The position numbers were made by a program, and so were the translations under genes. The notes below the pieces were generated by a model. It was not told the DNA's origin and ran no database searches. It saw only the letters and a program-made list of their open reading frames with translations. This document shows, piece after piece, positions 1 to 64,000 of a DNA stretch of 64,000 bases. Source of the DNA: Syntrophomonadaceae bacterium (GTDB lineage Bacteria > Bacillota > DSM-12270 > Thermacetogeniales > Thermacetogeniaceae); the NCBI GenBank assembly GCA_012840385.1, contig DULK01000093.1:124001-188000 (forward strand), given 5' to 3'. How positions within the stretch are numbered: position 1 is the first letter of the stretch; each line of letters starts with the position of its first letter.

Positions 1-126
1 TTTATGCAAGGAGGGGCGGAAGGCATTTTTACTGCCGGCGTTTGCGAAGGCCCCAAGGATATTCCTCAAACCATCGGACATGCCAAGGCAGCGGCAGGAC
101 AAGCTTACAGATACCTGTTCAGTTAA
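1..126 (+). CDS. HdrA-like protein, C-terminal end (partial)
   Basis: The window opens inside a reading frame that ends at TAA 124-126; its start lies outside. The visible 41 residues contain GIFTAGVCEGPKDIPQT followed by an alanine-rich helix (AKAAAGQA) and a short tail. This is the C-terminal signature of heterodisulfide reductase subunit A and relatives such as QmoA, which are FAD and iron-sulfur proteins that pass or bifurcate electrons in anaerobes. That the rest of the protein carries FAD and 4Fe-4S sites is expected from the family and cannot be seen here. A strong terminator follows directly, so this is the last gene of its operon. Family call from a short segment, hence moderate confidence. 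Confidence 0.6.
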   Translation, partial: FMQGGAEGIFTAGVCEGPKDIPQTIGHAKAAAGQAYRYLFS

Positions 127-143
127 CCAATGTGGCTCTTGCT

Positions 144-177
144 ACCCCCGGTCAGACAGACCGGGGGTTGTTCTTTT
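144..177 (+). terminator. Rho-independent terminator after the HdrA-like gene
   Basis: A 9-bp GC-rich stem (145-153 with 159-167) with a 5-base loop is followed by a T-rich run (TTGTTCTTTTTT). It lies 18 bases after the stop codon. Confidence 0.85.
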
Positions 178-247
178 TTCAGCATAACTTGTACACCTAC
201 AGAATAAAATTATACGAGATCATGCTGCTAGAGGCGGGGTGAGGTTA

Positions 248-859
248 ATGTCGCCAACTGACAACAATATGATCGGGAAGCAGATAGTTACAAAGATTGA
301 CGCTTTAATTGATGTGATAATGTCAGTATCTCTTCAAAATAAAGAAAGCAGGGAAGAATTGTATCGTCGGGGATGCGATCTTATACGTGAAGTATCGGTT
401 TTGTTGGAGAAATTTCTTGGAACCAGCGAGTACTATATTAAGCAAGCTATACAGGAATTGGTTAAACAAAGGCTACCGGTTAACGAGTCGCTTGTTGAAG
501 ACTTCTTTGATATTTTAGAAAAGATGCTATTCTATGAAGCACCTCTATCAGCGGAGTCAACCAGCGGGAAAATTTCTTTTACTGCTACTTGTGATGATTT
601 GCAGCGGGCACTCTCCTTTCTTTTTCCAAATACCAGAATTATAAAGAATTGCAGGTTCCAGGGGGTTGACCTGGAGTATTATATTCCGTCCTGCAAGCTT
701 GCAGTTGTAAATGCTGCTAAAGAAAAATGTCTTCAGGCACGAAAAGACTATATTTGCAAAAGCCATGGAATTCAATTAATTCGCGTAGATCCCCAAAAAT
801 TGACCGGTTACCGGGAAATTATAAGGCATATCAAAAGAGAGTTGCGGCAATTCTCTTGA
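248..859 (+). CDS. Hypothetical protein with possible degenerate nuclease-like C-terminus
   Basis: The ATG at 248 is preferred because the purine-rich GAGGCGGGG at 231-239 sits about 8 bases upstream; an in-frame GTG at 239 overlaps that site. The product is about 203 residues. The first half is helical and charged. The last 60 residues (around DLEYYIPSCKLAVV, then an LxxR-x-D strand and a helix) follow the strand-helix-strand order of small VSR/DUF559-type endonuclease folds, but the acidic residue normally found in the core strand is missing, so if the fold is right the site is probably inactive. I do not recognise the family and give no function. It stands alone between a terminator and the T-box leader of the next gene. 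Confidence 0.6.
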   Translation: MSPTDNNMIGKQIVTKIDALIDVIMSVSLQNKESREELYRRGCDLIREVSVLLEKFLGTSEYYIKQAIQELVKQRLPVNESLVEDFFDILEKMLFYEAPLSAESTSGKISFTATCDDLQRALSFLFPNTRIIKNCRFQGVDLEYYIPSCKLAVVNAAKEKCLQARKDYICKSHGIQLIRVDPQKLTGYREIIRHIKRELRQFS

Positions 860-878
860 AAAATTACAGCAACAAATA

Positions 879-907
879 TTGACATTAGAAATGTGGGGTG
901 GTAGTAT
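879..907 (+). promoter_or_regulatory. Likely sigma-A promoter for the T-box leader
   Basis: TTGACA at 879-884, a 17-base spacer, and TAGTAT at 902-907. It lies just upstream of the T-box leader and downstream of the previous stop codon. Confidence 0.6.
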
Positions 908-924
908 TGACTAAAATAATCCTT

Positions 925-1162
925 ATGGATCCTGTGATGGGGAAGAGTAAGTGAGGCGCTGTTTTATAGCGAGCCAGTGGATATGGTGGAAGGCTGGTAA
1001 ACAGCACACTGAAGGCCGCCCCGGAGGTATCTACTGAAAGGAAAGTGTTCCGAGTAGGTATGATCGGTTCCTCACCGGTATAAGAGGTAGAGTTGGATCC
1101 TCGAGAGGATCAACTAGGGTGGTACCGCGGGAGAAACCCCGTCCCTTGGGACGGGGTTTTTT
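925..1162 (+). promoter_or_regulatory. T-box leader (tRNA-sensing riboswitch) with terminator
   Basis: The conserved T-box AGGGTGGTACCGCGG is at 1116-1130 and is followed by a terminator hairpin (about 1134-1159, AAACCCCGTCCC paired with GGGACGGGGTTTT) and a T run. Upstream, Stem I can be drawn: an AGTA / GAA loop-E pair brackets the specifier loop (AGTA at 945-948, GAA at 1011-1013), GCTGTTT (958-964) pairs with AAACAGC (999-1005), and the distal part carries GCGAGCC and GGTGGAA. Uncharged tRNA would favour the antiterminator and switch on the downstream aminotransferase. The specifier cannot be read with certainty: the usual register gives CAC at 1005-1007, but TGGT in the T-box bulge predicts a tRNA with A73, which does not fit histidine. 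Presence of a T-box is certain; the amino acid is open. Confidence 0.92.
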
Positions 1163-1223
1163 ATTTTACTTTTTACCGGTCAGATTTTTATATATTCACC
1201 TCAGAAAGGAAGGATGGTGCCTC

Positions 1224-2405
1224 ATGCAAGAAGCATTTATTTCACGAATTGTCCGGGGACTCCCCAGTTCGGGAATCAGGAAATTTTTCGATTTAATTGC
1301 CGGGAGCGAAGGGATCATTTCGTTGGGGGTGGGGGAACCCGACTATATAACACCTGATTTGATAAGAGCGGCCTGCATCGAGGCGTTGAGAATGGGAATC
1401 ACAAAATACACCTCCAATTGCGGCCTGATGGAACTGCGCCATGAAATAGCTAATTACCTTGCAAACAGGTTTGGATTGAACTACCGGCCCGATCAAATTC
1501 TTGTTACAGTTGGAGTGAGCGAGGCAGCGGACCTTGCCCTGCGAGCCATTATAAATCCGGGCGATGAAATACTCATTCCCGAGCCCTGCTACGTATCGTA
1601 TAGCCCCTGCACTGCCATAGCCGGCGGCATCCCGGTGATGATTCCCACCCGGTATGAGGATGAGTTTCGTTTAAAGAAGAAAGAACTGCTTGCTCATATT
1701 ACAGAGAGAAGTAAGGCCATACTCCTCTCATATCCAAATAACCCCACCGGTTCGATCATGACCTTAGAAGACTTGACGGAGATCGCACAGATAGCCGAAA
1801 AATATAATTTACTGGTTATATCAGACGAGGTTTATGCGGAATTAACTTACGAAACCAAACATATAAGCATTGCTTCCCTACCGGGCATGGCGGAAAGAAC
1901 TATCCTGTTAAACGGTTTCTCCAAGGCTTTTTCCATGACGGGTTGGAGGTTGGGGTTTGCCACCGGTCCGAAAGAAATTATAGATGCTATGCTGAAGATA
2001 CACCAGTATACAATGCTTTGCGCGCCGTCGATAAGCCAGTACGCAGCTATTACGGCACTCCGGGAGGGATATCGATTCATTGATGAGATGGTGGCCGAAT
2101 ACAATAAGCGACGGAAGTTGATTGTAAACGGCTTAAAACAGATTGGCCTACCCTGTTTGGAACCAAAGGGCGCGTTCTACGTGTTCCCGAGTATTAAACA
2201 TACCGGTATGACTTCTGAAGAGTTCTGTGAACGCCTGCTTTTTGAGGAGAAGGTAGCGGTTGTTCCTGGAAATGCTTTCGGAAAGAGCGGAGAGGGCTTT
2301 GTCCGCTGCTGTTATGCTGCTTCTTACAGCGAAATTGAAGAGGCTTTAGAAAGAATTGATCGCTTCTTGAGACGTTACCGCCAGCCCAATGCAGCGGTGC
2401 TGTAA
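1224..2405 (+). CDS. Class I/II PLP-dependent aminotransferase
   Basis: About 393 residues, starting at ATG 1224 behind AAGGAAGG (1207-1214). It is a fold-type I aminotransferase of the PatA/AraT-like branch: SYPNNPTG binds cofactor and substrate carboxylate, NGFSKAFSMTGWRLG carries the Schiff-base lysine, and a late FVRCCYAAS segment supplies the substrate arginine. The family moves amino groups between amino acids and 2-oxo acids, commonly aromatic or branched-chain amino acids or aspartate. The substrate cannot be read from the sequence, but control by a T-box leader shows that expression follows the charging of one tRNA, so it should make or recycle that amino acid. It faces a convergent gene whose stop lies 18 bases away. 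Confidence 0.9.
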   Translation: MQEAFISRIVRGLPSSGIRKFFDLIAGSEGIISLGVGEPDYITPDLIRAACIEALRMGITKYTSNCGLMELRHEIANYLANRFGLNYRPDQILVTVGVSEAADLALRAIINPGDEILIPEPCYVSYSPCTAIAGGIPVMIPTRYEDEFRLKKKELLAHITERSKAILLSYPNNPTGSIMTLEDLTEIAQIAEKYNLLVISDEVYAELTYETKHISIASLPGMAERTILLNGFSKAFSMTGWRLGFATGPKEIIDAMLKIHQYTMLCAPSISQYAAITALREGYRFIDEMVAEYNKRRKLIVNGLKQIGLPCLEPKGAFYVFPSIKHTGMTSEEFCERLLFEEKVAVVPGNAFGKSGEGFVRCCYAASYSEIEEALERIDRFLRRYRQPNAAVL

Positions 2406-2423
2406 AGAATTTTATTGACAAAA

Positions 2424-3260
2424 CTAACAGTGGAGAGGTGTTCCCTCTCTATTATTTTTTGTAATTGCCAGTACTCTGCTTTCTTGATAACTTACGGCAA
2501 GCAATCGTCTGATGAAAGAATGTTTTGCCCAGGGAACTATTTCTCCGAGCGATATGTAAATCGCAAAGGCTTTTTTTGTATAGTCCTCGATAGGGTAAGT
2601 AAGTACAAAATGCTTGAGAGTTTGCAAGATATGCTTCTTTCTTGCCGTAACCAGCAGCTTCTCCAGGACAATTTCATCATCTTCGGTGAAGTGGTAAGTT
2701 GACAACGGTGTTTTAAAGCATTTAAGCTCATCTGTAGTGAAAATTACTGGTAAGAACTGAGGTAGTTCTGCCAATACGTCCGCTTTTTTCAGGTAAAAAG
2801 GCAGATTAACGAGCACCTCTTCCGGGCCAAAGGAAAGGTTCTCGTAGTTGAACTGTGTAATACGGAGCAAATTTAGGGCACGGAGCAAATTTGCCCTGGT
2901 TTGAGGGGATGTTTTTGGATTGTTAAGAGCATAGAGCATCGCCTCCCTACAGAGACAACGTACCTCCCTGGTGACAAAATGGATCGGTTCCGAATCGAAG
3001 CCTTGGTTCCGGCTGTCCCCTAGGTGTTGGATATATGGTATCAGACCATTCAAGATGTGGGGTACTTGGGGAAGGAAGAAAGAACGTAATTGTGAGAATG
3101 TTAAAAGTGTGGGATGGTTCTGATACATATTAAAGAAGGTTGCATCGAGGGTTTCTACCGGATTAGCATTAACAAAGTCTCGCCATCTTGACTGCAGGAA
3201 AGTTAAATCAGCCGAATTTGATTGCCAGGCGTTCAAAAGGGCATTTAATAGGTTTTGCAT
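2424..3260 (-). CDS. Hypothetical protein, 278 residues
   Basis: A single open frame on the minus strand starts at an ATG preceded by GAGGGG at normal spacing. The product is mostly helical, rich in Leu, Phe and Asn, with no signal peptide, no membrane span and no cysteine motif. A 12-base sequence is repeated in tandem inside the gene (about 2864-2875 and 2881-2892), giving the repeated NLLR in the middle of the protein. I do not recognise the family. It is convergent with the aminotransferase gene and transcribed away from the DnaD-like gene, so it is probably monocistronic. The clear ribosome site and length support a real gene. Confidence 0.65.
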   Translation of the reverse strand: MQNLLNALLNAWQSNSADLTFLQSRWRDFVNANPVETLDATFFNMYQNHPTLLTFSQLRSFFLPQVPHILNGLIPYIQHLGDSRNQGFDSEPIHFVTREVRCLCREAMLYALNNPKTSPQTRANLLRALNLLRITQFNYENLSFGPEEVLVNLPFYLKKADVLAELPQFLPVIFTTDELKCFKTPLSTYHFTEDDEIVLEKLLVTARKKHILQTLKHFVLTYPIEDYTKKAFAIYISLGEIVPWAKHSFIRRLLAVSYQESRVLAITKNNREGTPLHC

Positions 3261-3430
3261 AATTTCCCCTCACAGATGTTTAAAGTTACAATATCATTAT
3301 TCCCTTATAACCTTCTTTTATAAAGAAGAGTTAAACAAATGTTTAGTAATTAATTTGCTTCTTTTAGCAGGTTTTTTGGCAAGCACCGGATAATTATAGT
3401 TATAGGTGGTATGGTAAGGTGGTGTGTCCA

Positions 3431-4192
3431 ATGGAAGATGGTGGAAGGTTTTTACCCGCACTCTTTAGCAAAGATTTTTTTACAGCCGGTTTTACTTCAG
3501 TTCCTAATCTATTATTTAAATATTCACGAAGACTTAACTTAGAAAGTATCGACATACTGGTAATCATTGCTCTTTTATACTTTCAACAAACAGGGAAAAG
3601 AGAACCCGCTCTCAGTGAGTTTGCAATGGTTATAAACACGACCGAGGAAAAGATACAGGCGTCACTTGAAAGGATGAGGTATAAGGGTTTGTTAAACATT
3701 TCTGATAACGGCATGGATCCCACCGGGCTTTTTGAAAAAATTATGGACCTCTGGGCAATAGAAAAGATGCAGGCCCTCCAGGAAGGCTACAACGAGGTTG
3801 CTGCATCAAAAAAGGCAACCGAAAGAGTAGAAACACCCTATTTAGACAGTCTGATTTATGCTTTCGAGCAGGAATTTGGAAGAGCACTGACCCCGATCGA
3901 GTTCGATCAAATTAGTCATTGGAGCAGCATTGAGGGTTATTCGGAAGAACTCATTTTAGAAGCATTAAAGAGGGCGGTTTTGCAAGGAGTGTGTAATTTT
4001 AAATATATAGATAGAATTCTATCACACTGGGCAAAACAGAATCTTCGGACCGTCCGGGAAGTAAAGCAGTACGAAGAAAAATTCATCTCTCAGCGGCAAC
4101 TTAAAAGGGGTCGGAACCCCCAGGTTAGCGTTAGATGGGAAGAGAAAGAAGAAAAATACAAAGATTTATATGTAAACAGGTTGGATGACTGA
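3431..4192 (+). CDS. DnaD-domain replication protein
   Basis: About 253 residues; ATG 3431 is chosen because AAGGTGGTG lies just upstream, although GTG codons at 3419 and 3422 are in frame. The N-terminal part (about 1-100) is a winged-helix region (LLFKYSRRLNLESIDILVIIALL), and the C-terminal part (about 135-215) has the DnaD/DnaB_2 pattern, with the LTPIEFDQISHW helix and the FKYIDRIL-x-HW motif close to the end. DnaD proteins bind and remodel DNA during loading of the replicative helicase at origins or restart sites. The next gene, overlapping by eight bases, is a DnaC/DnaI-type ATPase, so the two probably form a helicase-loading pair. The basic tail fits DNA binding. Confidence 0.85.
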   Translation: MEDGGRFLPALFSKDFFTAGFTSVPNLLFKYSRRLNLESIDILVIIALLYFQQTGKREPALSEFAMVINTTEEKIQASLERMRYKGLLNISDNGMDPTGLFEKIMDLWAIEKMQALQEGYNEVAASKKATERVETPYLDSLIYAFEQEFGRALTPIEFDQISHWSSIEGYSEELILEALKRAVLQGVCNFKYIDRILSHWAKQNLRTVREVKQYEEKFISQRQLKRGRNPQVSVRWEEKEEKYKDLYVNRLDD

Positions 4193-4997
4193 AATGAAAC
4201 GGGTTGACGAGATCATTTGCAGTTTGAAGAAAATTATTGAGGTAAGAGAAAAGTCCCCGCATGAAGAAGGTCAGGATTATTTTAAGTGCAGCCTCTGCCG
4301 TGACCGGGGACTGATTTTTAAGGGCGATGTTGTAAGGGTTTGTCCTTGTGTAAAACAGCATTATTTAGAACTACGTTATCAGTATGCCAATATTACACCT
4401 GAGATAAAGGATTATAGTTTTGAAAGCTTTCGTTTGGATTATTACCAGGGAGGCTACCGGAAACAGGCTAACGCCGCATTAGAGGGTGCCCGGCAGTTCG
4501 TCAATGATTACCTTGAAAACCCACATACGCGTGGGCTTTTATTTACAGGAGATGTCGGTGCCGGGAAAACATACCTGGCTGGCGCTATTGCTAATTCCCT
4601 TTTGAAAAAGAATGTTAGGGTCCTTTTTCTGGTTGTACCCGATTTCTTGGACGAGTTAAGAGCCACCTATAATAAAGGGAATACCGGCGAAGGGTATGAG
4701 CCGGATGATGTTTCGCTGCTGCGCGGCGTTAGACAGGTGGATGTCTTGATCCTGGATGATTTAGGGGTGCATAATTACACCCCCTGGACATGCAATAAGT
4801 TATACTCCCTATTGAATTACCGATTGAATTACCAGCTTCCTGTAATCATCACAACAAACCTTTCGTTGGGCCAGCTTGATCAGTTTCTTGGAGAACGTAC
4901 CACTTCAAGGATTGTTCAGATGTGCCGTATTTATGAAATCCATGTAACAAAGGATATTCGCCATCAAAAAAACCTACACGGCCTTCAAAATAAATAA
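4185..4997 (+). CDS. DnaC/DnaI-type helicase-loader ATPase
   Basis: 270 residues, starting at ATG 4185 inside the end of the DnaD-like gene, which implies translational coupling. An N-terminal zinc-binding segment (CSLCRDRG, then VCPC, about residues 35-57) is followed by an AAA+ core: Walker A GDVGAGKT (about 123-130), Walker B VLILDDLG, a sensor-1 TTN, and a sensor-2-like arginine region near SRIVQMC. This order of zinc site and AAA+ domain is that of DnaI and DnaC-like loaders that deliver the hexameric helicase to DNA. With the DnaD-like neighbour it suggests replication initiation or restart. No phage genes adjoin it, so it is probably the host's own loader. Confidence 0.88.
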   Translation: MTEMKRVDEIICSLKKIIEVREKSPHEEGQDYFKCSLCRDRGLIFKGDVVRVCPCVKQHYLELRYQYANITPEIKDYSFESFRLDYYQGGYRKQANAALEGARQFVNDYLENPHTRGLLFTGDVGAGKTYLAGAIANSLLKKNVRVLFLVVPDFLDELRATYNKGNTGEGYEPDDVSLLRGVRQVDVLILDDLGVHNYTPWTCNKLYSLLNYRLNYQLPVIITTNLSLGQLDQFLGERTTSRIVQMCRIYEIHVTKDIRHQKNLHGLQNK

Positions 4998-5148
4998 ATT
5001 TCCAAGAGGATTTTATTAAGCTTTGCAGAATAAACGCAAACAGCTACCGGGGATGAATCTATGATCATTGGGCGCAGGCGCGGGAAATGCGAAATTAGGC
5101 TTTGTATCGGTCTGATTGCTGAAGAGAATAAATTGAGGAGGAAGTTGA

Positions 5149-6261
5149 ATGAGCAGTATCAAGGATCTGGGGCGCAAAGTGATTTTTTCGATTAGCCCTT
5201 ACGTTCCGGGAAAGCCCGTCGAAGAAGTGGAGCGTCAGTTAGGGATTACAGGTGTTATTAAACTGGCGTCGAACGAAAATCCCTTAGGGCCTTCGCCGAT
5301 GGCTGTTGATGCCATGAGACAGGCTCTTGGGCGTGTGAGCAATTATCCTGACAGCAACTGCTATTACCTGAAAAAAGAACTGGCATTGCACCTGGGATGC
5401 CGGGAAGATAACCTTGCTTTTGGAAACGGTTCTGATGAACTATTAAAACAGATTGCAGAAACCTTTCTTAATCCGGGGGATGAGGTCCTTTTTGCCCAAC
5501 CTTCCTTTTCGGAGTATGAATTTGTGGCCAGGGTTATGGACGCCAAGCCAATTGCAGTCCCGCTCAAGAATGATTTCACCTACGATTTAGACGCAATGCT
5601 GCAGAAAATTAATTCCCGCACCAAATTAATCTTTATCTGTAACCCGAACAACCCTACGGGAACCATAATTACAGCTTCAGAACTTTTTGATTTTATGAAT
5701 AAGGTGCCTGAAGGCGTCATCGTTATCCTCGACGAGGCATATCATGAGTATGTAACAGATCCCCTTTATCCTAATTCCCTTGAACTGATTGAACAGGGCA
5801 AAAACGTCATTATCCTGAGGACTTTCTCAAAGATTTACGGCCTCGCCGGATTGAGGATCGGTTACGGCATTGCCAGCCCCGAAATCATTTCAATGATACA
5901 GCGTGTGAGAGAACCATTCAACGTAAACCTGATGGCTCAGGAGGCAGCGAGGGCATCACTATACGATAAAGATCATCTTATGGAAAGCAAGAACTTGGTG
6001 ATTAGGGGGAGAGAGTATTTATACCGTGCATTTGACAAATTGGGTTTGAGATACATACCGACTCAGGCCAACTTTATATTTGTTGACGTCAATCGGGATT
6101 CGGTTACATTATTTAATTCCTTGCTGAGGCAAGGGGTTATTGTGAGGACCGGGGATATTTTCGGGTATCCAAGTTATATCAGGGTTACTATAGGAACACC
6201 GGAACAGAATGAACGTTTCATTAACTGTTTGGAGAGAGCGCTTAATGAGGTGTGTTCTTAG
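5149..6261 (+). CDS. hisC: Histidinol-phosphate aminotransferase
   Basis: 370 residues from ATG 5149, behind GAGGAGG. It is a fold-type I PLP enzyme with the HisC pattern: KLASNENPLGPSP near the N-terminus, NPNNPTGT, LDEAYHEY for the pyridine-binding Asp and Tyr, and RTFSKIYGLAGLRIGYG with the catalytic lysine. HisC converts histidinol phosphate and 2-oxoglutarate to imidazole acetol phosphate and glutamate; in many Firmicutes a stand-alone copy also acts on aromatic 2-oxo acids. No other his genes are nearby, so its main substrate may be broader than histidine. It overlaps the next small gene by one base (TAGTG), showing an operon. Confidence 0.88.
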   Translation: MSSIKDLGRKVIFSISPYVPGKPVEEVERQLGITGVIKLASNENPLGPSPMAVDAMRQALGRVSNYPDSNCYYLKKELALHLGCREDNLAFGNGSDELLKQIAETFLNPGDEVLFAQPSFSEYEFVARVMDAKPIAVPLKNDFTYDLDAMLQKINSRTKLIFICNPNNPTGTIITASELFDFMNKVPEGVIVILDEAYHEYVTDPLYPNSLELIEQGKNVIILRTFSKIYGLAGLRIGYGIASPEIISMIQRVREPFNVNLMAQEAARASLYDKDHLMESKNLVIRGREYLYRAFDKLGLRYIPTQANFIFVDVNRDSVTLFNSLLRQGVIVRTGDIFGYPSYIRVTIGTPEQNERFINCLERALNEVCS

Positions 6262-6434
6262 TGGAAGTGCGCTGTATGATGTGCGGAAAAAAGGTAGTGA
6301 TCACTGAGGTTCATAAGGACTATGAAAAGTTCGTGAAACAGGGACAGGAGAAGATCGTTTTTTTCTGCGAAATGTGCGCCAACAGGCTTCAAAAGGACGC
6401 TCTTGACTACAATAAGCCTAAAAAACCCATTTAA
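6261..6434 (+). CDS. Small metal-binding protein, DUF2197/YlaI type
   Basis: 57 residues from a GTG that overlaps the last base of the hisC stop codon; GAGGTG at 6247-6252 is the ribosome site. An in-frame GTG at 6252 is a less likely start. Two CxxC pairs (CMMCGK near the start and CEMCANR in the second half) predict one bound zinc. The length, the paired CxxC and the basic tail match the DUF2197 (YlaI) family, whose role is unknown. A terminator follows. Confidence 0.75.
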   Translation: MEVRCMMCGKKVVITEVHKDYEKFVKQGQEKIVFFCEMCANRLQKDALDYNKPKKPI

Positions 6435-6496
6435 CCCGTCACCATCAGACAGTTTTTAGGTAGCTGTCGAAGAAGAGGAATAAATATAATCATTAA

Positions 6497-6527
6497 AATC
6501 AGGTTGATAAACAACCTGATTTTTTTG
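6497..6527 (+). terminator. Rho-independent terminator after the hisC operon
   Basis: AATCAGGTTG pairs with CAACCTGATT across a short ATAAA loop and is followed by seven T residues. Confidence 0.85.
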
Positions 6528-6647
6528 ATCTAAAAAAATTTTGGCTTAAAATTGGAAACGACACTTATTGCCATAATTTCCGAAGGATTCCACTATGGCT
6601 GGAGAGAATTTTTCGTACATATTCTATCAGTAAGGAGGTCAAGCTGA

Positions 6648-7541
6648 GTGGGCAAGGCTAAACAAGAACGAAAACTTTCATTTGAAGATGATTTCACTCG
6701 GGGGAAAGAGGACGATCTTTCATGGGAGTTTGATGAGCATTTCTTTCGAGAGGATGAATCAAAGAAGATAAATGAACTTAAAGAAAGGTTGCACAGGATC
6801 GAAGAAGAAAATATAGAAAAAAACAGGTTAATCAACAACCAGCGAAAACAGTTGGACGAAGCCTTACGGTCACTGGAAGAAAAGGAAAGGATGTACCATG
6901 AATCACAGATTTTGATAAAAACAATGGAGGCCAACCTTAACCAGCTAGAGGGTGAACGGAGACAGTTCTTGTCCAAAATCGAAGAGTTCAGCAAAGAAGT
7001 GGCCAGCTTGCAGGACAAGTGTACGCTGTATGAAGAAGATATAAAAAATCTGACGGGCCAATTGAAATCGCGAACGCAGGAAAACATTCTCCTGAACAAA
7101 GAAAACAAGGACCTGCAGAGAGTTAACAATCAGTTAAGGGAAACAATCACCCTTTTGGAGGAAAAGGTGCGGAGCCTGGAACGTGAATTATCCCAGGCCG
7201 AGCCTGCGAAAGAAGAAATGGAGAAGAAATTCACCCGGGCTCTGGATAGCCTGCGCAATGAAGTCAAAGCGAAACACCAGGAGATTGTAAAACTAACCAA
7301 GGAGATCACGGACCTCAGAAAATCACAGCAGGACCTGCAGCGTGTTAATGAAAATTTAGAGCTTGAACTTGACATGCTGAACACCACAAATGTTTCATTA
7401 CAGAAAAAGATTGAAAAATTAACTTTGCAGAACAGCATTATGGAACGAAAACTTCAGAACCGGCTTGTTCGTTTTGTGCTTGCTGTATGTGGAATTATCG
7501 GTTTCAATCCGGAACGCAGAACGAAAAGCATGGGGGTCTAG
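6648..7541 (+). CDS. Long coiled-coil protein with C-terminal hydrophobic segment
   Basis: 297 residues from GTG 6648, behind a full AAGGAGGTC site. From about residue 35 to 265 the sequence is an almost unbroken heptad-type coiled coil rich in Glu, Lys, Arg, Gln and Leu. The last 30 residues include a hydrophobic stretch (LVRFVLAVCGIIGF) followed by basic residues, which could anchor it to the membrane. Such architecture suits a structural or tethering role, but nothing identifies a function and I do not recognise a family. Genes on both sides have their own signals, so it appears monocistronic. The opposite strand is open over part of the gene, but only as an effect of the Glu/Lys-rich codons. 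Confidence 0.75.
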   Translation: MGKAKQERKLSFEDDFTRGKEDDLSWEFDEHFFREDESKKINELKERLHRIEEENIEKNRLINNQRKQLDEALRSLEEKERMYHESQILIKTMEANLNQLEGERRQFLSKIEEFSKEVASLQDKCTLYEEDIKNLTGQLKSRTQENILLNKENKDLQRVNNQLRETITLLEEKVRSLERELSQAEPAKEEMEKKFTRALDSLRNEVKAKHQEIVKLTKEITDLRKSQQDLQRVNENLELELDMLNTTNVSLQKKIEKLTLQNSIMERKLQNRLVRFVLAVCGIIGFNPERRTKSMGV

Positions 7542-7568
7542 GATAATCTAAAGGAGCAGATAAAAAAA

Positions 7569-7643
7569 TGGCGCGCCCGGCAGGAATCGAACCTGCGCAC
7601 CTGGCTCCGGAGGCCAGCGCTCTATCCCCTGAGCTACGGGCGC
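7569..7643 (-). tRNA. tRNA-Arg (anticodon CCG)
   Basis: A full cloverleaf can be drawn on the minus strand: acceptor GCGCCCG with CGGGCGC, a D-arm starting TAGCTCAG, anticodon stem CTGGC/GCCAG with loop CTCCGGA (anticodon CCG, reading CGG), a T-arm with GGTTCGATTCC, discriminator G and an encoded CCA. Confidence 0.96.
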
Positions 7644-7789
7644 TTACGCTACTATTTTAATCTGAGCAGAAAGAAATGTCAAACTGTATCCTCTTCCACC
7701 GGTGAGAGATTACTGCATATGAAGCAGGAACACGCCTTGTTATTAGCGAATCTTAAACTTAACAAGCTTAAAAGAAAAGGGGATTTGGT

Positions 7790-8446
7790 ATGAACCAGGA
7801 TAAAAATAGGTTAAATCAGAACAAGGGCTATATGAACTGGGAGACAACCTTGGAATTAGCCCAAAAAGTATTTGCTGAAAAGAAACCATACGAACTGGCA
7901 TATCGGGTGAATGTTAAATACAACGAAACAGAAAATGAATTTATATTACCATTTTTAAACAAGGAGTATCATGTCAAATATCCCAGCGGGGAAGTTTATA
8001 AGCCCGGAGGGGAGGATATTCCAATCGTAAATAAAATACTTATTCTTCACTATTTAAACTCATCCAAAGGCACACCTCTGAAAAATAAGTGGATTTCATT
8101 CAAGGAGCTTCCTTCCGGTCAAATTTATGTTGATCCCTTTCATAACAGAGCAATCCGTCCTCTTGTAACTATATTTGGGGAAAGGCCTGAGCAGATGGTT
8201 AAAGCAGGTATAGCAATGGGGGGAAAAGAGGAAAAAATGGGGGATGGGAGCGTAGTAATCCCGGCCTTTCCTCTGGTTCCGGTAGCCTATGTCATTTGGA
8301 GGGGAGATGATGAGTTTCCACCTTCCGGAACTATCCTTTTTGATGAATCGGCACCCGACCATCTGCCAACCGAGGACTATGCAGTGCTCGCCAGCACTCT
8401 TGTTTTTGAAATGAAGAAAACGGCGGAGATAGTAAATCGAACTTAA
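7790..8446 (+). CDS. DUF3786-family protein
   Basis: 218 residues from ATG 7790, behind AAAGGGGA. The features that point to DUF3786 are an N-terminal helix with WETTLELAQKVFA, a central LHYLNSSKGTPLKNKWISFKE segment, and a C-terminal ALPVAY-like strand, here FPLVPVAYVIWRGDDEFPPSG. It is soluble, with no metal motif or signal peptide. The family is found mainly in anaerobic bacteria and archaea, often near corrinoid or one-carbon genes, but no such genes are adjacent here. The function is unknown. It is followed by the tiny spoVM-like gene, about 100 bases away and with its own ribosome site. Confidence 0.8.
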   Translation: MNQDKNRLNQNKGYMNWETTLELAQKVFAEKKPYELAYRVNVKYNETENEFILPFLNKEYHVKYPSGEVYKPGGEDIPIVNKILILHYLNSSKGTPLKNKWISFKELPSGQIYVDPFHNRAIRPLVTIFGERPEQMVKAGIAMGGKEEKMGDGSVVIPAFPLVPVAYVIWRGDDEFPPSGTILFDESAPDHLPTEDYAVLASTLVFEMKKTAEIVNRT

Positions 8447-8553
8447 TTGAGGAACCTTCATTCCTTATTTTAGAGGATTTTTTGTTGGCCGAACACTTTT
8501 TATCTACCGGTTGAATATAATGGGGAGGAAAAATGAAATGGAGAGGTGTCAAG

Positions 8554-8619
8554 ATGCGGGTTTACTTTATTAGACTACCACGTTTTTTAAGGGATTTTTT
8601 AAAAAGGGTGATTAAGTAA
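8554..8619 (+). CDS. spoVM: SpoVM-like sporulation peptide, 21 residues
   Basis: The ATG at 8554 follows GAGAGGTG (8543-8548 region) and opens a 21-codon gene, MRVYFIRLPRFLRDFLKRVI plus K. This lines up with Bacillus SpoVM (MKFYTIKLPKFLGG...): aromatic residue at 4, Ile at 6, basic residue at 7, LP at 8-9, basic residue and FL at 10-12. SpoVM is an amphipathic helix that marks the convex forespore membrane and recruits SpoIVA to build the spore coat; Pro9 is essential for curvature sensing and is kept. The peptide is 5 residues shorter than the Bacillus one. An in-frame ATG at 8533 would add seven residues but fits the family less well. A terminator follows at once. Confidence 0.85.
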   Translation: MRVYFIRLPRFLRDFLKRVIK

Positions 8620-8652
8620 AAAAAGCGGCCTATAACCAGGCTGCTTTTTCCC
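8619..8652. terminator. Bidirectional terminator between spoVM and the convergent membrane gene
   Basis: AAAAGCGGCCT pairs with AGGCTGCTTTT (one G-U pair) around a short loop, with A and T runs on both sides, so it can stop transcription from either side. Confidence 0.8.
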
Positions 8653-8659
8653 CTAATGA

Positions 8660-9052
8660 TTATTCAACAAAAGCAATTCCTACAACTCCACCGGCCGATG
8701 ACACAATTAATGTATAAATACCCCTCAAAAAAACTGTCAAGGCAGAAAGTGAGGCAGGAGATGAAAACAGCATGATCAATAGAAAAATAAGAAAGTAGAT
8801 TAGCCCCACTGCGGCTCCGTACATAATTCCCCGGTTGCCGGCCTTTTTTGATGCCAGGAAGCCTCCGGCAAAGGCACAGATCAAATAAAGGGTGGTTCCG
8901 GCAGGCTGCAAATAGGATTCCGAAAGTGGAGTATAATAGAATATAAGAGACAATAATATGGTACCAATCAGGCCGATGACGATTGCCCCTAGAATGCCGA
9001 ATACGACTGGATTATCCACAAGACTGGAAAGCAGGTTCCTTTCTTCAGACAT
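8660..9052 (-). CDS. TIGR04086/YrzE-type small membrane protein
   Basis: About 130 residues. The start is taken at the ATG read from 9052, because GGAGGAGGG lies just upstream; an earlier in-frame ATG at 9070 falls within that site. Four hydrophobic helices are visible (around GILGAIVIGLIGTILLSLIF, LYLICAFAGGFLAS, GLIYFLIFLLIMLF and LIVSSAGGVVGIAF), joined by short loops and a GGFLASKKAG turn. This matches the TIGR04086 (YrzE) family of uncharacterised integral membrane proteins in spore formers. It is transcribed towards spoVM and shares its terminator. No partner gene is seen. Confidence 0.75.
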   Translation of the reverse strand: MSEERNLLSSLVDNPVVFGILGAIVIGLIGTILLSLIFYYTPLSESYLQPAGTTLYLICAFAGGFLASKKAGNRGIMYGAAVGLIYFLIFLLIMLFSSPASLSALTVFLRGIYTLIVSSAGGVVGIAFVE

Positions 9053-9212
9053 GGGTTCCCTCCTCCTCACGAAATATTATTATGTTTCTAAAATATTATC
9101 CAGGTAAGTTCAATATGACTTGATAATTGATGGTAAACTCATTCTAAGATGTGAAAGGAAAAGTAGAAATTGAGTGGTATATATTTAATAAATAATTATC
9201 GGGAGAGACACC

Positions 9213-10142
9213 TTGAAGGAAAAAGTATTGATTGTGGACGACGACCCTTTAGTAACAAAGATAATTAAGGATACATTGGACAAGGCGGATTTTGAGACTG
9301 CAGTGCTTCATGATCCGTCTCAAGCCCTGGACGTTGCAAAAAGCTTCCGTCCAGATATTATTCTTGTTGACCGTATCATGCCAACAATGGACGGCTGCGA
9401 GCTTTGCCGGCAGTTTCGTAACAATCATTACACTGCACACCTACCGATCTTAATGCTTACTTCTCGAACAGATACTGCTGATAAGATTGCGGGATTCGAG
9501 GCGGGTGCCGATGATTATCTTTGTAAACCTTTTGAACCGCTAGAGTTGGTGGCGCGCCTGCGAGCACACATACGCCGGATCAATCAGGAGAGGCAAACAA
9601 ATCCCCTGACCGGCTTATATGGCAATCCCGCCGTAGAAAAGGAGATCAAGGAAAGGATCCGGAAAGGCCAGAAGTTTTCTGCGCTTTACATCGATATTGA
9701 TAATTTTAAGGCCTACAATGATACCTACGGCTTTTTACAGGGGGACGAAGTCATCAAGTTTCTGGCAGAAACCTTAATTACAGTGTTCCAAGAGAACGGG
9801 AACCCCGACGATTTTTTAGGACATATTGGTGGCGATGACTTTATTGCCATTACGACACCGGACCGAGCAGAAAAAATCTCTAGCCTCTTGATTCAGAGTT
9901 TTGACCGGGGAATAAAAAAGTTTTACAGCAAGGATGATTGGGAAAGGGGCTTTGTTCTTACGATTGACCGCAGGGGAAGGGAGCAAATTTTTCCTCTTTT
10001 AAGCCTTTCAATAGCCATAGTCTCCAATGAACATCGCAAGATTGACAGCCACTGGTTAGTCAGCGAAATTGCCGCCGAACTGAAGAAATACGCCAAGACT
10101 TTCCCAGGTAGCATTTACGTAAAAGACCGAAGGGAAGCCTAG
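9213..10142 (+). CDS. Response regulator with degenerate GGDEF domain
   Basis: 309 residues from TTG 9213, behind GGGAGAGA. Residues 1-120 are a receiver domain: the DDD acidic pocket (about 9-11), phospho-accepting Asp in ILVDRIMP (about 53), Thr/Ser in MLTSR, and Lys in CKPFEP (about 104). Residues 130-305 are a GGDEF domain (NPLTGLYGN, FSALYIDIDNFKAYND), but the signature reads GGDDF instead of GGDEF and no RxxD inhibitory site lies in front of it. It could be a weak diguanylate cyclase or a nucleotide sensor controlled by a histidine kinase. No kinase is adjacent. A terminator follows, so it is a single-gene unit. Confidence 0.88.
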   Translation: MKEKVLIVDDDPLVTKIIKDTLDKADFETAVLHDPSQALDVAKSFRPDIILVDRIMPTMDGCELCRQFRNNHYTAHLPILMLTSRTDTADKIAGFEAGADDYLCKPFEPLELVARLRAHIRRINQERQTNPLTGLYGNPAVEKEIKERIRKGQKFSALYIDIDNFKAYNDTYGFLQGDEVIKFLAETLITVFQENGNPDDFLGHIGGDDFIAITTPDRAEKISSLLIQSFDRGIKKFYSKDDWERGFVLTIDRRGREQIFPLLSLSIAIVSNEHRKIDSHWLVSEIAAELKKYAKTFPGSIYVKDRREA

Positions 10143-10170
10143 ACTGCGAAAAAACTGATAAACATAAAGA

Positions 10171-10207
10171 AAAGAGGCCTCATAATTAAAGAGGTTTCTT
10201 TTTTTGA
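10171..10207 (+). terminator. Rho-independent terminator after the response regulator
   Basis: AAAGAGGCCTC pairs with GAGGTTTCTTT (two G-U pairs) and is followed by a run of T. Confidence 0.8.
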
Positions 10208-10329
10208 CAAAAGGGGACCGGGAACGCCCGTTTGGCGAAGGAGCGCGGAATAAAATGGAAAATAATAGCAGGATTTTCCTTCCGTATTAAGAAAAGTATA
10301 ACATCAGAGACTTAACGGAGGTGAATATC

Positions 10330-11367
10330 TTGCTTTGTAAATCTGCTCCTTTTCTAGTAACAGTAAGACAGCTTTGCTGTAAAATGGTTAGTCTAACAAG
10401 GAGAATATCAGGGAATCGGGCATCAATAAACAAACACAGCTTATATTGGACAAGGAGCCCGAATTTTAGAACAGCCCAACAGACATTTCTCTTGGTGGAA
10501 GAAGTGCTTGCAAATGGCATTGAATCTCCTGATCTCTGGCGGATTAAAGGTGAGAATTTCCTCCAGAAGGAGCAATATGTTGAGGCAAATCAGTGCTTTG
10601 ATCGGGCTTTAAGATTAGCTCCCCACGATGCTTATATTTTGAATTATAAAGGATTCTGCTTGGATAAACTCGGATATTATGAGGTTGCCCTTTCTTGTTT
10701 CAACCAGGCGATTAACATTCTACCAAAAGACCCGGAAATTTTAACAAATACAGGTATTTGTCTCTGTCATTTAAGTCGTTATACAGAAGCATTGGTACAC
10801 TTTGAAAATGCACTAAGGAACGGAGGAGGTTCACCTACACTTTGGAATAACAAAGGCTTTTGCCTTGTAAAACTGGGACGTTACCAGGAGGCCTATAGAG
10901 CCTATAAAGTAGCTTTGGAGCAGGGCCACTCCAAACAGGTTGACCTGTTATGCAATATAGCGGCAACACTTGTCAGTTTGGGTTCTTATCAAGAAGCTTT
11001 GGACTATTTTGACAGAGCTCTCCAGTTAAATCCTGATGATCACCTGTTGTTGAATAACGTAGCTATCTGCCTCGAGCAGCAGGGACGCTATGATCTTGCC
11101 TTGAAATGTTATGAGAAATCACTCTCCCATGATCCCGACAATGCTACTTATTTATGCAACAAAGGGGTTTGTTTGAGTAAGATGAAGCGGTGGGACCAGG
11201 CTCTGGAGTGCCTAAAGGAAGTGGTTAAACGTGATGTTAACAATTATGTTGCTTATGGGGAATTAGCCGCCATTTATCTTGCAAAAGGACAGCCCGATGA
11301 AGCACTGTTTTACTATAATAAAGCCTTGGGGTTAGACCCGCAAATACCGACAAGTACTTGGGCTTAA
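10330..11367 (+). CDS. Tetratricopeptide-repeat protein
   Basis: About 345 residues. TTG 10330 is preferred because GGAGGTG at 10317-10323 lies at ideal spacing; GTG 10321 overlaps that site. After a basic N-terminal 55 residues there are eight tandem 34-residue TPR units (for example NKGFCLVKLGRYQEAYRAYK and YFDRALQLNPDD), ending close to the C-terminus. TPR arrays bind partner proteins; there is no catalytic domain, signal peptide or membrane helix, so the partner is unknown. Cysteine is unusually frequent at the LC positions of several repeats. The gene stands alone, with about 330 bases before folE. Confidence 0.85.
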   Translation: MLCKSAPFLVTVRQLCCKMVSLTRRISGNRASINKHSLYWTRSPNFRTAQQTFLLVEEVLANGIESPDLWRIKGENFLQKEQYVEANQCFDRALRLAPHDAYILNYKGFCLDKLGYYEVALSCFNQAINILPKDPEILTNTGICLCHLSRYTEALVHFENALRNGGGSPTLWNNKGFCLVKLGRYQEAYRAYKVALEQGHSKQVDLLCNIAATLVSLGSYQEALDYFDRALQLNPDDHLLLNNVAICLEQQGRYDLALKCYEKSLSHDPDNATYLCNKGVCLSKMKRWDQALECLKEVVKRDVNNYVAYGELAAIYLAKGQPDEALFYYNKALGLDPQIPTSTWA

Positions 11368-11697
11368 CGTACGTAAGGTTTATATCAGAAGACGCGGGGT
11401 TGTATCTTCGACTGGTTAAGGAACTGGTACAGGTTGGTAGTAATCGTTTGACCGGAAACAGTCGTAGAAAAGGCAAAAAAAATCTACGATTAGGGCAGGA
11501 TTTCTGCCGTTTTCGGAGAATCCTTCAATAATGTTTTATTGAAGTCTTTTTTTATGTTGGCGATTGAAAAATAATCTTGTATCTCCTTTTCTTGCTTGTG
11601 AAGGAAGTCCACAATAATTGAAGATCAAGAGAGAGAATGCTAAACTATTAGCTGCGGGCCATCGGACGAGATGCGGATTTTACGGGGGGATATGTGA
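11368..11697. other. Intergenic stretch before folE
   Basis: No coding signal is seen. It contains a terminator: CTTCAATAA pairs with TTATTGAAG at 11523-11544, followed by TCTTTTTTT, and a small GGCAGGATTTCTGCC hairpin upstream of it. The last 100 bases probably hold the folE promoter, but no convincing -35/-10 pair is visible. Confidence 0.5.
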
Positions 11698-12288
11698 ATG
11701 ACTTCTAAAACGGCAAAAGGAATGGATCGTGAGAAAATTGTACAGGGCGTGCGCCTTATACTGGAGGGAATTGGAGAGGATCCAGAACGTGAAGGTCTGC
11801 GAGCAACACCCGAACGTGTGGCCCGGATGTATGAGGAGATATTTTGTGGCCTGTATTATGACCCGAGGGAAGAGCTAAATGTTTTCTTTTCCGAAAATCA
11901 CGACGAAATGGTGTTAGTGAAAGACATTCCCTTATATTCTATATGTGAACACCACTTTCTGCCGTTCTATGGGAAAGCTCACGTTGCCTATATTCCCCGC
12001 CAGGGTAGAATAACAGGTTTGAGCAAATTAGCCCGGGTCGTGGAGGGTTTTGCAAAAAGGCCTCAGTTGCAAGAAAGGTTGACCTCTCAAATAGCGGACA
12101 CAATTATGGATGCCTTGAATCCGTTAGGAGTCATCGTGGTGGTGGAGGCAGAGCACATGTGTATGACCATGCGAGGGATAAAAAAAGCCGGTTCCAAGAC
12201 TTTAACTTCTGCAGTACGGGGCATATTTAAATCGAATGAGGCTACTCGAGCAGAGGCGTTTTCATTGATTAGGGGAAAAGCGGATTAA
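11698..12288 (+). CDS. folE: GTP cyclohydrolase I
   Basis: 196 residues from ATG 11698. The catalytic and zinc residues are present: [11 protein letters not shown] carries the Cys and His ligands and EHMCMTMRG the second Cys, with [20 protein letters not shown] between them binding GTP. The enzyme opens the GTP imidazole ring to give 7,8-dihydroneopterin triphosphate, the first step of tetrahydrofolate synthesis and also of queuosine-type pathways. The length is normal for the bacterial enzyme. A terminator hairpin follows, so it is separate from surE. Confidence 0.96.
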
Positions 12289-12298
12289 TAAGATAAAT

Positions 12299-12323
12299 AA
12301 AGCGCCCTCCGGGCGCTTTTTAG
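12299..12323 (+). terminator. Rho-independent terminator after folE
   Basis: AAAGCGCCC pairs with GGGCGCTTT around a TCC loop and ends in five T residues. Confidence 0.85.
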
Positions 12324-12357
12324 ATTAAACGAGTCTCAACAGGTTGATGGAGGAGCA

Positions 12358-13131
12358 ATGAATATTTTACTGACAAATGACGATGGAATTTATGCCAAGG
12401 GTTTGGCTGCACTTTGGTCGGCTGTGCGAGAACTCGGAGAGGTTACGGTTGTTGCTCCTGATCGGGAAATGAGCGCAACAGGCCATGGAATCACAGTTGA
12501 CCGCCCGCTGCGAGCCGAGCAGGTTTCCATTTTTGATGGTTGTGCCTGGGCGGTTAACGGCACACCAGCCGATTGCGTGAAGCTCGGTGTTAACAGCATT
12601 CTTAAAAAGAAGCCAGATCTAGTAATTGCGGGTATTAACAGGGGACCAAATCTGGGTATCGACGTCTTGTACTCGGGGACCGTTTCGGGCGCCCTTGAGG
12701 GAATCATCCTGGGAATACCTTCAATTGCCGTTTCAGTGGCGGATTACTGGGATCCTAATTACGCCACTGCGGCCTCTTTTATGAAAAAGCTTGTTCCAAA
12801 TGTTCTTAAAACTGATGTTTGTATAGATACACTTCTCAATATCAATGTCCCTTCACTCCCTCCCCATGAAATAAGAGGTATTCGGATAACAAGGCTGGGA
12901 GCTAGGAGATACATAAACACCTTTGAGGCCCGTACCGACCCACGGGGGCGGGCGTATTACTGGTTGGGTGGGGAAGTTGAAGACCTGGAAGAAGCTCCTG
13001 ATGCAGACACAACCGCCATCAAACAAAAAATGATCTCCATTACGCCAATTCACGTTGATTTAACGGATTACCGGGCCATGGAACTGCTTAAGGAGTTATT
13101 TACCGAGTTTACGACGGGAGAGGGGGATTAA
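12358..13131 (+). CDS. surE: 5'/3'-nucleotidase SurE
   Basis: 257 residues from ATG 12358, behind GGAGGAG. The N-terminal MNILLTNDDGIYAKGL holds the two metal-binding aspartates, NGTPADCVKLG the substrate loop, and GINRGPNLGIDVLYSGTVSG the conserved Asn/Ser metal and phosphate contacts. SurE removes phosphate from nucleoside monophosphates and short polyphosphate and helps stationary-phase survival. Its stop codon overlaps the start of a small membrane-protein gene (TAATG), and a MoxR ATPase follows, so these three may be co-transcribed. Confidence 0.95.
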   Translation: MNILLTNDDGIYAKGLAALWSAVRELGEVTVVAPDREMSATGHGITVDRPLRAEQVSIFDGCAWAVNGTPADCVKLGVNSILKKKPDLVIAGINRGPNLGIDVLYSGTVSGALEGIILGIPSIAVSVADYWDPNYATAASFMKKLVPNVLKTDVCIDTLLNINVPSLPPHEIRGIRITRLGARRYINTFEARTDPRGRAYYWLGGEVEDLEEAPDADTTAIKQKMISITPIHVDLTDYRAMELLKELFTEFTTGEGD

Positions 13132-13367
13132 TGTTTTTTATCCGGGTTGTCTTATTCACAGTAATTTTTTATATCATATTGAATTTCTCAGCAATCCGCC
13201 GTGGTTCCTTTAAGAAGAGTTCTTTAATACTCCCATTCTCTCTTGGTCTGGCCTTTACCATTATAGATAGCTTCATGAGGATCGCTTTTTATTACTCCTT
13301 AATTCTTTTTATATTGATTAGTTGCATCAGTTATGGCGCTTTAACGTATATTGCCAGGCGCAGATAG
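13131..13367 (+). CDS. Small membrane protein, 78 residues
   Basis: The ATG overlaps the surE stop by one base, which supports translation by coupling. Three hydrophobic helices are visible (VVLFTVIFYIILNFSAI, ILPFSLGLAFTIIDSFM and YYSLILFILISCISYGALTY), with basic residues in the loops and at the end. I do not recognise a family; similar tiny proteins often sit behind surE in this bacterial group, but that is recollection and not shown here. Confidence 0.7.
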   Translation: MFFIRVVLFTVIFYIILNFSAIRRGSFKKSSLILPFSLGLAFTIIDSFMRIAFYYSLILFILISCISYGALTYIARRR

Positions 13368-13400
13368 GATCAGGCTGTTGGTTAATGAGGAGAGGGCCAA

Positions 13401-14279
13401 ATGGAGATTAACTTGGAGGAGCTTCGTGAGGGTTTTGCCAGATACAGATTTATAATTAAAGAAGACGCTCTCTATACTGTTTACCTGGCCTTGCGCCTTG
13501 AAAAGCCACTGCTGGTGGGCGGGCCTCCCGGGGTAGGAAAAACAGAACTGGCAAAGGTTTTAAGCCAGATCATGAACGCCAGGTTGATCAGGCTCCAGTG
13601 CTATGAGGGTTTAGACGAAAGCAGCGCACTTTACGACTGGAATATCCAGCGCCAACTTGTAAAGATACATTTGTCTGCTAGAGATGGGCAGCTTCGTGAG
13701 GAAAAACTTTTCTCCCTGTCCAACATCCTTCAACGGCCGCTGCTCCAGGCAATCACATCTGAAGAGCAGGTAGTACTTTTGATTGACGAAATCGATCGCT
13801 CTGATCCCGGTTTTGAGGCATTTGTTTTAGAGGTGCTTTCCGATTTTCAGATAACGATCCCAGAAATTGGCACAATTACAGCAACTCGCAAGCCGATAGT
13901 TGTCATCACAAACAACGGGGAGAGGGAACTCTCGGAACCGCTGCGCAGGCGTTGTGTCTTTTTATACCTGGACTTTCCTGAGATAGAGGAAGAGGCGTCA
14001 ATACTCAAGAACCGTGCCCCCGAAGTTTTAGAAAATCTTAACGAAGAGATTGCAATGGCGGTTGCCTGGGCCCGTGACAGGGGACATCAACTAGGCCCCA
14101 ATGCACCGTATGCTATGGACTGGGCCAGGTCGCTGCTTTTGTTGAACGCCGATAGTTATCAGAAGGATTACATAGATAAAACCCTTAAAGCCCTTGCTAA
14201 TAATAAAGACAGCTTGGCAGCCTTCTGGAATCAAACGGTTACAGGAGTTGCCACTAATTTAAAGAAGGAAAAAGAGTAA
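13401..14279 (+). CDS. MoxR-type AAA+ ATPase
   Basis: 292 residues from ATG 13401. Walker A is GGPPGVGKTE (about 40-49), Walker B LLIDEIDRSD (about 132), sensor 1 VVITNNGERELSEPLRRRC, followed by the helical lid. It resembles the MoxR/YehL branch of AAA+ chaperones, which work with von Willebrand A (CoxE-like) proteins to insert metals or assemble enzyme complexes. No VWA gene is visible near it, which is unusual. Its neighbour downstream is a three-gene iron-sulfur flavoprotein module, so a maturation role for that complex is possible, but this is only positional. Confidence 0.85.
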   Translation: MEINLEELREGFARYRFIIKEDALYTVYLALRLEKPLLVGGPPGVGKTELAKVLSQIMNARLIRLQCYEGLDESSALYDWNIQRQLVKIHLSARDGQLREEKLFSLSNILQRPLLQAITSEEQVVLLIDEIDRSDPGFEAFVLEVLSDFQITIPEIGTITATRKPIVVITNNGERELSEPLRRRCVFLYLDFPEIEEEASILKNRAPEVLENLNEEIAMAVAWARDRGHQLGPNAPYAMDWARSLLLLNADSYQKDYIDKTLKALANNKDSLAAFWNQTVTGVATNLKKEKE

Positions 14280-14353
14280 GGGTAACGAATTAACCTATAA
14301 TGATTTTTCCTGTATGGAGAAGATTACTATTTAATTAAATAGGGGGGGGTAAA

Positions 14354-14893
14354 GTGGATCTCCAGGATGGCGAAGCCGAAGTGATCCGCGCTGAGGTGGA
14401 TGGAGTGCTTCAGAGGCACGGGTTAGAACGGGAAAATCTGATTCCCATCCTCCAGGATGTTCAAAGCAGATTAGGCTATCTTCCCAAAGAAGCGATGCAG
14501 CAGATTTCCGAAGCCCTCAAGATTCCGGAGGTAGATGTATACAGCGTGGGCACCTTTTATAACCAGTTTCGTCTTAATCCACCGGGAAAACATCAAATCA
14601 AAGTGTGCATGGGGACAGCCTGCCACATGATGGGGGGCCATATTATTCTGGAATCATTTGAACGGCGCCTTGAAATCAAAGAAGGAGAGACTACGCCGGA
14701 TCGTGAATTCAGCTTGGAACGCGTCGCCTGCGTAGGGTGCTGTGCACTGGCTCCGGTTGTAGTAGTCGATGAAAAGGTAGAGGCTAAGGTTTCACCGATC
14801 AGGGTGGATGGTATATTGCTTGCGTTTGAAATAGAATCGAAAAAGTCAGGGGAGATAGAGAAACCGGTTGAGGAAGAAGGTCGGATGCAGTGA
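14354..14893 (+). CDS. nuoE: NuoE/HndA-like [2Fe-2S] subunit
   Basis: 179 residues from GTG 14354, behind GGGGGGGT. The N-terminal 75 residues are the helical domain of the 24-kDa subunit (LIPILQDVQSRLGYLPKEAM), then the thioredoxin-like domain with the four cluster ligands in CMGTACHMMG and CVGCCALAP. This subunit carries an outlying [2Fe-2S] cluster in complex I, NAD-dependent hydrogenases and formate dehydrogenases. Its stop overlaps the start of the NuoF-like gene by four bases (GTGA). The Glu/Lys-rich tail of about 20 residues is longer than usual. Confidence 0.92.
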   Translation: MDLQDGEAEVIRAEVDGVLQRHGLERENLIPILQDVQSRLGYLPKEAMQQISEALKIPEVDVYSVGTFYNQFRLNPPGKHQIKVCMGTACHMMGGHIILESFERRLEIKEGETTPDREFSLERVACVGCCALAPVVVVDEKVEAKVSPIRVDGILLAFEIESKKSGEIEKPVEEEGRMQ

Positions 14894-16821
14894 GCGCTAC
14901 AGGGACGATCATACAGGCCTATGAAAGCTTAAAAAAAGCCGCCGTGATTAAGGTAGAGGCCTTAAAACAAAAGCCGCTGGTACTGGTGGGAACTGCAACG
15001 TGTGGAAGAGCAGCGGGGGCATTAAACGTTTTGCAAACTTTTCGTGACGAAATCAGTTGCCGCAGCCTGGATGTAGAGGTTAAAGAGGTAGGCTGTATAG
15101 GCCACTGCTATGCTGAACCGGTGGTTATCATAGCCAAACCTGGATTTCCGGCTCTCTGCTACGGTTCTGTTGACGAGGGAATGGCCGGGCGTCTGGTGAC
15201 GGATTTTTTGATCAACGACGACCCGTGCTATGAATTCGCCATGGCGGCCCTGGAGCCTAACGACCAATTCCCTACCTTTGCTGATTTCCCCCGGGGCGTT
15301 TACGAAAAAAAAATTATCCTGGCTGATTGCGGTTTAATTGACCCTGAAGATATTGATCACTATATCGCCCATGATGGTTATGCAGCCCTTGCCAAAGCTC
15401 TCAGTATGGACCCCGCCGAAGTGCTTGAGGAGATCAAGAATTCGAAGCTGCGAGGCCGGGGAGGCGCCGGTTTTCCCACCGGGCTAAAATGGGAGGCCTG
15501 CAGAAATGCATCCGGAGATCAAAAATACGTGATATGCAACGCCGACGAAGGGGATCCAGGGGCATTTATGGACCGTGCCATCCTGGAATCGAATCCCCAC
15601 CAGGTGTTGGAAGGGCTGATCATCGCGGCTTACACGGTGGGAGCGGAGCAGGGTTACATCTATGTCAGGGCGGAATATCCCCTTGCCGTAACCAGAATAC
15701 GTACTGCATTGGAGCAGGCCAGAGAAAGGCATCTCTTGGGTGAATCAATACTGGGTAGCAATTTTAATTTTGATATAAAAATATTTCAGGGTTCAGGGGC
15801 CTTTGTTTGCGGTGAGGAAACGGCTTTGATCGCTTCTATCGAAGGATTCGCCGGGGTACCCAACCACAGGCCGCCTTACCCCGCCCATGCGGGACTACAC
15901 AGTAAGCCCACTGTCATCAACAACGTAAAAACCCTCTCATATGTTCCCCACATCATTCGTAACGGATCAGATTGGTTTAAGAGCATCGGTACTCCCGACA
16001 GCCCGGGAACGGCTGTTTTCGCCCTGGCGGGAAAGGTTGTTAGCACCGGTCTGGCAGAAGTACCGATGGGTACTACGTTGAGAACGCTGGTGTACGATGT
16101 CGGGAACGGTATCAAAGAAGATAAACCTTTTAAAGCTGTGCAGATAGGCGGACCTTCGGGCGGTTGTCTCCCCGAGTCGGCCTTGGACCTTCCCATTGAT
16201 TTTGACTCCTTGCAGCAGGCGGGGGCAATGATGGGTTCCGGTGGCCTTGTAGTCCTTGACGAGGATGACTGCATGGTGGAAATCGCCCGGTTCTTTTTAG
16301 ACTTTACCCAGAAAGAATCTTGTGGGAAGTGTACCTTCTGCCGTCTGGGAACAAAGCAGATGCTTGATATCCTTACAGAAATTACCGAGGGACGTGGAAA
16401 ACCTGAGGATATTGATTTGCTGTGGGAACTTGCCGAAGACATCAAGGCCGGTTCCCTTTGTGGGTTGGGAAAAACGGCTCCAAACCCGGTTCTAACAACT
16501 ATCCGGTATTTCCGGCATGAATACGAAGCCCATATCCAGGAGGGCCGCTGCCCGGCACTGATGTGCAAGGAATTGATCAGCTACGCCATTATTCCCGAGA
16601 AGTGCAGCAAGCTGTGCAATGTTTGTATAGGCAGTTGTCCGGTGGAGGCCATCTATACACGGGATGACATGCTGAAAGCCATATACCTTGACAAGTGCGT
16701 CAAATGCAACAGCTGTATGGTAGCCTGCCCGCCTCAATATAAGGCGGTCGTGAAAGTATCTCCACCTATCGTGGAGAGAGGGGGGAGCCAAGACGAGCAA
16801 CTTAGTAACCATAACAATTGA
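14890..16821 (+). CDS. nuoF: NuoF/HndC-like NADH-binding flavoprotein subunit
   Basis: 643 residues from a GTG that overlaps the previous stop. Residues 1-110 form a thioredoxin-like [2Fe-2S] domain (TATCGRAAGA, then VGCIGHCYAEP). The FMN/NADH domain follows (RGRGGAGFPTG, then GAFVCGEETALI). ESCGKCTFCRLGT binds a [4Fe-4S] cluster, and the C-terminus adds a ferredoxin-like domain (CSKLCNVCIGSCP and CVKCNSCMVACP). The first ferredoxin motif has three residues between the first two cysteines instead of two. This is the HndC/HydB layout of NADH-reacting subunits in electron-bifurcating enzymes. It should oxidise or reduce NAD(H) and pass electrons to the third subunit. Confidence 0.93.
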   Translation: MSATGTIIQAYESLKKAAVIKVEALKQKPLVLVGTATCGRAAGALNVLQTFRDEISCRSLDVEVKEVGCIGHCYAEPVVIIAKPGFPALCYGSVDEGMAGRLVTDFLINDDPCYEFAMAALEPNDQFPTFADFPRGVYEKKIILADCGLIDPEDIDHYIAHDGYAALAKALSMDPAEVLEEIKNSKLRGRGGAGFPTGLKWEACRNASGDQKYVICNADEGDPGAFMDRAILESNPHQVLEGLIIAAYTVGAEQGYIYVRAEYPLAVTRIRTALEQARERHLLGESILGSNFNFDIKIFQGSGAFVCGEETALIASIEGFAGVPNHRPPYPAHAGLHSKPTVINNVKTLSYVPHIIRNGSDWFKSIGTPDSPGTAVFALAGKVVSTGLAEVPMGTTLRTLVYDVGNGIKEDKPFKAVQIGGPSGGCLPESALDLPIDFDSLQQAGAMMGSGGLVVLDEDDCMVEIARFFLDFTQKESCGKCTFCRLGTKQMLDILTEITEGRGKPEDIDLLWELAEDIKAGSLCGLGKTAPNPVLTTIRYFRHEYEAHIQEGRCPALMCKELISYAIIPEKCSKLCNVCIGSCPVEAIYTRDDMLKAIYLDKCVKCNSCMVACPPQYKAVVKVSPPIVERGGSQDEQLSNHNN

Positions 16822-16831
16822 TGGAAACCAG

Positions 16832-17440
16832 GTGAGGGCACCCGAAGGGGAGAAACTCTTATGGGTGGCTTTGGACAACGGGATTTACATACCTCATTTA
16901 TGCGGGTTGAGAGAAGCAGAACGGCCTGCCGCAAGCTGCCGGCTTTGCTTTGTGGAGGTTGAGGGATTGCCTAATCCGGTTACTGCGTGTACCCTTCCTG
17001 TGAGCGAGGGAATGCTCGTACATACGAGAACCCCCCGTGTCGACAGACTGGTACGAACAGGTTTTGAGCTGCTGTTATCCAATCATCGGTTGCGCTGCGG
17101 AAAGTGTGAAAAAAACAAAAATTGCGAATTACAAAAAATCGCTAGAGAGAGGGGTCTAAAACTCAGGTTGAGCAGGCTTAGGCCACTTATCAGCGAAGTG
17201 CCGGTGGATGAAAGCCCGAAGACTTTTAAGTATGATCCCGGCAGGTGTGTGCTCTGCGGCAGGTGCGTTTGGGTTGATCATCACCAGGCAAAGGTAGGAG
17301 CAATTGGTTTCATCAGGAGAGGTATCTCACGTAAGATAGCGGCTTTTGGTGACGTTCCGCTGGCAGAATCCCGTTGTACGGAGTGCGGCGAGTGCGTTAA
17401 GGTTTGTCCGGTCGGTGCTTTAGCCTTCAAAGAAAAGTAA
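16832..17440 (+). CDS. NuoG/HoxU-like iron-sulfur subunit
   Basis: From GTG 16832, the first standard start, it has 202 residues, but homology to the [2Fe-2S] ferredoxin fold runs upstream to ACG 16793 (frame TSNLVTITIDGNQ), which sits behind GAGGGGGGAG; see the finding. The parts are a plant-type [2Fe-2S] domain (HLCGLRE, CRLCFVEV, ACT), the His-Cys [4Fe-4S] segment (HRLRCGKCEKNKNCELQ), and two ferredoxin motifs, CVLCGRCVWVD and CTECGECVKVCP. In the first motif the fourth cysteine is replaced by Asp. It equals the N-terminal electron-relay part of NuoG or HydA without a catalytic domain. The active partner enzyme must be encoded elsewhere. A terminator follows. Confidence 0.85.
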   Translation: MRAPEGEKLLWVALDNGIYIPHLCGLREAERPAASCRLCFVEVEGLPNPVTACTLPVSEGMLVHTRTPRVDRLVRTGFELLLSNHRLRCGKCEKNKNCELQKIARERGLKLRLSRLRPLISEVPVDESPKTFKYDPGRCVLCGRCVWVDHHQAKVGAIGFIRRGISRKIAAFGDVPLAESRCTECGECVKVCPVGALAFKEK

Positions 17441-17451
17441 CTTGTTATTTT

Positions 17452-17481
17452 AAAGGGGGCCTGTTCCAGGCCCCCTTTATA
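17452..17481. terminator. Bidirectional terminator between the iron-sulfur operon and sspF
   Basis: AAAGGGGGCCTG pairs perfectly with CAGGCCCCCTTT around a TTC loop. A second hairpin, GCCGGGG with CCCCGGC, follows at about 17488-17505 and probably serves the minus-strand gene. Confidence 0.85.
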
Positions 17482-17521
17482 TAGAAAGCCGGGGAGTTTC
17501 CCCGGCGGGTGCGCAGGTGTG

Positions 17522-17710
17522 TTATGAGCGGTACCGGTTCTCTGTCATGAGACTCCTTTCAGCTCTCTCGATGGCTAGACGCACGAGGTTGCCACAGTTT
17601 CTAGAGGAAACCCCTCCCCAACCTTCGCGCTGGACGATGTCATAAACGCCCAACTCCTTAGCCAGTTCGAACTTGAGTGCCTCAGACATCAAACCCTTAT
17701 TTCGACCCAT
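17522..17710 (-). CDS. sspF: Small acid-soluble spore protein, SspF-like
   Basis: 62 residues on the minus strand. The ATG read from 17710 has a perfect AGGAGGT site just upstream; the frame is open further, but without a start signal. The protein reads MGRNKGLMSEALKFELAKEL, then GVYDIVQREGWGG and a SRNCGNLVRLAIERAE helix. The KFELAKELG segment corresponds to the cleavage region of the spore protease GPR in alpha/beta-type SASPs, and the rest to their DNA-binding helix-turn-helix; the MSExLK...YDxVQREGWGG pattern is that of SspF. Such proteins coat spore DNA and protect it from damage. Expression should be forespore specific. Confidence 0.88.
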   Translation of the reverse strand: MGRNKGLMSEALKFELAKELGVYDIVQREGWGGVSSRNCGNLVRLAIERAERSLMTENRYRS

Positions 17711-17794
17711 ATTACCTCCTTTTGCGCACCTAGTTATATTGTTGGTTTTCAACAGGGTTTTATACTGTTTTATTTGACCCTTTTCAAGTTGTTT

Positions 17795-17823
17795 TTGACT
17801 TGATTGGTAATCTATAATATAAT
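17795..17823 (+). promoter_or_regulatory. Sigma-A promoter for the EF-G paralogue
   Basis: TTGACT at 17795-17800, a 17-base spacer and TATAAT at 17818-17823 (an overlapping TATAAT begins at 17813). It lies about 90 bases upstream of the TTG start at 17912. Confidence 0.75.
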
Positions 17824-17911
17824 GTTTCCGTGTAATTAACATTTCCTTAACGAAACGTCCTATGCGGCGTATTTTCGCGTTTAGCTTAAATTTTGGAGGA
17901 GGAAGATAACT

Positions 17912-19948
17912 TTGAAGGTTTATGAAACAGCGCACTTACGCAACCTGGCGGTAATCGGTCACGGCGGAGCGGGAAAGACATCTCTTGTGGAGGCGATGCT
18001 ATTTAATGCCGGCCATACCACCCGCCTGGGCAAGGTCGACGAGGGTACCGCCACTACTGATTTTCTGCCGGAAGAAGTAAAACGAAAAATTTCTGTTAAT
18101 CTGGCGATAGCTCCTTGCGAGTGGAAGGATTGTAAAATTAACCTTTTAGATACCCCTGGTTACTCTGACTTTTTCAGTGAGGCCAAGAGTGCGTTACGCG
18201 TTGCAGATAGCGTATTGATGGTTCTTTGCGCTGTTTCAGGGGTCGAGGTCCAGACCGAGGTTGGCTGGAAGGAAGCAAACCAGGCGAATCTCCCGAAAGT
18301 GGCCTTTGTAAACAAGATGGATCGAGAAAATGCCAGCTTTGACCGGGTTGTGCAGCAGATGAAGGACGAATTGAAAGGGAATATTATCCCTCTCCAATTA
18401 CCGGTTGGAGCGGAGGCAAACTTTTCGGGAATTGTTGATCTGCTAAGCATGAAGGCTTACAAGTACAACCCCAAAGAAGGTACTTACCAGGAGCAGGCTA
18501 TTCCTGGGGACCTTATGGACAAGGCGCAGGAAGCACGTGAAGCGATCATGGAGGCTGCTGCTGAAGGGGACGATGAGTTATTAATGAAATACCTGGACGG
18601 AGAGCCTCTTACGGATGAAGAGATTTATACCGGATTAAAGAAGGCTTTTCAGGCAAATAGCTTTGTTCCCGTTTTATGCGGATCTGCCTTAAACAATATT
18701 GGAGTAAGACACCTGCTGGACTTTCTGGTTAACTTCGCTCCAGCCCCAAAAGCCTCTGACCAGGACGCTCCTGCCGCACTGGTGTTCAAAACAATGGCCG
18801 ACCCGTACGTGGGTAAGCTGAGCTTTTTCAGAGTATTTGAAGGAACAATGAAGTCCGACAGCGTGGTTTTTAATGCCAATAAAGAGAAGGAAGAAAAGAT
18901 CGGACAAATTTTTGTAATGCGTGGGAAACAGCAGGAGACCGTTCCGGAGGTAAAAGCCGGAGATATAGCTGCAGTGGCTAAACTTCAGGATACTGGAACC
19001 GGAGATACGTTGTGCCGCAAGGATAAACCAGCAATCTTGGATGGCATTGAATTCCCCGAACCAACCCTTTCGGTTGCCATTGAGCCGAAGAGTAAAGGGG
19101 ATGAAGATAAATTAAGCAATGCTATGAGCAGGCTACTCGAAGCCGATCCTAGCCTGCGGCTTCACAAAAACCTTGAGACAAAAGAGACAATCCTTACCGG
19201 AATGGGAGAAACTCACCTGGACATTGTTCTTGAACGCCTTCAGCAAAAATTCGGCGTGGAGGTTAATTCCCGAGCACCTAGCATTCCTTACCGGGAGACG
19301 GTACGGTCCACGGTCCAGCAGGAGGGTAAATATAAGAAACAGACAGGCGGCCGAGGCCAGTACGGGCACGTCTGGATCACTCTCGAACCCAACCCGGAGG
19401 GTGATTTTGCCTTTGAAGAAAAAATCTTTGGAGGAGCCGTACCTAAACAGTACATACCTGCAGTAGAAAAGGGACTACGGGAGGCAATTACCGAGGGTGT
19501 TCTGGCGGGTTACCCGGTAACAGGAGTTAAAATCACCCTCTACGATGGTTCCTACCATCCCGTGGACTCCTCGGAAATGGCGTTTAAGATTGCCGCTTCC
19601 ATGGCATTCAAGAAGGCCATGGAAAAGGCAACACCGGTGCTTCTTGAGCCGATTATGAATGTGGAGGTCACCGTACCGGAGCAATTTATGGGGGACATCA
19701 TGGGGGACCTCAACGGCAAGCGCGGGCGTATTCTCGGCATGGAGCCCAAGGAAGGGGGACTTCAGGTCATTAAGGCCCAGGTTCCTTTAGCCGAAATGTC
19801 CGATTACGCCATAACACTGAAATCCATCACCCAGGGACGCGGAACCTTCAAAATGGAGTTTGCCCAGTACGAGGAGGTACCTGCGCGGCTGGCAGAAGAA
19901 ATCATCGAAAAACGAAAGGCGGAACTGGAGAAAGAAAAAGAAAAATAG
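17912..19948 (+). CDS. fusA: Elongation factor G paralogue (EF-G-like GTPase)
   Basis: 678 residues from TTG 17912, behind GGAGGAGG. The G domain has GHGGAGKTS (P-loop), DTPGYSDF (switch II), NKMD (G4) and CGSALNNIG, followed by domains II to V in normal order (YRETV, GGRGQYGHVW, DGSYHPVDSSEMAF). Canonical EF-G has DTPGHVDF; here the catalytic His of switch II is Tyr, which marks the EF-G-like subgroup sometimes called FusA2 or EF-G II. The function of that subgroup is not settled; ribosome recycling, stress or spore-related translation have been suggested for relatives. It has its own promoter and terminator and no ribosomal genes around it. Confidence 0.9.
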   Translation: MKVYETAHLRNLAVIGHGGAGKTSLVEAMLFNAGHTTRLGKVDEGTATTDFLPEEVKRKISVNLAIAPCEWKDCKINLLDTPGYSDFFSEAKSALRVADSVLMVLCAVSGVEVQTEVGWKEANQANLPKVAFVNKMDRENASFDRVVQQMKDELKGNIIPLQLPVGAEANFSGIVDLLSMKAYKYNPKEGTYQEQAIPGDLMDKAQEAREAIMEAAAEGDDELLMKYLDGEPLTDEEIYTGLKKAFQANSFVPVLCGSALNNIGVRHLLDFLVNFAPAPKASDQDAPAALVFKTMADPYVGKLSFFRVFEGTMKSDSVVFNANKEKEEKIGQIFVMRGKQQETVPEVKAGDIAAVAKLQDTGTGDTLCRKDKPAILDGIEFPEPTLSVAIEPKSKGDEDKLSNAMSRLLEADPSLRLHKNLETKETILTGMGETHLDIVLERLQQKFGVEVNSRAPSIPYRETVRSTVQQEGKYKKQTGGRGQYGHVWITLEPNPEGDFAFEEKIFGGAVPKQYIPAVEKGLREAITEGVLAGYPVTGVKITLYDGSYHPVDSSEMAFKIAASMAFKKAMEKATPVLLEPIMNVEVTVPEQFMGDIMGDLNGKRGRILGMEPKEGGLQVIKAQVPLAEMSDYAITLKSITQGRGTFKMEFAQYEEVPARLAEEIIEKRKAELEKEKEK

Positions 19949-19967
19949 ATTCTTTACAAATATACAA

Positions 19968-19998
19968 AAAGCCATAGCACCAGTTGCTATGGCTTTAC
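19968..19998 (+). terminator. Rho-independent terminator after the EF-G paralogue
   Basis: AAAGCCATAGCA pairs perfectly with TGCTATGGCTTT around a 5-base loop. The T tract is short. Confidence 0.75.
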
Positions 19999-20410
19999 TA
20001 CAGGCATCCCGAACGGACTTCGCGAACCCCTTGAATGTAAATGAGGAACCTGCACTCGCAGCACCGGTTAACGGCTTTTTCACGCATCTCAGGCAGGAGC
20101 ACCCGATGGCTTTCCCAAAATTTCGTGCTTGCCGTTTTCTCTGGGCTTAATTTTATTTTAATTATAATCGGAACAAATGTTTGTAACAAGTGGATTCCAA
20201 AATCAGGCCGGACCATTACAGAAGGGATTATGTGCTGACGATGAAGCACGAAATGGTTATGCGTCGTAGCGTAAGTGCCAGCGAAGACCTATTCAATCCG
20301 GGGTATGAGTTTTGAACAGGTTTTTTCTGTAACTGCGGAACAAGTTATAGAATCGGCTTTAGTTGTTTCTCCCCGAATAATTTCATCGGCAAAGCGCCTC
20401 GAGCGAAAAA
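19999..20410. other. Intergenic stretch with a LexA-like box and a possible short transcript
   Basis: There is no family-level gene. TATAAT at 20163-20168 is followed at once by GGAACAAATGTTTG (20170-20183), which fits the Firmicute LexA consensus CGAACRNRYGTTYG except for the first base. A 24-codon frame (ATG 20240 to TGA 20314) lies downstream without a convincing ribosome site, and the hairpin at 20411-20443 could end the transcript. The -35 region is poor. This could be an SOS-controlled small RNA or peptide, or chance. Confidence 0.3.
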
Positions 20411-20443
20411 GAAGCCCAGGTCTCAAGAGGACCGGGCTTCTTT
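20411..20443. terminator. Bidirectional terminator
   Basis: GAAGCCC pairs with GGGCTTC, extended by GGTC/GACC around a short loop, with an A run on one side and T on the other. The better T run is on the minus strand, so it mainly ends the zinc-ribbon gene at 20472-21077. Confidence 0.8.
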
Positions 20444-20471
20444 GAGTATCGAAGCGAAGGTGCCAGCTTAG

Positions 20472-21077
20472 TTACTCCCCGGCTTTTTTTATAACATCCA
20501 GATAATAGCTGGTGACCTCTGGAATGGTGATTTTTTGACCAAAAATCGAAGTATAAGTAGTTAATCCCTTGACGATACCATAGAACTCTACAGTATCGTT
20601 TTCAAGAACACGTCCGGAGGTATCTTTACGAGTAACAAGAATGACTTGACTGCTCTTTCTGAAACCGTATTCATCCTTTGGAGCGACATCAACACGTAAA
20701 CAGGGAGGATTATCCATTACCTGGACCACCTCACCGATATAGTGGACTTTAGAGCCTTTATAATCATCAATATGACGAGCCAGGTCGTCATAAGGAAGAT
20801 CGGATGATGCAGTTCGAAATTCTTCCAGTGATGGTGTTGGCTCAGGCATTGTTGTTTGGTTCATACAACTGCCGATGATACCTAAAAAGGTTATCAGGCC
20901 AAATATAGTCCCCAAAATAGCTAGAATTGTTTTAAATGGATTTTTGCTGTAGACAGGTGTTGCTTGGTGAATAGTATCAAGTAACCATTGTCCACAATTT
21001 AAACAATGTTTCGCATTCGGCGGGTTAACTGTGCTACATACCGGGCATTTATAGCCGGCAATTTTGCTCAAAACCAA
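20472..21077 (-). CDS. Zinc-ribbon, single-span membrane protein with OB-like domain
   Basis: 201 residues on the minus strand from an ATG at 21077, behind AAAGGGGGTG. Residues 10-32 form a zinc ribbon (CPVCSTVNPPNAKHCLNCG); a hydrophobic helix follows (TILAILGTIFGLITFLGII, about 49-68), then a short linker and a beta-rich domain of about 110 residues (VHYIGEVVQVM, QVILVTRKD, DTVEFYGIVKGLTTY) with the pattern of tRNA_anti-like OB folds. The OB-like part would face outward if the zinc ribbon stays inside. The family is common in Firmicutes and uncharacterised. It is transcribed alone. Confidence 0.75.
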   Translation of the reverse strand: MVLSKIAGYKCPVCSTVNPPNAKHCLNCGQWLLDTIHQATPVYSKNPFKTILAILGTIFGLITFLGIIGSCMNQTTMPEPTPSLEEFRTASSDLPYDDLARHIDDYKGSKVHYIGEVVQVMDNPPCLRVDVAPKDEYGFRKSSQVILVTRKDTSGRVLENDTVEFYGIVKGLTTYTSIFGQKITIPEVTSYYLDVIKKAGE

Positions 21078-21161
21078 TCACCCCCTTTCTAGCGTTTTTA
21101 CAATAATTATTCGTAAAGGGCAGAAAATCCTTTTTTATGAAGAAATATCATGAAAGTTGGC

Positions 21162-21200
21162 GAACTTTTTGTTTTGCTAGGTTTCGATAACAAAAAGTTC
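21162..21200. repeat. Perfect 12-bp inverted repeat
   Basis: GAACTTTTTGTT (21162-21173) and AACAAAAAGTTC (21189-21200) are exact reverse complements separated by 15 bases. It lies in a gene-free stretch and has no T tract directly after it, so it may be an operator, a mobile-element remnant or a stem in an RNA. Confidence 0.6.
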
Positions 21201-21737
21201 AAGCACGGACTTAATGCTTCCAGGAATCTTACTTGTTGTAGACGGAGAGAAGAGAAAATCAGCAGGCAGTTCGCAGAATTTGTCATCGGTGGGATCGAAA
21301 AAGATCACTGAACACTAAAGAAATGCCGGGCATGGTCGATACTATCGCTAAGATTAAAGAACTGATCCAGGAAATAGGGGTCTAGCTGGAGTAACTCCTT
21401 GAATTTTCCTGTAAAAAGGTTTGTGGTGAACAAAGAACAACTCCTAGTGGCCATATATACTACTATCGATGGTTACAGAATGAGCCTGGTTTGTCCAGCC
21501 TAGTATATATCCTTGACATGCTTTGAGACATACCCGTGCCTGCCTCCTTATCAAGGTAGGAGTACGTCCCAAGGTAAAATATACGAAAGGCTGAGACATT
21601 CAAACATCAGTATTGCGATAAACTTATAAGGCCACTTAATGCAGAGGTGTAAAAGGAAGCGGTTAGCAGGAGAGATGACATTGTAACGGGGATGAATTTT
21701 CCTCGGTATAGATATTTGGTAGAAAAATCGATTCAAA
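21201..21737. other. Gene-free stretch, possible gene remnant
   Basis: No intact gene is seen. A short open stretch ending in TAG at about 21384 (KEMPGMVDTIAKIKELIQEI and GV) reads like the C-terminal helix of a longer protein, but nothing upstream continues it. The rest shows no recognisable signal. Confidence 0.3.
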
Positions 21738-21783
21738 AACAAAACGGCAAGTATTTCCAACCCCGGAAGCCTTGCCGTTATTG
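21738..21783 (-). terminator. Terminator for tRNA-Trp
   Basis: On the minus strand AACGGCAAG pairs with CTTGCCGTT across a short GC-rich loop region and is followed by TTGTTTTT. Confidence 0.65.
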
Positions 21784-21790
21784 TTTTCTT

Positions 21791-21866
21791 TGGCAGGGGT
21801 GGCAGGGCTCGAACCCGCAACCAACGGATTTGGAGTCCGCTACTCTACCAATTGAGCTACACCCCT
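21791..21866 (-). tRNA. tRNA-Trp (anticodon CCA)
   Basis: A cloverleaf on the minus strand: acceptor AGGGGTG with CACCCCT, anticodon stem GCGGA/TCCGT with loop CTCCAAA (anticodon CCA), T-arm GGTTCGAGCC, discriminator G and encoded CCA. Confidence 0.96.
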
Positions 21867-21993
21867 GCGTTTTTCCACTTTTCAGTGTATAATTATAACG
21901 AAAAAAAATGAATGTGTCAAAGCATCATTTTGAAGACATACGAATAGTAAGGAATCAGGAACTGCACTTTTAAAATATTGGGGTGAACTTACA

Positions 21994-22968
21994 GTGGTAA
22001 TGAAACCACGGAAAGTAGCTGTGTTGCTGGGAGGCCGTTCTTCAGAACGAGAGATCTCCATCAAGACGGGCAAACAGATCTCTAAAGCCCTTGCCGATAA
22101 CGGATATTTAGTTCGGGAAATTGACCCGGCTTTAAATTTAGTACGAGATCTCGAGGAGTTTCATCCTGATGTAGTCTTTATCGCCCTTCACGGCAGGTAC
22201 GGTGAAGACGGGATAATCCAGGGTTTGCTTGAAATGCTGGGCTTTCCCTATACGGGTTCAGGTGTCCTTGCAAGTGCCCTGGCCATGGATAAGGTGATGA
22301 CGAAGAAAGTCCTGATCTACGAGGGAATTGAAACTCCACCCTTTCATGTTTTTACTGAAGAAGAATTGAGAAACACGGATTTGAAACAGGCAGCCGCCAG
22401 TGCGATTTATAAACTGGGATTCCCGGTGGTTGTGAAACCTGCCCGCCAGGGGTCTACGATTGGTATTTCCGTGGCTCGAAATGAGATAGACCTGGAGAAG
22501 GCTATCCATAATGCGCTGCAGTATGACGACACGATTTTAGCTGAAAAATTTATTGAGGGTGTCGAGGTGACAGCATCGGTTCTTGGGACCGCAGAGCCGC
22601 AGGTCTTACCTTTAATCGAAATCGTTTCGGAAACCGGCTTTTACGATTACACGGCAAAATACAGCAAAGGTTTAAGTCACCATATCATCCCTGCCCGTAT
22701 CTCCCCACAGACCGCTCAAAAGGTTGAAGCAATGGCTTTAAAAACTTTTAAAGCACTGAACTGCAGGCAGTTTGCACGGGTTGATTTTATGGTCAGCGCC
22801 GATGATGTTCCTTACGTATTGGAGGCAAATACAATTCCAGGGATGACCGAGACCAGCCTGTTCCCGGATGCCGCAAAAGCAGCGGGAATTTCTTTTACAG
22901 AGCTGGTATCGATGCTTGTTAATGAGGCATGGGCTCTTGCTAATGCTGAAAACGAGGCGAAAGCATGA
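21994..22968 (+). CDS. ddl: D-alanine--D-alanine ligase
   Basis: 324 residues from GTG 21994, behind GGGGTGA; an ATG two codons later is the alternative. The ATP-grasp ligase fold is clear: LLGGRSSEREISIKTG at the N-terminus, VKPARQGSTIGIS, EKFIEGVEVTASVLG, and the C-terminal RVDFMVSADDVPYVLEANTIPGMT with metal-binding Glu and Asn. It joins two D-alanines for peptidoglycan precursors in the cytoplasm. Subtype (D-Ala versus D-lactate) was not resolved, though the KYSKG loop region looks ordinary. The K+ channel gene starts 16 bases after its stop, so the two are likely in one operon. Confidence 0.95.
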   Translation: MVMKPRKVAVLLGGRSSEREISIKTGKQISKALADNGYLVREIDPALNLVRDLEEFHPDVVFIALHGRYGEDGIIQGLLEMLGFPYTGSGVLASALAMDKVMTKKVLIYEGIETPPFHVFTEEELRNTDLKQAAASAIYKLGFPVVVKPARQGSTIGISVARNEIDLEKAIHNALQYDDTILAEKFIEGVEVTASVLGTAEPQVLPLIEIVSETGFYDYTAKYSKGLSHHIIPARISPQTAQKVEAMALKTFKALNCRQFARVDFMVSADDVPYVLEANTIPGMTETSLFPDAAKAAGISFTELVSMLVNEAWALANAENEAKA

Positions 22969-22983
22969 CGGAGAGATGAATGG

Positions 22984-23997
22984 GTGAAGAAGGTTCCGCT
23001 ATGGGCCCGTTTGCTGGCGTGTTTGCTGCTGATAATTCTGCTCAGTGTCTTCGGAATTAAATATCTCGAGGGTTACTCCTTTCTCGATGCCTTATGGTTT
23101 ACCGTTGTTTCCCTTACGGCGGTCGGCTACGGGGATATTGTTCCTGTAACGCCGGCCGGAAAGATATTTACAATGATCTTTACATTGTTCGGAATAGGGT
23201 TTGTCTTATATGTGTTGGGCACCGGATTTGCAGTTATTGTGGAGGGAAGGTTGAGCGAGGTTTTGGGGAGGCAGAGTATGCAGAGGAAAATCTCTAAACT
23301 TGATAACCACATTATTATCTGTGGGGCAGGAAGGGTTGGACGAGAGGTAATCGAGCGGTTTCAGCACGATAAAATTCCATTTGTGGTAATAGAAAATGAC
23401 GAAAGTGTTGTCCGGGAGATGCGGGAACAAGGTATTCTTGTTTTGGAGGGGGATGCCACAGCGGACAGCACTTTGATCGAGGCAGGAATTCACAGGGCCC
23501 GCGGTCTTATAGCGACATTGCCGTCCGATGCGGATAATGTTTTTATCACCTTAACCTGCAAGGAGTTAAACCCGGGGATCAAAGTAGCCGCCAGGGCAAG
23601 CAGGGAGGATTCCGAAAGCAAGTTAATGCGAGCCGGTGCCGACAAGGTGATTGCGCCCGAAGCCATCGGGGGGAGGCGGCTTGCGATCTCTATCTTAAAG
23701 CCGGCCACGGTCGAATTTGTGGATACGATCCTCCATGATCACAGAACTGAAATAGAAATTGAAGAAATAGTGGTTTTAAGCGAGTCCCCCCTTGTGAACA
23801 AATCGATTCGAGAGTCACGGATACTGGATAAAACAGGCACATTGATTATTGCCATCAAGCGGGAAGATGAGTTTATCGGGGTGCCGCGCGCCGATGAGGA
23901 GATCAGGGCAAACGACCTTTTAATTGCCATCGGAACGGGTGAGCAGCTAACGAAACTGGAAGCATATGCAGGCGGAAATGCGGTCAAAGAGGTGTAA
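22984..23997 (+). CDS. Two-helix potassium channel with RCK (TrkA-N/TrkA-C) domains
   Basis: 337 residues from GTG 22984. Two membrane helices (LLACLLLIILLSVFGI and IFTMIFTLFGIGFVLYVLG) flank the pore, with the selectivity filter TAVGYGD at about 47-53. Residues 110-240 form the TrkA-N Rossmann domain (IICGAGRVGREV; GDATADSTL), and the rest is TrkA-C, which binds the regulating ligand. The layout matches MthK/GsuK-type channels that pass K+ when Ca2+, nucleotides or c-di-AMP bind. Which ligand acts here cannot be read. The next gene starts four bases after its stop. Confidence 0.92.
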   Translation: MKKVPLWARLLACLLLIILLSVFGIKYLEGYSFLDALWFTVVSLTAVGYGDIVPVTPAGKIFTMIFTLFGIGFVLYVLGTGFAVIVEGRLSEVLGRQSMQRKISKLDNHIIICGAGRVGREVIERFQHDKIPFVVIENDESVVREMREQGILVLEGDATADSTLIEAGIHRARGLIATLPSDADNVFITLTCKELNPGIKVAARASREDSESKLMRAGADKVIAPEAIGGRRLAISILKPATVEFVDTILHDHRTEIEIEEIVVLSESPLVNKSIRESRILDKTGTLIIAIKREDEFIGVPRADEEIRANDLLIAIGTGEQLTKLEAYAGGNAVKEV

Positions 23998-24000
23998 AAA

Positions 24001-25719
24001 ATGCAGGATTGCCGGGTATTGAGGACCAAGCTGTACACTATTGACGGAAAGGGGTATAAGGCGTATCAGGAGATCCTGGGTGCTTACGACTTCGGAAAAT
24101 TCCATCTTTATATCGACCATGTACAGGGGGACCCCTTCGCAGCTCCTTCGAAGGTGAGGGTCAGGATAGCCCAGAGTGAGGCAGCCTTTCCCCCTAACCT
24201 TTACCAGACCAAGGCAAGGAAGATTGCTTTGAACGACTATCTGGCCAGGTGTTTTGCACAGGCGGTTGCCAGATTCTCCTCTGGTGTTCGGGGTACCGGG
24301 AAAAGCGGCTTGATAGCTATTGACTCCGGAAAGCAGGAGATCCTCGAGCGAAGCGCAGTGGTCATCAACGAGGATTACGTGGAAGCACGTTTCGTTTGCG
24401 GTCTCCCTGCCAGGGGCCGCACCATTATGGGTAAGGCCGCCGAAAAGATGTTCTTTCAGGAAATCCCCGCCATTGTAGAAAACAGTCTTTTTTATATTGC
24501 AATTAACCGAAAGGAACTCAATGAGTATGTCACTCTTATGGAGGACCAGGAATATATCAGGGATTCCCTTAGTAAGCGTTCTCTCGTTGCGTTTATCGCC
24601 AACGGTTCCATCCTGCCGCGCCGGAGCGGTATCAGTGACCAGCCATTGGCTGGAGCAAATGTCATTCCTTTTCAATGCCCCCCTGATCTTGAAGTGAGCT
24701 TTGATGTGCCAAACCACGGGACCATTCAAGGGATGGGAATACCGCAAGGTGTGACGTTGATCGTGGGAGGGGGGTATCACGGCAAATCCACGCTGCTTAG
24801 GGCGGTTGAAAGGGGAATTTATAATCACATCCCGGGGGACGGCAGGGAATGGGTAATCACAATCAGGGATGCTGTAAAAATTCGAGCAGAGGACGGGAGA
24901 AGGGTTGAAAAGGTTGACATCAGCCCTTTCATTAATAATCTTCCATTTAACCAGGACACCCGTCGTTTTACTACAGAAAATGCCAGCGGCAGTACCTCCC
25001 AGGCAGCCAACATCATCGAAGCGCTGGAAATCGGCTGCAAGTTGCTGCTGATCGACGAGGACACCAGCGCCACCAATTTCATGATCAGGGATGTGCGGAT
25101 GCAGGCCCTTGTTTCAAAAGAAAAAGAGCCGATTACCCCGTTTCTTGATAAGGTGCGCCAGTTGTGGAAAGATTTCGGCGTATCCAGCATTATCGTTGTA
25201 GGAGGGTCAGGAGACTATCTGGATGTGGCGGATCACGTTATCATGATGGATGAGTATAGGCCGCGCAATGTCACAGCCCAGGCAAGGACCATAACACAGA
25301 AGTATCAGTTGCGAAGGATTCCTGAAGGGGGAGATGAATTCGGAGAGATCAGGCCGCGCATTCCCTTGCCGCAAAGTTTCGACCCCCAGCGGGGACGAAA
25401 AGTAAAGGTTGGGGCAAAGGGTTTGGATACTGTTCAATTCGGTCATTACCGGATAGAACTTGATCACGTGGAGCAGCTGGTAGATGTCAGCCAGACCCGC
25501 GCCATTGCCGACATTATCTTTTATGCCTGGAAAAGGTATTTTGATGGCCACCGGACCCTTGCGGAGGTAATAGACAGCGTAGAGCGAGATTTGGATAAAT
25601 ACGGGCTCGATATAATTGCTCCTTTCAAAGATGAAAAAGTAGGGGATTACGCCAGGCCGCGCAGATACGAGATTGCGGCTGCCATCAACAGGCTGCGCAG
25701 CCTCGAGGTTAAGTCATAA
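24001..25719 (+). CDS. Predicted ABC-class ATPase (COG3044 type)
   Basis: 572 residues from ATG 24001. The first 230 residues are the family's own N-terminal domain (YDFGKFHLYIDHVQGDPFAAP, exact start of the conserved block shortened here). The ATPase core has an atypical Walker A, GGGYHGKSTLL (about 255), a signature-like SGSTSQA, and Walker B LLLIDEDTSATNFM. Proteins of this type include trypanosome MRB1590, which binds RNA; bacterial members are uncharacterised. No membrane helices are present, so it is not a transporter. It sits in a tight run with ddl, the K+ channel and a GDSL esterase, which does not reveal its role. Confidence 0.88.
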   Translation: MQDCRVLRTKLYTIDGKGYKAYQEILGAYDFGKFHLYIDHVQGDPFAAPSKVRVRIAQSEAAFPPNLYQTKARKIALNDYLARCFAQAVARFSSGVRGTGKSGLIAIDSGKQEILERSAVVINEDYVEARFVCGLPARGRTIMGKAAEKMFFQEIPAIVENSLFYIAINRKELNEYVTLMEDQEYIRDSLSKRSLVAFIANGSILPRRSGISDQPLAGANVIPFQCPPDLEVSFDVPNHGTIQGMGIPQGVTLIVGGGYHGKSTLLRAVERGIYNHIPGDGREWVITIRDAVKIRAEDGRRVEKVDISPFINNLPFNQDTRRFTTENASGSTSQAANIIEALEIGCKLLLIDEDTSATNFMIRDVRMQALVSKEKEPITPFLDKVRQLWKDFGVSSIIVVGGSGDYLDVADHVIMMDEYRPRNVTAQARTITQKYQLRRIPEGGDEFGEIRPRIPLPQSFDPQRGRKVKVGAKGLDTVQFGHYRIELDHVEQLVDVSQTRAIADIIFYAWKRYFDGHRTLAEVIDSVERDLDKYGLDIIAPFKDEKVGDYARPRRYEIAAAINRLRSLEVKS

Positions 25720-25732
25720 AGGGGGCAGCAGA

Positions 25733-26299
25733 ATGGAACGCAGGAAGAGAATCGTTTGTTTAGGTGACAGCCTCACTTACGGTTACCCTTACGGGCCAAG
25801 GTATTCCTGGGTTTATTACGCTGCCCGTAAAACCGGTCTCAATTTGGTGAACGCGGGTGTCAACGGGGATACCGTCGAGGATATGGCGAGGAGGTTTCCA
25901 GGTGATGTGCTTAAGAGGGAGCCTCTTGCCGTTGTGATACTCGGGGGCACCAATGATGCCTTCTGCAGCGAGGTTACCATTGCCCAAACGGTTTACTACC
26001 TGGAAGAAATGATCAAAGCTGCTGTTGATAACAATATCCAACCGGTTATAGGCCTTCCCCTTCCTGTAGATGATCCCTTGGTATCCGAAAAGCTTAAACG
26101 GATCTGCTCGGCCTACCGGGATACCGCCGGACGGTTCGAACTGGCGATAATAGATTTTGCTCCGCCCTTTATCGATCCCAAGTCAGGTACTGTAAGTGAT
26201 AACCTGTATGTAGACGGAGTCCATCCTAACAAGGCCGGTTATGAGGCAATGGGCGAAACGGCTGCCCATTTTTTTAGGGATCATTTTTTCCAGAGGTAA
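25733..26299 (+). CDS. GDSL/SGNH-type esterase
   Basis: 188 residues; ATG 25733 follows AAAGGGGGC, although the frame is open further upstream within the ATPase gene. All four SGNH blocks are present: GDSLTYG (nucleophile Ser), GVNGDTV (Gly), LGGTND (Asn) and DGVHPNKAGY (Asp and His). There is no signal peptide, so the esterase is cytoplasmic, like the TesA/YpmR-type acyl hydrolases of Firmicutes. The substrate is unknown. Its last 19 bases overlap the end of the convergent TtcA-like gene. Confidence 0.9.
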   Translation: MERRKRIVCLGDSLTYGYPYGPRYSWVYYAARKTGLNLVNAGVNGDTVEDMARRFPGDVLKREPLAVVILGGTNDAFCSEVTIAQTVYYLEEMIKAAVDNNIQPVIGLPLPVDDPLVSEKLKRICSAYRDTAGRFELAIIDFAPPFIDPKSGTVSDNLYVDGVHPNKAGYEAMGETAAHFFRDHFFQR

Positions 26300-27009
26300 T
26301 CCGGCTTTGCATTGGCGAAGGCCGTCAGAAGCCTGCTCCTGACACCGGGAAATTTATGTTCGAGGTAAGCCACTAACTCCTTCATTTCTTCCCGCTTAGT
26401 ATGGTGGTTGGCAGGGCAGGGGTTTTGAATAACGGGGAACTGAAAGGTTTGAACAAAGTGCTCGATCGTCTTCTCCCTGACGTAGATTAACGGCCGGATC
26501 AACGTGATCTCACGCCGTGACAGGTAGCTGACCGGCTGGAAAGTTTTGATCCGCCGTTCGTAAAAAAGGCATAAAAAGAATGTCTCAATGGCATCGTCAA
26601 GGTGGTGTGCAAGAGCCACCTTGTTACACCCCAACTGTTTGGCTGCGGAGTGCAAGGCACCGTTGCGCATCTTGCTGCAAAGGGAACAGGGGTTGGGTTC
26701 CCGGCGATATTCAAAGACAACCGGCCCGATCTGTGTATGAACACATGACCAGGTAATACCCTTCTCGCGGCAGAAATCCCGGATGGGGTCGAGGGATGCG
26801 CCAAACCCCAGGTCAACGGTTACTCCCACGATGTCAAATTTAACAGGTGAAAATTTCTTTATTTCTGATAAAACAGTGAGCAGCGTGAGGCTGTCCTTAC
26901 CGCCGGAAAGGCCGGCGGCAATTCGGTCTCCCTCCTGTATCATGTTATAGTGGGTGATGGCTTTTCCGACGGGTTTCCATAACGAGTCATGATAGCGTTT
27001 TTTCGACAA
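26281..27009 (-). CDS. TtcA-like PP-loop ATPase (tRNA thiolation family)
   Basis: 242 residues on the minus strand. TTG at 27009 is chosen because GGAGGT lies eight bases upstream; the longer in-frame ATG at 27024 overlaps that site. SGGKDS (about 35) is the PP-loop that adenylates the base, and PNPCSLCSKMRNGAL plus a later NPCPA supply cysteines for a 4Fe-4S cluster, as in TtcA/TtuA-type enzymes that make thio-modified tRNA bases. ALAHHLDDAIETF is also typical. Bacterial TtcA makes 2-thiocytidine at tRNA position 32; whether this shorter homologue does so is not certain. Confidence 0.85.
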   Translation of the reverse strand: MSKKRYHDSLWKPVGKAITHYNMIQEGDRIAAGLSGGKDSLTLLTVLSEIKKFSPVKFDIVGVTVDLGFGASLDPIRDFCREKGITWSCVHTQIGPVVFEYRREPNPCSLCSKMRNGALHSAAKQLGCNKVALAHHLDDAIETFFLCLFYERRIKTFQPVSYLSRREITLIRPLIYVREKTIEHFVQTFQFPVIQNPCPANHHTKREEMKELVAYLEHKFPGVRSRLLTAFANAKPDYLWKK

Positions 27010-27210
27010 AAAGATTACCTCCACTTTTTTATGCTTAATTATTATAGCGGAGGACCCCTAGCAAAATCTAGCCCAGCAATAAAGCGCTTTTAATTTACCC
27101 ACAGGTATTTCGTAAGGCGAATGGTATGTCGACTAATATATGTCTTATTCAAAGAGGTGATAGACATCTCCAAATTTATCGAGTTATAATGTTCAAAGAA
27201 GGAATCGAGG

Positions 27211-27672
27211 ATGTTTAACATTGTGCTTTACGAGCCCGATATTCCACAAAATACGGGTAATATAGCCCGGCTTTGTGCTGCGACCGGGTGCAATTTGCAC
27301 CTTATTGGGCCCCTTGGTTTTTCCCTCCAGGATCGCTTTCTTAAAAGGGCAGGCCTTGATTACTGGGATCTTGTAAGAATATCTTACTATGATTCGTTCC
27401 AGGAGTTGCGTAATAAATATCCGGAAGCAACTTACTACTATATATCGACCAAAGGAAAAAATAACTATACAAGCGTTGATTTTACAAAAGGCGACTTTTT
27501 TGTTTTTGGAAGCGAAACCAGGGGACTGCCGGGAGAGCTTTTGGAAAAGAATCAAGAGTTTTGTCTTCGTATTCCCATGGTTCCTGCAGCAAGGTGTTTA
27601 AATTTATCTAACGCGGTGGCTATTGTTGTCTACGAAGCACTTCGTAAACAAAAGTTTAGTGGTTTAAGCTGA
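27211..27672 (+). CDS. trmL: tRNA (cytidine(34)-2'-O)-methyltransferase
   Basis: 153 residues from ATG 27211, behind GAAGGAATCGAGG. It is a short SPOUT-class methyltransferase: NIVLYEPDIPQNTGNIARL at the N-terminus, LIGPLGFSL, FVFGSETRGLP, and RIPMVPAARCLNLSNAVAIV forming the knotted SAM site. TrmL methylates the wobble cytidine or uridine of tRNA-Leu in many bacteria. The length and all three motifs agree with TrmL and not with the longer TrmH/RlmB. A small hypothetical gene follows 20 bases later. Confidence 0.94.
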   Translation: MFNIVLYEPDIPQNTGNIARLCAATGCNLHLIGPLGFSLQDRFLKRAGLDYWDLVRISYYDSFQELRNKYPEATYYYISTKGKNNYTSVDFTKGDFFVFGSETRGLPGELLEKNQEFCLRIPMVPAARCLNLSNAVAIVVYEALRKQKFSGLS

Positions 27673-27692
27673 TCTATATGGAGGGAAATATT

Positions 27693-27950
27693 TTGGGGAA
27701 TAGTGGCCAGTTGCCTCGCAAATTTTGGGAAGAACTACTCCAGTTGTATGATGAGTTTATTAAACTCGGCAAAACGGACGAGCGGACTCTGGAAATGCTT
27801 GAGAAGGCAGATTTACTGAGGGAAGGCACGATAATGGGTAAAGAGATACTGGAGACCTTTCCCCACCTTGATTTCAAAGATGTTGACGCCTTTGTAAAGC
27901 GGGGGATGAGGGAAAGAATTGTGGAGGAACTGCGTAAAGCGCCTGAATGA
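27693..27950 (+). CDS. Hypothetical protein, 85 residues
   Basis: TTG 27693 is preferred since GGAGGG (27680-27686) lies just ahead; the in-frame ATG at 27678 overlaps that site. The product is acidic and helical (QLPRKFWEELLQLYDEFIKL, then LEMLEKADLLREG and MRERIVEELRKAPE). There are no cysteines, metal sites or membrane helices. I do not recognise it. It is close behind trmL and ends 54 bases before tRNA-Ala, so trmL, this gene and the tRNA might be transcribed together. Confidence 0.7.
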   Translation: MGNSGQLPRKFWEELLQLYDEFIKLGKTDERTLEMLEKADLLREGTIMGKEILETFPHLDFKDVDAFVKRGMRERIVEELRKAPE

Positions 27951-28004
27951 TTTTCTTTGCACTTGACAGCGGGGCTCTTGCAAGATAATATTAGGAAAGG
28001 TAAT

Positions 28005-28080
<76 letters not shown>

Positions 28081-28088
28081 GAAAAATC

Positions 28089-28116
28089 AAGGCTTCCGGG
28101 ATGGGAAGCCTTTTTC
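28089..28116 (+). terminator. Terminator after tRNA-Ala
   Basis: AAGGCTTCC pairs with GGGAAGCCTT around a small loop, followed by TTTTTC. Confidence 0.8.
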
Positions 28117-28205
28117 TTTGGCTAATTTTACTGCAATTTTGGATTTAATCAACGTTAATATGGATTATTGAATCCAGCTTGGAGACTGCCTTTCGATTTG
28201 ATTCC

Positions 28206-28418
28206 TCAAGTACCAAAGAAAACACAGGCAATGCTGTACTGGAAGCGAGGTGCCAGAAAGGACGGCAGCAGGGAAACTGTCTTTTTACAGGCCGGGCAGT
28301 AGTAGTGTTGGATTAAAATAACGTAAGTACCCGTTAATGCTAAGGCGTTCCGGCTGTAAAAGCCGTGCCGGTGGAGTCTCCTTTCGTACCTTCGTGCCCG
28401 CATAAAGGATTGGGACAA
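28206..28418 (-). pseudogene. Fragment of a DUF6431-like transposase-associated protein
   Basis: A 70-residue minus-strand frame carries YYCPACKKTVSLLPSFLAPR followed by a hydrophobic helix and stop. The CPxC zinc half-site with LLPSFLxPxxQYS is the N-terminal DUF6431 motif that precedes many IS-type transposases. The transposase body is missing and no terminal inverted repeats were seen, so this is a remnant, lying 125 bases behind tRNA-Ala. Confidence 0.55.
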
Positions 28419-28553
28419 CCATACAATTCAGGGAATAAATTCCGATACCCGCGCTACGGAGCGCTGCTATGTGCAGAAGCTTGAGAAGCTAGCAATCGAA
28501 TGCGGGGTTAAGTTGAGGTAGAGCACGAATGAGGAGCTTAAGTTGGAGGGATT

Positions 28554-28961
28554 GTGGTGGCCGTATGCGACCCTTTCTTTGCCGACTACTTGAAAGAAGG
28601 GGAGATCATCGAGAGTACCGACCTCACCGGCGAAATAAAAGGCATTTTTATGAGAGCTGGGAAGAAAGTATTACCTCTTATGAACTACCCTTACCGGATG
28701 CTCTGCTACCGGAAGGGGGAAGGCAAGCTTTTATTCAGCGTGAATCTGGAGGAATCTTCTTTTGGTACGTGTTACTTTGGGGTTGATAAAGGGGGCAGCC
28801 ACTATACTTTGAGGCCAGGAATCAAAGTAGAGAATATAGATACCTACTGCCTTCCCAGGTACCAAAGAGTTTATTTGTGGGAATTAGAAAACATGGATAT
28901 TAACAAGGTAGTTTTTTACCACGGCAGTGTGGAGCAAAATTGTCGAATTACCGAGAATTAA
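28554..28961 (+). CDS. Hypothetical protein, 135 residues
   Basis: The frame starts with GTG 28554 (a second GTG follows at 28557) behind TTGGAGGG. The protein looks beta-rich (KGIFMRAGKKVLPLMNYPYR, LLFSVNLEESSFGTCYFGVD, RVYLWELENMD), with no membrane helix, signal peptide or metal motif. I do not recognise a family. The next gene begins 11 bases after its stop and both are read in the same direction, so they form a two-gene unit near the island edge. Function unknown. Confidence 0.6.
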   Translation: MVAVCDPFFADYLKEGEIIESTDLTGEIKGIFMRAGKKVLPLMNYPYRMLCYRKGEGKLLFSVNLEESSFGTCYFGVDKGGSHYTLRPGIKVENIDTYCLPRYQRVYLWELENMDINKVVFYHGSVEQNCRITEN

Positions 28962-28972
28962 AAGGGGCGTTC

Positions 28973-29593
28973 ATGGTGAAAAGTGAGTTGGTAACAGTTC
29001 TTAAGAGTGTAGACCTATTTCACAAAACCTGCATCTTGATGCTTAGCGACTTTATTTCTTACGTTAAGGATCGCTTATTGGGTAAAAACTTATTCATGTG
29101 GGAGGATGTATCAGGTTATGGAGTGTGGCATAAAGTGTCCCAACATGTGGGGAATTTTGTGTTTGAACACAATAATTGCCTGAAGTTTGCTTTTCTATTA
29201 ATCAAAGCTAACGAAGACGCAATAAGGAATGGACCAGGGTATAAAGATGTATGTGCAGATCTGCAGGTCGATCTTCGTTTTCCTCTTCTGTTTGTTACGG
29301 GAGTTTACCAACCGCTAAGTTCGGGAAATGCGGATCAGTTCCGAAAAGACCTAAACCTGCGCCGCGCATGGCCCCAGCACTTGTTAAAACTACAAGTTCC
29401 TGACCATGTGCTACAAAAGGTGAAATGCTCTTCTCCATATTGCTTCAACCAAGAGCTTTCGTTTGAGACGGACCCCTCGGTGGGAAACTGGTGGTGCAAT
29501 AGTGCGCAGTTCAAAATATGGCGCGTCACCGATATAAAAGATCAGAAAACGTTAGTTAAAATTGCAGATGAACTACTATGCAAGCAAGGTTAA
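28973..29593 (+). CDS. Hypothetical protein, 206 residues
   Basis: ATG 28973 has AAGGGGCG upstream; an in-frame TTG at 28940 overlaps the previous gene and is less likely. The product is a mixed alpha/beta soluble protein. Distinct parts are YGVWHKVSQHVGNFVFEHNN, the LRFPLLFVTGVYQPL strand pair, and a C-terminal KIWRVTDIKDQ segment; two cysteine clusters are loose. I know no family with these features. It is paired with the gene before it and convergent with the minus-strand gene ending at 29597, only three bases away. Confidence 0.6.
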   Translation: MVKSELVTVLKSVDLFHKTCILMLSDFISYVKDRLLGKNLFMWEDVSGYGVWHKVSQHVGNFVFEHNNCLKFAFLLIKANEDAIRNGPGYKDVCADLQVDLRFPLLFVTGVYQPLSSGNADQFRKDLNLRRAWPQHLLKLQVPDHVLQKVKCSSPYCFNQELSFETDPSVGNWWCNSAQFKIWRVTDIKDQKTLVKIADELLCKQG

Positions 29594-29596
29594 ACT

Positions 29597-30541
29597 TTAA
29601 AATTTACCCTCGATTTCTGCCGCGACTTCACCGGCCCGATTCGCCGCTGTAAAAAAGCCGTTACAGAAATCCATCCCAAAATTAGCAAGATGCTCCTTCC
29701 AGAGCTTTCCCTGTTCACGGCTGAGGGATGGTTCTCCATATATCGAGATTGCAGTCAAGGACACATCAACCTTACTTCCCGCTAAAAGGAACGGCAGGCA
29801 CAGTACCACTCGGCGGGGATAGCGCCAATCTGGCTGGAAATTGAAACGGTAGCGCCCGCTCAAAGTAAGATAGGTGGGTAGTTCGTTAAATTGGCCCTGA
29901 AGAAATAAGCGTTTCGTACTTCCCTCCAAACGGGGCAGTTTTTCTGCCCTGGCAAACCGATCGAAAAGAGCTAATCCAACCCCTAGAGCCCGACGCCGGG
30001 AGAGTCTTTGAAAAGGAGGAACGGGTTCCTGGTTGGTGGCATAGAGAGTGGCATAAAAAGCTAGCAACAACTTTTCTAGGAAGCAAGATGGCAAGGGCTT
30101 GAGGAATTCCGATAGTTGGTTTTCACTTTCTATCTGCACCGCCATAACCCAGGCCAGCACTTTTACATCCAGTTGCTCGTTTGGTGGGGGATACGGAATG
30201 TGAGTGTAACTTTCATGTTTGATGCACAAAGAAGACAGCTTCAACGGGTCCTCTGCCACTTCCAGAGCCCACTGACCGATGGGGTCGGTATGGCTTGCCC
30301 GGCGCGGGTCCGCGGATAGCCAGGCGGTGAAATCTTCCCGATCGAAAGGCACTTCAATCCAGTCCAGCAAATTCTCTCCTTTTTTCCTATCCCAACACTC
30401 AAGCCTTTCCCTTCTGGTCAAAAGGAAATCTTTATAGTCATCGGGGTTGCCGCCCCAGAGAAAGAGAAAATCTTTTTCGGTGAAGACCACCTCTACGAGG
30501 TACTGGCCGTCATAAATAAGGCCGGCTTTTTCTTTTTTCAC
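29597..30541 (-). CDS. Hypothetical protein in the decayed WYL-regulator cluster
   Basis: 314 residues from a GTG read from 30541, with GGAGGG seven bases upstream; a longer frame exists but overlaps a remnant gene. The N-terminal 100 residues contain LFLWGGNPDDYKDFL and LLDWIEVPFDREDFTAWL, a module repeated in the broken neighbour at 30604-30960. The remainder is alpha/beta with RYRFNFQPDWRYPRRVVLCL and a Gly-Phe-rich end. I do not recognise it. Its position behind a WYL regulator resembles clusters of mobile or defence genes, but that is weak evidence. Confidence 0.6.
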   Translation of the reverse strand: MKKEKAGLIYDGQYLVEVVFTEKDFLFLWGGNPDDYKDFLLTRRERLECWDRKKGENLLDWIEVPFDREDFTAWLSADPRRASHTDPIGQWALEVAEDPLKLSSLCIKHESYTHIPYPPPNEQLDVKVLAWVMAVQIESENQLSEFLKPLPSCFLEKLLLAFYATLYATNQEPVPPFQRLSRRRALGVGLALFDRFARAEKLPRLEGSTKRLFLQGQFNELPTYLTLSGRYRFNFQPDWRYPRRVVLCLPFLLAGSKVDVSLTAISIYGEPSLSREQGKLWKEHLANFGMDFCNGFFTAANRAGEVAAEIEGKF

Positions 30542-30603
30542 GTGTTGACCCTCCATTCCTGATGTTTCACCCTGCGCAGCCTGCTCCGGTGGTATGGTTT
30601 TGG

Positions 30604-30960
30604 TTACTTCAACGCAGAACGAAGGCCATGCTTGATTTCTTCGATATACCCGTCTGCCTGGGCATCGGAGAAGAAGTGGTGACTGCCCACTCCAGGTGAG
30701 CGTCAGGCTGACCTGCCCCTGTAGGGTTTTCCCGCGCCCAGGCGATATAATCCACCAGATCAAAGGGTACGCGCACTAACCAGTGTAACGGATGTTTGTC
30801 CCGCGCCTCCTGGTAAGCTCGAGTGGTGGCGGCCAAAAAGTCAGGGTAAGCGTGGTCATCTCCGCCCCAGAGCTTCCGGTATTCCTCCGGCCCGTAAGTC
30901 CACCCATATAAGGCGGTTGCCGTCGCAGGCGAAGCGGAATTCCGGCTACACCTCCATACC
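30604..30960 (-). pseudogene. Frameshifted paralogue of the N-terminal module of the neighbouring gene
   Basis: Reading the minus strand, one frame gives YGPEEYRKLWGGDDHAYPDF, then LHWLVRVPFDLVDYIAWARE, clearly parallel to LFLWGGNPDDYKDFL and LLDWIEVPFDREDFTAWL in the next gene. Near 30690 the frame must shift for the reading to continue as SDAQADGYIEEIKHGLRSAL and K before TAA at 30604. Either the gene is broken or the frameshift is a sequencing error. No start codon with a ribosome site was found at the 5' end, near the end of the WYL remnant. Confidence 0.55.
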
Positions 30961-30962
30961 CC

Positions 30963-31329
30963 CTAAAAAGCGCCGGTCTCGCGCCGGTAAATTGAGAGCG
31001 TTTCTTTCAGGGTTGCGACTATGGCCTCCCGCAGCCAGCCCGGCTCCAGCACCTCCACGGCCGCGCCCCAACCCATAAGCCAGGGGATCATCTCTGCGGC
31101 GCCGCTCACCTCGAAGCGCACCTCGAGGCCCCCGTCCGGCAACTCCTCCGTGACCTGGCTGGCGTGGTATCTGCCGGATGGTCTTCTCGCTCGGCTCCCG
31201 GTCCTTCACTTCCCGGTATGCCTCCTTGAGTTCCTCCAAGGTGGCCCCGCCCGCGGGCGTCCTCTCGATCACCGCGAGCAGGATCTTAATAACCGCTTCC
31301 GGGTGATCCCGGGTGCGCGGGTAAGGCAT
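30963..31329 (-). pseudogene. Broken WYL-domain transcriptional regulator
   Basis: The first 55 codons (from ATG at 31329, MPYPRTRDHPEAVIKILLAV ... ATLEELKEAYREVKDREPSEKT with the middle omitted) form the winged-helix DNA-binding start of a WYL regulator. Then the sequence jumps, out of frame, to YHASQVTEELPDGGLEVRFE and GWGAAVEVLEPGWLREAIVA, the C-terminal WCX part, ending at TAG 30963-30965. Roughly 200 codons of the WYL domain are absent. WYL proteins often regulate phage-defence and stress genes and bind ligands; this copy cannot be functional as written. Confidence 0.7.
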
Positions 31330-31692
31330 AATTTTCTCCCCTCCCGTATCTTTCTAACTGATACCCAGGAATTTGTATTCCTGCCTCATTTTCTGCAGCC
31401 GCGAACATTTCCCCAAAGACCTTCCGTTTATATGCCCGGTAAAGGTCGTCGACGTGTCGGCTCTGCCGGGCCAGGACGTATTTTCCCGACGTTGAAGCTT
31501 AACTTGTCCACGACCAACCGAAGGTCCAGCTACAGAAGCCGTAGGCATTCTGCTTATGGGATTTGATTAGTTCCAGGACCTTTTTTTCCTGCTGCTCCGT
31601 CAGGCAGTCTTTGCCTTCGCAAGAAAGCAGGTCCACATAGGCGGTTTCCGGCTGTATCCTTAGTCCTCGATAAGGCCGGTGACGTTTCCACT
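31286..31692 (-). pseudogene. Unidentified gene fragments upstream of the WYL remnant
   Basis: Two open pieces are readable on the minus strand. The first (about 31692 to TAA 31499) reads TAYVDLLSCEGKDCLTEQQE and ends AYGFCSWTFGWSWTS. The second, in another frame (about 31487 to TAA 31286), reads KYVLARQSRHVDDLYRAYKR and continues to LERYGRGENYA. They could be one gene split by a frameshift at about 31495. Neither half matches a family that I know. Confidence 0.35.
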
Positions 31693-31694
31693 TC

Positions 31695-31875
31695 TTACTC
31701 CCGGAACGCCCGTTTGAACTCGGCGATCAGTGCTTCTTGTTCGGGCTCACTCAGGCGGAACCTTTTTCGATTGCTGCCGCAGTCTTCCTGCTGGTCCCCC
31801 CCGTAACCCCCCGCATCCCATGCCGAAAAGTACAGCCGGCAGGCACATGGCCCAGAAAAGCGCTCTCTTTTTCAT
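31695..31875 (-). pseudogene. Small lipoprotein gene interrupted at a G7 tract
   Basis: From ATG 31875 the minus strand reads MKKRALFWAMCLPAVLFGMG and then CGG, a lipoprotein signal peptide with its lipobox Cys. At a run of seven G (about 31796-31802 as C on the plus strand) the reading frame leaves the expected course and stops at TGA 31747. If one G is removed, the frame continues to EEQEALIAEFKRAFRE-like sequence (SEPEQEALIAEFKRAFRE) and TAA 31695. Either phase variation by slippage, real decay or a sequencing error. Confidence 0.5.
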
Positions 31876-32271
31876 CTCAACCACACTTTTCCAGCTTAGC
31901 GTTCCGGGTTGATAATACCCGATCAATCGGACACATTACTGTCCGTAGCGCCGCGAAGCAATGGAGTTTCTTATCAATCGGGGGATGAATTATAGGCAGG
32001 CTGTTTGATACCTGCCAGGTTTTTCTTGTCGGCTTTTGGCATGATATCATGGGGTTTTGCAACGGATTCCTAGATTCAGTGGAAAACCAATAATCCCAAG
32101 CGTTGCTTACGAAAGAGAACTAATCAGATCACTTGCCGATTATCTCCCCATGCTCGAAGAGGAAAAACCTATTTTTTGGCGAATAGTGTAAAAGAAACCA
32201 GGGCAGTTGTTTATACCATCCGAAGTTAGTACCTCCCAGGTTTGTTCAGCCCCTTAACCGTCTAGGGGGTT

Positions 32272-32811
32272 TTGTATGTCTGGCATCAGTTTCAACAGCA
32301 AGGGAATTTTTTGTGCCTGGTCACGGCGGCACAGCGGGTGGAAGAGAAACGAAAGCTGCTGCGCAGGCTTGAGCATATCCGGAAGATGGTAACAGTCGAA
32401 AGGGAACGATCCGCCAACCTGAAGAAGCGATTGGCGTCCGAAGAAAGGGACCTTAAGCGGCTGGACGGGCTGTCGCTGGTAAACCTGTTTCACACCATAC
32501 TCGGCGACAAGGAGGATGCCAGGCAAAAAGAGCGGCAAGAATACCTAGCCGCCAGGCTCAGTTACGATGAATCCTGTGATACCCTAAAGGCCCTGGAAGC
32601 CGAGCTGAAGAACCTGGAGCTGGAAGTTGAAGCTCTCGGGGATCCGGAGCAGGAATATAAAGCCGCTTTGAAAGAGAAGGAGAGAATTTTGCTCCAGTCT
32701 GGCGGGCCTGCCGCCCGGCGACTTTTTGAACTGGACGATTTCCGCCATTTCCGGTTGTCAAAGAGCTTTTTGCTTGCTCAAGTAAACCTTATTACTAACA
32801 TGGGTTGCTAA
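32272..32811 (+). pseudogene. Coiled-coil protein fragment, truncated at both ends
   Basis: The frame opens without a good start (TTG 32272, no ribosome site) with WHQFQQQGNF, then changes into a well-kept coiled coil (RVEEKRKLLRRLEHIRKMVT ... LKALEAELKNLELEVEALGD) and breaks off after GGPAARRLFELDD into unrelated residues. A hairpin with CCCCT and AGGGGG (about 32252-32274) lies just before the frame. The core looks like a longer cytoplasmic coiled-coil protein of this bacterial group, of which only the middle survives. Confidence 0.5.
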
Positions 32812-33155
32812 GCAAAATAGGTGCACCAGCGGTAAAGCCCCCTATTAAGCAACTAAAAAATTCGGACTGGTTGGTTCGCAGGGCAGCAGCTGAGGCACCA
32901 GGAAGGATTGGTGACAGGCGTGCTGTCGAGCCGCTCAAAAAAGTAGCGTCAAAAGACGAAGACAAGAGGGTGCGTTGGACTGGCGCTACTGCGTTAGCTA
33001 AAGTGGGTGCACCAGCCGCTTATGAAAACCATTGTTGGAACTGCAAGAGTAGAATTAACAGCTACATAAACCAAGAGTGCTGTGTCTGCCACTAGTACAT
33101 ATGTACAGAATGCGGTGCTTGCGGGTGTGACTACCCTTGGTCTATACGTTTGTGA
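32805..33155 (+). pseudogene. HEAT-repeat plus zinc-ribbon protein, truncated, with in-frame TAG
   Basis: Two to three PBS-lyase-type HEAT repeats ([40 protein letters not shown]) lead into a zinc-ribbon-like segment ([20 protein letters not shown]), where TAG (33093-33095) interrupts. The same frame continues as YICTECGACGCDYPW to TGA 33155. In related zinc ribbons the position taken by TAG is a Trp (pattern CxxCgWYIC), so TGG has become TAG, or the end is lost by choice. There is no credible start: the 5' part of the HEAT array is missing. Confidence 0.6.
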
Positions 33156-33310
33156 CTTCTGTCTCTGCGATTTATGGAAGGGTGACACACACCTAAGCCA
33201 GTGAAACCTGGAATTCGGCAACCTCATCGGTAAGCAGTATCCGAGGGACTGGTTGATTGGTTGGCTTGTATATTTTTTGCAGATTTGTGGTCTGGGAGGT
33301 TGTGGTTTGT

Positions 33311-36300
33311 ATGCTCATTTATGTGTACATCACTGAGCCATGTAAAAGAGATTTGCAGCATTATAACACGACTGAGGAGGTCTATGCATTTGCGGAAAAG
33401 GTCAAGAAAGACCAGAATACGCAGCAATTTGAAAGGTTTCCCCCGCCGTATCTCAAGAAGCGTTTTGGCAAACAAGGGAGGCTCATCGTTGAGGAGTGCA
33501 TATTTGAGGAAGACGTGGTCTTATGTTTTGTGCGGTACCTTCTCCGGGGAGACAAAGAGTACGAGAAGTTTGTAAGCGACCCACAAGGATTTCACAAGAA
33601 AAATGCAGTGTCAAGAGATGAAATTCTGCAATTCATTAGAGAGCAGCGCACAGAAGGTGCTGTCTCGCCGCTGCCAAAGCTTACTGAGATTGAAAGGGAG
33701 TACCTCCATGCAGTCATAGGACACTACTATGCGGCAGAAGATGGGGTTATTTTGGAAAGTTACGATTGGTACGAACGTACCTCGGAACCATGGTTTAAGT
33801 ATGACTCTTACCACTGGGAGGCGGTAAGCGATATCGTAACCAATCCCGTACTCGATTCCAACGTTTATGTACACCCGCGGGACTCAAAGATAAGGGTTAT
33901 GTATCGCTATATCCCGGAGCACAATAAACTTTTCCTTATTGCCCCTTTGAACCCCAGCAGACCTGAGGAAAACCTTGTCGAATTGGAGAAACGCTACGAA
34001 GAGTTCCTAAGAGGCGACAGGCTATCCGAAGAGGATCTGTTGCGTTGCAGTCGCCGCGCTTACCCATCGCTAATCACACTCGATAAGGACGTCTGGGCCA
34101 ACATTCAAAAAAGTGAGGTAGCAAACCTTGCGCTCTCGCCAGAGGAAGAAAGAATTTTAATGTCTATCCTCGACAGGAAAAGCAACCGCGAAAGATACCC
34201 CTTATTTATCAATGGACGTGCAGGAAGCGGAAAATCAACGATCCTTCAATACCTCTTTGCGGAACACCTGGCCCACCATTTAGCTACGGAACCTGATAGG
34301 CGCTTGGCAAAACCCCCGTTGTATTTGACTTATAGCAACGAATTATTGGACCAGGCCAAGAAGGCGGTAAAAAGCATACTTCTTTGCAGCGCAAAGATGC
34401 ATCTGGATCCGAGACGCAACCTTCCTGACTTAAACGACGAAACGGTTCAGAAGGAAATAGACTCTGCATTCCGCAATTTCCGCGGTTTTCTGCTCGAGCT
34501 GTTACCCGCTGAGAAAAGATTGCGGTTCGCGAAGAGTTTCCACGTTCAGTTCAACCGGTTCAAGAAGCTCTGGGAGCCGAGGCGGGCAAAACACCCCGAC
34601 AAGAACGTGAGGCAGATAAGTTCGGAACTGGCGTGGCACGCAATTCGCACGTACATCAAAGGTATGCGTACTTTGGACGGCGGGGAGGTAGACCCCGATT
34701 ACTACAGAGAAATCCCCCGGGAGCGTAAAGCGCTGACAACCACAACTTTCGCGCTGATTTACGAACACGTATGGGATAAATGGTACAGGCAGCTATGCTT
34801 AGAGGAAGGCTATTGGGACGACCAGGACCTTGTCCTGGAAGTGCTAAATTCGCCGGTAGACTTGTCTCAGTACCCAGCCATCTTCTGTGATGAAGCACAG
34901 GATTTCACTATCCTTGAGATAGAGCTGTTGGAGAGGCTCTCCCTCTTCTCAAAACGCCAAATACCCCTTTATTTGGCAAAAGATATTCCGTTCGCGTTTG
35001 CCGGGGACCCATTTCAGACTGTCAATCCTACGGGTTTCAACTGGGATGCAATTAAAGCAAGCTTCCACGACAATATAGCGAGACAGCTTGACCCAACGGG
35101 TGAAGCAAAACTCCAGTTCAATTTCCAGGAGCTGACACTTAACTACAGGTCATCGGAGCAGATAGTAAAGCTGTGCAACTTAATCCACCTCCTGCGAGGT
35201 GTGGTGCTCGGGATAAAAGAGCTGCGGCCACAAATGAGATGGTCTACGCAGGAGCACGTGAGCCCTTTCTGGTTCCGCTGGGACGATGCTGAATGCAGAA
35301 ATACCCTCAGGGAACAGGAAGAACTCATTATCATTATCCCGTGCCAGGAAGGGGGCGAGCTGGAGTACATTGAGCAGGATCCATTCTTAAACGACCTTGC
35401 TTTGAGAGACGGGGAGTTAACAAAGAATATTCTTTCCCCTGCACGGGCAAAAGGCCTTGAATACAACCGGGTAGTGCTCTACGGCTTCGGGGATCACGCC
35501 ATTAAAGAGCTACCAGAGCTAGTAGAACGGATGGAAAACTTAGAAAACGTTGCTTACGAAGCCCCCGACCCGGATGAGCGCTTACCGTGGGAATATTTCC
35601 TCAACCAGCTTTACGTAGCGGCCAGCAGAGCCAGGAAGCGACTCTTTATTGTTGATTCAAATGATGGGATCAGGAAATTCTGGTGCTTTACCGAGCCTAA
35701 ATTCCGGAATGAGTTACTGGCATTTTATGCATCTTATGAGGCGGGACAAAGGTGGACACCGAAAGATGTTGGCGGGATTGTGCAGGGGGACAACGAGAGT
35801 TGGCTTACGGACCGAGACAACCCGCTGGACCTTGCTGAGAAGTTTCGCGATCAGGGTCTAGCCAAGCAGGATCCCTATCTTTTGAATTTGGCCTCCCAGA
35901 ACTACATCAGGGCAAACAGGCCAGAAAGTGCCAGTTTATGCAATGCTTTGGCATTGGAATTTGAGGAGAAATTCCAAGAGGCAGGGAAACTCTACGTCCA
36001 ACTTGGAAGGCCCAAGGAAGCTTGCAGGTGCTTTTGGGCATGCCAAGCATTACAAGAGCTTTTGTCGCTTAAGCGGCGGTTTCCAGAAATCGCGCATGAT
36101 ATACGGTTCTTGGCCGCAAGTTTCCTCGAAGAGAAGAGTAAGACATGGGAGCAGGCTGTCGAACTATTGAGGAACATTGTCAGCAAAGGGCGGAAAGATG
36201 CGGTCAGCGGCGAATACTGGGATTGGTTCATCGGAAAATTCCTTGATGAAGTAGCCCACATGATACAAAGTCTGAAGTCTGCGAGTAAGATACAAAAATC

Positions 36301-37690
36301 GGAGATCGAGGTAGCAGTAGACCTTATCCTAGACGCAATACAATTGCTTGGGTTGCCATGTGTACGTTACGAGCGTCTAGCAGAGCTTCTTTATCACGCA
36401 GGCCGACCACGCGAAGCAATCGAGCTATGGGAGCAGATGGCACAAGACGGCAGGGAAGACCCTGAATGGTTGATTCGCGCTCGTGCTGAAACAGAGTTCT
36501 ATCCGGAAAATCTGAGGTACCTAGCTCAGTTAGGAGATCATAGAACAATTCTTGATGCCTGGCATAACGCTGGGGAGAACAGAGGGAAAGAAGGCGAGTT
36601 GATCAGTCTCGTGTTCGAGAGCGCCCTGGAGTTGGAGGATTTGGACGTCCTAAAACAGCTTGTATTTCAGGTGAACGAGACTGCCTATGTTCTCCAAGCC
36701 CTCAAACTGGCTCTGGAAAAAAACAGGAAGGACTTTTTAGAAATCTTCCCTGCAGCCTTTTCCAAGTTGTTAATAAGACAGAGAGGTTGGAGCCGACTCG
36801 TGAAGTTTGCAGAGGAACATGTAACAGGAGATAGTGAAAGTGATAGGCTCATAAGCGAGTTTCCGAAGAAATGGCATAGAAATATTCTTCTGGCGAGGGT
36901 AATTGGCATCCTTGCCAGGTCCGAGGAGTTAACCCACGAAAGAGCAGGGGAACAGAGAATCATTTCCGACTTCCTTTACAGGAATCTTGTTGCGAAAAGG
37001 GGAGCAAGACCAGAAGAGCATCAGAAGATAGAGGAGCTTCACATATATGTGAGTGCGCGGGAAGGCGGAGCAGCTCTAGAACGCGCAGGGCGCCTAACCT
37101 ACGTACTGGACTACTACGAGCAGTGGTTCCCAGAAGCACAAAATAGGGTTCTTCATATGAGCGACGAAGAACTGCGGTATCTTCGTGCTCGTTGGCTTGT
37201 GTGTAAACGCCGTCTTGCAGATGTTACAAGGGGCACGAAAGGCTCAAGACATCGCGAAGAAATCGAAGATTACGAACGCCGTTGGGGTCTTAAAGTTACC
37301 GATGAACCAACGTTTCCTTCTCTTTCGCCCTTTCCTGTAGAGCCGGTGCCTCTAGTACAACCGGCCGAAGATAAACCTGTTACTGGGCTAGGAACGCAGG
37401 TCAATATTGAAGTCAACTTTGAAATTAAGTTGAGCGACCGAATCCTGAAGGGCGAGTTGTACCGCCGAAAGCACCGTCTCACCCTTCGCGACATAGGAAA
37501 AGAGGACAAAGTAGACTGCGGCCCAGACAGAGTAAGCTCTGGCGATTTAGACGTTGTTAAGCTGCACGAAGCTCAATGGCTCATACGTGAGTGGAACATA
37601 CTATGCGAGCTTGCAAAAACGAACGAAACAGTAACTATCAAGCTTAGGGACGCCGAAAGCAAGGAACTCCTATTTGGCATAGAAGTCTAA
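33311..37690 (+). CDS. Giant SF1 (UvrD-like) helicase with N-terminal accessory domain and helical C-terminal half
   Basis: About 1459 residues; ATG 33311 follows GGGAGGT (33294-33300). Residues 1-90 (LIYVYITEP; FPPPYLKKRFGKQGRLIVEE) have the size and strand order of RelE/ParE-like toxins, a weak resemblance. The helicase motifs are complete: Walker A GRAGSGKST (about 302-310), DEAQD (about 527), FAGDPFQTVNPTGFNW, LNYRSSEQ (about 612), SPARAKGLEYNRVVLYG (about 708), LYVAASRARKRL (about 767). The GDPFQTxNPTGF signature is shared with TRANK1-like helicases. Residues about 830-1330 are an alpha-solenoid of TPR-like hairpins; the last 100 residues are beta-rich. It should unwind or translocate on nucleic acid using ATP. 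It starts a block of plus-strand genes ending with two membrane proteins. Confidence 0.88.
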   Translation: MLIYVYITEPCKRDLQHYNTTEEVYAFAEKVKKDQNTQQFERFPPPYLKKRFGKQGRLIVEECIFEEDVVLCFVRYLLRGDKEYEKFVSDPQGFHKKNAVSRDEILQFIREQRTEGAVSPLPKLTEIEREYLHAVIGHYYAAEDGVILESYDWYERTSEPWFKYDSYHWEAVSDIVTNPVLDSNVYVHPRDSKIRVMYRYIPEHNKLFLIAPLNPSRPEENLVELEKRYEEFLRGDRLSEEDLLRCSRRAYPSLITLDKDVWANIQKSEVANLALSPEEERILMSILDRKSNRERYPLFINGRAGSGKSTILQYLFAEHLAHHLATEPDRRLAKPPLYLTYSNELLDQAKKAVKSILLCSAKMHLDPRRNLPDLNDETVQKEIDSAFRNFRGFLLELLPAEKRLRFAKSFHVQFNRFKKLWEPRRAKHPDKNVRQISSELAWHAIRTYIKGMRTLDGGEVDPDYYREIPRERKALTTTTFALIYEHVWDKWYRQLCLEEGYWDDQDLVLEVLNSPVDLSQYPAIFCDEAQDFTILEIELLERLSLFSKRQIPLYLAKDIPFAFAGDPFQTVNPTGFNWDAIKASFHDNIARQLDPTGEAKLQFNFQELTLNYRSSEQIVKLCNLIHLLRGVVLGIKELRPQMRWSTQEHVSPFWFRWDDAECRNTLREQEELIIIIPCQEGGELEYIEQDPFLNDLALRDGELTKNILSPARAKGLEYNRVVLYGFGDHAIKELPELVERMENLENVAYEAPDPDERLPWEYFLNQLYVAASRARKRLFIVDSNDGIRKFWCFTEPKFRNELLAFYASYEAGQRWTPKDVGGIVQGDNESWLTDRDNPLDLAEKFRDQGLAKQDPYLLNLASQNYIRANRPESASLCNALALEFEEKFQEAGKLYVQLGRPKEACRCFWACQALQELLSLKRRFPEIAHDIRFLAASFLEEKSKTWEQAVELLRNIVSKGRKDAVSGEYWDWFIGKFLDEVAHMIQSLKSASKIQKSEIEVAVDLILDAIQLLGLPCVRYERLAELLYHAGRPREAIELWEQMAQDGREDPEWLIRARAETEFYPENLRYLAQLGDHRTILDAWHNAGENRGKEGELISLVFESALELEDLDVLKQLVFQVNETAYVLQALKLALEKNRKDFLEIFPAAFSKLLIRQRGWSRLVKFAEEHVTGDSESDRLISEFPKKWHRNILLARVIGILARSEELTHERAGEQRIISDFLYRNLVAKRGARPEEHQKIEELHIYVSAREGGAALERAGRLTYVLDYYEQWFPEAQNRVLHMSDEELRYLRARWLVCKRRLADVTRGTKGSRHREEIEDYERRWGLKVTDEPTFPSLSPFPVEPVPLVQPAEDKPVTGLGTQVNIEVNFEIKLSDRILKGELYRRKHRLTLRDIGKEDKVDCGPDRVSSGDLDVVKLHEAQWLIREWNILCELAKTNETVTIKLRDAESKELLFGIEV

Positions 37691-37891
37691 TGGGGCGCCG
37701 TGATCCTCGACGGGAAGGGGAGCTGGGGTACGGTCAAGCGGCCTAAACGGGATGGTTCCGGCACGATGGTTACTTATGTTGTGGTTTCAGGAAACGCGAC
37801 TTCTAACGGCTAAACCATGCGGCGCCGTAGCTGCGCCTGATGGCGAAATAGGAAATGCTAATAACTTGAGTTTCCAGGAGGGATCGATTGG

Positions 37892-38071
37892 ATGTCCATT
37901 TACGTCTATATTGCGCCTTCCTGTGAAGCGGACATGGAACGTCATACGCGGGTGAGGCGGTTCGCGCGTTTTTACAATTCCAACGGAGTTAAAAGGCGCA
38001 ACCAGGAGATTTGCCAGCAGGAACGAACGATCTGGGTCTTCCTCCAACTAAGTCGTCTGCTATCCGCCTGA
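37892..38071 (+). pseudogene. Truncated second copy of the helicase N-terminal domain
   Basis: ATG 37892 is preceded by CCAGGAGGG. The 59-residue product begins MSIYVYIAPSCEADMERH, which parallels MLIYVYITEPCKRDLQHY at the start of the large helicase. The two DNA sequences differ at many third positions, so this is a diverged copy and not a recent duplication. The frame loses similarity after about 45 residues and stops at TGA 38069-38071. Between the helicase stop and this gene a 38-codon open stretch (WGAVILDGKGSWGTVKRPKR onwards) has no start codon signal and may be another remnant. Confidence 0.55.
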
Positions 38072-38169
38072 TCAGGGCAGTCCTTATGGAGATAAATGAA
38101 ATATGGATTTAAGTAAGTGTTACTTTAAGCCAGACAAGCCGGTCTACCAACTTGAGGAGGATACTGATA

Positions 38170-38871
38170 ATGGGCAATGACTGCATAAACCGCATTGTAG
38201 GCAAAAAATTTCTACCTGGCCGCCTAGTCAAGGAAAGCACCGAAGCCGCTGGTCGGCTTATTGATAAGCTTATCATGCAGTACGACTCTGGTATTTGGGG
38301 CAATCTTAATGTCGAGTTTCTCAGGATTGCCAAAGAGCAAGTAGTAGTCTGTTTACAAAACATGGGAAATGTTGCAAAGATTACTGTACTAGCTCCATTA
38401 GGGATCTGGGGTATCACTTCTTGCTACGGTTTCCCAGACCTGGACATCAGGGAGCTAGGAATAGGATCTCACCGATACTTTTTGTTTCACAGTGCGCTTG
38501 GACTTGTGGTGCTTCGTTACTTGTATAACAAGTGGCGCAATGGCGTATCGCAAGGAAGCGCAGGCTGGGTGCAAATAGGTCTTCAAAAAGCGGGAGGAGT
38601 TCTCTTGGGAGCATCTGCCTTTGGTGTTGGCGTACATTTAATGGTAGATGTTTTTCAGCCTAAAGCAGTCATCTTTCCATTTTTCGGCTCTCTTCTCGAT
38701 GGCACAATGATCGATGACAATATTTGGCTTCTGGGCAATTCATTGTGGGCCTTTAAGATCGGAGCCGACCTTTTCTCCTTGTGCTTGGCCGATGAGTTTA
38801 AAATGGCGAAGGAATGGACGCAAAAGTATTTCGGAGGCGTGAAAGATGCCGCTCTTTATTCTAGGTATTAG
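38170..38871 (+). CDS. Membrane protein resembling DUF457-type metal-dependent hydrolases
   Basis: 233 residues; ATG 38170 follows GAGGAGG nine bases upstream. Several hydrophobic helices are visible (ITVLAPLGIWGITSCYG, YFLFHSALGLVVLRYLY, GGVLLGASAFGVGVHLMVDV, NIWLLGNSLWAFKIGADLF). The pairs SHRYFLFHS and GVHLMVDVFQP resemble the His/Asp motifs of DUF457 (YdjM-like) inner-membrane hydrolases, some of which are SOS controlled in other bacteria. The similarity is partial. The gene overlaps the next by 26 bases and lies 480 bases behind the large helicase, so the three may work together. Confidence 0.7.
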   Translation: MGNDCINRIVGKKFLPGRLVKESTEAAGRLIDKLIMQYDSGIWGNLNVEFLRIAKEQVVVCLQNMGNVAKITVLAPLGIWGITSCYGFPDLDIRELGIGSHRYFLFHSALGLVVLRYLYNKWRNGVSQGSAGWVQIGLQKAGGVLLGASAFGVGVHLMVDVFQPKAVIFPFFGSLLDGTMIDDNIWLLGNSLWAFKIGADLFSLCLADEFKMAKEWTQKYFGGVKDAALYSRY

Positions 38872-39790
38872 CCAGATGTCAAGGGAAGAAAAGGCATCCC
38901 TGTTGGCGCAACTTAACAGCATGACCAGTATGAACATCCTTAACGAAGGCGTACAGAAGGCGCTTCATTCGGCAAAAAAATTCACTCTGGTCAAGATTGC
39001 CAGGATGTTCGAGAACCTCGGAGCTGGGGATTTTGCCAGGTCTCTTGAGAAGATAGATCGAGTCACGGAATGGAACACGAATGTGCTGGCGGCGAAAATA
39101 AGGGGAGAAATGGAGAAACTTAAGCTACTCAACGATACGAAACTGTGGCAAGATATTCGACTTAAAATGATCGACATCGGTGGTGTAGACGCGAGTGCAA
39201 GTGAAGAGCAGATTGCGGAGGCCGTAATAAATCGTGTGGCTGCGCTCTATAAACTTGACACTAGGACGTATCCGAATATCGTTGCAAAAGAAAACGCTGT
39301 CTTTGAAGCTTGTATAAATGACCTGATAGAACAGCTGCAAAAAAAGCTAAATAGGATGACCATGGAAGAACAGGACAAGTTCCGGAAGCTCCTGGAGGAT
39401 GAAATTAGAAGCCTTTCTAAAGCAAACAGAGAGGCTATCAAGGAGGCTACCGGCTTACAGGAACTTTCATCACAAGCTCTACTCAACTTCTTCAAAACCA
39501 CTTCTGGAGTAGCTTTTGCCCAGATGCTTGTTGGGGCGACTGGCTTCGGAGCCTTCATGTTTTTGACTACCACTTTAAAAGCAATCTCTTTACTATTAGG
39601 CGTTAGCCTTCCTTTCGGAGTTTATACGGTAGCTACATCGGTACTTGCTTTCCTGCTGTCAGGACCTTTTTTACTGTTAGTAATCGCGTTGTCTGGAGGG
39701 GCTATTCTCTATAAGACGAATGAAGATTTAAAACACCAATTGGCGAAGATCCTAATCGTTACAGGTAGAGCAAAGTTGATGGGTTGCTAA
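38846..39790 (+). CDS. YaaW-like protein with C-terminal membrane hairpin
   Basis: 314 residues from ATG 38846, inside the end of the previous gene, with GGAGGCG upstream. The first 210 residues are helical and soluble (including MTMEEQDKFRKLLEDEIRSL and ATGLQELSSQALLNFFKT). They are followed by two long Gly- and Leu-rich hydrophobic segments (VAFAQMLVGATGFGAFMFL; VYTVATSVLAFLLSGPFLLL) and a short basic tail. This order resembles YaaW/UPF0174 proteins, whose role is unknown, and also the general form of pore-forming effectors. Overlap with the preceding membrane gene implies linked expression. Confidence 0.75.
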   Translation: MPLFILGISQMSREEKASLLAQLNSMTSMNILNEGVQKALHSAKKFTLVKIARMFENLGAGDFARSLEKIDRVTEWNTNVLAAKIRGEMEKLKLLNDTKLWQDIRLKMIDIGGVDASASEEQIAEAVINRVAALYKLDTRTYPNIVAKENAVFEACINDLIEQLQKKLNRMTMEEQDKFRKLLEDEIRSLSKANREAIKEATGLQELSSQALLNFFKTTSGVAFAQMLVGATGFGAFMFLTTTLKAISLLLGVSLPFGVYTVATSVLAFLLSGPFLLLVIALSGGAILYKTNEDLKHQLAKILIVTGRAKLMGC

Positions 39791-40194
39791 AAATTAAGCA
39801 CGCTACAGCGTGTGTGCTTTGGAGTCCAGGAAGACCCGGTCCTTTTGTCTGAGTTTATCAGATGACCTGCTTAAACCCGCACAAAACCCGAAAAAGTTTT
39901 TTAAAAGGGCGCGTTTTGCCACTACGTTTCTTATTTCTGGAAATCGTCAGCAGCAATGCACGTTGTTCGATTGTTTCATTCGTAAGTAAACGCAGTATCT
40001 TTTTTGCTCAAATCGGATCCTTTAATTGAAGAACAAAACGTACTTCAAAGTGTTTTTGTCAATCAAAAATTTACCACATGATCTTCGAAATGTTTACCAC
40101 CTTCTTGATTTATGTCTTAATCCACCCCCTTGGAGGGTAATGATGAACCTCGATAATTTGCATAATTGCTTCCGTCATGGATGATTTCTTGCCG
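39791..40194. other. Gene-free stretch behind the helicase/membrane block
   Basis: A hairpin GCACGCTACAGCGTGTGTGC lies about ten bases after the stop and may end transcription. No intact gene is seen after it. On the minus strand a short open piece (DINQEGGKHFEDHVV) hints at a lost gene. The stretch is AT-rich and shows no repeat. Confidence 0.35.
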
Positions 40195-40473
40195 TCACCT
40201 GCCGGACCTATGGATAGGTGACCAATGCGCTGGCGAAGGCCTGGGTGAGTTTGGACCCTGTGGACAGGCGGGAAAATAAAACCACCGGATCTCTTGAAAT
40301 ACAGGGTCTCGGGTGAAACGACTTTTAACACCAAGGTCTTTTCGCCTGCCCACAAGTCCACCGAGCAGCATATCCACAGGTCTAGTAGGTATGCCGACGA
40401 AATTGACCACCGATTCTAGACGATTGCGACCAATAAAGCGAGTTAGGCCGACAAAGCTGTAATTCGAAATCAT
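40195..40473 (-). CDS. Small unknown frame coupled to the nuclease-like gene
   Basis: Its ATG overlaps the stop of the gene before it on the minus strand (ATGA), the usual arrangement for coupled translation. The 92 residues begin MISNYSFVGLTRFIGRNRLE and have a possible strand-rich start, but the second half is rich in Pro, Arg and Ser and looks out of frame. Another frame over the same DNA (to 40110) reads more protein-like at its end (GPAGDGKKSSMTEAIMQIIE). Probably one gene disrupted by a frameshift near 40350. Function unknown. Confidence 0.35.
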   Translation of the reverse strand: MISNYSFVGLTRFIGRNRLESVVNFVGIPTRPVDMLLGGLVGRRKDLGVKSRFTRDPVFQEIRWFYFPACPQGPNSPRPSPAHWSPIHRSGR

Positions 40474-41156
40474 TCCTCTTTTACGTTACCCAAATCGTCG
40501 ACCCAATATATCCTGAGCGGCAGGTTTCTCCGGAGCCAGGAGATGCGTGAAGCCAGCCCCCTGTATGTGGGAACGCCATCTGGCAGAGCCAGTGCGAGTT
40601 CCGCGGCAGGGTTCTCGCTGCGGTAGAGAATCACGTCGAACACCGCCTGTGCGAAGTAATGCCGGGCCTGGGTATAGGAATTGTTCGCGGGAAAACCCTT
40701 GACCGACACCCAAAGTTCGCAGCCGTCTGGGGTAACGGCGACTATGTCCTTTCCCTGCGTCCTGGACGCCGTGTCCGCAACACTCCGGATAAAATATCCT
40801 TGAGTTGCGAGGTAGGCAACCAGTTGGGCCTGGATGTTGCCCTCCCAGTACCAGGGTTGCGCATTCGTCGGTTTCATTTTTTGAGCAGATAAAGTTTTCG
40901 TCTGGTTGTTGCGTCCTGAATTCAGGAATACAAGATCAGGTTTCTCTTTGTTATCCGCCCAACTAACTATTTTGGTTTTTGCACATGAAACGCAATTGCC
41001 CCGGCCGCGCTGCACTATTCCGACCTTCGCCATTCCGGTGCAGTTCTGGTAAACCGTCTGACGGGGAGCGATCCCGGCAATTCTAGCCAGACAATCGTCG
41101 CAAAGCGGCGCGGCGGTTTCGGAGAGCACCTTGAGTATTCGTTCCCGGTGCGTCAA
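40470..41156 (-). CDS. Protein with PD-(D/E)XK-like nuclease domain
   Basis: 228 residues; TTG read from 41156 has AAAGGAGG at good spacing, while a longer frame runs into IS-derived DNA. Residues 1-75 form a small helix-turn-helix and zinc-like part (RILKVLSETAAPLCDDCLAR, CVSCAK). The C-terminal 125 residues are a restriction-endonuclease-like domain: GKDIVAVTPDG supplies Asp, then LWVSVKG, where the core Glu of the usual VEVKG is Ser, followed by TQARHYFAQAVFDVILYR and ALALPDGVPTYRGL. The family is known in archaea and Firmicutes as an uncharacterised nuclease-like group. Activity is uncertain because of the replaced Glu. Confidence 0.65.
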   Translation of the reverse strand: MTHRERILKVLSETAAPLCDDCLARIAGIAPRQTVYQNCTGMAKVGIVQRGRGNCVSCAKTKIVSWADNKEKPDLVFLNSGRNNQTKTLSAQKMKPTNAQPWYWEGNIQAQLVAYLATQGYFIRSVADTASRTQGKDIVAVTPDGCELWVSVKGFPANNSYTQARHYFAQAVFDVILYRSENPAAELALALPDGVPTYRGLASRISWLRRNLPLRIYWVDDLGNVKEE

Positions 41157-41265
41157 CCGGTCATCCTCCTTTCGAACGTGCCATCGCTTCAGCGTTTCCA
41201 AAGACTCCGCTGCCGGATCTTGGACAGACTGCTGGGATGGGGCACCGGCTTGTTTCAGGGAATCC

Positions 41266-41558
41266 CTAGATTTGACGCCAACTGATCCGGTCGCTGACCA
41301 GGGCGCAAAGGTGCCGGTCCCTGAGCCCATACTGGTGCTTGAGTGCTGTTATGCGCAAGTAGGTTTCCGCCGGCACGGAGGGCCGCCCCAAACACTGATG
41401 GTATTTGTCCCGAAACGGTATGAAGAAACGCTCATCATCCAGCCAGGCGTCCAGTTTGGCCAGATCTTCCGGAAGCTCAAGCACATCGGACGGCAATAGC
41501 AAATCCACCAGTGATATTTGTCTGCTCTCTTCCTGCCGGAGGCGCTTTTATTTTTCAC
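41266..41558 (-). pseudogene. N-terminal fragment of an IS transposase
   Basis: The minus strand encodes LPSDVLELPEDLAKLDAWLD, then FIPFRDKYHQCLGRPSVPAE and TYLRITALKHQYGLRDRHL, the N-terminal DUF772-type domain of IS1182/IS5-like transposases. The likely ATG at 41558 (behind a GGAGGTGAAA site) is in a different frame, so a frameshift separates start and domain. The DDE catalytic part is missing and the fragment ends at about 41266 against the nuclease-like gene. Confidence 0.7.
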
Positions 41559-42144
41559 CTCCGCAGGAAACTGGGCTTTTGCGTCGAACCATGATCAACA
41601 TAGGGATTTCCTCTTGTGCGTTTGTTTTGTTTTCTTCTCCTTAAACAATTCGCCACAGGAGCCGGAATCCCTTGATTTATGCATTGGCCGCCGGGGAACC
41701 GCGCTTATTTCGACCCTGTTTGTGCGGGTTGAGAGGCAGGGGACATTGATCTCCTGAAATCGTTTTTGGAAAATCAAGAGGCACCAGCCGGTACCCGAAG
41801 TTGGTGCCCGATTGGTGACCAAACGTGCAAAAAGGTGCTTGAAGTGACTTCGCCAGAGCCAGTTACCGAAACCCACAAACCCTTGCTACACAAGGCTCCG
41901 ACACATTCCACTGCTCTCCTTCCCAGTTCCCTATCCTGACTCACATTTCAAGGACTACGGAGGGTTTCGCCTCACCGACGCCGCCTACCCAGCTTTTGCC
42001 GCAAAGGTCAAGCAATTTGCGGCGGAGAAGCCTATTCTTTTCGATTTAAGCAGTGGCTTCTCCGCTGATGTGGAAAAGACTGCCATCCGCAGCATTTTGC
42101 TTGTTTTGCTGGATTCTCAGGCCAACTGAAAAGCTCCCGGCGCT
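41559..42144. other. Decayed stretch with one open remnant
   Basis: No complete gene is seen. On the plus strand, about 41900-42129, a frame without start codon reads HIPLLSFPVPYPDSHFKDYG, then GFRLTDAAYPAFAAKVKQFA and ILFDLSSGFSADVEKTAIRS before TGA. It looks coding but matches nothing I know. The rest is featureless. Confidence 0.3.
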
Positions 42145-42354
42145 TCAGGAGTCAAGGAGCGGAGAGCCGCAGCCCAGGCAGTTTCTAGCGCTGACAGGGT
42201 TGAGGTATTGGCATTGAGGGCATGCTTTCATCTCGGCTGCGGTGTCAGTTGCTCCCTGGGGTTTGGAAACGCGGTTGTGCTCAGGCCTTGAAGGCGCGGC
42301 TGGAGAAGAAATCCGGAACTCCTTCGGGTAGTTTAACTGACGCAGGTTTCCCAT
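42145..42354 (-). CDS. Small zinc-ribbon protein
   Basis: 69 residues on the minus strand. The first 40 are Pro/Ser/Arg-rich and the last 28 form a zinc ribbon, CPQCQYLNPVSARNCLGCG, of the double CxxC kind. A shorter version could start at the internal Met before KACPQCQ. The ribosome site is weak. The ribbon resembles that of the zinc-ribbon/OB protein at 20.5-21.1 kb (CPVCSTVNPPNAKHCLNCG). It may be a remnant of a similar larger protein. Confidence 0.45.
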   Translation of the reverse strand: MGNLRQLNYPKEFRISSPAAPSRPEHNRVSKPQGATDTAAEMKACPQCQYLNPVSARNCLGCGSPLLDS

Positions 42355-42725
42355 TAGCCTTGCTTTCCCCCGTTTCTACTCAGCCGACAAGGAAGTTTCA
42401 GTATACTGAGGATATCTTTTCTATGATAAGTTCCTGTTTTCCTCCTCTTCTTTCCCTGTCTTCTTCAGCCAGCGAAAGTGGAAGCACCAAAGAGGTTCAG
42501 TCGAAAAGTGCTGATTAGACCCGGTATGAAAGAGATCAAGGTGCTTGTTCATCTAACCTTGTAGTACAAATGCGAAAAAAGGGTTGAAGGTGTAAAAGGA
42601 ACTGAATACAAAAAAGGGGGTGAACACACATCTAGTTGCGCCACAGTGTGAAAAACGGTGAAGAGGGCTGTCAATAAGGGTTTTACGCCGTTAGGGACAG
42701 GCTCTGTACTGGAGGCGATAAAGAG
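42355..42725. other. Intergenic stretch before the RDD gene
   Basis: No gene, hairpin with T run or repeat is recognised. GGAGGCGATAAAG at its end is the ribosome site of the next gene. Confidence 0.4.
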
Positions 42726-43271
42726 ATGTACTGCCCGGAGTGCGGGGTTCAAAACCCGGATGTTGCAAACTACTGCTCTAGATGCGGTTGTCAGTTAAGA
42801 TCAGGGGCAGTTGCCGCGTCAGAAGAAAAAGCCGTAAATTACGCAGGATTTTGGAGACGTTTCGTGGCTTATGTTATTGACATTATAGTTTTGTCGTGCG
42901 GAAGGTGGATAATAGGGTTCATAATTGGGTTCATGATTGGAATATTCTTAGGCGGTCTTGGGGTAGATATTGGTGCCATCAAGGCAACTGCAGAGGCGTT
43001 TGACTCCATTCTAGGTTTGGTTTTACCGTGGCTCTACTTTACTTTGTTTGAGAGTTCTTCTAAGCAAGCAACTCTTGGAAAAATGGCTATGGGAATAGTT
43101 GTAACTGACCTTAGCAGGAACCGGATCTCATTTGGTCGGGCAAATGCAAGGTATTGGAGTAAAATCATTTCCACAGTAACCCTCCTGGTCGGTTACATAA
43201 TGGCAGGGTTTACCCAAAAAAAGCAGGCACTGCACGATATTATTGCCGGCACTCTGGTTGTCCAGAAATGA
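42726..43271 (+). CDS. Zinc-ribbon RDD-family membrane protein
   Basis: 181 residues from ATG 42726, behind GGAGGCG. Residues 2-24 are a zinc ribbon (YCPECGVQNPDVANYCSRCG). The RDD domain follows: the AGFWRRFVAYVIDIIVL start with its Arg and Asp, three or four membrane helices, ATLGKMAMGIVVTDL, and LHDIIAGTLVV with the last Asp. RDD proteins are small integral membrane proteins; some act as Na+ or K+/H+ exchangers, most are uncharacterised. It stands alone in the island and looks intact. Confidence 0.85.
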   Translation: MYCPECGVQNPDVANYCSRCGCQLRSGAVAASEEKAVNYAGFWRRFVAYVIDIIVLSCGRWIIGFIIGFMIGIFLGGLGVDIGAIKATAEAFDSILGLVLPWLYFTLFESSSKQATLGKMAMGIVVTDLSRNRISFGRANARYWSKIISTVTLLVGYIMAGFTQKKQALHDIIAGTLVVQK

Positions 43272-43437
43272 ACAAAGCCTGACATTTGAAAAGAACTGCT
43301 GCCGATGCCCTTGAGAAACCGGGTCGGGAACCTGCTGCCATACTGTGGTGATCGTGTGCCTATGCATTTTTTGTGTTTTTCCACGTCCCAAACCCGCTAA
43401 TCCTTGAAAATCAAGGATCGCTCTTCAAAAACATCGC
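43272..43437. other. Spacer behind the RDD gene
   Basis: Contains a short inverted pair, AATCCTTG and CAAGGATT, around 43400-43418, possibly a weak terminator. No coding content. Confidence 0.35.
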
Positions 43438-43704
43438 TCAGAATGCCTCGGCACTGTCGAATTCCGGCCGGGAGTTGGAAGCGATAGCCTCGACAGCCGA
43501 ATCGGTGAACAGGGTGTAATTGGCTACCGCCAGTTTCAGGTGGTGTTCAATGTAACCCTTGACCTCATCCCTTTCCAGGGATTCCATCTTGTAGCGCATC
43601 ACCACCCGTTGGGCGAGGGATTGCGTCTAGCTCAGGCCCAGCCGGTTCAACAAGAAAGGCAACCCGGAGAGAACGAAGACAAACGGGTTCAGCGAATCCA
43701 TCAT
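43438..43704 (-). pseudogene. Fragment of an ExeA/TniB-like AAA ATPase (transposition helper)
   Basis: From ATG 43704 the minus strand reads MMDSLNPFVFVLSGLPFLLN, RLGLS, then an in-frame TAG (43623-43629 region), then TQSLAQRVVMRYKMESLERD, EVKGYIEHHLKLAVANYTLF and TDSAVEAIASNSR, stopping at 43438. This is the C-terminal half of AAA helper ATPases that accompany IS21/Tn-like transposases (pattern LAQRVxxRYxLxPLxxxExxxYIxHHL). The P-loop half is missing and the internal TAG replaces what is usually Gln, so the copy is dead. Confidence 0.65.
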
Positions 43705-44018
43705 CAAGCATCCTGGCGAAAGAGAGGGACCGGTCTCTTTTCACCCGGGCGTTATCGGCCAGGTTGAACGGCTTCGCCTCGGCCACCCTGACACCGTCAG
43801 CGGAAGCCCTTTTTTTATTATTTTTTTGAGACATCTTACAAGTTGCAGAAGCAGGAAGTCCGGTCATATTAAAGAATATAGAAACAAAAGAAAGGCGCTT
43901 CAATGCCGGTGTTTTTAGCCAACTTATTATTAGGTAATAAACACCACATAAACGCACCCAAGTTTGGAGAAGGGGAGGATAAAGGCGCGGCATTCTTGTA
44001 AAGAGTCGTGTACCGATT
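43705..44018. other. Spacer before the RecJ-like gene
   Basis: No gene. GGGGAGG at 43972-43979 lies 40 bases ahead of the ATG used for the RecJ-like protein, too far to serve it; the frame is open from 43983, but without a standard start codon. The promoter was not identified. Confidence 0.35.
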
Positions 44019-45773
44019 ATGCCGGTTTGGAGATTTCGCAACACGTCAGTATCGTACCCTGCTTTCGGACTTTTAAAATGTGTTTTACAGGCACGGGGGC
44101 TGAGCATGACGGCTCATGCCGGCAGATTATACAGCTCGCCCTTCGACATCGCAGGCATGGAGGTGGTGGCGCGCCGGCTGGTTCAGGCCATTTTAAATAG
44201 GGAAAAGGTGCTCGTATTCGGAGACTACGACTGTGATGGGATCTGCGCTGCCTATATAATGAGCGATTTTCTGAACCAGTGTGGGGCACGGGCTTCTGTC
44301 CTGTTCCCCCTGCGCCAGGATGGCTACGGAATCCGTTCCGAGCAAGTGTACCGGGCCTGGGAAGAAAAATACACCTTGATTGTTACGGTTGACAACGGCA
44401 TATCCGCCATTGATGCGGCGGATACCGCAAGGCTTCTAGGCATCGATATGGTGATCACAGATCACCATGAACCTCTCGCCTCGATCCCCGGTGTTCCTGT
44501 AACGGACCCTAAATTGCCGGGTTCCAGATGTTACCGGGAGTTTTCAGGAGCAGGAGTCGCCTATAAAGCCTGCTGTGCGGTTTGCGAATTGCTGGGGAGG
44601 GATTACCCCGAGGAACTCCTGGATCTGGTTTCCCTGGCCACCGTCGTAGATATGTGCCCTTTAACGGGTGAAAACTTCATACTGGCAAGGCAGGGCATGC
44701 TGAAAATGAGGAGAAGCCCGCGCCCGGGCATTGCGGCCTTGCTAAGTAAAGCCGGTGTTTCCCGGATAACGGGTCAGGTAATGAGTTGGGTGCTCGGCCC
44801 TCCTATCAATGCAGCAGGGCGTATGAGCGATCCCATGCTGGCCTACCGTTTAATTGCCGCTGAAACCTATACGGAAGCAGAGAGGTTGGCCCAGGAGCTG
44901 GATCAGATAAGGAAAAAGCGGCAGGAAGAGGTTAAAAAGGTTACCGAGGTTTGTCTGGCTCAAGATGACAGTCGGGCTTTTGCTTTATTTGCATCTCCCG
45001 ACTGGAGCGAAGGGATTATCGGGATAGCGGCCGGGCGTTTGATGGAAACCCTCATGCGTCCCGTGGCGGTTGGCTCAATCTGTGGCGATAAGGTGCAGTT
45101 CTCTGCCCGTTCGCCGGGTGAATTCAACCTGATTGAAGCATTGGACGAGTGCCAGCGTCGGAAGAAAGTTTTCTTAACCCATGGAGGCCACAAATCGGCG
45201 GCGGGTTTTTCAATGCTCGAGAAAGATCTACCCGTTGTGAAACAAACCTTACACGAAATTGCCCTTAACATGTTGAGGCCGGAGGACGCGGTGGAATGGC
45301 TTGACATTGATACGAGGCTTGACGCCGTACCGACACCGGATGAAGTCATAGAACTGGACCTGCTAGAACCGCACGGAAACCAAAACCCGGTCCCAACTTT
45401 CTATGTGAAAGATTGCGTCGTTGAAGTGAAAACAGGGTCCGGTTGGTTTCTGGTCAGGACAGGAGCGGGATTTAAATTTTTTACTTCTAAGCCCGCCGGT
45501 GTCGGAGACGTTGTTCATACAGCCCTTTCGCTGGCCATCGATGAATACAAAGGCACTCTAAGCATTATCGGGCGCGCCCTGGATGTTCGCTCTTTCATCT
45601 TTGCCAGGGAGGATCTCCTGGAACGGTATTTGGCATGGAGAAAGGGAAAAGAGATTCCGAAATGGGCTGAGGTTATCTTCAATGAGTTGGGTTTAGCGCG
45701 CACGGGAAGCAACGAAAAGACGAGTCTGTTCAAGAGCCCGACGTTTTTGAAGTATGGTTCAATCAAGGCATGA
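44019..45773 (+). CDS. recJ: RecJ-family single-strand exonuclease (DHH/DHHA1)
   Basis: 584 residues from ATG 44019, for which no good ribosome site is seen. Motif I is FGDYDCDGICAAY, motif II VDNGIS, motif III ITDHHEP, with a further VDMCPL; these bind the two metal ions. INAAGRMSDP links to the DHHA1 part (GGHKSAAGFS), and the last 150 residues form an OB-like DNA-binding domain. RecJ degrades single-stranded DNA 5' to 3' in recombination and repair. The protein is shorter than many clostridial RecJ proteins (over 800 residues) and could be a second, specialised copy. Confidence 0.88.
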   Translation: MPVWRFRNTSVSYPAFGLLKCVLQARGLSMTAHAGRLYSSPFDIAGMEVVARRLVQAILNREKVLVFGDYDCDGICAAYIMSDFLNQCGARASVLFPLRQDGYGIRSEQVYRAWEEKYTLIVTVDNGISAIDAADTARLLGIDMVITDHHEPLASIPGVPVTDPKLPGSRCYREFSGAGVAYKACCAVCELLGRDYPEELLDLVSLATVVDMCPLTGENFILARQGMLKMRRSPRPGIAALLSKAGVSRITGQVMSWVLGPPINAAGRMSDPMLAYRLIAAETYTEAERLAQELDQIRKKRQEEVKKVTEVCLAQDDSRAFALFASPDWSEGIIGIAAGRLMETLMRPVAVGSICGDKVQFSARSPGEFNLIEALDECQRRKKVFLTHGGHKSAAGFSMLEKDLPVVKQTLHEIALNMLRPEDAVEWLDIDTRLDAVPTPDEVIELDLLEPHGNQNPVPTFYVKDCVVEVKTGSGWFLVRTGAGFKFFTSKPAGVGDVVHTALSLAIDEYKGTLSIIGRALDVRSFIFAREDLLERYLAWRKGKEIPKWAEVIFNELGLARTGSNEKTSLFKSPTFLKYGSIKA

Positions 45774-45983
45774 TTATTTTGATCTTCTTAGTTTACGAAT
45801 AGAATTTTCAACTCTGTTGAGAAATATATATAATGATTCTACTGCAGAAACATTGATTCAGCCATCCAAGCAGGTGTATTTAGTAGTTGACAGCCATACA
45901 GAACACTAAATCGGCTTTCTATGAACTCAAATGGACTTTTTTGCAGCAGAATCATATAATACGATGTGAGGAAGGGGAAAGCT

Positions 45984-47384
45984 ATGAAGCCAAGACAAGC
46001 TCCTACTTTTAGTGCAACAATCCGGATCGAATATCCCAATGTGGTAGGCATGCTCGGCAAAATAACATCGGCGGTCGGAGAAGCAGGCGGTGACATTGGG
46101 TCGGTTTACATTGTCAGCATTAACAATAACCTGATCACGAGAGATATCAATCTCTCAGCTTACGACATCGATCATATACACCAAATCATCAAGGAATTAA
46201 AGAAAATACCGGGTATCAACATCAAACACGTAACAGACAGAACATTTGCTGTGCATTCGGGCGGAAAGATTGAGATTAGTTTGAGATACCCTGCGGAAAA
46301 CAGCGATGACCTGGCGATAGTTTATACACCGGGCGTTGCCCGGGTGGCGATGGACATTTATGAGCACCCCAAGCATGTCTTTAACTATACAATGAAAGGC
46401 AACACCATCGCCATTGTCACGGACGGTACAGCGGTTCTCGGTCTAGGAGACGTCGGGCCGGCAGCTGCCCTTCCTATTATGGAGGGAAAAGCGATGCTCT
46501 TTAAACAATTTGCCGGGGTAAATGCTTTCCCCATCTGTTTAGGTACAAAGAAGCCCGATGAAATCGTAAAGATCGTTAAGGAAATATCTCCGACTTTTGG
46601 GGGCATTAACCTGGAAGACATCGCAGCACCCCGCTGTTTTGAAATTGAAGAAAGGCTCAGCGAAGAACTGGATATACCTGTTTTTCACGACGACCAGCAC
46701 GGAACCGCCATTGTGGTTCTGGCCGCCCTTTACAACGCATTGCGAATAGTTAAAAAAGAGTTGGGGCGCATCAAAATTGTGGTGTCCGGTGCCGGGGCAG
46801 CAGGTATCGCCTGTACCAAACTCTTGATCGCCGCCGGGGCCGACCCGGAGCGAATAATCCTGTGCGATAGGGGCGGTTCCCTTTACAAAGGCAGGGAGGG
46901 GATGAACAGGTACCAGTCACAATTGGCAGCAATCACCAATTCCGAAGGCATTAAGGGTTCCGTTCATGACGCCATTCTCAAAGCAGACGTATTTATCGGG
47001 GTATCGGGCCCCAATGTATTAACCCGGAAGGATGTTATAAACATGGCAAAAGACCCTATCGTCTTCGCCCTGGCTAATCCAACACCGGAGATCATGCCCG
47101 AGGAAGCTCTACCTTATGCCAAGATCATGGCAACCGGAAGATCTGATTACCCCAACCAGATCAACAATGTTCTGTGCTTCCCCGGATTTTTCCGGGGCCT
47201 GCTGGATTCACAAGCCAGATGCGTCAATGACGAGATGAAGCTAGCCGCGGCACGGGCAATTGCTGATTTAATTAAACCGACCGAATTAAACGAAGAGTAT
47301 ATCATACCTTCTCCTTTTGACAGCAGAATTCACCAGGCATTGGCACAAGCGGTGCAGGACGTGGTGAGAAAGAGGAAGCAGTGA
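45984..47384 (+). CDS. NAD(P)-dependent malic enzyme with N-terminal ACT domain
   Basis: 466 residues from ATG 45984, behind GAGGAAGGGG; an in-frame GTG at 45966 is less likely. Residues 10-85 are an ACT domain (IRIEYPNVVGMLGKITSAVG), a site for amino-acid or similar ligands. The catalytic part follows: YTPGVARVAMDI, GLGDVGPAAALPIMEGKAML, NLEDIAAPRCFEIE (metal), HDDQHGTAIVVLAAL, and the dinucleotide site VVSGAGAAGIACTKLL. It decarboxylates malate to pyruvate with reduction of NAD(P). The short bacterial length fits the MaeA/YtsJ type. It is followed by a 35-residue rubredoxin-like gene 267 bases on. Confidence 0.93.
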   Translation: MKPRQAPTFSATIRIEYPNVVGMLGKITSAVGEAGGDIGSVYIVSINNNLITRDINLSAYDIDHIHQIIKELKKIPGINIKHVTDRTFAVHSGGKIEISLRYPAENSDDLAIVYTPGVARVAMDIYEHPKHVFNYTMKGNTIAIVTDGTAVLGLGDVGPAAALPIMEGKAMLFKQFAGVNAFPICLGTKKPDEIVKIVKEISPTFGGINLEDIAAPRCFEIEERLSEELDIPVFHDDQHGTAIVVLAALYNALRIVKKELGRIKIVVSGAGAAGIACTKLLIAAGADPERIILCDRGGSLYKGREGMNRYQSQLAAITNSEGIKGSVHDAILKADVFIGVSGPNVLTRKDVINMAKDPIVFALANPTPEIMPEEALPYAKIMATGRSDYPNQINNVLCFPGFFRGLLDSQARCVNDEMKLAAARAIADLIKPTELNEEYIIPSPFDSRIHQALAQAVQDVVRKRKQ

Positions 47385-47651
47385 AAAGAAACCGTGTTAG
47401 GGTTGTTTTCCTCCTCTGGTTTTCGGGCCAGGGGATTTATTTTTTGTTTAGCTCCGCCCCTGTTGAGAAAAAATAGGAGTTAATATTTTTTATCTTCGGT
47501 TACAAGGTTGTTGCCGAACTCATAACAGTGCTATTATATAAGCACAACTTAAGTTGCTGCAAAAGAACAGATCACGAATGTAGGAACTCACGATCATCTT
47601 TTTTCCGCTCTTAATTCATTTGGTAGATTATCATGTTAAGGAGGAGATGAA

Positions 47652-47759
47652 ATGTCGGTCTGGCAGTGTCAAGATTGTGGTTGGGAAAAGGAAACCAGGT
47701 GTAAGCCTAAAAAGTGCGCCAGCTGTGGAGGGAGCAATATAAAGAAAAAGGAGCAGTAG
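47652..47759 (+). CDS. RCKP-type rubredoxin-like mini-protein, 35 residues
   Basis: ATG 47652 follows AAGGAGGAGATGAA, a strong ribosome site. The peptide (MSVWQCQDCGWEKETRCKPK, then KCASCGGS and a Lys-rich end) has two CxxC pairs and the RCKPKKC motif of RCKP-type rubredoxin-like domains. It should bind one iron or zinc. Members are tiny and of unknown role, perhaps electron carriers or redox sensors. It lies 27 bases ahead of the class III aminotransferase and is likely in its operon. Confidence 0.8.
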   Translation: MSVWQCQDCGWEKETRCKPKKCASCGGSNIKKKEQ

Positions 47760-47786
47760 GAATCTGTCTTACGGAGGAATTTAGCC

Positions 47787-49181
47787 TTGAAATCGAAGGT
47801 TGATTTAATCAGTCTTGATGATGCAATCAAGCTGAATAAAAAAGAAGTCCGTTCCTTGTACAGGAGTTACGTTAATCCCGGCTTTGCAACCCTGCTGGGA
47901 ATGCTTGATTTCGATAAAAAATTTGTCCGTGCCGAAGGGGTATCCGTCTGGGATGAGGATGAAGCGGAGCACCTTGACTTCCTGGGCGGTTTCGGGGCCC
48001 TCAATTTCGGACACAACCATCCTAAAATTAATGCCGCCGTAGAACGGGTATCGAATTTGCCGAACCTGCTTCAGGTTTCTCTCGGCACGCTAACTGCAGC
48101 ATTGGGCCATAACCTGGCGCAAATCACGCCTGGGAATCTCTCACGCACCTTTTTCTGCAACAGCGGTGCCGAGGCAGTAGAAGGGGCGCTCAAACTGGCA
48201 AAGGCGGCCTCAAAGAAGAAGAAAGTTGTTTACTGCGAGCGATCCTTTCACGGAAAAACCATGGGAGCTCTTTCGGTAACCGGTAAGAATAAGTATCAGG
48301 CACCTTTTCAGCCCCTGGTCCCCTGTTGCGAACCGGTTCCTTTTGGTGATACCTCGGCCCTCGAGATGAAGCTTAAGGAGGGGGACATTGCGGCGTTTAT
48401 CCTGGAACCTATTCAGGGTGAAGGAGGGGTGAACGTTCCTCCCAGGGGGTATTTAAGCGAGGTCCGTAAGCTATGCAGTAAGTACGATACTTACTTAATT
48501 GTGGACGAGATCCAAACCGGTTTTGGCAGGACCGGAAGTGTTTTCGCGTGTGATTACGAGGAAGTGGCGCCGGACATCATGTGCGTCGGTAAATCCCTTG
48601 GAGGAGGAGTAATGCCCCTTGCCGCTTTCACCACCACTGAACACATCTGGGACCGGGCTTTTGGGGGGTTTGAGAGGTGCCAGATCCATACTTCTACTTT
48701 CGGTGGCAACGCCCGTGCTATGGCAGCAGGTATTGCGGCGATCCAGGTAATGCTTGAGGAGGATCTGGCGTCACAGGCAAAAGAGAAGGGAGAGTACCTG
48801 TTAAACGGCCTTCGAATGCTTCAGGAAAAATATCCTTCATTTATCAAGGAGGTACGCGGAAGAGGGCTGTTAATTGGGGTTGAATTTAATCCACTCTCAA
48901 AGGGCTTCATAAATAAAATTACAGGAGGCAGGCTGAATAAGATAGCAGAGGAGTACTTTGCAGCACTGGTGGCTGCCGAGTTAATGAACAAATACCATAT
49001 TATCACTGCTTATACCCTAAATAACCCCAATGTCATTCGCTTTGAACCTCCACTTATCATTTCAAGAGAACAGCTTGATCGGCTGTTGTCTGCTTTGGAA
49101 GAAATTTTTAAAACCTCTCAGAGCATGTGGGGGCTCGTTCTGGCGAGTAGCAAGCGTGTAATAAGTTCGTTAACATCTTAA
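47787..49181 (+). CDS. Class III aminotransferase, putrescine/ornithine type
   Basis: 464 residues from TTG 47787, behind ACGGAGGAA. The class III signature is complete: NSGAEAVEGALKLAK, FHGKTMGALSVTG, ILEPIQGEGGVNVPP, LIVDEIQTGFGRTG (pyridine-ring Asp) and GKSLGGGVMPLAAF (PLP lysine), then HTSTFGGN. The extended N-terminus (LIYRSYVNPG-like start, here VRSLYRSYVNP) and the C-terminal INKITGG insertion agree with putrescine-2-oxoglutarate aminotransferase (YgjG) more than with ornithine aminotransferase. It transfers an amino group from a diamine to 2-oxoglutarate. The exact donor is inferred from overall length and pattern only. Confidence 0.88.
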   Translation: MKSKVDLISLDDAIKLNKKEVRSLYRSYVNPGFATLLGMLDFDKKFVRAEGVSVWDEDEAEHLDFLGGFGALNFGHNHPKINAAVERVSNLPNLLQVSLGTLTAALGHNLAQITPGNLSRTFFCNSGAEAVEGALKLAKAASKKKKVVYCERSFHGKTMGALSVTGKNKYQAPFQPLVPCCEPVPFGDTSALEMKLKEGDIAAFILEPIQGEGGVNVPPRGYLSEVRKLCSKYDTYLIVDEIQTGFGRTGSVFACDYEEVAPDIMCVGKSLGGGVMPLAAFTTTEHIWDRAFGGFERCQIHTSTFGGNARAMAAGIAAIQVMLEEDLASQAKEKGEYLLNGLRMLQEKYPSFIKEVRGRGLLIGVEFNPLSKGFINKITGGRLNKIAEEYFAALVAAELMNKYHIITAYTLNNPNVIRFEPPLIISREQLDRLLSALEEIFKTSQSMWGLVLASSKRVISSLTS

Positions 49182-49211
49182 GGCAATCAAGTTTATCAAG
49201 GGGGGAGTCCT

Positions 49212-49790
49212 TTGTTAAGATATGAAGAGATCTGCCAGGAATTTTTGGATGCCGCAGAAAACACCGGACTTCTTGTGGTCGGTGTGCGCCACATTATGGA
49301 TGTGATTACCTGTGATCGGGAATTCCGCTGTACCTGTGTAACCGATGAGAGTGAGCCTCCATACCAGGTTCGTGCGGAAATCGGTTTTACATGGGACGCG
49401 CTTATGACTGCAGAATCCAATTACAGCGAGGATTATCCATTTTACAAGGAACCCCTCCTGGGTCAGCGCTTTTTTAGCAACAGGATATCACCAGAGACTT
49501 TTATCGACCTGGAAGTTAGGATCTGCTTTGAGACCTTAAAATTTGAGGAAGCCGGTGTGCTGGCCCGGCGTATCCAGAACCTTATCAACAATCTGATTAA
49601 TCACGACGACCAGCCGCAGATAAAGTTTGAGGTATCCGTCCTCCCTGAGGGAAGAGTAGTCGTTCATGATTCTTATATCTATTACTGCTGGCATTTCCAG
49701 TTTCAGGATGACTCGATAGATTTTGTGCCCGTCTGTAATGAAGTGCGTAATATACTGGATGCCCTTGTCAATTCTTCACTCTTTGGTTAG
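49212..49790 (+). CDS. Hypothetical protein, 192 residues
   Basis: TTG 49212 has GGGGGGAG upstream. The protein is soluble, acidic and alpha/beta, with MLRYEEICQEFLDAAENTGL at the start, two Cys in CDREFRCTC, many aromatic residues in the middle, and VHDSYIYYCWHFQFQDDSID near the end. No metal motif or membrane helix is clear. I do not recognise it. It follows the aminotransferase by 30 bases and is probably in the same operon. Its end overlaps the convergent membrane gene by 23 bases. Confidence 0.7.
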   Translation: MLRYEEICQEFLDAAENTGLLVVGVRHIMDVITCDREFRCTCVTDESEPPYQVRAEIGFTWDALMTAESNYSEDYPFYKEPLLGQRFFSNRISPETFIDLEVRICFETLKFEEAGVLARRIQNLINNLINHDDQPQIKFEVSVLPEGRVVVHDSYIYYCWHFQFQDDSIDFVPVCNEVRNILDALVNSSLFG

Positions 49791-50250
49791 GCAGCTTGCA
49801 GTTTATAAAGGCGCCTGAGGCGGGGAAAAGGGGGAGCACGAAGGAAAGTAGGAGGGTAACCCAGTAATAGAAGGGCACATCAATTAGCCGGATGCGAGGC
49901 AGCAGGGGAAACAGGGGTGCAAAGGGGGTTTGCCACACCTGGGCTGCGAAATCAAAGGCGTCCGGCATTTCATACTTGCTCAATATTTCCACAATAACGA
50001 CAAGAGAACTGATTATACCCGGGGTTTGGCTGAGACAACCTGCTAGAAAGGCATAAAGAGCAGGCTGCCTCATCTTTTTGGCGCTGATAAAACCGGTGCA
50101 AACGAGAACTGAGAGATACGCCAGCGGTCCGAGGCGGGCAAGATAGAGGTTTTGAAGCAGCATTGGTGTCAGCAATATAAAGCAAAAGTGAATCAAGCTT
50201 AGAATGATAAAAAGCTCCCGAAAAGAGGCCTTTTGTTCCGTAGATATCAC
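49768..50250 (-). CDS. Hypothetical membrane protein, 160 residues
   Basis: An ATG at 50250 overlaps the stop of the gene before it (minus strand) by four bases. The helices read LFIILSLIHFCFILLTPMLL, LGPLAYLSVLVCTGFISA, YAFLAGCLSQTPGIISSLVV and VPFYYWVTLLLSFVLPLFPA. Basic loops set the inside. There is no known family motif. Coupling with the YiiX-like amidase suggests that the two act together at the membrane. Confidence 0.72.
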   Translation of the reverse strand: MISTEQKASFRELFIILSLIHFCFILLTPMLLQNLYLARLGPLAYLSVLVCTGFISAKKMRQPALYAFLAGCLSQTPGIISSLVVIVEILSKYEMPDAFDFAAQVWQTPFAPLFPLLPRIRLIDVPFYYWVTLLLSFVLPLFPASGAFINCKLPNQRVKN

Positions 50251-50897
50251 CCCGCTGACGAGTAAGCGATTATCTGCGCCTTCTCACTGTACAGGAAGTC
50301 GTCCGGAGTTATCCAGAAAGATTTAAAGGGTTCCAGGTTGATGCCCTGTTTCAGATATGCGTACCAGATCAGTTTTGAACAGTACCAGAGGCCGTTGTCA
50401 TTTTTTGGTGTGAGGATGAAGAAAGGGGTTCCTAACTGGCTTTTGGCGTAGTTAACCGCCGCCATTTTTTGCCGGGGGGTTGCTTTTACCCGGAGAATGG
50501 CCGCCCAGGTATACCTGTGGTAGGTTTCCGCCTCTGTTAAGTAAACCCCCGTGCTGATGTACATCTCAATTACCTGATTGTTCCCGATAAAAAGTCCGGC
50601 ATGAGTGTATTTCCCGTATGAACCGCCTTTATTTCCTCCCAAAAGTATGTCTCCGGGTTGGAGGAGTGAGAGATCAAGCCGGTTTGGTGTTTTCCCGAAG
50701 CTTCCGGTCCCGATATTCCCTTTCCCGATTGAGCTCAGGAGTACAACCCAGAGGGGGGGACGCCTGGATGCGTCAAGGAATCGTTTTTCCAGTTGCTGTG
50801 CAAGCTTTAAAGGTGTAAGGATTATTACCGCGATGATTATCAGTTTTATCAAGAAGCGTCGCAAAATATTTCGCCCCTGTCGTTGGTTTAAGCTCAT
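50247..50897 (-). CDS. Membrane-anchored permuted papain-fold (YiiX/NlpC-P60-like) protein
   Basis: 216 residues from ATG 50897. One N-terminal helix (FLIKLIIIAVIILTPLKLA) anchors it. The soluble domain has SLLQPGDILLGGNKGGSYGK, then YTHAGLFIGNNQVIEMYIS with the catalytic His, and LWYCSKLIWYAYLKQGI with the catalytic Cys; this His-before-Cys order defines the permuted papain group (YiiX, DUF830). Such proteins are thought to be amidases, peptidases or acyltransferases acting on cell-wall or lipid-linked substrates. The domain would lie outside the cell. Confidence 0.85.
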   Translation of the reverse strand: MSLNQRQGRNILRRFLIKLIIIAVIILTPLKLAQQLEKRFLDASRRPPLWVVLLSSIGKGNIGTGSFGKTPNRLDLSLLQPGDILLGGNKGGSYGKYTHAGLFIGNNQVIEMYISTGVYLTEAETYHRYTWAAILRVKATPRQKMAAVNYAKSQLGTPFFILTPKNDNGLWYCSKLIWYAYLKQGINLEPFKSFWITPDDFLYSEKAQIIAYSSAG

Positions 50898-50982
50898 TAT
50901 TAATATACCAAATCCCTTAAAGTATCTGCCATATGAGCGGCATAAGCGCCAGTATAGAGAAAATTTTCTGGTATGTTCCCAT

Positions 50983-51008
50983 AAAGGAGCCGAGAGGCTC
51001 CTTTTTTA
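50983..51008 (+). terminator. Hairpin with T run upstream of the peptide transporter
   Basis: AAAGGAGCC pairs with GGCTCCTTT around GAGA and is followed by TTT. It lies 127 bases upstream of the binding-protein start, in the leader or as terminator of an upstream transcript. Confidence 0.7.
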
Positions 51009-51048
51009 AAAAGTTTACTCAATGTCAAGCAGGAAAAATGTTTTATCT

Positions 51049-51080
51049 TGTCGAATAGCGTCGAATAGCGATGCGGTTTG
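51049..51080 (+). repeat. Tandem repeat and hairpin in the transporter leader
   Basis: GTCGAATAGC occurs twice in tandem (51049-51058 and 51059-51068), followed by TGCGGTTTGTAACCGCA, a 6-bp hairpin. They sit 60-80 bases upstream of the TTG start at 51135 and may bind a regulator. Confidence 0.45.
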
Positions 51081-51134
51081 TAACCGCAATCTCTGAGGGT
51101 ACCAAAAAAGATTGGGAAGGGAGAGGAAAGAGCT

Positions 51135-52706
51135 TTGCGAAAAGGCAAAATCTTGATCAGTTTTGTCGTGGTGCTGGCATTGTTAACTACTGCTGCTGGT
51201 TGTGGTGGTAATGCCGGCACAAGTGCAACCAGTGCAAAGGATACCCTGGTTTTTGCTCAGGGCGCGGACCCGCGCGGTCTCGACCCTGCCCTCGTTGATG
51301 ACGGTGAGTCGGCAAAGGTTATAGCCAACGTTTTTGAAACCCTTGTTAAATACAAGGAGGACAGTACAGAAATTGAACCATGTCTGGCTACTAGCTGGGA
51401 AAAGTCTGCTGATGGCAAGGAGTGGACCTTTAAACTGCGCCGGGGCGTCAAATTCCATGACGGAACGGACTTTGATGCGTATGCTGTAAAGTTCACCGTC
51501 GACCGCCAGTTGCCGCCCCAGGTCACTGCTGACATGCCTTACGCTTCCTTCACTTTTGGCCCGGTTAAGGAAGTGCAGGTGGTTGACAAGTATACGGTAA
51601 AATTTATTTTAAAGGAACCGTATGCACCATTCCTGGCTAACCTGGCAATGTCGCTTGCAGCACCGATCGTGAGCCCGGCTGCGGTGAAGAAGTATGGAGA
51701 CGACTTCACCAACAATCCTGTGGGAACCGGGCCCTACAAGTTTGTTAAGTGGGATAAGGGACAGCAGGTTGTCCTGGAAGCCAACCCGAATTATTGGGGG
51801 CCCCAACCCAAGATGAAGAAGGTTGTCTTCAAGATCGTAAAAGAGAATTCCGTCCGGGCTTCAGATCTCATCACAGGAGCGGTGGACATAATTGACGGTG
51901 TTGATCCCAACGATGTCGCCAAGCTCGAGAAGAGCAAGATGCTTGTGGCGAAGGACGCCGGAATGAACATCAATTATATGGGCTTTATCTGCGATCGGCC
52001 GCCTTTCAATAACGTCAAGCTACGCCAGGCGGTAAGCTACGCCATCAACAAGGAAGAGCTCGTCAAGTATCTCTACAAGGACCTGGCCCAGGTGGCGCCG
52101 AGCATGCTGCCCGACTTTATTCCGGGTTATGATCCCTCTCTCAAAGGGATTCCCTATGATCCCGAAAAGGCCAAGCAGCTTCTGAAAGAGGCGGGCTATC
52201 CCAACGGGCTCAAAGTGAAAATGATCACCTATTCCAACCCGCGTCCGTACAACCCGGTTGGCGGCGAGAAGCTTGCGGCAGCGGTACAGGCCCAGCTTGC
52301 CAAAGTGGGAATTCAGGCTGAAATCCAGAGCTACCCCTGGAAGGAATACAAGGATGCTCTATTTAAGGTTGCCGACGGTGCACAGATCTTTTTCTACGGC
52401 TGGACCGGTGATAACGGCGACCCGGACAACTTCCTGTCTCTACTGGAGACAAAGGAGATTGAAAGCAGCCTGAACTCCGCCAAGTACAGCAACCCGCAGG
52501 TTGACAAACTTCTGGTGGAAGGGCGTACGACCCTGGATATGAACCGGCGTATTGAGATTTATAAGGAGCTTCAGAAGATCGTGGAGAACGAGGCTCCGTG
52601 GGTCTTTATTTCGCACGGCAAGACCCTGGCCGCATACCGGCCCGGAGTAAAGAACTTCAAGTACCATCCCACGGGAGTCGTTCACCTCTGGAATGTTGAA
52701 AAATAG
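51135..52706 (+). CDS. Peptide ABC transporter, substrate-binding lipoprotein
   Basis: 523 residues from TTG 51135, behind GGGGAGAGG. The N-terminus (ILISFVVVLALLTTAAGCGG) is a lipoprotein signal with the lipid-accepting Cys. The mature part is a type-C binding protein of the DppA/OppA family: LVFAQGADPRGLDPALVDDG, WTFKLRRGVKFHDGTDFDA, NPVGTGPYKF, RQAVSYAINKEELV, and FFYGWTGDNGDPDNFL near the ligand site. It binds di- or oligopeptides (or nickel or haem in some relatives) outside the membrane and delivers them to the permeases encoded next. The DPDNFL segment is typical for dipeptide-binding members. Confidence 0.93.
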   Translation: MRKGKILISFVVVLALLTTAAGCGGNAGTSATSAKDTLVFAQGADPRGLDPALVDDGESAKVIANVFETLVKYKEDSTEIEPCLATSWEKSADGKEWTFKLRRGVKFHDGTDFDAYAVKFTVDRQLPPQVTADMPYASFTFGPVKEVQVVDKYTVKFILKEPYAPFLANLAMSLAAPIVSPAAVKKYGDDFTNNPVGTGPYKFVKWDKGQQVVLEANPNYWGPQPKMKKVVFKIVKENSVRASDLITGAVDIIDGVDPNDVAKLEKSKMLVAKDAGMNINYMGFICDRPPFNNVKLRQAVSYAINKEELVKYLYKDLAQVAPSMLPDFIPGYDPSLKGIPYDPEKAKQLLKEAGYPNGLKVKMITYSNPRPYNPVGGEKLAAAVQAQLAKVGIQAEIQSYPWKEYKDALFKVADGAQIFFYGWTGDNGDPDNFLSLLETKEIESSLNSAKYSNPQVDKLLVEGRTTLDMNRRIEIYKELQKIVENEAPWVFISHGKTLAAYRPGVKNFKYHPTGVVHLWNVEK

Positions 52707-52761
52707 TATACTCAATTAGTCATGATGGTATTAGCTGATGAATTTAAATAAATTTAAATAT

Positions 52762-52792
52762 TAGGAAAGGCAGGGTACCCTGCCTTTCCTAA
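52762..52792. terminator. Perfect palindrome between binding protein and permease genes
   Basis: TAGGAAAGGCAGGG and CCCTGCCTTTCCTA are exact complements around TA. There is no T run behind it, so it is more likely a stabilising or attenuating hairpin that raises binding-protein levels over the permeases than a full terminator. Confidence 0.7.
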
Positions 52793-52832
52793 CTCTAATG
52801 TTTCAGTTTTCGGGAAACGAGAGGTGCCTTAA

Positions 52833-53837
52833 ATGGGCAGGTATATCTTGAAAAGACTCTTATTACTTATACCGGTGCTGCTCGGGGTGCTGGTGGTGGT
52901 ATTTATTGTTCTGCGCTGTTTTACTACCGATCCTGCTGCCATGATGCTGGGGCAACACGCCTCAACGCAACAGGTGGAGGCCCTGCGGGTGAAATTGGGT
53001 TTGAATAAACCATTATATGTACAGTTCGGTACTTATCTTTGGCAAATTCTGCATGGGGATTTTGGTCGCAGTTTGATGACAAAAACCCCGGTGCTGCACG
53101 AGATTGGCATCCGTTTTCCCGCCACCATTGAGCTTGCTCTATTTGCCATCACCCTGGCAACCATTTTCGGGATCGTTATGGGAGTCGTGGCGGCGGTAAA
53201 GCGGAATACCATATGGGACTACTTTACCATGGTCGGGGCTTTGCTTGGTGTTTCTATGCCTATTTACTGGTTGGGGCTGCTCCTGATCATTCTTTTTGCG
53301 GTCATGTTGGGTTGGCTGCCTGCTTCCGGTAGGATTGACATAGGCCTTGAACCTGCTCACGTAACTGGCCTCTATTTGCTCGACTCAATTATAACCAAAA
53401 ACTGGGCGTCTTTTATCTCGGCATTGAAACACATCATTCTTCCGGGAATAGCCCTTGCCTCATATTCAACGGCAATCATTGCACGGATGACGAGATCAAC
53501 CATGCTTGAGGTCCTGCCGCAGGATTACATCAGAACTGCCAGGGCAAAAGGGCTCAAAGAATCGACGGTAATTTACAAACACACCTTGCGCAATTCATTG
53601 ATTCCTGTGGTGACTGTCATCGGCTTGCAGATGGGGGCCCTGCTTGGTGGCGCTGTTCTTACCGAGACAGTTTTCTCCTGGCCGGGACTCGGCAGCAGGG
53701 TGGTTGAAGCCATACTGGCGGCTGATTACCCGATGGTGCAGGGTAGCGTCATCGTGATTGCCGTTATCTTTGTTATTGTTAACCTGATTGTGGATATAAT
53801 CTACTCATTCCTCGATCCAAGGATTCACTACTCGTAA
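52833..53837 (+). CDS. dppB: Peptide ABC transporter, permease 1 (DppB type)
   Basis: 334 residues from ATG 52833, behind GAGAGGTG. Six membrane helices are visible, starting with LLLLIPVLLGVLVVVFIVLR. The EAA loop that contacts the ATPases reads DYIRTARAKGLKESTVIYKH. PIYWLGLLLIILFAVMLGWLPASGR is the DppB-type segment (given here in part only: LPASGR), and the C-terminus ends with the ILxADYPxVQG motif, here ILAADYPMVQGSV. It forms one half of the membrane channel with DppC. Confidence 0.93.
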   Translation: MGRYILKRLLLLIPVLLGVLVVVFIVLRCFTTDPAAMMLGQHASTQQVEALRVKLGLNKPLYVQFGTYLWQILHGDFGRSLMTKTPVLHEIGIRFPATIELALFAITLATIFGIVMGVVAAVKRNTIWDYFTMVGALLGVSMPIYWLGLLLIILFAVMLGWLPASGRIDIGLEPAHVTGLYLLDSIITKNWASFISALKHIILPGIALASYSTAIIARMTRSTMLEVLPQDYIRTARAKGLKESTVIYKHTLRNSLIPVVTVIGLQMGALLGGAVLTETVFSWPGLGSRVVEAILAADYPMVQGSVIVIAVIFVIVNLIVDIIYSFLDPRIHYS

Positions 53838-53888
53838 CATCTTTTGAAAGGTTGGTAGACAAAGGTTCCCAGGAAAGGAAGAACTCAT

Positions 53889-54767
53889 GTGGCAGATACG
53901 CTGCTTGTAGAAGAAATTCCGGAGAAGCCTGTTTCCGGCTTTGTTGATTTTGCCAAAAGGTTTGTTCGTAATAGGGCGGCATTGATCGGTTTCATAATTA
54001 CGGTGGTCCTGGTCATCGTGGCCGTGTTTGCTCCTGTAATTGCGCCATATGATCCGTACGATGCCAACATGCCGATGTCCCTGACCAAGCCGACAGCACA
54101 GCATTGGCTTGGATGTGACGAGCTCGGCAGAGATATTCTATCCCGGATTATCTACGGCGCTCGCATATCTCTGCGGGTAGGTGTGGAGGCTGTGGCCCTC
54201 GCTCTCAGCGTTGGTATAGTGCTGGGAGCCCTTGCGGGGTACTTTGGGGGAAGGCTGGACCTCATCATCATGCGCTTAATGGACATCATGCTGGCATTCC
54301 CTTCGATACTGCTGGCAATAGCCTTTATGGCTGTTCTGGGGAGGGGTATTGAAAATGCCATTATTGCTATAGGCATCGTGTCGATACCTGAATATGCCAG
54401 GATCGTGCGCGGTTCTGTCCTAAGCGTAAAAGAGAATGACTACGTGACGGCGGCCCGGGCGATTGGCAACAGTGATGCGGCCATTATCTTCCGGCACATC
54501 CTGCCCAACGTAATGGCACCGATTGTGGTGCGTGCCACTTTGGGAATATCCAGTGCCATTCTTGACACCGCCGCCCTGGGCTTTCTAGGACTTGGTGTAT
54601 CCCCTCCGACTGCGGAATGGGGAACCATGCTGGGAGCGGGTAGGGGGTATGTCTGGGATGCTCCCCACCTGCTGACTTTTCCCGGATTGGCAATAACCGT
54701 AACAGTGCTGGCCTTTAACCTGATGGGTGACGGCCTGCGGGATGCACTTGATCCCCACTTACGGTAG
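53889..54767 (+). CDS. dppC: Peptide ABC transporter, permease 2 (DppC type)
   Basis: 292 residues from GTG 53889, behind AGGAAGGAAG. It has the OppC N-terminal domain (FVRNRAALIGFIITVVLVIV, then PYDPYDANM and HWLGCDELGRDILSRIIYGA) and five further helices. The EAA loop is DYVTAARAIGNSDAAIIFRH, followed by ILPNVMAPIVV. DTAALGFLGLGVSPPTAEWG is a family signature near the C-terminus. Together with DppB it builds the transmembrane pore. Spacing to dppD is 27 bases. Confidence 0.93.
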   Translation: MADTLLVEEIPEKPVSGFVDFAKRFVRNRAALIGFIITVVLVIVAVFAPVIAPYDPYDANMPMSLTKPTAQHWLGCDELGRDILSRIIYGARISLRVGVEAVALALSVGIVLGALAGYFGGRLDLIIMRLMDIMLAFPSILLAIAFMAVLGRGIENAIIAIGIVSIPEYARIVRGSVLSVKENDYVTAARAIGNSDAAIIFRHILPNVMAPIVVRATLGISSAILDTAALGFLGLGVSPPTAEWGTMLGAGRGYVWDAPHLLTFPGLAITVTVLAFNLMGDGLRDALDPHLR

Positions 54768-54794
54768 TATGTTTATCTGAAACGAGGTGTTCCT

Positions 54795-55769
54795 TTGTCA
54801 ACGGGGCAGATACTCAAAATAGAGAATTTGAAAACCTATTTTTACACCGAACTTGGTCTAATTCCCGCCCTCGATGGTGTGACCTTTGAGGTGGCTTCCG
54901 GCGAAACGGTGGCCATTGTGGGGGAATCGGGAAGCGGGAAAAGCGTTACTGCTCTTTCCATTATGCGCCTTGTTCCACCGCCTGGACGCATAGTAAACGG
55001 CCACGTCTGGTTTGATGAGAAAGATCTGCTTGCTCTCAGTGACCAGGAAATGCGCAGCATCCGCGGCAATCGCATCTCCATGATCTTTCAAGAGCCGATG
55101 ACTTCTCTCAACCCTGTTTTTAGAGTAGGAGACCAGATCGCCGAAAGCCTGATGACCCACCGCAAAATGAATAAAAAAGAGGCTATGGAAACGGCAATAG
55201 AGCTTTTAAGACTGACAGGAATACCTGTTCCGGAAAAACGGGCTTATGATTTTCCCCATCAGATGTCCGGTGGCATGCGTCAGCGGGTGATGATTGCTAT
55301 GGCCCTGGCTTGCAGGCCCGAGCTGCTAATAGCCGATGAACCAACAACCGCTTTAGATGTAACGATTCAGGCGCAGATCCTGGAGCTGATGCTGGAAATG
55401 AAGGAAAAGTTTGGCATGGCGATCATCTTGATAACTCACGACCTGGCGGTGGTGGCGGAAATGGCCGAGAGGGCGATCGTCATGTACTGCGGCCGCATTG
55501 TTGAGGATGGTAGGGTCGAAGATATATTAGGGAAGTCCTTACACCCTTACACTGAAGGACTCCTGAGGTCAATTCCCTCTTTAGAAGAAAAGCAGGAACG
55601 GCTGTATATGATCGAGGGAGTGGTGCCCAACCTGCTTAACCTGCCCCAGGGATGTTACTTCAGCCCGCGCTGTCCTTATGCCATGGATATTTGCAGGGAG
55701 AAACACCCCCCAATGATTCAGAAAGACGGTGACCGGCGGGTTTCTTGCTGGCGTTATCAGGAGGCGTGA
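54795..55769 (+). CDS. dppD: Peptide ABC transporter, ATPase 1 (DppD type)
   Basis: 324 residues from TTG 54795, behind ACGAGGTG. Walker A GESGSGKS (about 39-46), Q-loop [10 protein letters not shown], signature MSGGMRQR, Walker [14 protein letters not shown]-loop ITHDLAVV. The C-terminal oligopeptide-transporter domain holds [14 protein letters not shown], cysteines that bind a [4Fe-4S] cluster in related proteins. It hydrolyses ATP with DppF to drive uptake. The next gene begins five bases after its stop. Confidence 0.94.
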
Positions 55770-55773
55770 TGTG

Positions 55774-56721
55774 ATGGCGGAATCTTTGCTTGAAGTTCAC
55801 GATCTGAAAAAGCACTACAGGGTGCAGGGAAACAAAATATTAAAAGCGGTAGACGGAGTTTCTTTCCATGTCTTCCGGGGGGAGACTTTGGGGCTGGTCG
55901 GGGAGAGTGGCTGCGGGAAATCCACTACAGGTCGCCTCATCATGCGGTTGGAAGAGCCGACTGCAGGCAGCGTGATCTTTGAGAAAAAAGATCTTACGGC
56001 CCTTAGGGGGCGACGGTTGAGAAGTCTTCGCAAGGATATCCAGATTATTTTCCAGGATCCCTATTCGTCTCTTAACCCCCGTATGACCATCAGGGAGATC
56101 ATTGCCGAGCCTTTGAAGGTCCACAAACTGGCAAAGGGAAACGAGCTTGAGAAAAAGGTCAACCAACTGCTGGACTATGTCGGCCTTGCGTCCTATCAGG
56201 CTAATCGCTATCCCCATGAATTCAGCGGCGGCCAGCGCCAGCGTGTCGGTATAGCCAGGGCCCTGGCCACGCAGCCAAAGCTTATTGTCTGCGATGAGCC
56301 CGTCTCCGCCCTCGACGTTTCCATACAATCCCAGGTAATCAATTTGCTCAAGGACCTTCAGCAGGAGTTTAAACTGACATACATTTTTATTGCCCACGGT
56401 CTTAATGTTGTCAAGTACATGAGTGATCGGGTCGGTGTCATGTACCTTGGTAAACTGGTAGAACTGGCCAGCAGTGAATCTCTATACGAGCGGCCGCTCC
56501 ATCCTTACACCCAGGCCCTCCTTTCGGCAATTCCCCGGCCGGTGCCCGGTTCAAAAAAGAAACGCATTATCCTTAAAGGTGATGTGCCGAGCCCAATCGA
56601 CCCTCCCAAGGGTTGTCGCTTCTCGACCCGCTGCTTTAAAGTACAGGATATCTGCTCCAGCGAAGAACCTGTGCTGAAGGAAATTGAACCGGGCCATTTC
56701 TGTGCATGCCACTTGATATAA
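55774..56721 (+). CDS. dppF: Peptide ABC transporter, ATPase 2 (DppF type)
   Basis: 315 residues; ATG 55774 follows CAGGAGGCG, while a longer frame overlaps dppD. Walker [11 protein letters not shown]-loop [11 protein letters not shown], signature FSGGQRQR, Walker [16 protein letters not shown]-loop IAHGLNVV (Asp of the usual HDL is Gly), and the C-terminal [14 protein letters not shown]. DppD and DppF form the ATPase pair of the importer. A terminator follows, closing the operon. Confidence 0.94.
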
Positions 56722-56731
56722 AAGGAATAAT

Positions 56732-56777
56732 AAGGGGCCTCACCGTTGTATATGTAAAAGGGTGAGGCCCTTTTTAT
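56732..56777 (+). terminator. Terminator of the peptide transporter operon
   Basis: AAGGGGCCTCACC pairs with GGTGAGGCCCTTTTT around a 20-base AT-rich loop and ends in T residues. Confidence 0.85.
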
Positions 56778-57028
56778 TGGAGAGGGTGGGTGTCTTTGTT
56801 ATTTATGCAGTTTTCTCTGCTTCTCCAGGCAACAAGTGATGGTTAGTTTTATTGGGGTTGATCGTGATCTTGAAGCATATTATTTGTGATATACCGTCTG
56901 TAACAATCTGATAAATGCCATATAGATGGGCCTATCTTTGTTCCTGATTGTTATAATTTTTATTGTAATGGGAATATATAGTATAAGAATATCTTTTAAA
57001 GGAGAGCAGTTAATTTAATAAAAAGACC
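56778..57028. other. AT-rich spacer
   Basis: No gene. TATAAT-like and TATTGT motifs occur near 56955-56995, and GGAGAGCAG at 57001-57009 could be a ribosome site, though it is some 20 bases from the ATG at 57029. Confidence 0.35.
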
Positions 57029-57694
57029 ATGCCTATAGGGAAAAAACGGCCCAGAAAAATATACATGCCGGGTGACCTGGGGGATTCCAGGAGCAGAAGA
57101 ATGTACAGAAAACCTGGTCCTGTTATAACTTACAAGCTTACGGAGGCTTATGACAATATGAGCGAAATCATATCTTTAGGGGAGTTTTTAAAACTCCCGG
57201 TTGAACGTGCAAAAGAGGTTATGCTTGATTTAAGCAGGAGCATCAGTGATCAAAAGCTTGCAGCCGAGTGGTCAACACAGACAAACTATGTGAGAAAATT
57301 ACGGTGCATCCTGGGAATCCATAAGGATCACAGCGGTGCAGTAACATCCGTTTCCGAAATAAAGTGCGGCAAATGGCCACCTGCCCTCCGGTTGCGTTCC
57401 CGGCAAACGGCAAAAGAGTCCGAGAAAGTTGTTCCAATGCCGGTGGCTAACCTTGAACCGCCAGGGGATCTGATTGCCAGAAAAGTTAAGAGTTTTACTT
57501 TTTCCCTGGAAGGAATTTTCAGTGCGCAGGATCTGAATAAACTAATTGAGGCTGTCAAAACGCTTATGACAAGTTCCACTGAGAGCAAATATGCTTTAAG
57601 CATATCGCTGGAAGAGATCATACCCACGAAAAGTCAAAGTGTTGAATCCACTGAACAGGCCGCATCAGAACTGCGGGAAACGGAAGAACTCTAG
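57029..57694 (+). CDS. Hypothetical protein, 221 residues
   Basis: The frame starts at ATG 57029 without a close ribosome site. The first 30 residues are very basic (KKRPRKIYMPGDLGDSRSRR). A helical middle (FLKLPVERAKEVMLDLSRSI) is followed by a Pro-rich linker and a beta-alpha-beta part at about 150-200 (KVKSFTFSLEGIFSAQDLNK), which looks like a small alpha/beta fold. The tail is acidic. No family is recognised. A nucleic-acid-binding role would fit the basic start, but this is a guess. It stands alone. Confidence 0.65.
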   Translation: MPIGKKRPRKIYMPGDLGDSRSRRMYRKPGPVITYKLTEAYDNMSEIISLGEFLKLPVERAKEVMLDLSRSISDQKLAAEWSTQTNYVRKLRCILGIHKDHSGAVTSVSEIKCGKWPPALRLRSRQTAKESEKVVPMPVANLEPPGDLIARKVKSFTFSLEGIFSAQDLNKLIEAVKTLMTSSTESKYALSISLEEIIPTKSQSVESTEQAASELRETEEL

Positions 57695-57815
57695 CAAGAG
57701 ACTTATTGGCTGGCTACTACCTCCTGTAGAATTTCTCTGCAGGGGGTATATTATTGTATTCTGCTTTTAGAGGAAAGAAGGAATGTGTTAAACTTAGACC
57801 GGAGGGGGTAAACTC

Positions 57816-58571
57816 ATGGAAACCAAGACAATTGATCGCATTGTGGAGATACTCGCCGGTTCGAAGAACAACGTTGTAGTAACCGGGGCCGGTATCAGCA
57901 CCGAAGCCGGTATACCCGATTTCCGCGGGGAAAAAGGCATATACCGTACCCTTGGCGAGGATAGGGTCATGAGCATCCTCAATATCAGCTTCTTTAAAAA
58001 GAATCCTCATGCCTTCTATGAATTTTACCGCAAGTATTTCATTTTTCCCGCCGTGGAACCTGGTTTAGCGCACCGAGTTCTTGCGGATATGGAGAAGAGA
58101 GGGTACATCAAGGCCATCGTTACCCAGAACATTGACAACCTCCACCAGCGTGCCGGCAGTAAGCGGGTAATCCCCGTGCACGGTACGGCCGATCGCTATA
58201 TCTGCACCGGTGTTGGGTGTTACGCCTCCTATGACGACGAATATGTACGCCGTTCTTCTGAGGTTGTGCCTACCTGTGCCGTGTGCGGCGGTATCCTTAA
58301 ACCCGATGTGGTGTTGTTTGGAGAACCGATTCAAAATCACAGGTATGCAAGAGAAACCATACTGGGGGCAAAGGTCCTGGTGGTAATCGGTTCTTCCCTA
58401 ACCGTTTTCCCATTGGCCGGGTTTGTAGAAGAATTCAGCAGATCTGCAAAGGATCTTATCATCATTAATAAAGGAAAAACCGGAATGGATCATGCCGCAA
58501 CAATCAAGCTGGATACCGATCAAACGGGCGCAGCATTAGAGGAAATTAACAGGCGGCTGATTTCTCGTTAA
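57816..58571 (+). CDS. cobB: NAD-dependent protein deacylase, sirtuin
   Basis: 251 residues from ATG 57816, behind GGAGGGGG. GAGISTEAGIPDFRG binds NAD, TQNIDNLHQRAG holds the catalytic Asn/Asp, VIPVHG the catalytic His, and two cysteine pairs (YICTGVGC and PTCAVCGG) bind zinc. The two residues of the class III acyl pocket (Tyr/Arg) are not evident, so deacetylation is more likely than desuccinylation. Substrates commonly include acetyl-CoA synthetase. It is a single gene with about 130 bases to the next. Confidence 0.93.
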   Translation: METKTIDRIVEILAGSKNNVVVTGAGISTEAGIPDFRGEKGIYRTLGEDRVMSILNISFFKKNPHAFYEFYRKYFIFPAVEPGLAHRVLADMEKRGYIKAIVTQNIDNLHQRAGSKRVIPVHGTADRYICTGVGCYASYDDEYVRRSSEVVPTCAVCGGILKPDVVLFGEPIQNHRYARETILGAKVLVVIGSSLTVFPLAGFVEEFSRSAKDLIIINKGKTGMDHAATIKLDTDQTGAALEEINRRLISR

Positions 58572-58701
58572 AACAGTCTCTTTTCCAAAATGGGTATTAG
58601 TAATAAGCAGGAAGATGTTTAATAGTCGTATAAATAGCTGTGTTGTTCTTCGTTAAGTTGGTGTAAAACATGAGCAAAATATTAAAGGCAGGAGGAATCA
58701 T

Positions 58702-59115
58702 ATGAGGTGGCATACGGAATATCACTGGTTTCACACAAAAAATAAAAGGGAGTTCATAAACATCACCGGCCTGGTCGATAAAGCAGTCGAAACGGCAGGG
58801 ATCAAAGAGGGTATGGTTCTGGTAAGCGCAATGCATATAACCTCGGGTGTTTTCATCAACGACGAGGAGAATGGCCTCAAAGCCGACCTGATGGAGTGGG
58901 CTGAAAAGCTGGCGCCTTATAAGGATGATTACAGACACCACAGAACAGGAGAAACAAACGGCGATGCTCACTTGAAGAGCATACTTTTTCACCATCAGGT
59001 GGTGGTTCCTGTCACAGGCGGCAAGCTCGATCTTGGGCCCTGGCAGCAGATATTTTACGCCGAGTTTGATGGGCAAAGGCGAAAGAGGCTACTCATAAAA
59101 GTTTTCGGCGAGTAG
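58702..59115 (+). CDS. YjbQ/UPF0047-family protein
   Basis: 137 residues from ATG 58702, behind GCAGGAGGAA. The family pattern is complete: [40 protein letters not shown] (His), [20 protein letters not shown] (His and Asn around a metal site) and [18 protein letters not shown]. YjbQ proteins can show thiamine phosphate synthase activity in vitro; their true role is unsettled. The DUF89 gene follows 17 bases later, so they are likely co-transcribed. Confidence 0.92.
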
Positions 59116-59132
59116 ATGAAGGGGAGTTATTA

Positions 59133-60002
59133 ATGAGGGTAACTGCCGAGTGTATCCCATGCTATTTGAAGCAAGCCATTTCCACAATGCGGGCCGCCGG
59201 AATAGATGATTCCCGGCAGCAGCGCCTGCTGGAAGCTTTATTTCCTGTGATTGCAGGCCTCGATGACTCTAAAACCCCGGCGGAGAATTCTTCGCTGGTT
59301 CTTTTCGAGCTGTATCGTTTGCTCGGCCCTGATGACCCCTTCAGGGAGGCTAAAGTTCGTTCAAACGACCTGGCGAGAACTTTTCTCCCTGCCCTCGAAA
59401 AAGTTATCGCTTTCAACGCCGACCCTCTCTTAACTGCCCTGAAGGTATCTGTTGCGGGCAATGTGATCGACATGGGAATCATGCCCGGGTTTGACGTTAG
59501 CGCCAGCATTCAACAGGAACTTGGACGGGACTTTGAGCTCTGCGATGAACAGCCGTTTCGTGAGTTGTTGGAAAAGGGTGGCCCGCTGGTTGTGATCGGG
59601 GACAACAGCGGGGAAATCTTCTTTGATTTCCTGCTTCTGGCGCAATTGCGCAGTTTTACCGATGATATCACTTATATTGTCAAAGGCGGCCCGATCCTTA
59701 ATGATGCTACCCTTGAAGATGCCGAAGCAGCAGGAATCCCTCTCCTGGCTAAGGTAGTCACCACAGGAAGCAACTACCTGGGGGTTATTCCGGAACTGTG
59801 CAGCGGAGCGCTGCGATCACTGATTGGAGACGCCAACCTGGTTTTGGCAAAAGGACAGGCCAATTACGAAACCCTTGAGGGAACATCCTTTGCCGGGGAT
59901 AAAACCTTTTTCCTGCTCAGGGCAAAGTGCCCGGTGGTTGCAGGGCATCTCGGCGTCAGGCTGGGAAGCTCCGTTTTGATCCGCAACCGGGTTAATTTGT
60001 AA
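59133..60002 (+). CDS. DUF89 (ARMT1-like) metal-dependent phosphatase
   Basis: 289 residues from ATG 59133, behind GAAGGGGAG. The N-terminus has the CIPCYLKQA cysteine pair of bacterial DUF89 subfamily I. The metal site is made by GDNSGEIFFD (Asp/Asn), KGGPILNDAT and LVLAKGQANYETLEG. DUF89 enzymes remove phosphate from damaged or surplus sugar phosphates and other harmful metabolites (damage control). The pairing with YjbQ supports such housekeeping. The CxxC pair may bind a metal of its own. Confidence 0.9.
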   Translation: MRVTAECIPCYLKQAISTMRAAGIDDSRQQRLLEALFPVIAGLDDSKTPAENSSLVLFELYRLLGPDDPFREAKVRSNDLARTFLPALEKVIAFNADPLLTALKVSVAGNVIDMGIMPGFDVSASIQQELGRDFELCDEQPFRELLEKGGPLVVIGDNSGEIFFDFLLLAQLRSFTDDITYIVKGGPILNDATLEDAEAAGIPLLAKVVTTGSNYLGVIPELCSGALRSLIGDANLVLAKGQANYETLEGTSFAGDKTFFLLRAKCPVVAGHLGVRLGSSVLIRNRVNL

Positions 60003-60019
60003 AAATTATCAGTTGCTAT

Positions 60020-60048
60020 TTACCCGGAGGGGGGTTCGTGTTATAATA
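60020..60048 (+). promoter_or_regulatory. Likely sigma-A promoter for the ferredoxin gene
   Basis: TTTACC at 60020-60025, a 17-base spacer and TATAAT at 60043-60048. GTTGCTAGTAGCAA just after it forms a short inverted repeat at the expected transcription start. Confidence 0.6.
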
Positions 60049-60095
60049 TAGTTGCTAGTAGCAAATATAACTAAAGAGTATAAGAGGTAATTGCG

Positions 60096-60281
60096 ATGCC
60101 TATGGTAGTGATCAAAGGACTCTGCAGCGGGTGTGGAGCATGCGTCAGAGCGTGCCCGAATCAAGCGATAACCTTGTGGGTGAAAGAGTCAGAAGTGGAC
60201 CAGGAGCGCTGCCGGGATTGCGAGGAATGTATCTTCGTCTGCCCGAACGGAGCTATTACAGGCGCTTCTCGAAAACATTAA
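60096..60281 (+). CDS. 2[4Fe-4S] ferredoxin
   Basis: 61 residues from ATG 60096, behind AAGAGGTAA. Two complete cluster motifs are present: CSGCGACVRACP (about 9-20) and CRDCEECIFVCP (about 39-50), with the ALxI-type strands between them. It is a small soluble electron carrier of the clostridial type. It is followed by an FmdB-type zinc-ribbon gene 34 bases later. Confidence 0.92.
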   Translation: MPMVVIKGLCSGCGACVRACPNQAITLWVKESEVDQERCRDCEECIFVCPNGAITGASRKH

Positions 60282-60315
60282 AAATCTGCAAAAATAACAG
60301 AAAGGTGTGTCGGAA

Positions 60316-60516
60316 ATGCCCATCTATGAATTCCGGTGTCAGGAGTGTGGGAAAAAATTTACGGTGCTGGTAAGGATTTCGGAAAGGGAGAAGGTCAAAT
60401 GCCCGGCATGTGAGAGCAAGAACATCACCCAGGTCATCTCCGCCTGCAGTTTCAAAGTGGGTGGAAGCAGCGGAGGGAGCTGTGTCAGCAGTTCTGGAAG
60501 CACCGGCTTCGGTTGA
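60316..60516 (+). CDS. FmdB-family zinc-ribbon protein
   Basis: 66 residues from ATG 60316; GTG 60307 is an alternative. The start MPIYEFRCQECGKKFTVLVR and the second CPAC pair (about 36-39) match the FmdB/Zn-ribbon_8 family, followed by a Gly/Ser-rich tail with one Cys (GGSSGGSCVSSSGSTGFG). Members were named after a regulator of formamidase genes, but their function is unknown. It ends close to the convergent serine protease gene. Confidence 0.88.
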   Translation: MPIYEFRCQECGKKFTVLVRISEREKVKCPACESKNITQVISACSFKVGGSSGGSCVSSSGSTGFG

Positions 60517-60672
60517 GGATTTTAATAGAAGGGCAGGCTGCCCTGATTCCGAAAAAAATCCCCACCTGCCGGCACAATTCCTTGTCACTTTTCTTATTAT
60601 CCATAGCTTTCTCCTTTTTATAATGAGGACTCAATGTTAGTATTTCCCAATGGCAGTAAAGAATACAGCGTG

Positions 60673-61506
60673 TTATCTTTCCCGGCGATTTGTGCCGTAG
60701 GGAATCGGAATATACTGGACCGAGGGGCGGCGCTGGCCTGGCTGCGGGTAGAGTTCCATCAGTTGGTGGATTTCCTTGGGAAGCTCGCATGAAATGTTGA
60801 TGCCTAATTTTCCCAATTGTTCGCAAGTGAGGGGATAATCGTGGGTCCACCTTCCGGAAGTCAATGTTTCGGCCACGCGGCGGGCATCTTCATCAGTCAT
60901 GCGATCCTTGAGGAGCTCAATAATAAACTCATTCACCTGGCGCATGGCTTTATCAGCTACATCAGCCAGAATCAAAGTCCGGTCATCAATCTCATTGACA
61001 TCCTTGCGTTCAACTGCTTTTAATATGGAAACTGCAGGATATTCCCCCAACTGCGGGTCAACCGGCCCGGCAACCGCGTTTTCGTCCATAACGATCTCGT
61101 CCGCCGCAAGCGCAATCATGGTACCACCCGACATGGCGTAGTGGGGGATAAATACGGTAACCTTGGCAGGATGCCGTTTTAGCGCCAGTGCGATCTGCTC
61201 GGAGGCTAAAACAAGCCCGCCGGGGGTGTGCAGGACGATATCGATGGGCATATCATCGGGTGTCAGTCTTATGGCCCGGAGTACATGTTCCGAGTCTTCT
61301 ATGTTGATAAAACGGGTGATTGGAAGGCCCAGAATATTGAAAAGTTCCTGGCGGTGAATCAGGGTAATAACCCTGGAGCCGCGCTGTTTTTCAATATACC
61401 TGATTTTCTTTACCCTCTGAGACTCGATGCTTCGATGCTTAAACATCGGCCAGAAGGATATCAGCAACAACAACATCCAGAATATATCAAAGAATGAAAA
61501 GCTCAT
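60673..61506 (-). CDS. Membrane-bound SDH-type (ClpP-like) serine protease
   Basis: 277 residues; the ATG read from 61506 follows AAGGTGA. An N-terminal helix (FSFFDIFWMLLLLISFWPMF) anchors it. The ClpP/crotonase-fold domain has PIDIVLHTPGGLVLASEQIA for the oxyanion loop, HYAMSGGTMIALAADEIVMD with the nucleophile Ser, and AGPVDPQLGEYPA downstream, as in the SDH_sah (PF01972) family. These proteins lie near SppA and NfeD in fold and are thought to cut membrane proteins. The C-terminal 40 residues are Pro/Arg-rich. Confidence 0.9.
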   Translation of the reverse strand: MSFSFFDIFWMLLLLISFWPMFKHRSIESQRVKKIRYIEKQRGSRVITLIHRQELFNILGLPITRFINIEDSEHVLRAIRLTPDDMPIDIVLHTPGGLVLASEQIALALKRHPAKVTVFIPHYAMSGGTMIALAADEIVMDENAVAGPVDPQLGEYPAVSILKAVERKDVNEIDDRTLILADVADKAMRQVNEFIIELLKDRMTDEDARRVAETLTSGRWTHDYPLTCEQLGKLGINISCELPKEIHQLMELYPQPGQRRPSVQYIPIPYGTNRRER

Positions 61507-61904
61507 GGCATCACTCACCTTCTGCTGTCTATAAGGTACCCCGTCAAACCCCTCATTTATTCTTCTTTAAAGTAGTACTCCAAAATGGGATTGCCACGTG
61601 AAGGAAGGAAGTGGCAGAAATACAGTGATGTATTTGAAAAGCGTTTAATGAACTTTATTTGTTTTATCGCTTTCTAAAATTTATATCAGTACCCTGTGAG
61701 GCTTATGAATACGGGTGAGTAACCCCGTAACAAGCTGTGTGATTAAACTTATTTAACTTAACGGTAAACAAATTAACTCTATTTTTCTTTTTATTGACCA
61801 ACAAAATCAATCCTGGCACAATAAGACCAGAGCGATAGCCGGGGCCCCCGGAAGATATCGATAATTCATAACTAAGTATCCCTAAGGGATCCCCCCCCTT
61901 ATGA
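61507..61904. other. Gene-free stretch upstream of the serine protease gene
   Basis: No gene is found. A short GTGAGTAAC resembles a 16S rRNA motif but has no rRNA context. The minus-strand promoter of the protease should lie within the first 100 bases, but no clear -35/-10 pair is visible. Confidence 0.4.
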
Positions 61905-61940
61905 TAACTTCCCCTTATATGATTGAGGGGAAGTTTTTAT
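61905..61940 (+). terminator. Hairpin with T run
   Basis: AACTTCCCCT pairs with AGGGGAAGTT around a 10-base loop and is followed by TTTATTTT. No gene ends just before it, so it may belong to a leader or to an unrecognised transcript. Confidence 0.7.
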
Positions 61941-62024
61941 TTTACTTTGTTTGGTGGGCGGTATTTTAAAAGAGTGCGGAGGAATGCATTTTGCAGCTGT
62001 ATAATAAAGATGGAGGTGAGCAAA

Positions 62025-62207
62025 ATGGGTGAGGAAGAAAAGGCCATTAAGCAGACGACCGAAAAAAAGTGTCCGTATTGCGGAAGCGAGAACGTGTTTG
62101 GTTTAAGAACGGAACACAGCAACCATTTGGTCGGATGTGGCTGTGGAGCCGCAAGGCAATATGAGTGTCTGGAATGCGGCGAACAGTTTTTATATAACCC
62201 GTGCTAA
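62025..62207 (+). CDS. Small zinc-ribbon protein, 60 residues
   Basis: ATG 62025 follows TGGAGGTGAG at ideal spacing; a longer frame from 61923 has no such site. The product has CPYCGSENVFGLRTEHSNHL, then VGCGCGAARQYECLECGEQF, a treble of cysteine pairs that can hold one or two zinc ions. The C-terminus is YNPC. It has no family that I can name. It has no partner gene in the same operon. Confidence 0.75.
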   Translation: MGEEEKAIKQTTEKKCPYCGSENVFGLRTEHSNHLVGCGCGAARQYECLECGEQFLYNPC

Positions 62208-62277
62208 CAACTGAATGATCTGAACATGTAAGATCAAAGTAGAGGGACTGTTAGTGTTAGTACCGGGGCGCCAATTA

Positions 62278-62508
62278 CTAAGTCTTCAGCTTCTTAACAA
62301 TATCATAAACAAGTCGGGCGGTTATTCCCCAGATTAATCCTTTTTCAGTCTGGTAAACATAAATACTCTATCTGTGTTCACCCCACGGCCTTGTGTTCCG
62401 TTCAGGAAGACCGAGACGGGCGGCAGGAAGCAAAACCCCGGGATTACCGGGAGTTTATTTTTTAAATTATCAAGATCTTGCGGTTTCAAGAGAACAACCT
62501 TATCCATG
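62278..62508 (-). pseudogene. Decayed NUDIX (CoA-pyrophosphatase-like) gene
   Basis: The ATG (read from 62508) overlaps the mnmM stop and begins MDKVVLLKPQDLDNLKNKLP. The frame later shifts; the last part, ending at TAG 62278, reads VYQTEKGLIWGITARLVYDI and VKKLKT, which is the C-terminal LIWGxTAxI motif of NUDIX CoA pyrophosphatases. Between them only a worn NUDIX-box-like stretch remains, and about 80-100 codons are missing. It was probably the second gene of the mnmM operon. Confidence 0.55.
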
Positions 62509-63084
62509 ATTTTTACTAATAACAAACAAGACAGGCGGCAGGTTTGGCCGGTTGATTAGGTCAAGGCGAAGCACGTTATAGAATTTCGGGTTGAGTTCGG
62601 CGAGAAAATCGCTCAGGGCTTCAAATTCCGTGAGGGCTCCCTCATGGCCCCTGTAACACACCACCGTGATCAGACCGTCCTGCTTGATCAGCTGTAAGGC
62701 CGCATCCAAAGCCTGCAGCGTGGACCCGGGAAGTGTGGTCAAGCTGTGGTCCCCTCCGGGAAGGTAGCCCAGGTTAAACATCACGGCTTTTGCAGTTCCC
62801 GGCTGCAGATATTTTCCCATGTGCGCATGGCTGTCCCGGATAAGGCAGGCCCTTTCTAATAAACCATTTTCGGCCAGTCTCTGTCTGGTTTTTTCTATAG
62901 CTGCAGTTTGTATATCAAACCCATATACCTTGCCGGACCGGCCAACCAGCCCGGCGAGAAACAGGGTATCATTGCCGTTTCCCACTGTGGCGTCAACACA
63001 TATTTCACCGGGCTTGACCTCCTGCTGTACAAACCACTTTGCCCAGGATACAATTTTATTTGTAAGGAGTTGATTTCTCTTCAT
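62500..63084 (-). CDS. mnmM: tRNA mnm5s2U-type methyltransferase (YtqB/MnmM family)
   Basis: 194 residues from ATG 63084 on the minus strand. It is a Rossmann methyltransferase: ICVDATVGNGNDTLFLAGLV binds SAM, YGFDIQTAAIEKTRQRL the ribose, and AVMFNLGYLPGGDHSLTT is the family signature (formerly rRNA_methylase, PF06962). Bacillus YtqB has been shown to be MnmM, which adds the methyl group to nm5s2U34 in tRNA. Length and motifs agree fully. Its stop codon overlaps the start of the decayed NUDIX gene. Confidence 0.9.
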   Translation of the reverse strand: MKRNQLLTNKIVSWAKWFVQQEVKPGEICVDATVGNGNDTLFLAGLVGRSGKVYGFDIQTAAIEKTRQRLAENGLLERACLIRDSHAHMGKYLQPGTAKAVMFNLGYLPGGDHSLTTLPGSTLQALDAALQLIKQDGLITVVCYRGHEGALTEFEALSDFLAELNPKFYNVLRLDLINRPNLPPVLFVISKNHG

Positions 63085-63485
63085 GGTTGTAACTCACCAC
63101 CGGACAAGATGCTCATGCTGCCCGGGCGGCACGTCTGTAAGATGTAAATACAGTCGAAGCCGTTTCGTGGTTGGTTCGGAACCGGCGTTAGGCAGTTGTT
63201 GCAAGCTTCCGACATCTGACATCCTGCCTCGGGCATCTATTTAAAGGGTAGGGGGCTGGATAAAAAAAGCACCTCCACCTGGGGAGGCCCAAAATGAGAA
63301 ACAAAGATGAATGTTAACCACATTTATTTTACTATTTTTGTACTTAACAGGCAACGATAAGGAAATGCAATTTATTCAACCTTGACGAAATTTGCCCGGT
63401 TGTTGAACAATATTTCCTGACGTGGTAATTTAATAGCATCGTATCAGGTTCGTTCCATTCGTTGCTTGCATGGAGGTCGCTCGTA
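63085..63485. other. Intergenic stretch between mnmM and xpt
   Basis: No gene is seen. CCTCCACCTGGGGAGG (about 63272-63288) forms a short hairpin without a good T run. I looked for a purine riboswitch ahead of xpt and found no TATA...GGGNGTTTCTAC-like core. The xpt promoter was not identified; GGAGG at 63471-63475 is the xpt ribosome site. Confidence 0.45.
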
Positions 63486-64000
63486 ATGAAAGAGTTGCTG
63501 GAGAGGATCCAAACGGAGGGTGTAGTAATCGGAGACAGTATCCTGAAAGTCGATTCCTTTCTGAACCATCAAATCGAGCCCTCATTTATACTTAAAATAG
63601 GGCGTGAGATTGCCGATCGTTTTTCGGGAGAGAGAATCACAAAGGTTCTGACAATAGAAGCATCCGGTATTGCCCTAGCCATGGCGGTAGGCTTGGCTTT
63701 AGGGGTTAAGGTTGTTTTCGCCAAGAAGGGCCATGCAAGTACCCAAACTGGAGAGATCTACACCGCGCCGGTTTACTCTTTCACCCGTCAGGAAGAAGTC
63801 AATATCTTTGTGTCTTCGAAATTTCTAACCCCTCATGACGCCGTGTTGATTGTGGACGATTTTCTCGCCCACGGCCAGGCTTTAAAAGCACTTATTGATA
63901 TAGTCAGGCAAGCGGGGTCGGTACTTGTCGGCGCCGGAATTGTGATTGAAAAACAGTTCCAGGGCGGAAGGGAATCCTTACAGGAAAGTGGAATACGTAT
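63486..64000 (+). CDS. xpt: Xanthine phosphoribosyltransferase (partial, cut by window end)
   Basis: 171 codons are visible from ATG 63486, behind GGAGG; the last 20 or so lie outside. It reads KVDSFLNHQIEPSFILKIG, TIEASGIALAMAVGLALG, VVFAKKGHASTQTG, VYSFTRQEEVNIFV, then the PRPP-binding VLIVDDFLAHGQALKALI and GAGIVIEKQFQGGR. This follows Bacillus Xpt closely. The enzyme makes XMP from xanthine and PRPP in purine salvage. No purine riboswitch is seen upstream. Confidence 0.94.
   Translation, partial: MKELLERIQTEGVVIGDSILKVDSFLNHQIEPSFILKIGREIADRFSGERITKVLTIEASGIALAMAVGLALGVKVVFAKKGHASTQTGEIYTAPVYSFTRQEEVNIFVSSKFLTPHDAVLIVDDFLAHGQALKALIDIVRQAGSVLVGAGIVIEKQFQGGRESLQESGIR

Follow-up and report, generated by a model that had tools for sequence, protein, structure and literature searches.

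The window, by which we mean the whole stretch of 64,000 nucleotides analysed here, carries on its plus strand an intact UvrD-like SF1 helicase gene with a TPR region (ATG at 33311, stop at 37690), whose Pfam matches to UvrD-type helicase and TPR families lie above cutoff and whose N-terminal domain (NTD) takes up about residues 1-100 (33311-33640). Behind it, on the same strand, lies an open frame of 59 aa (37892-38071) that begins with MSIYVYIAPSCEADMERH. The Shine-Dalgarno-like motif AGGAGG (37876-37881) ends 10 nt ahead of the ATG of this ORF, motif and start codon together spanning 37876-37894, and a single terminator-like hairpin (37947-37966; 0.7 expected by chance) falls within the frame. 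The DNA between the helicase stop and the start of the frame (37691-37891, coordinate 37691 being simply the first base past the stop) is an unassigned gap: DNA searches gave just two short, chance-like matches of 15 and 23 bp, and stop-free peptides from it match no Pfam family at E<=10. The intergenic DNA has no second copy in its own genome, where, besides itself, it finds matches of 15-20 bp alone. The 59-aa ORF, taken unmodified, likewise has no Pfam match at E<=10. Further downstream, a 233-aa protein without a Pfam match (38170-38871) precedes a 314-aa protein (38846-39790), residues 119-266 of which match LeoBC in PADLOC (E 5.3e-7). A piece of a DUF772 transposase is found on the minus strand at 41266-41508 (E 3.2e-7), and a short HEAT-repeat frame, perhaps a fragment, lies just before the helicase (32805-33095; HEAT_2, E 9.6e-14); both pieces fit a decaying neighbourhood.

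The first codons of the 59-aa frame resemble the start of the helicase. On a position matrix of 18 positions, built from 21 helicase NTD starts (alignment A2), ORF residues 3-20 score 22.6 bits; the best other place in the window, among 127,554 six-frame positions after removal of the two NTD starts, scores 10.7 bits, and none of 7,673,640 positions in 60 first-order-Markov random windows reaches the score of the ORF (maximum, 17.0). The same holds when the window helicase is left out of the matrix (ORF, 21.3; random maximum, 17.4, with no position as high) and when cyanobacterial rows alone are used (17.3 and 16.1, again with no position as high); an earlier version of the matrix (17 rows, 15 base shuffles) gave 23.5 for the ORF vs at most 18.7. 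Aligned in pairs, residues 1-24 of the ORF score 48 with the start of the window helicase, 52 with that of the homologue L003, 51 with that of L070, a PSCE-type homologue, and 37 with that of a Moraxella protein considered below, and in each case none of 500 shuffles equals the score; with the RTSEF-type cyanobacterial helicase L005, the score of 19 is at chance level (139 of 500 shuffles as good). Could the likeness be accidental, the ORF being a remnant of an IS256-family element with a chance start codon? A single-pair BLASTP of the ORF and the helicase is weak (E=0.005), the full-NTD HMM aligns the ORF at positions 1-28 with an E value of 0.52 (it is the top non-helicase among 12,981 frames), and the DNA alignment with the 5' end of the helicase scores 18, inside the shuffle range (300 shuffles, 13.6 +/- 2.0, maximum 29), all of which would suit such an accident. 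We nevertheless regard it as improbable, given that no random position and no other place in the window matches the matrix score, that the likeness sits exactly at a start codon directly behind the helicase, and that it extends to PSCE-type homologues (L070) unseen when the original prediction was made. When the own genome was searched with the NTD (E<=10 and E<=1), the helicase was the sole entry returned, the ORF being absent.

As judged from these comparisons, the conserved first strand and helix of the helicase NTD, a RelE-like domain by prediction, are present at the start of the ORF, and we annotate 37892-37951 (plus strand) as what probably remains of the beginning of a further helicase-type gene, corresponding to the first 18-20 NTD codons. 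The likeness stops at about residue 18-20, the whole domain being of about 100 residues, and in the predicted fold the ORF retains the first strand and the first helix alone. The second helix is missing, as are the later strands, and with them K48, R56, R78-G79 and Y83 (A2 numbering), which form the NTD core, defined here as the invariant and nearly invariant A2 columns; besides the helicase, no frame in the window aligns beyond HMM position 28 above noise. Eight of the first 18 residues, the start Met included, are shared with the helicase, and only 3 of these 8 use the same codon. Because the codons of the shared residues mostly differ from those of the helicase, the head appears to be old, and because, in addition, it is no closer to the neighbour than to L003 or L070, a recent tandem duplication of the neighbouring gene is ruled out. 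Nor is the head a part of the transposase described next: compared with the transposase upstream of the join it scores 13, with 420 of 500 shuffles as good. Most likely, and on the strength of sequence comparison, the head descends from a second gene of the helicase type that had diverged anciently.

The rest of the frame has another source. By DNA, protein and PF00872 matches, plus-strand positions 37964-38126 make up the tail end of a transposase gene of the IS256/Mutator family. In a DNA search of 20 genomes of the same family, the own genome included, five places in genome G005 match 37980-38093 at 71% identity (E 6.8e-7), and gentler scoring extends the match to 37980-38126 (68% identity over 148 columns, E 2.9e-14). 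The five places are copies of one IS of 1396 bp, identical throughout, with flanking repeats of 8-9 bp (read from the printed flanks), and every copy encodes an IS256/Mutator-type transposase of 436 aa; the matched DNA corresponds to IS coordinates 1107-1252 of 1396. In one frame, residues 26-50 of the ORF match transposase residues 355-379, and transposase residues 380-400 are matched in another frame; the tail is therefore frameshifted near 38043. When the reading is joined across the frameshift, PF00872 (Transposase_mut) is found at E 3.7e-6 (26.5 bits vs a cutoff of 21), with residues 25-72 aligned to positions 330-377 of the 379 of the profile. Two plasmid records also match within the tail (E 4e-3 and 1e-3), in genes annotated as 'transposase mutator type' and 'IS256 family transposase'. 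Head and tail join between about 37946 and 37964. A full-length transposase is absent, the recognisable part being confined to the IS coordinates given above; IS ends, with their terminal inverted repeats, and target-site repeats were not recognised next to the remnant, and no further piece of IS256 in the window is convincing (the next best is 26 bp, E 0.10). PF00872 has no match at E<=1e-3 in the own genome, the remnant itself making a weak showing because it is short and shifted. The original prediction, which took the frame for an old, truncated copy of the helicase NTD with a ribosome site of its own, was right about the site and the age; as to the copy, it holds for the first 18 residues or so, the remainder being a transposase tail that had gone unnoticed.

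It had also been proposed that the frame might be a kept stand-alone domain, for instance an immunity or decoy version, in which case separate copies might recur next to helicases elsewhere. All 25 strong NTD matches found in 25 genomes (E<=2.4e-20) are the N-termini of helicases, lying in frames at least 461 aa long that match the helicase alignment as well. At E<=1, 24 of the 25 genomes have an NTD match, the exception being G424, where the helicase match begins further in; six other NTD matches in the 25 genomes (E 0.26-0.66) were treated as noise. Likewise, 27 sequences, which total 453,192 bases and reach some 6-8 kb into the flanks if the contig is long enough, hold 25 helicase NTDs and no other NTD above noise; 25 of the 27 have one NTD each, and tandem helicase pairs were not seen at any of the loci examined. 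Across the phylum of the window, five of 398 genomes match the NTD at E<=0.01. The two strong matches, in the window genome and in G308, are helicases, and the other three, which are weaker (E 1.1e-5 to 0.009), all lie in frames with stops: one in genome G119 (E 1.1e-5) with two stops, and two more (E 0.004-0.009) with five stops each. The NTD-like stretch in G119 (contig C40; around 1501-1701 of L113) is perhaps a broken RelE-type gene. A search of plasmids, with the NTD of the window as sole query, gave one annotated stand-alone NTD (E 0.04), in Moraxella osloensis: WP_201666615.1, a 'hypothetical protein' encoded at 3199-3621 of L116 (NZ_CP068110.1), which by translation and pairwise match (E 1e-9 vs the window NTD) is an NTD of the helicase family. 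Its frame stops at the edge of an IS3-family element. By eye, the ends of this element have an inverted match of 10 bp, and a tblastn search of the 9,474 bases fetched detected no other helicase parts. A family of stand-alone NTDs, each a gene by itself and present again in relatives, was thus not encountered in the sets searched, the one apparent exception to this absence being an NTD that ends at an IS3 element. The start codon and ribosome site of the 59-aa frame persist and its first 18 residues are recognisable, as a kept domain would require; yet only the first strand and helix of that domain remain, its core is gone and what follows is a frameshifted transposase. With no stand-alone NTD in the 25 genomes or in the flanks searched, the proposal of a kept domain is already largely refuted, and we give it hardly any credence.

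We consider it very probable that the 59-aa frame is a chimeric pseudogene, in which the diverged start of a helicase-type gene is joined to the decayed tail of an IS256/Mutator transposase gene. A further gene of the helicase family, by then widely diverged in sequence from its neighbour, would once have begun at 37892. An IS256/Mutator-family element may then have inserted in or beside this gene, and deletions would have taken the rest of the gene, the left part of the IS with most of the transposase, and the right end of the IS. The residue of these events would be about 18 helicase-type codons joined to about 50 codons of the transposase tail, which would have acquired its frameshift after the joining. 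The insertion is put forward conditionally because the ends of the IS and its target-site repeats are unrecognised beside the remnant, and the tandem ancestor, which had been suggested in the original prediction and fits the evidence, is treated in the same way because tandem helicase pairs were unseen at the loci examined; the order of the events, and deletion as their route, are similarly plausible reconstructions. The chimeric piece probably has no function of its own. Fifty-nine codons are open and a ribosome site is present, as they would be in a new micro-gene, made of an NTD start and a transposase tail, that is expressed and useful; the frame is shifted, however, relative to that of the transposase, and outside the own genome the DNA search of 20 same-family genomes matched just the tail of the G005 element and, at E 0.09, a 23-bp stretch in G011. 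A simple scan, moreover, found no promoter-like site (0.6 expected by chance), and we hold a useful micro-gene to be very unlikely. More specifically, and with next to no likelihood in our estimation, the frame might be translated and its RelE-type strand and helix might bind or poison the RelE-like domain of the neighbour, which, if true, would make it a trapped mini-regulator arising from transposon decay. As a chimeric pseudogene, the remnant carries little weight as a finding, gene decay tied to an IS being ordinary. It serves rather as a warning that short frames behind large defence-type helicases may mimic kept domains while being junctions of two broken genes.

The intact helicase, taken whole, has homologues in Pseudothauera and in three cyanobacterial records. 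At E<=1e-40, the whole helicase is present in 20 of 386 genomes in the phylum of genome G405 (the centre genome counted), 19 of which also have the NTD, in two of 398 genomes in the phylum of the window (the window genome counted) and in one of 369 genomes in the class of Pseudothauera, namely the Pseudothauera genome itself. None of 40 relatives carries it at E<=0.001, no relatives of the whole helicase were found in phages or viral contigs, and among plasmids two cyanobacterial records match it at 24-25% identity, over the helicase part alone. Structure prediction gives the NTD the fold of RelE/ParE toxins. An AlphaFold2 model (mean pLDDT 94.9, pTM 0.87) gave RelE, YoeB and YafQ toxins as top Foldseek matches, with a best E value of 2.2e-3 and none below 0.001, and a second look with VIA returned 50 entries (Z up to 10.1), whose titles are those of toxin or toxin-antitoxin structures (RelE, ParE, HigB, YoeB, YafQ and others) and Cami1. 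At the sequence level, Pfam ParE_toxin matches two of the 21 NTD members (best E 0.00028), the NTD of the window not among them, and a PDB sequence search with A2 gave two matches, neither of which is named as a relative of RelE. Within the NTD, the invariant K48, R56, G79 and Y83 presumably recall the active-site pattern of RelE, to which their assignment is putative. A useful by-product of this work is a predicted RelE-fold domain on a UvrD-like helicase, found in cyanobacteria and in a few other bacteria among those searched.

This architecture has already been published. According to a preprint, ArmD of ARMADA type II is a GajB-like UvrD helicase with an N-terminal RelE-like domain (PMC12458937), and the best PADLOC match of the window helicase is GajB (E 5.1e-8). 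By domain layout, the intact helicase of the window shares the architecture of ArmD, and the remnant retains the opening residues of a domain of this kind, without the domain core and without the helicase. Partners of the ARMADA type, of which ArmA, ArmB and ArmC would lie in front of the helicase in a type II system, were not seen among the ORFs of 160 aa or more that precede the helicase (28904-33257), the longest of which has 392 residues. Compared with an IS256/Mutator transposase gene, the remnant is alike in sequence, DNA and order over some 50 codons near the end of the enzyme; in contrast to it, the remnant is frameshifted, and neither the upstream part nor either end of the IS is present in recognisable form. 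The Moraxella protein WP_201666615.1 resembles the remnant in being an NTD without a helicase of its own, situated between ISs, and differs from it in being of about full length and cut at the end of an IS3 element. The Moraxella plasmid thus offers a parallel case, that of an NTD cut by an IS.
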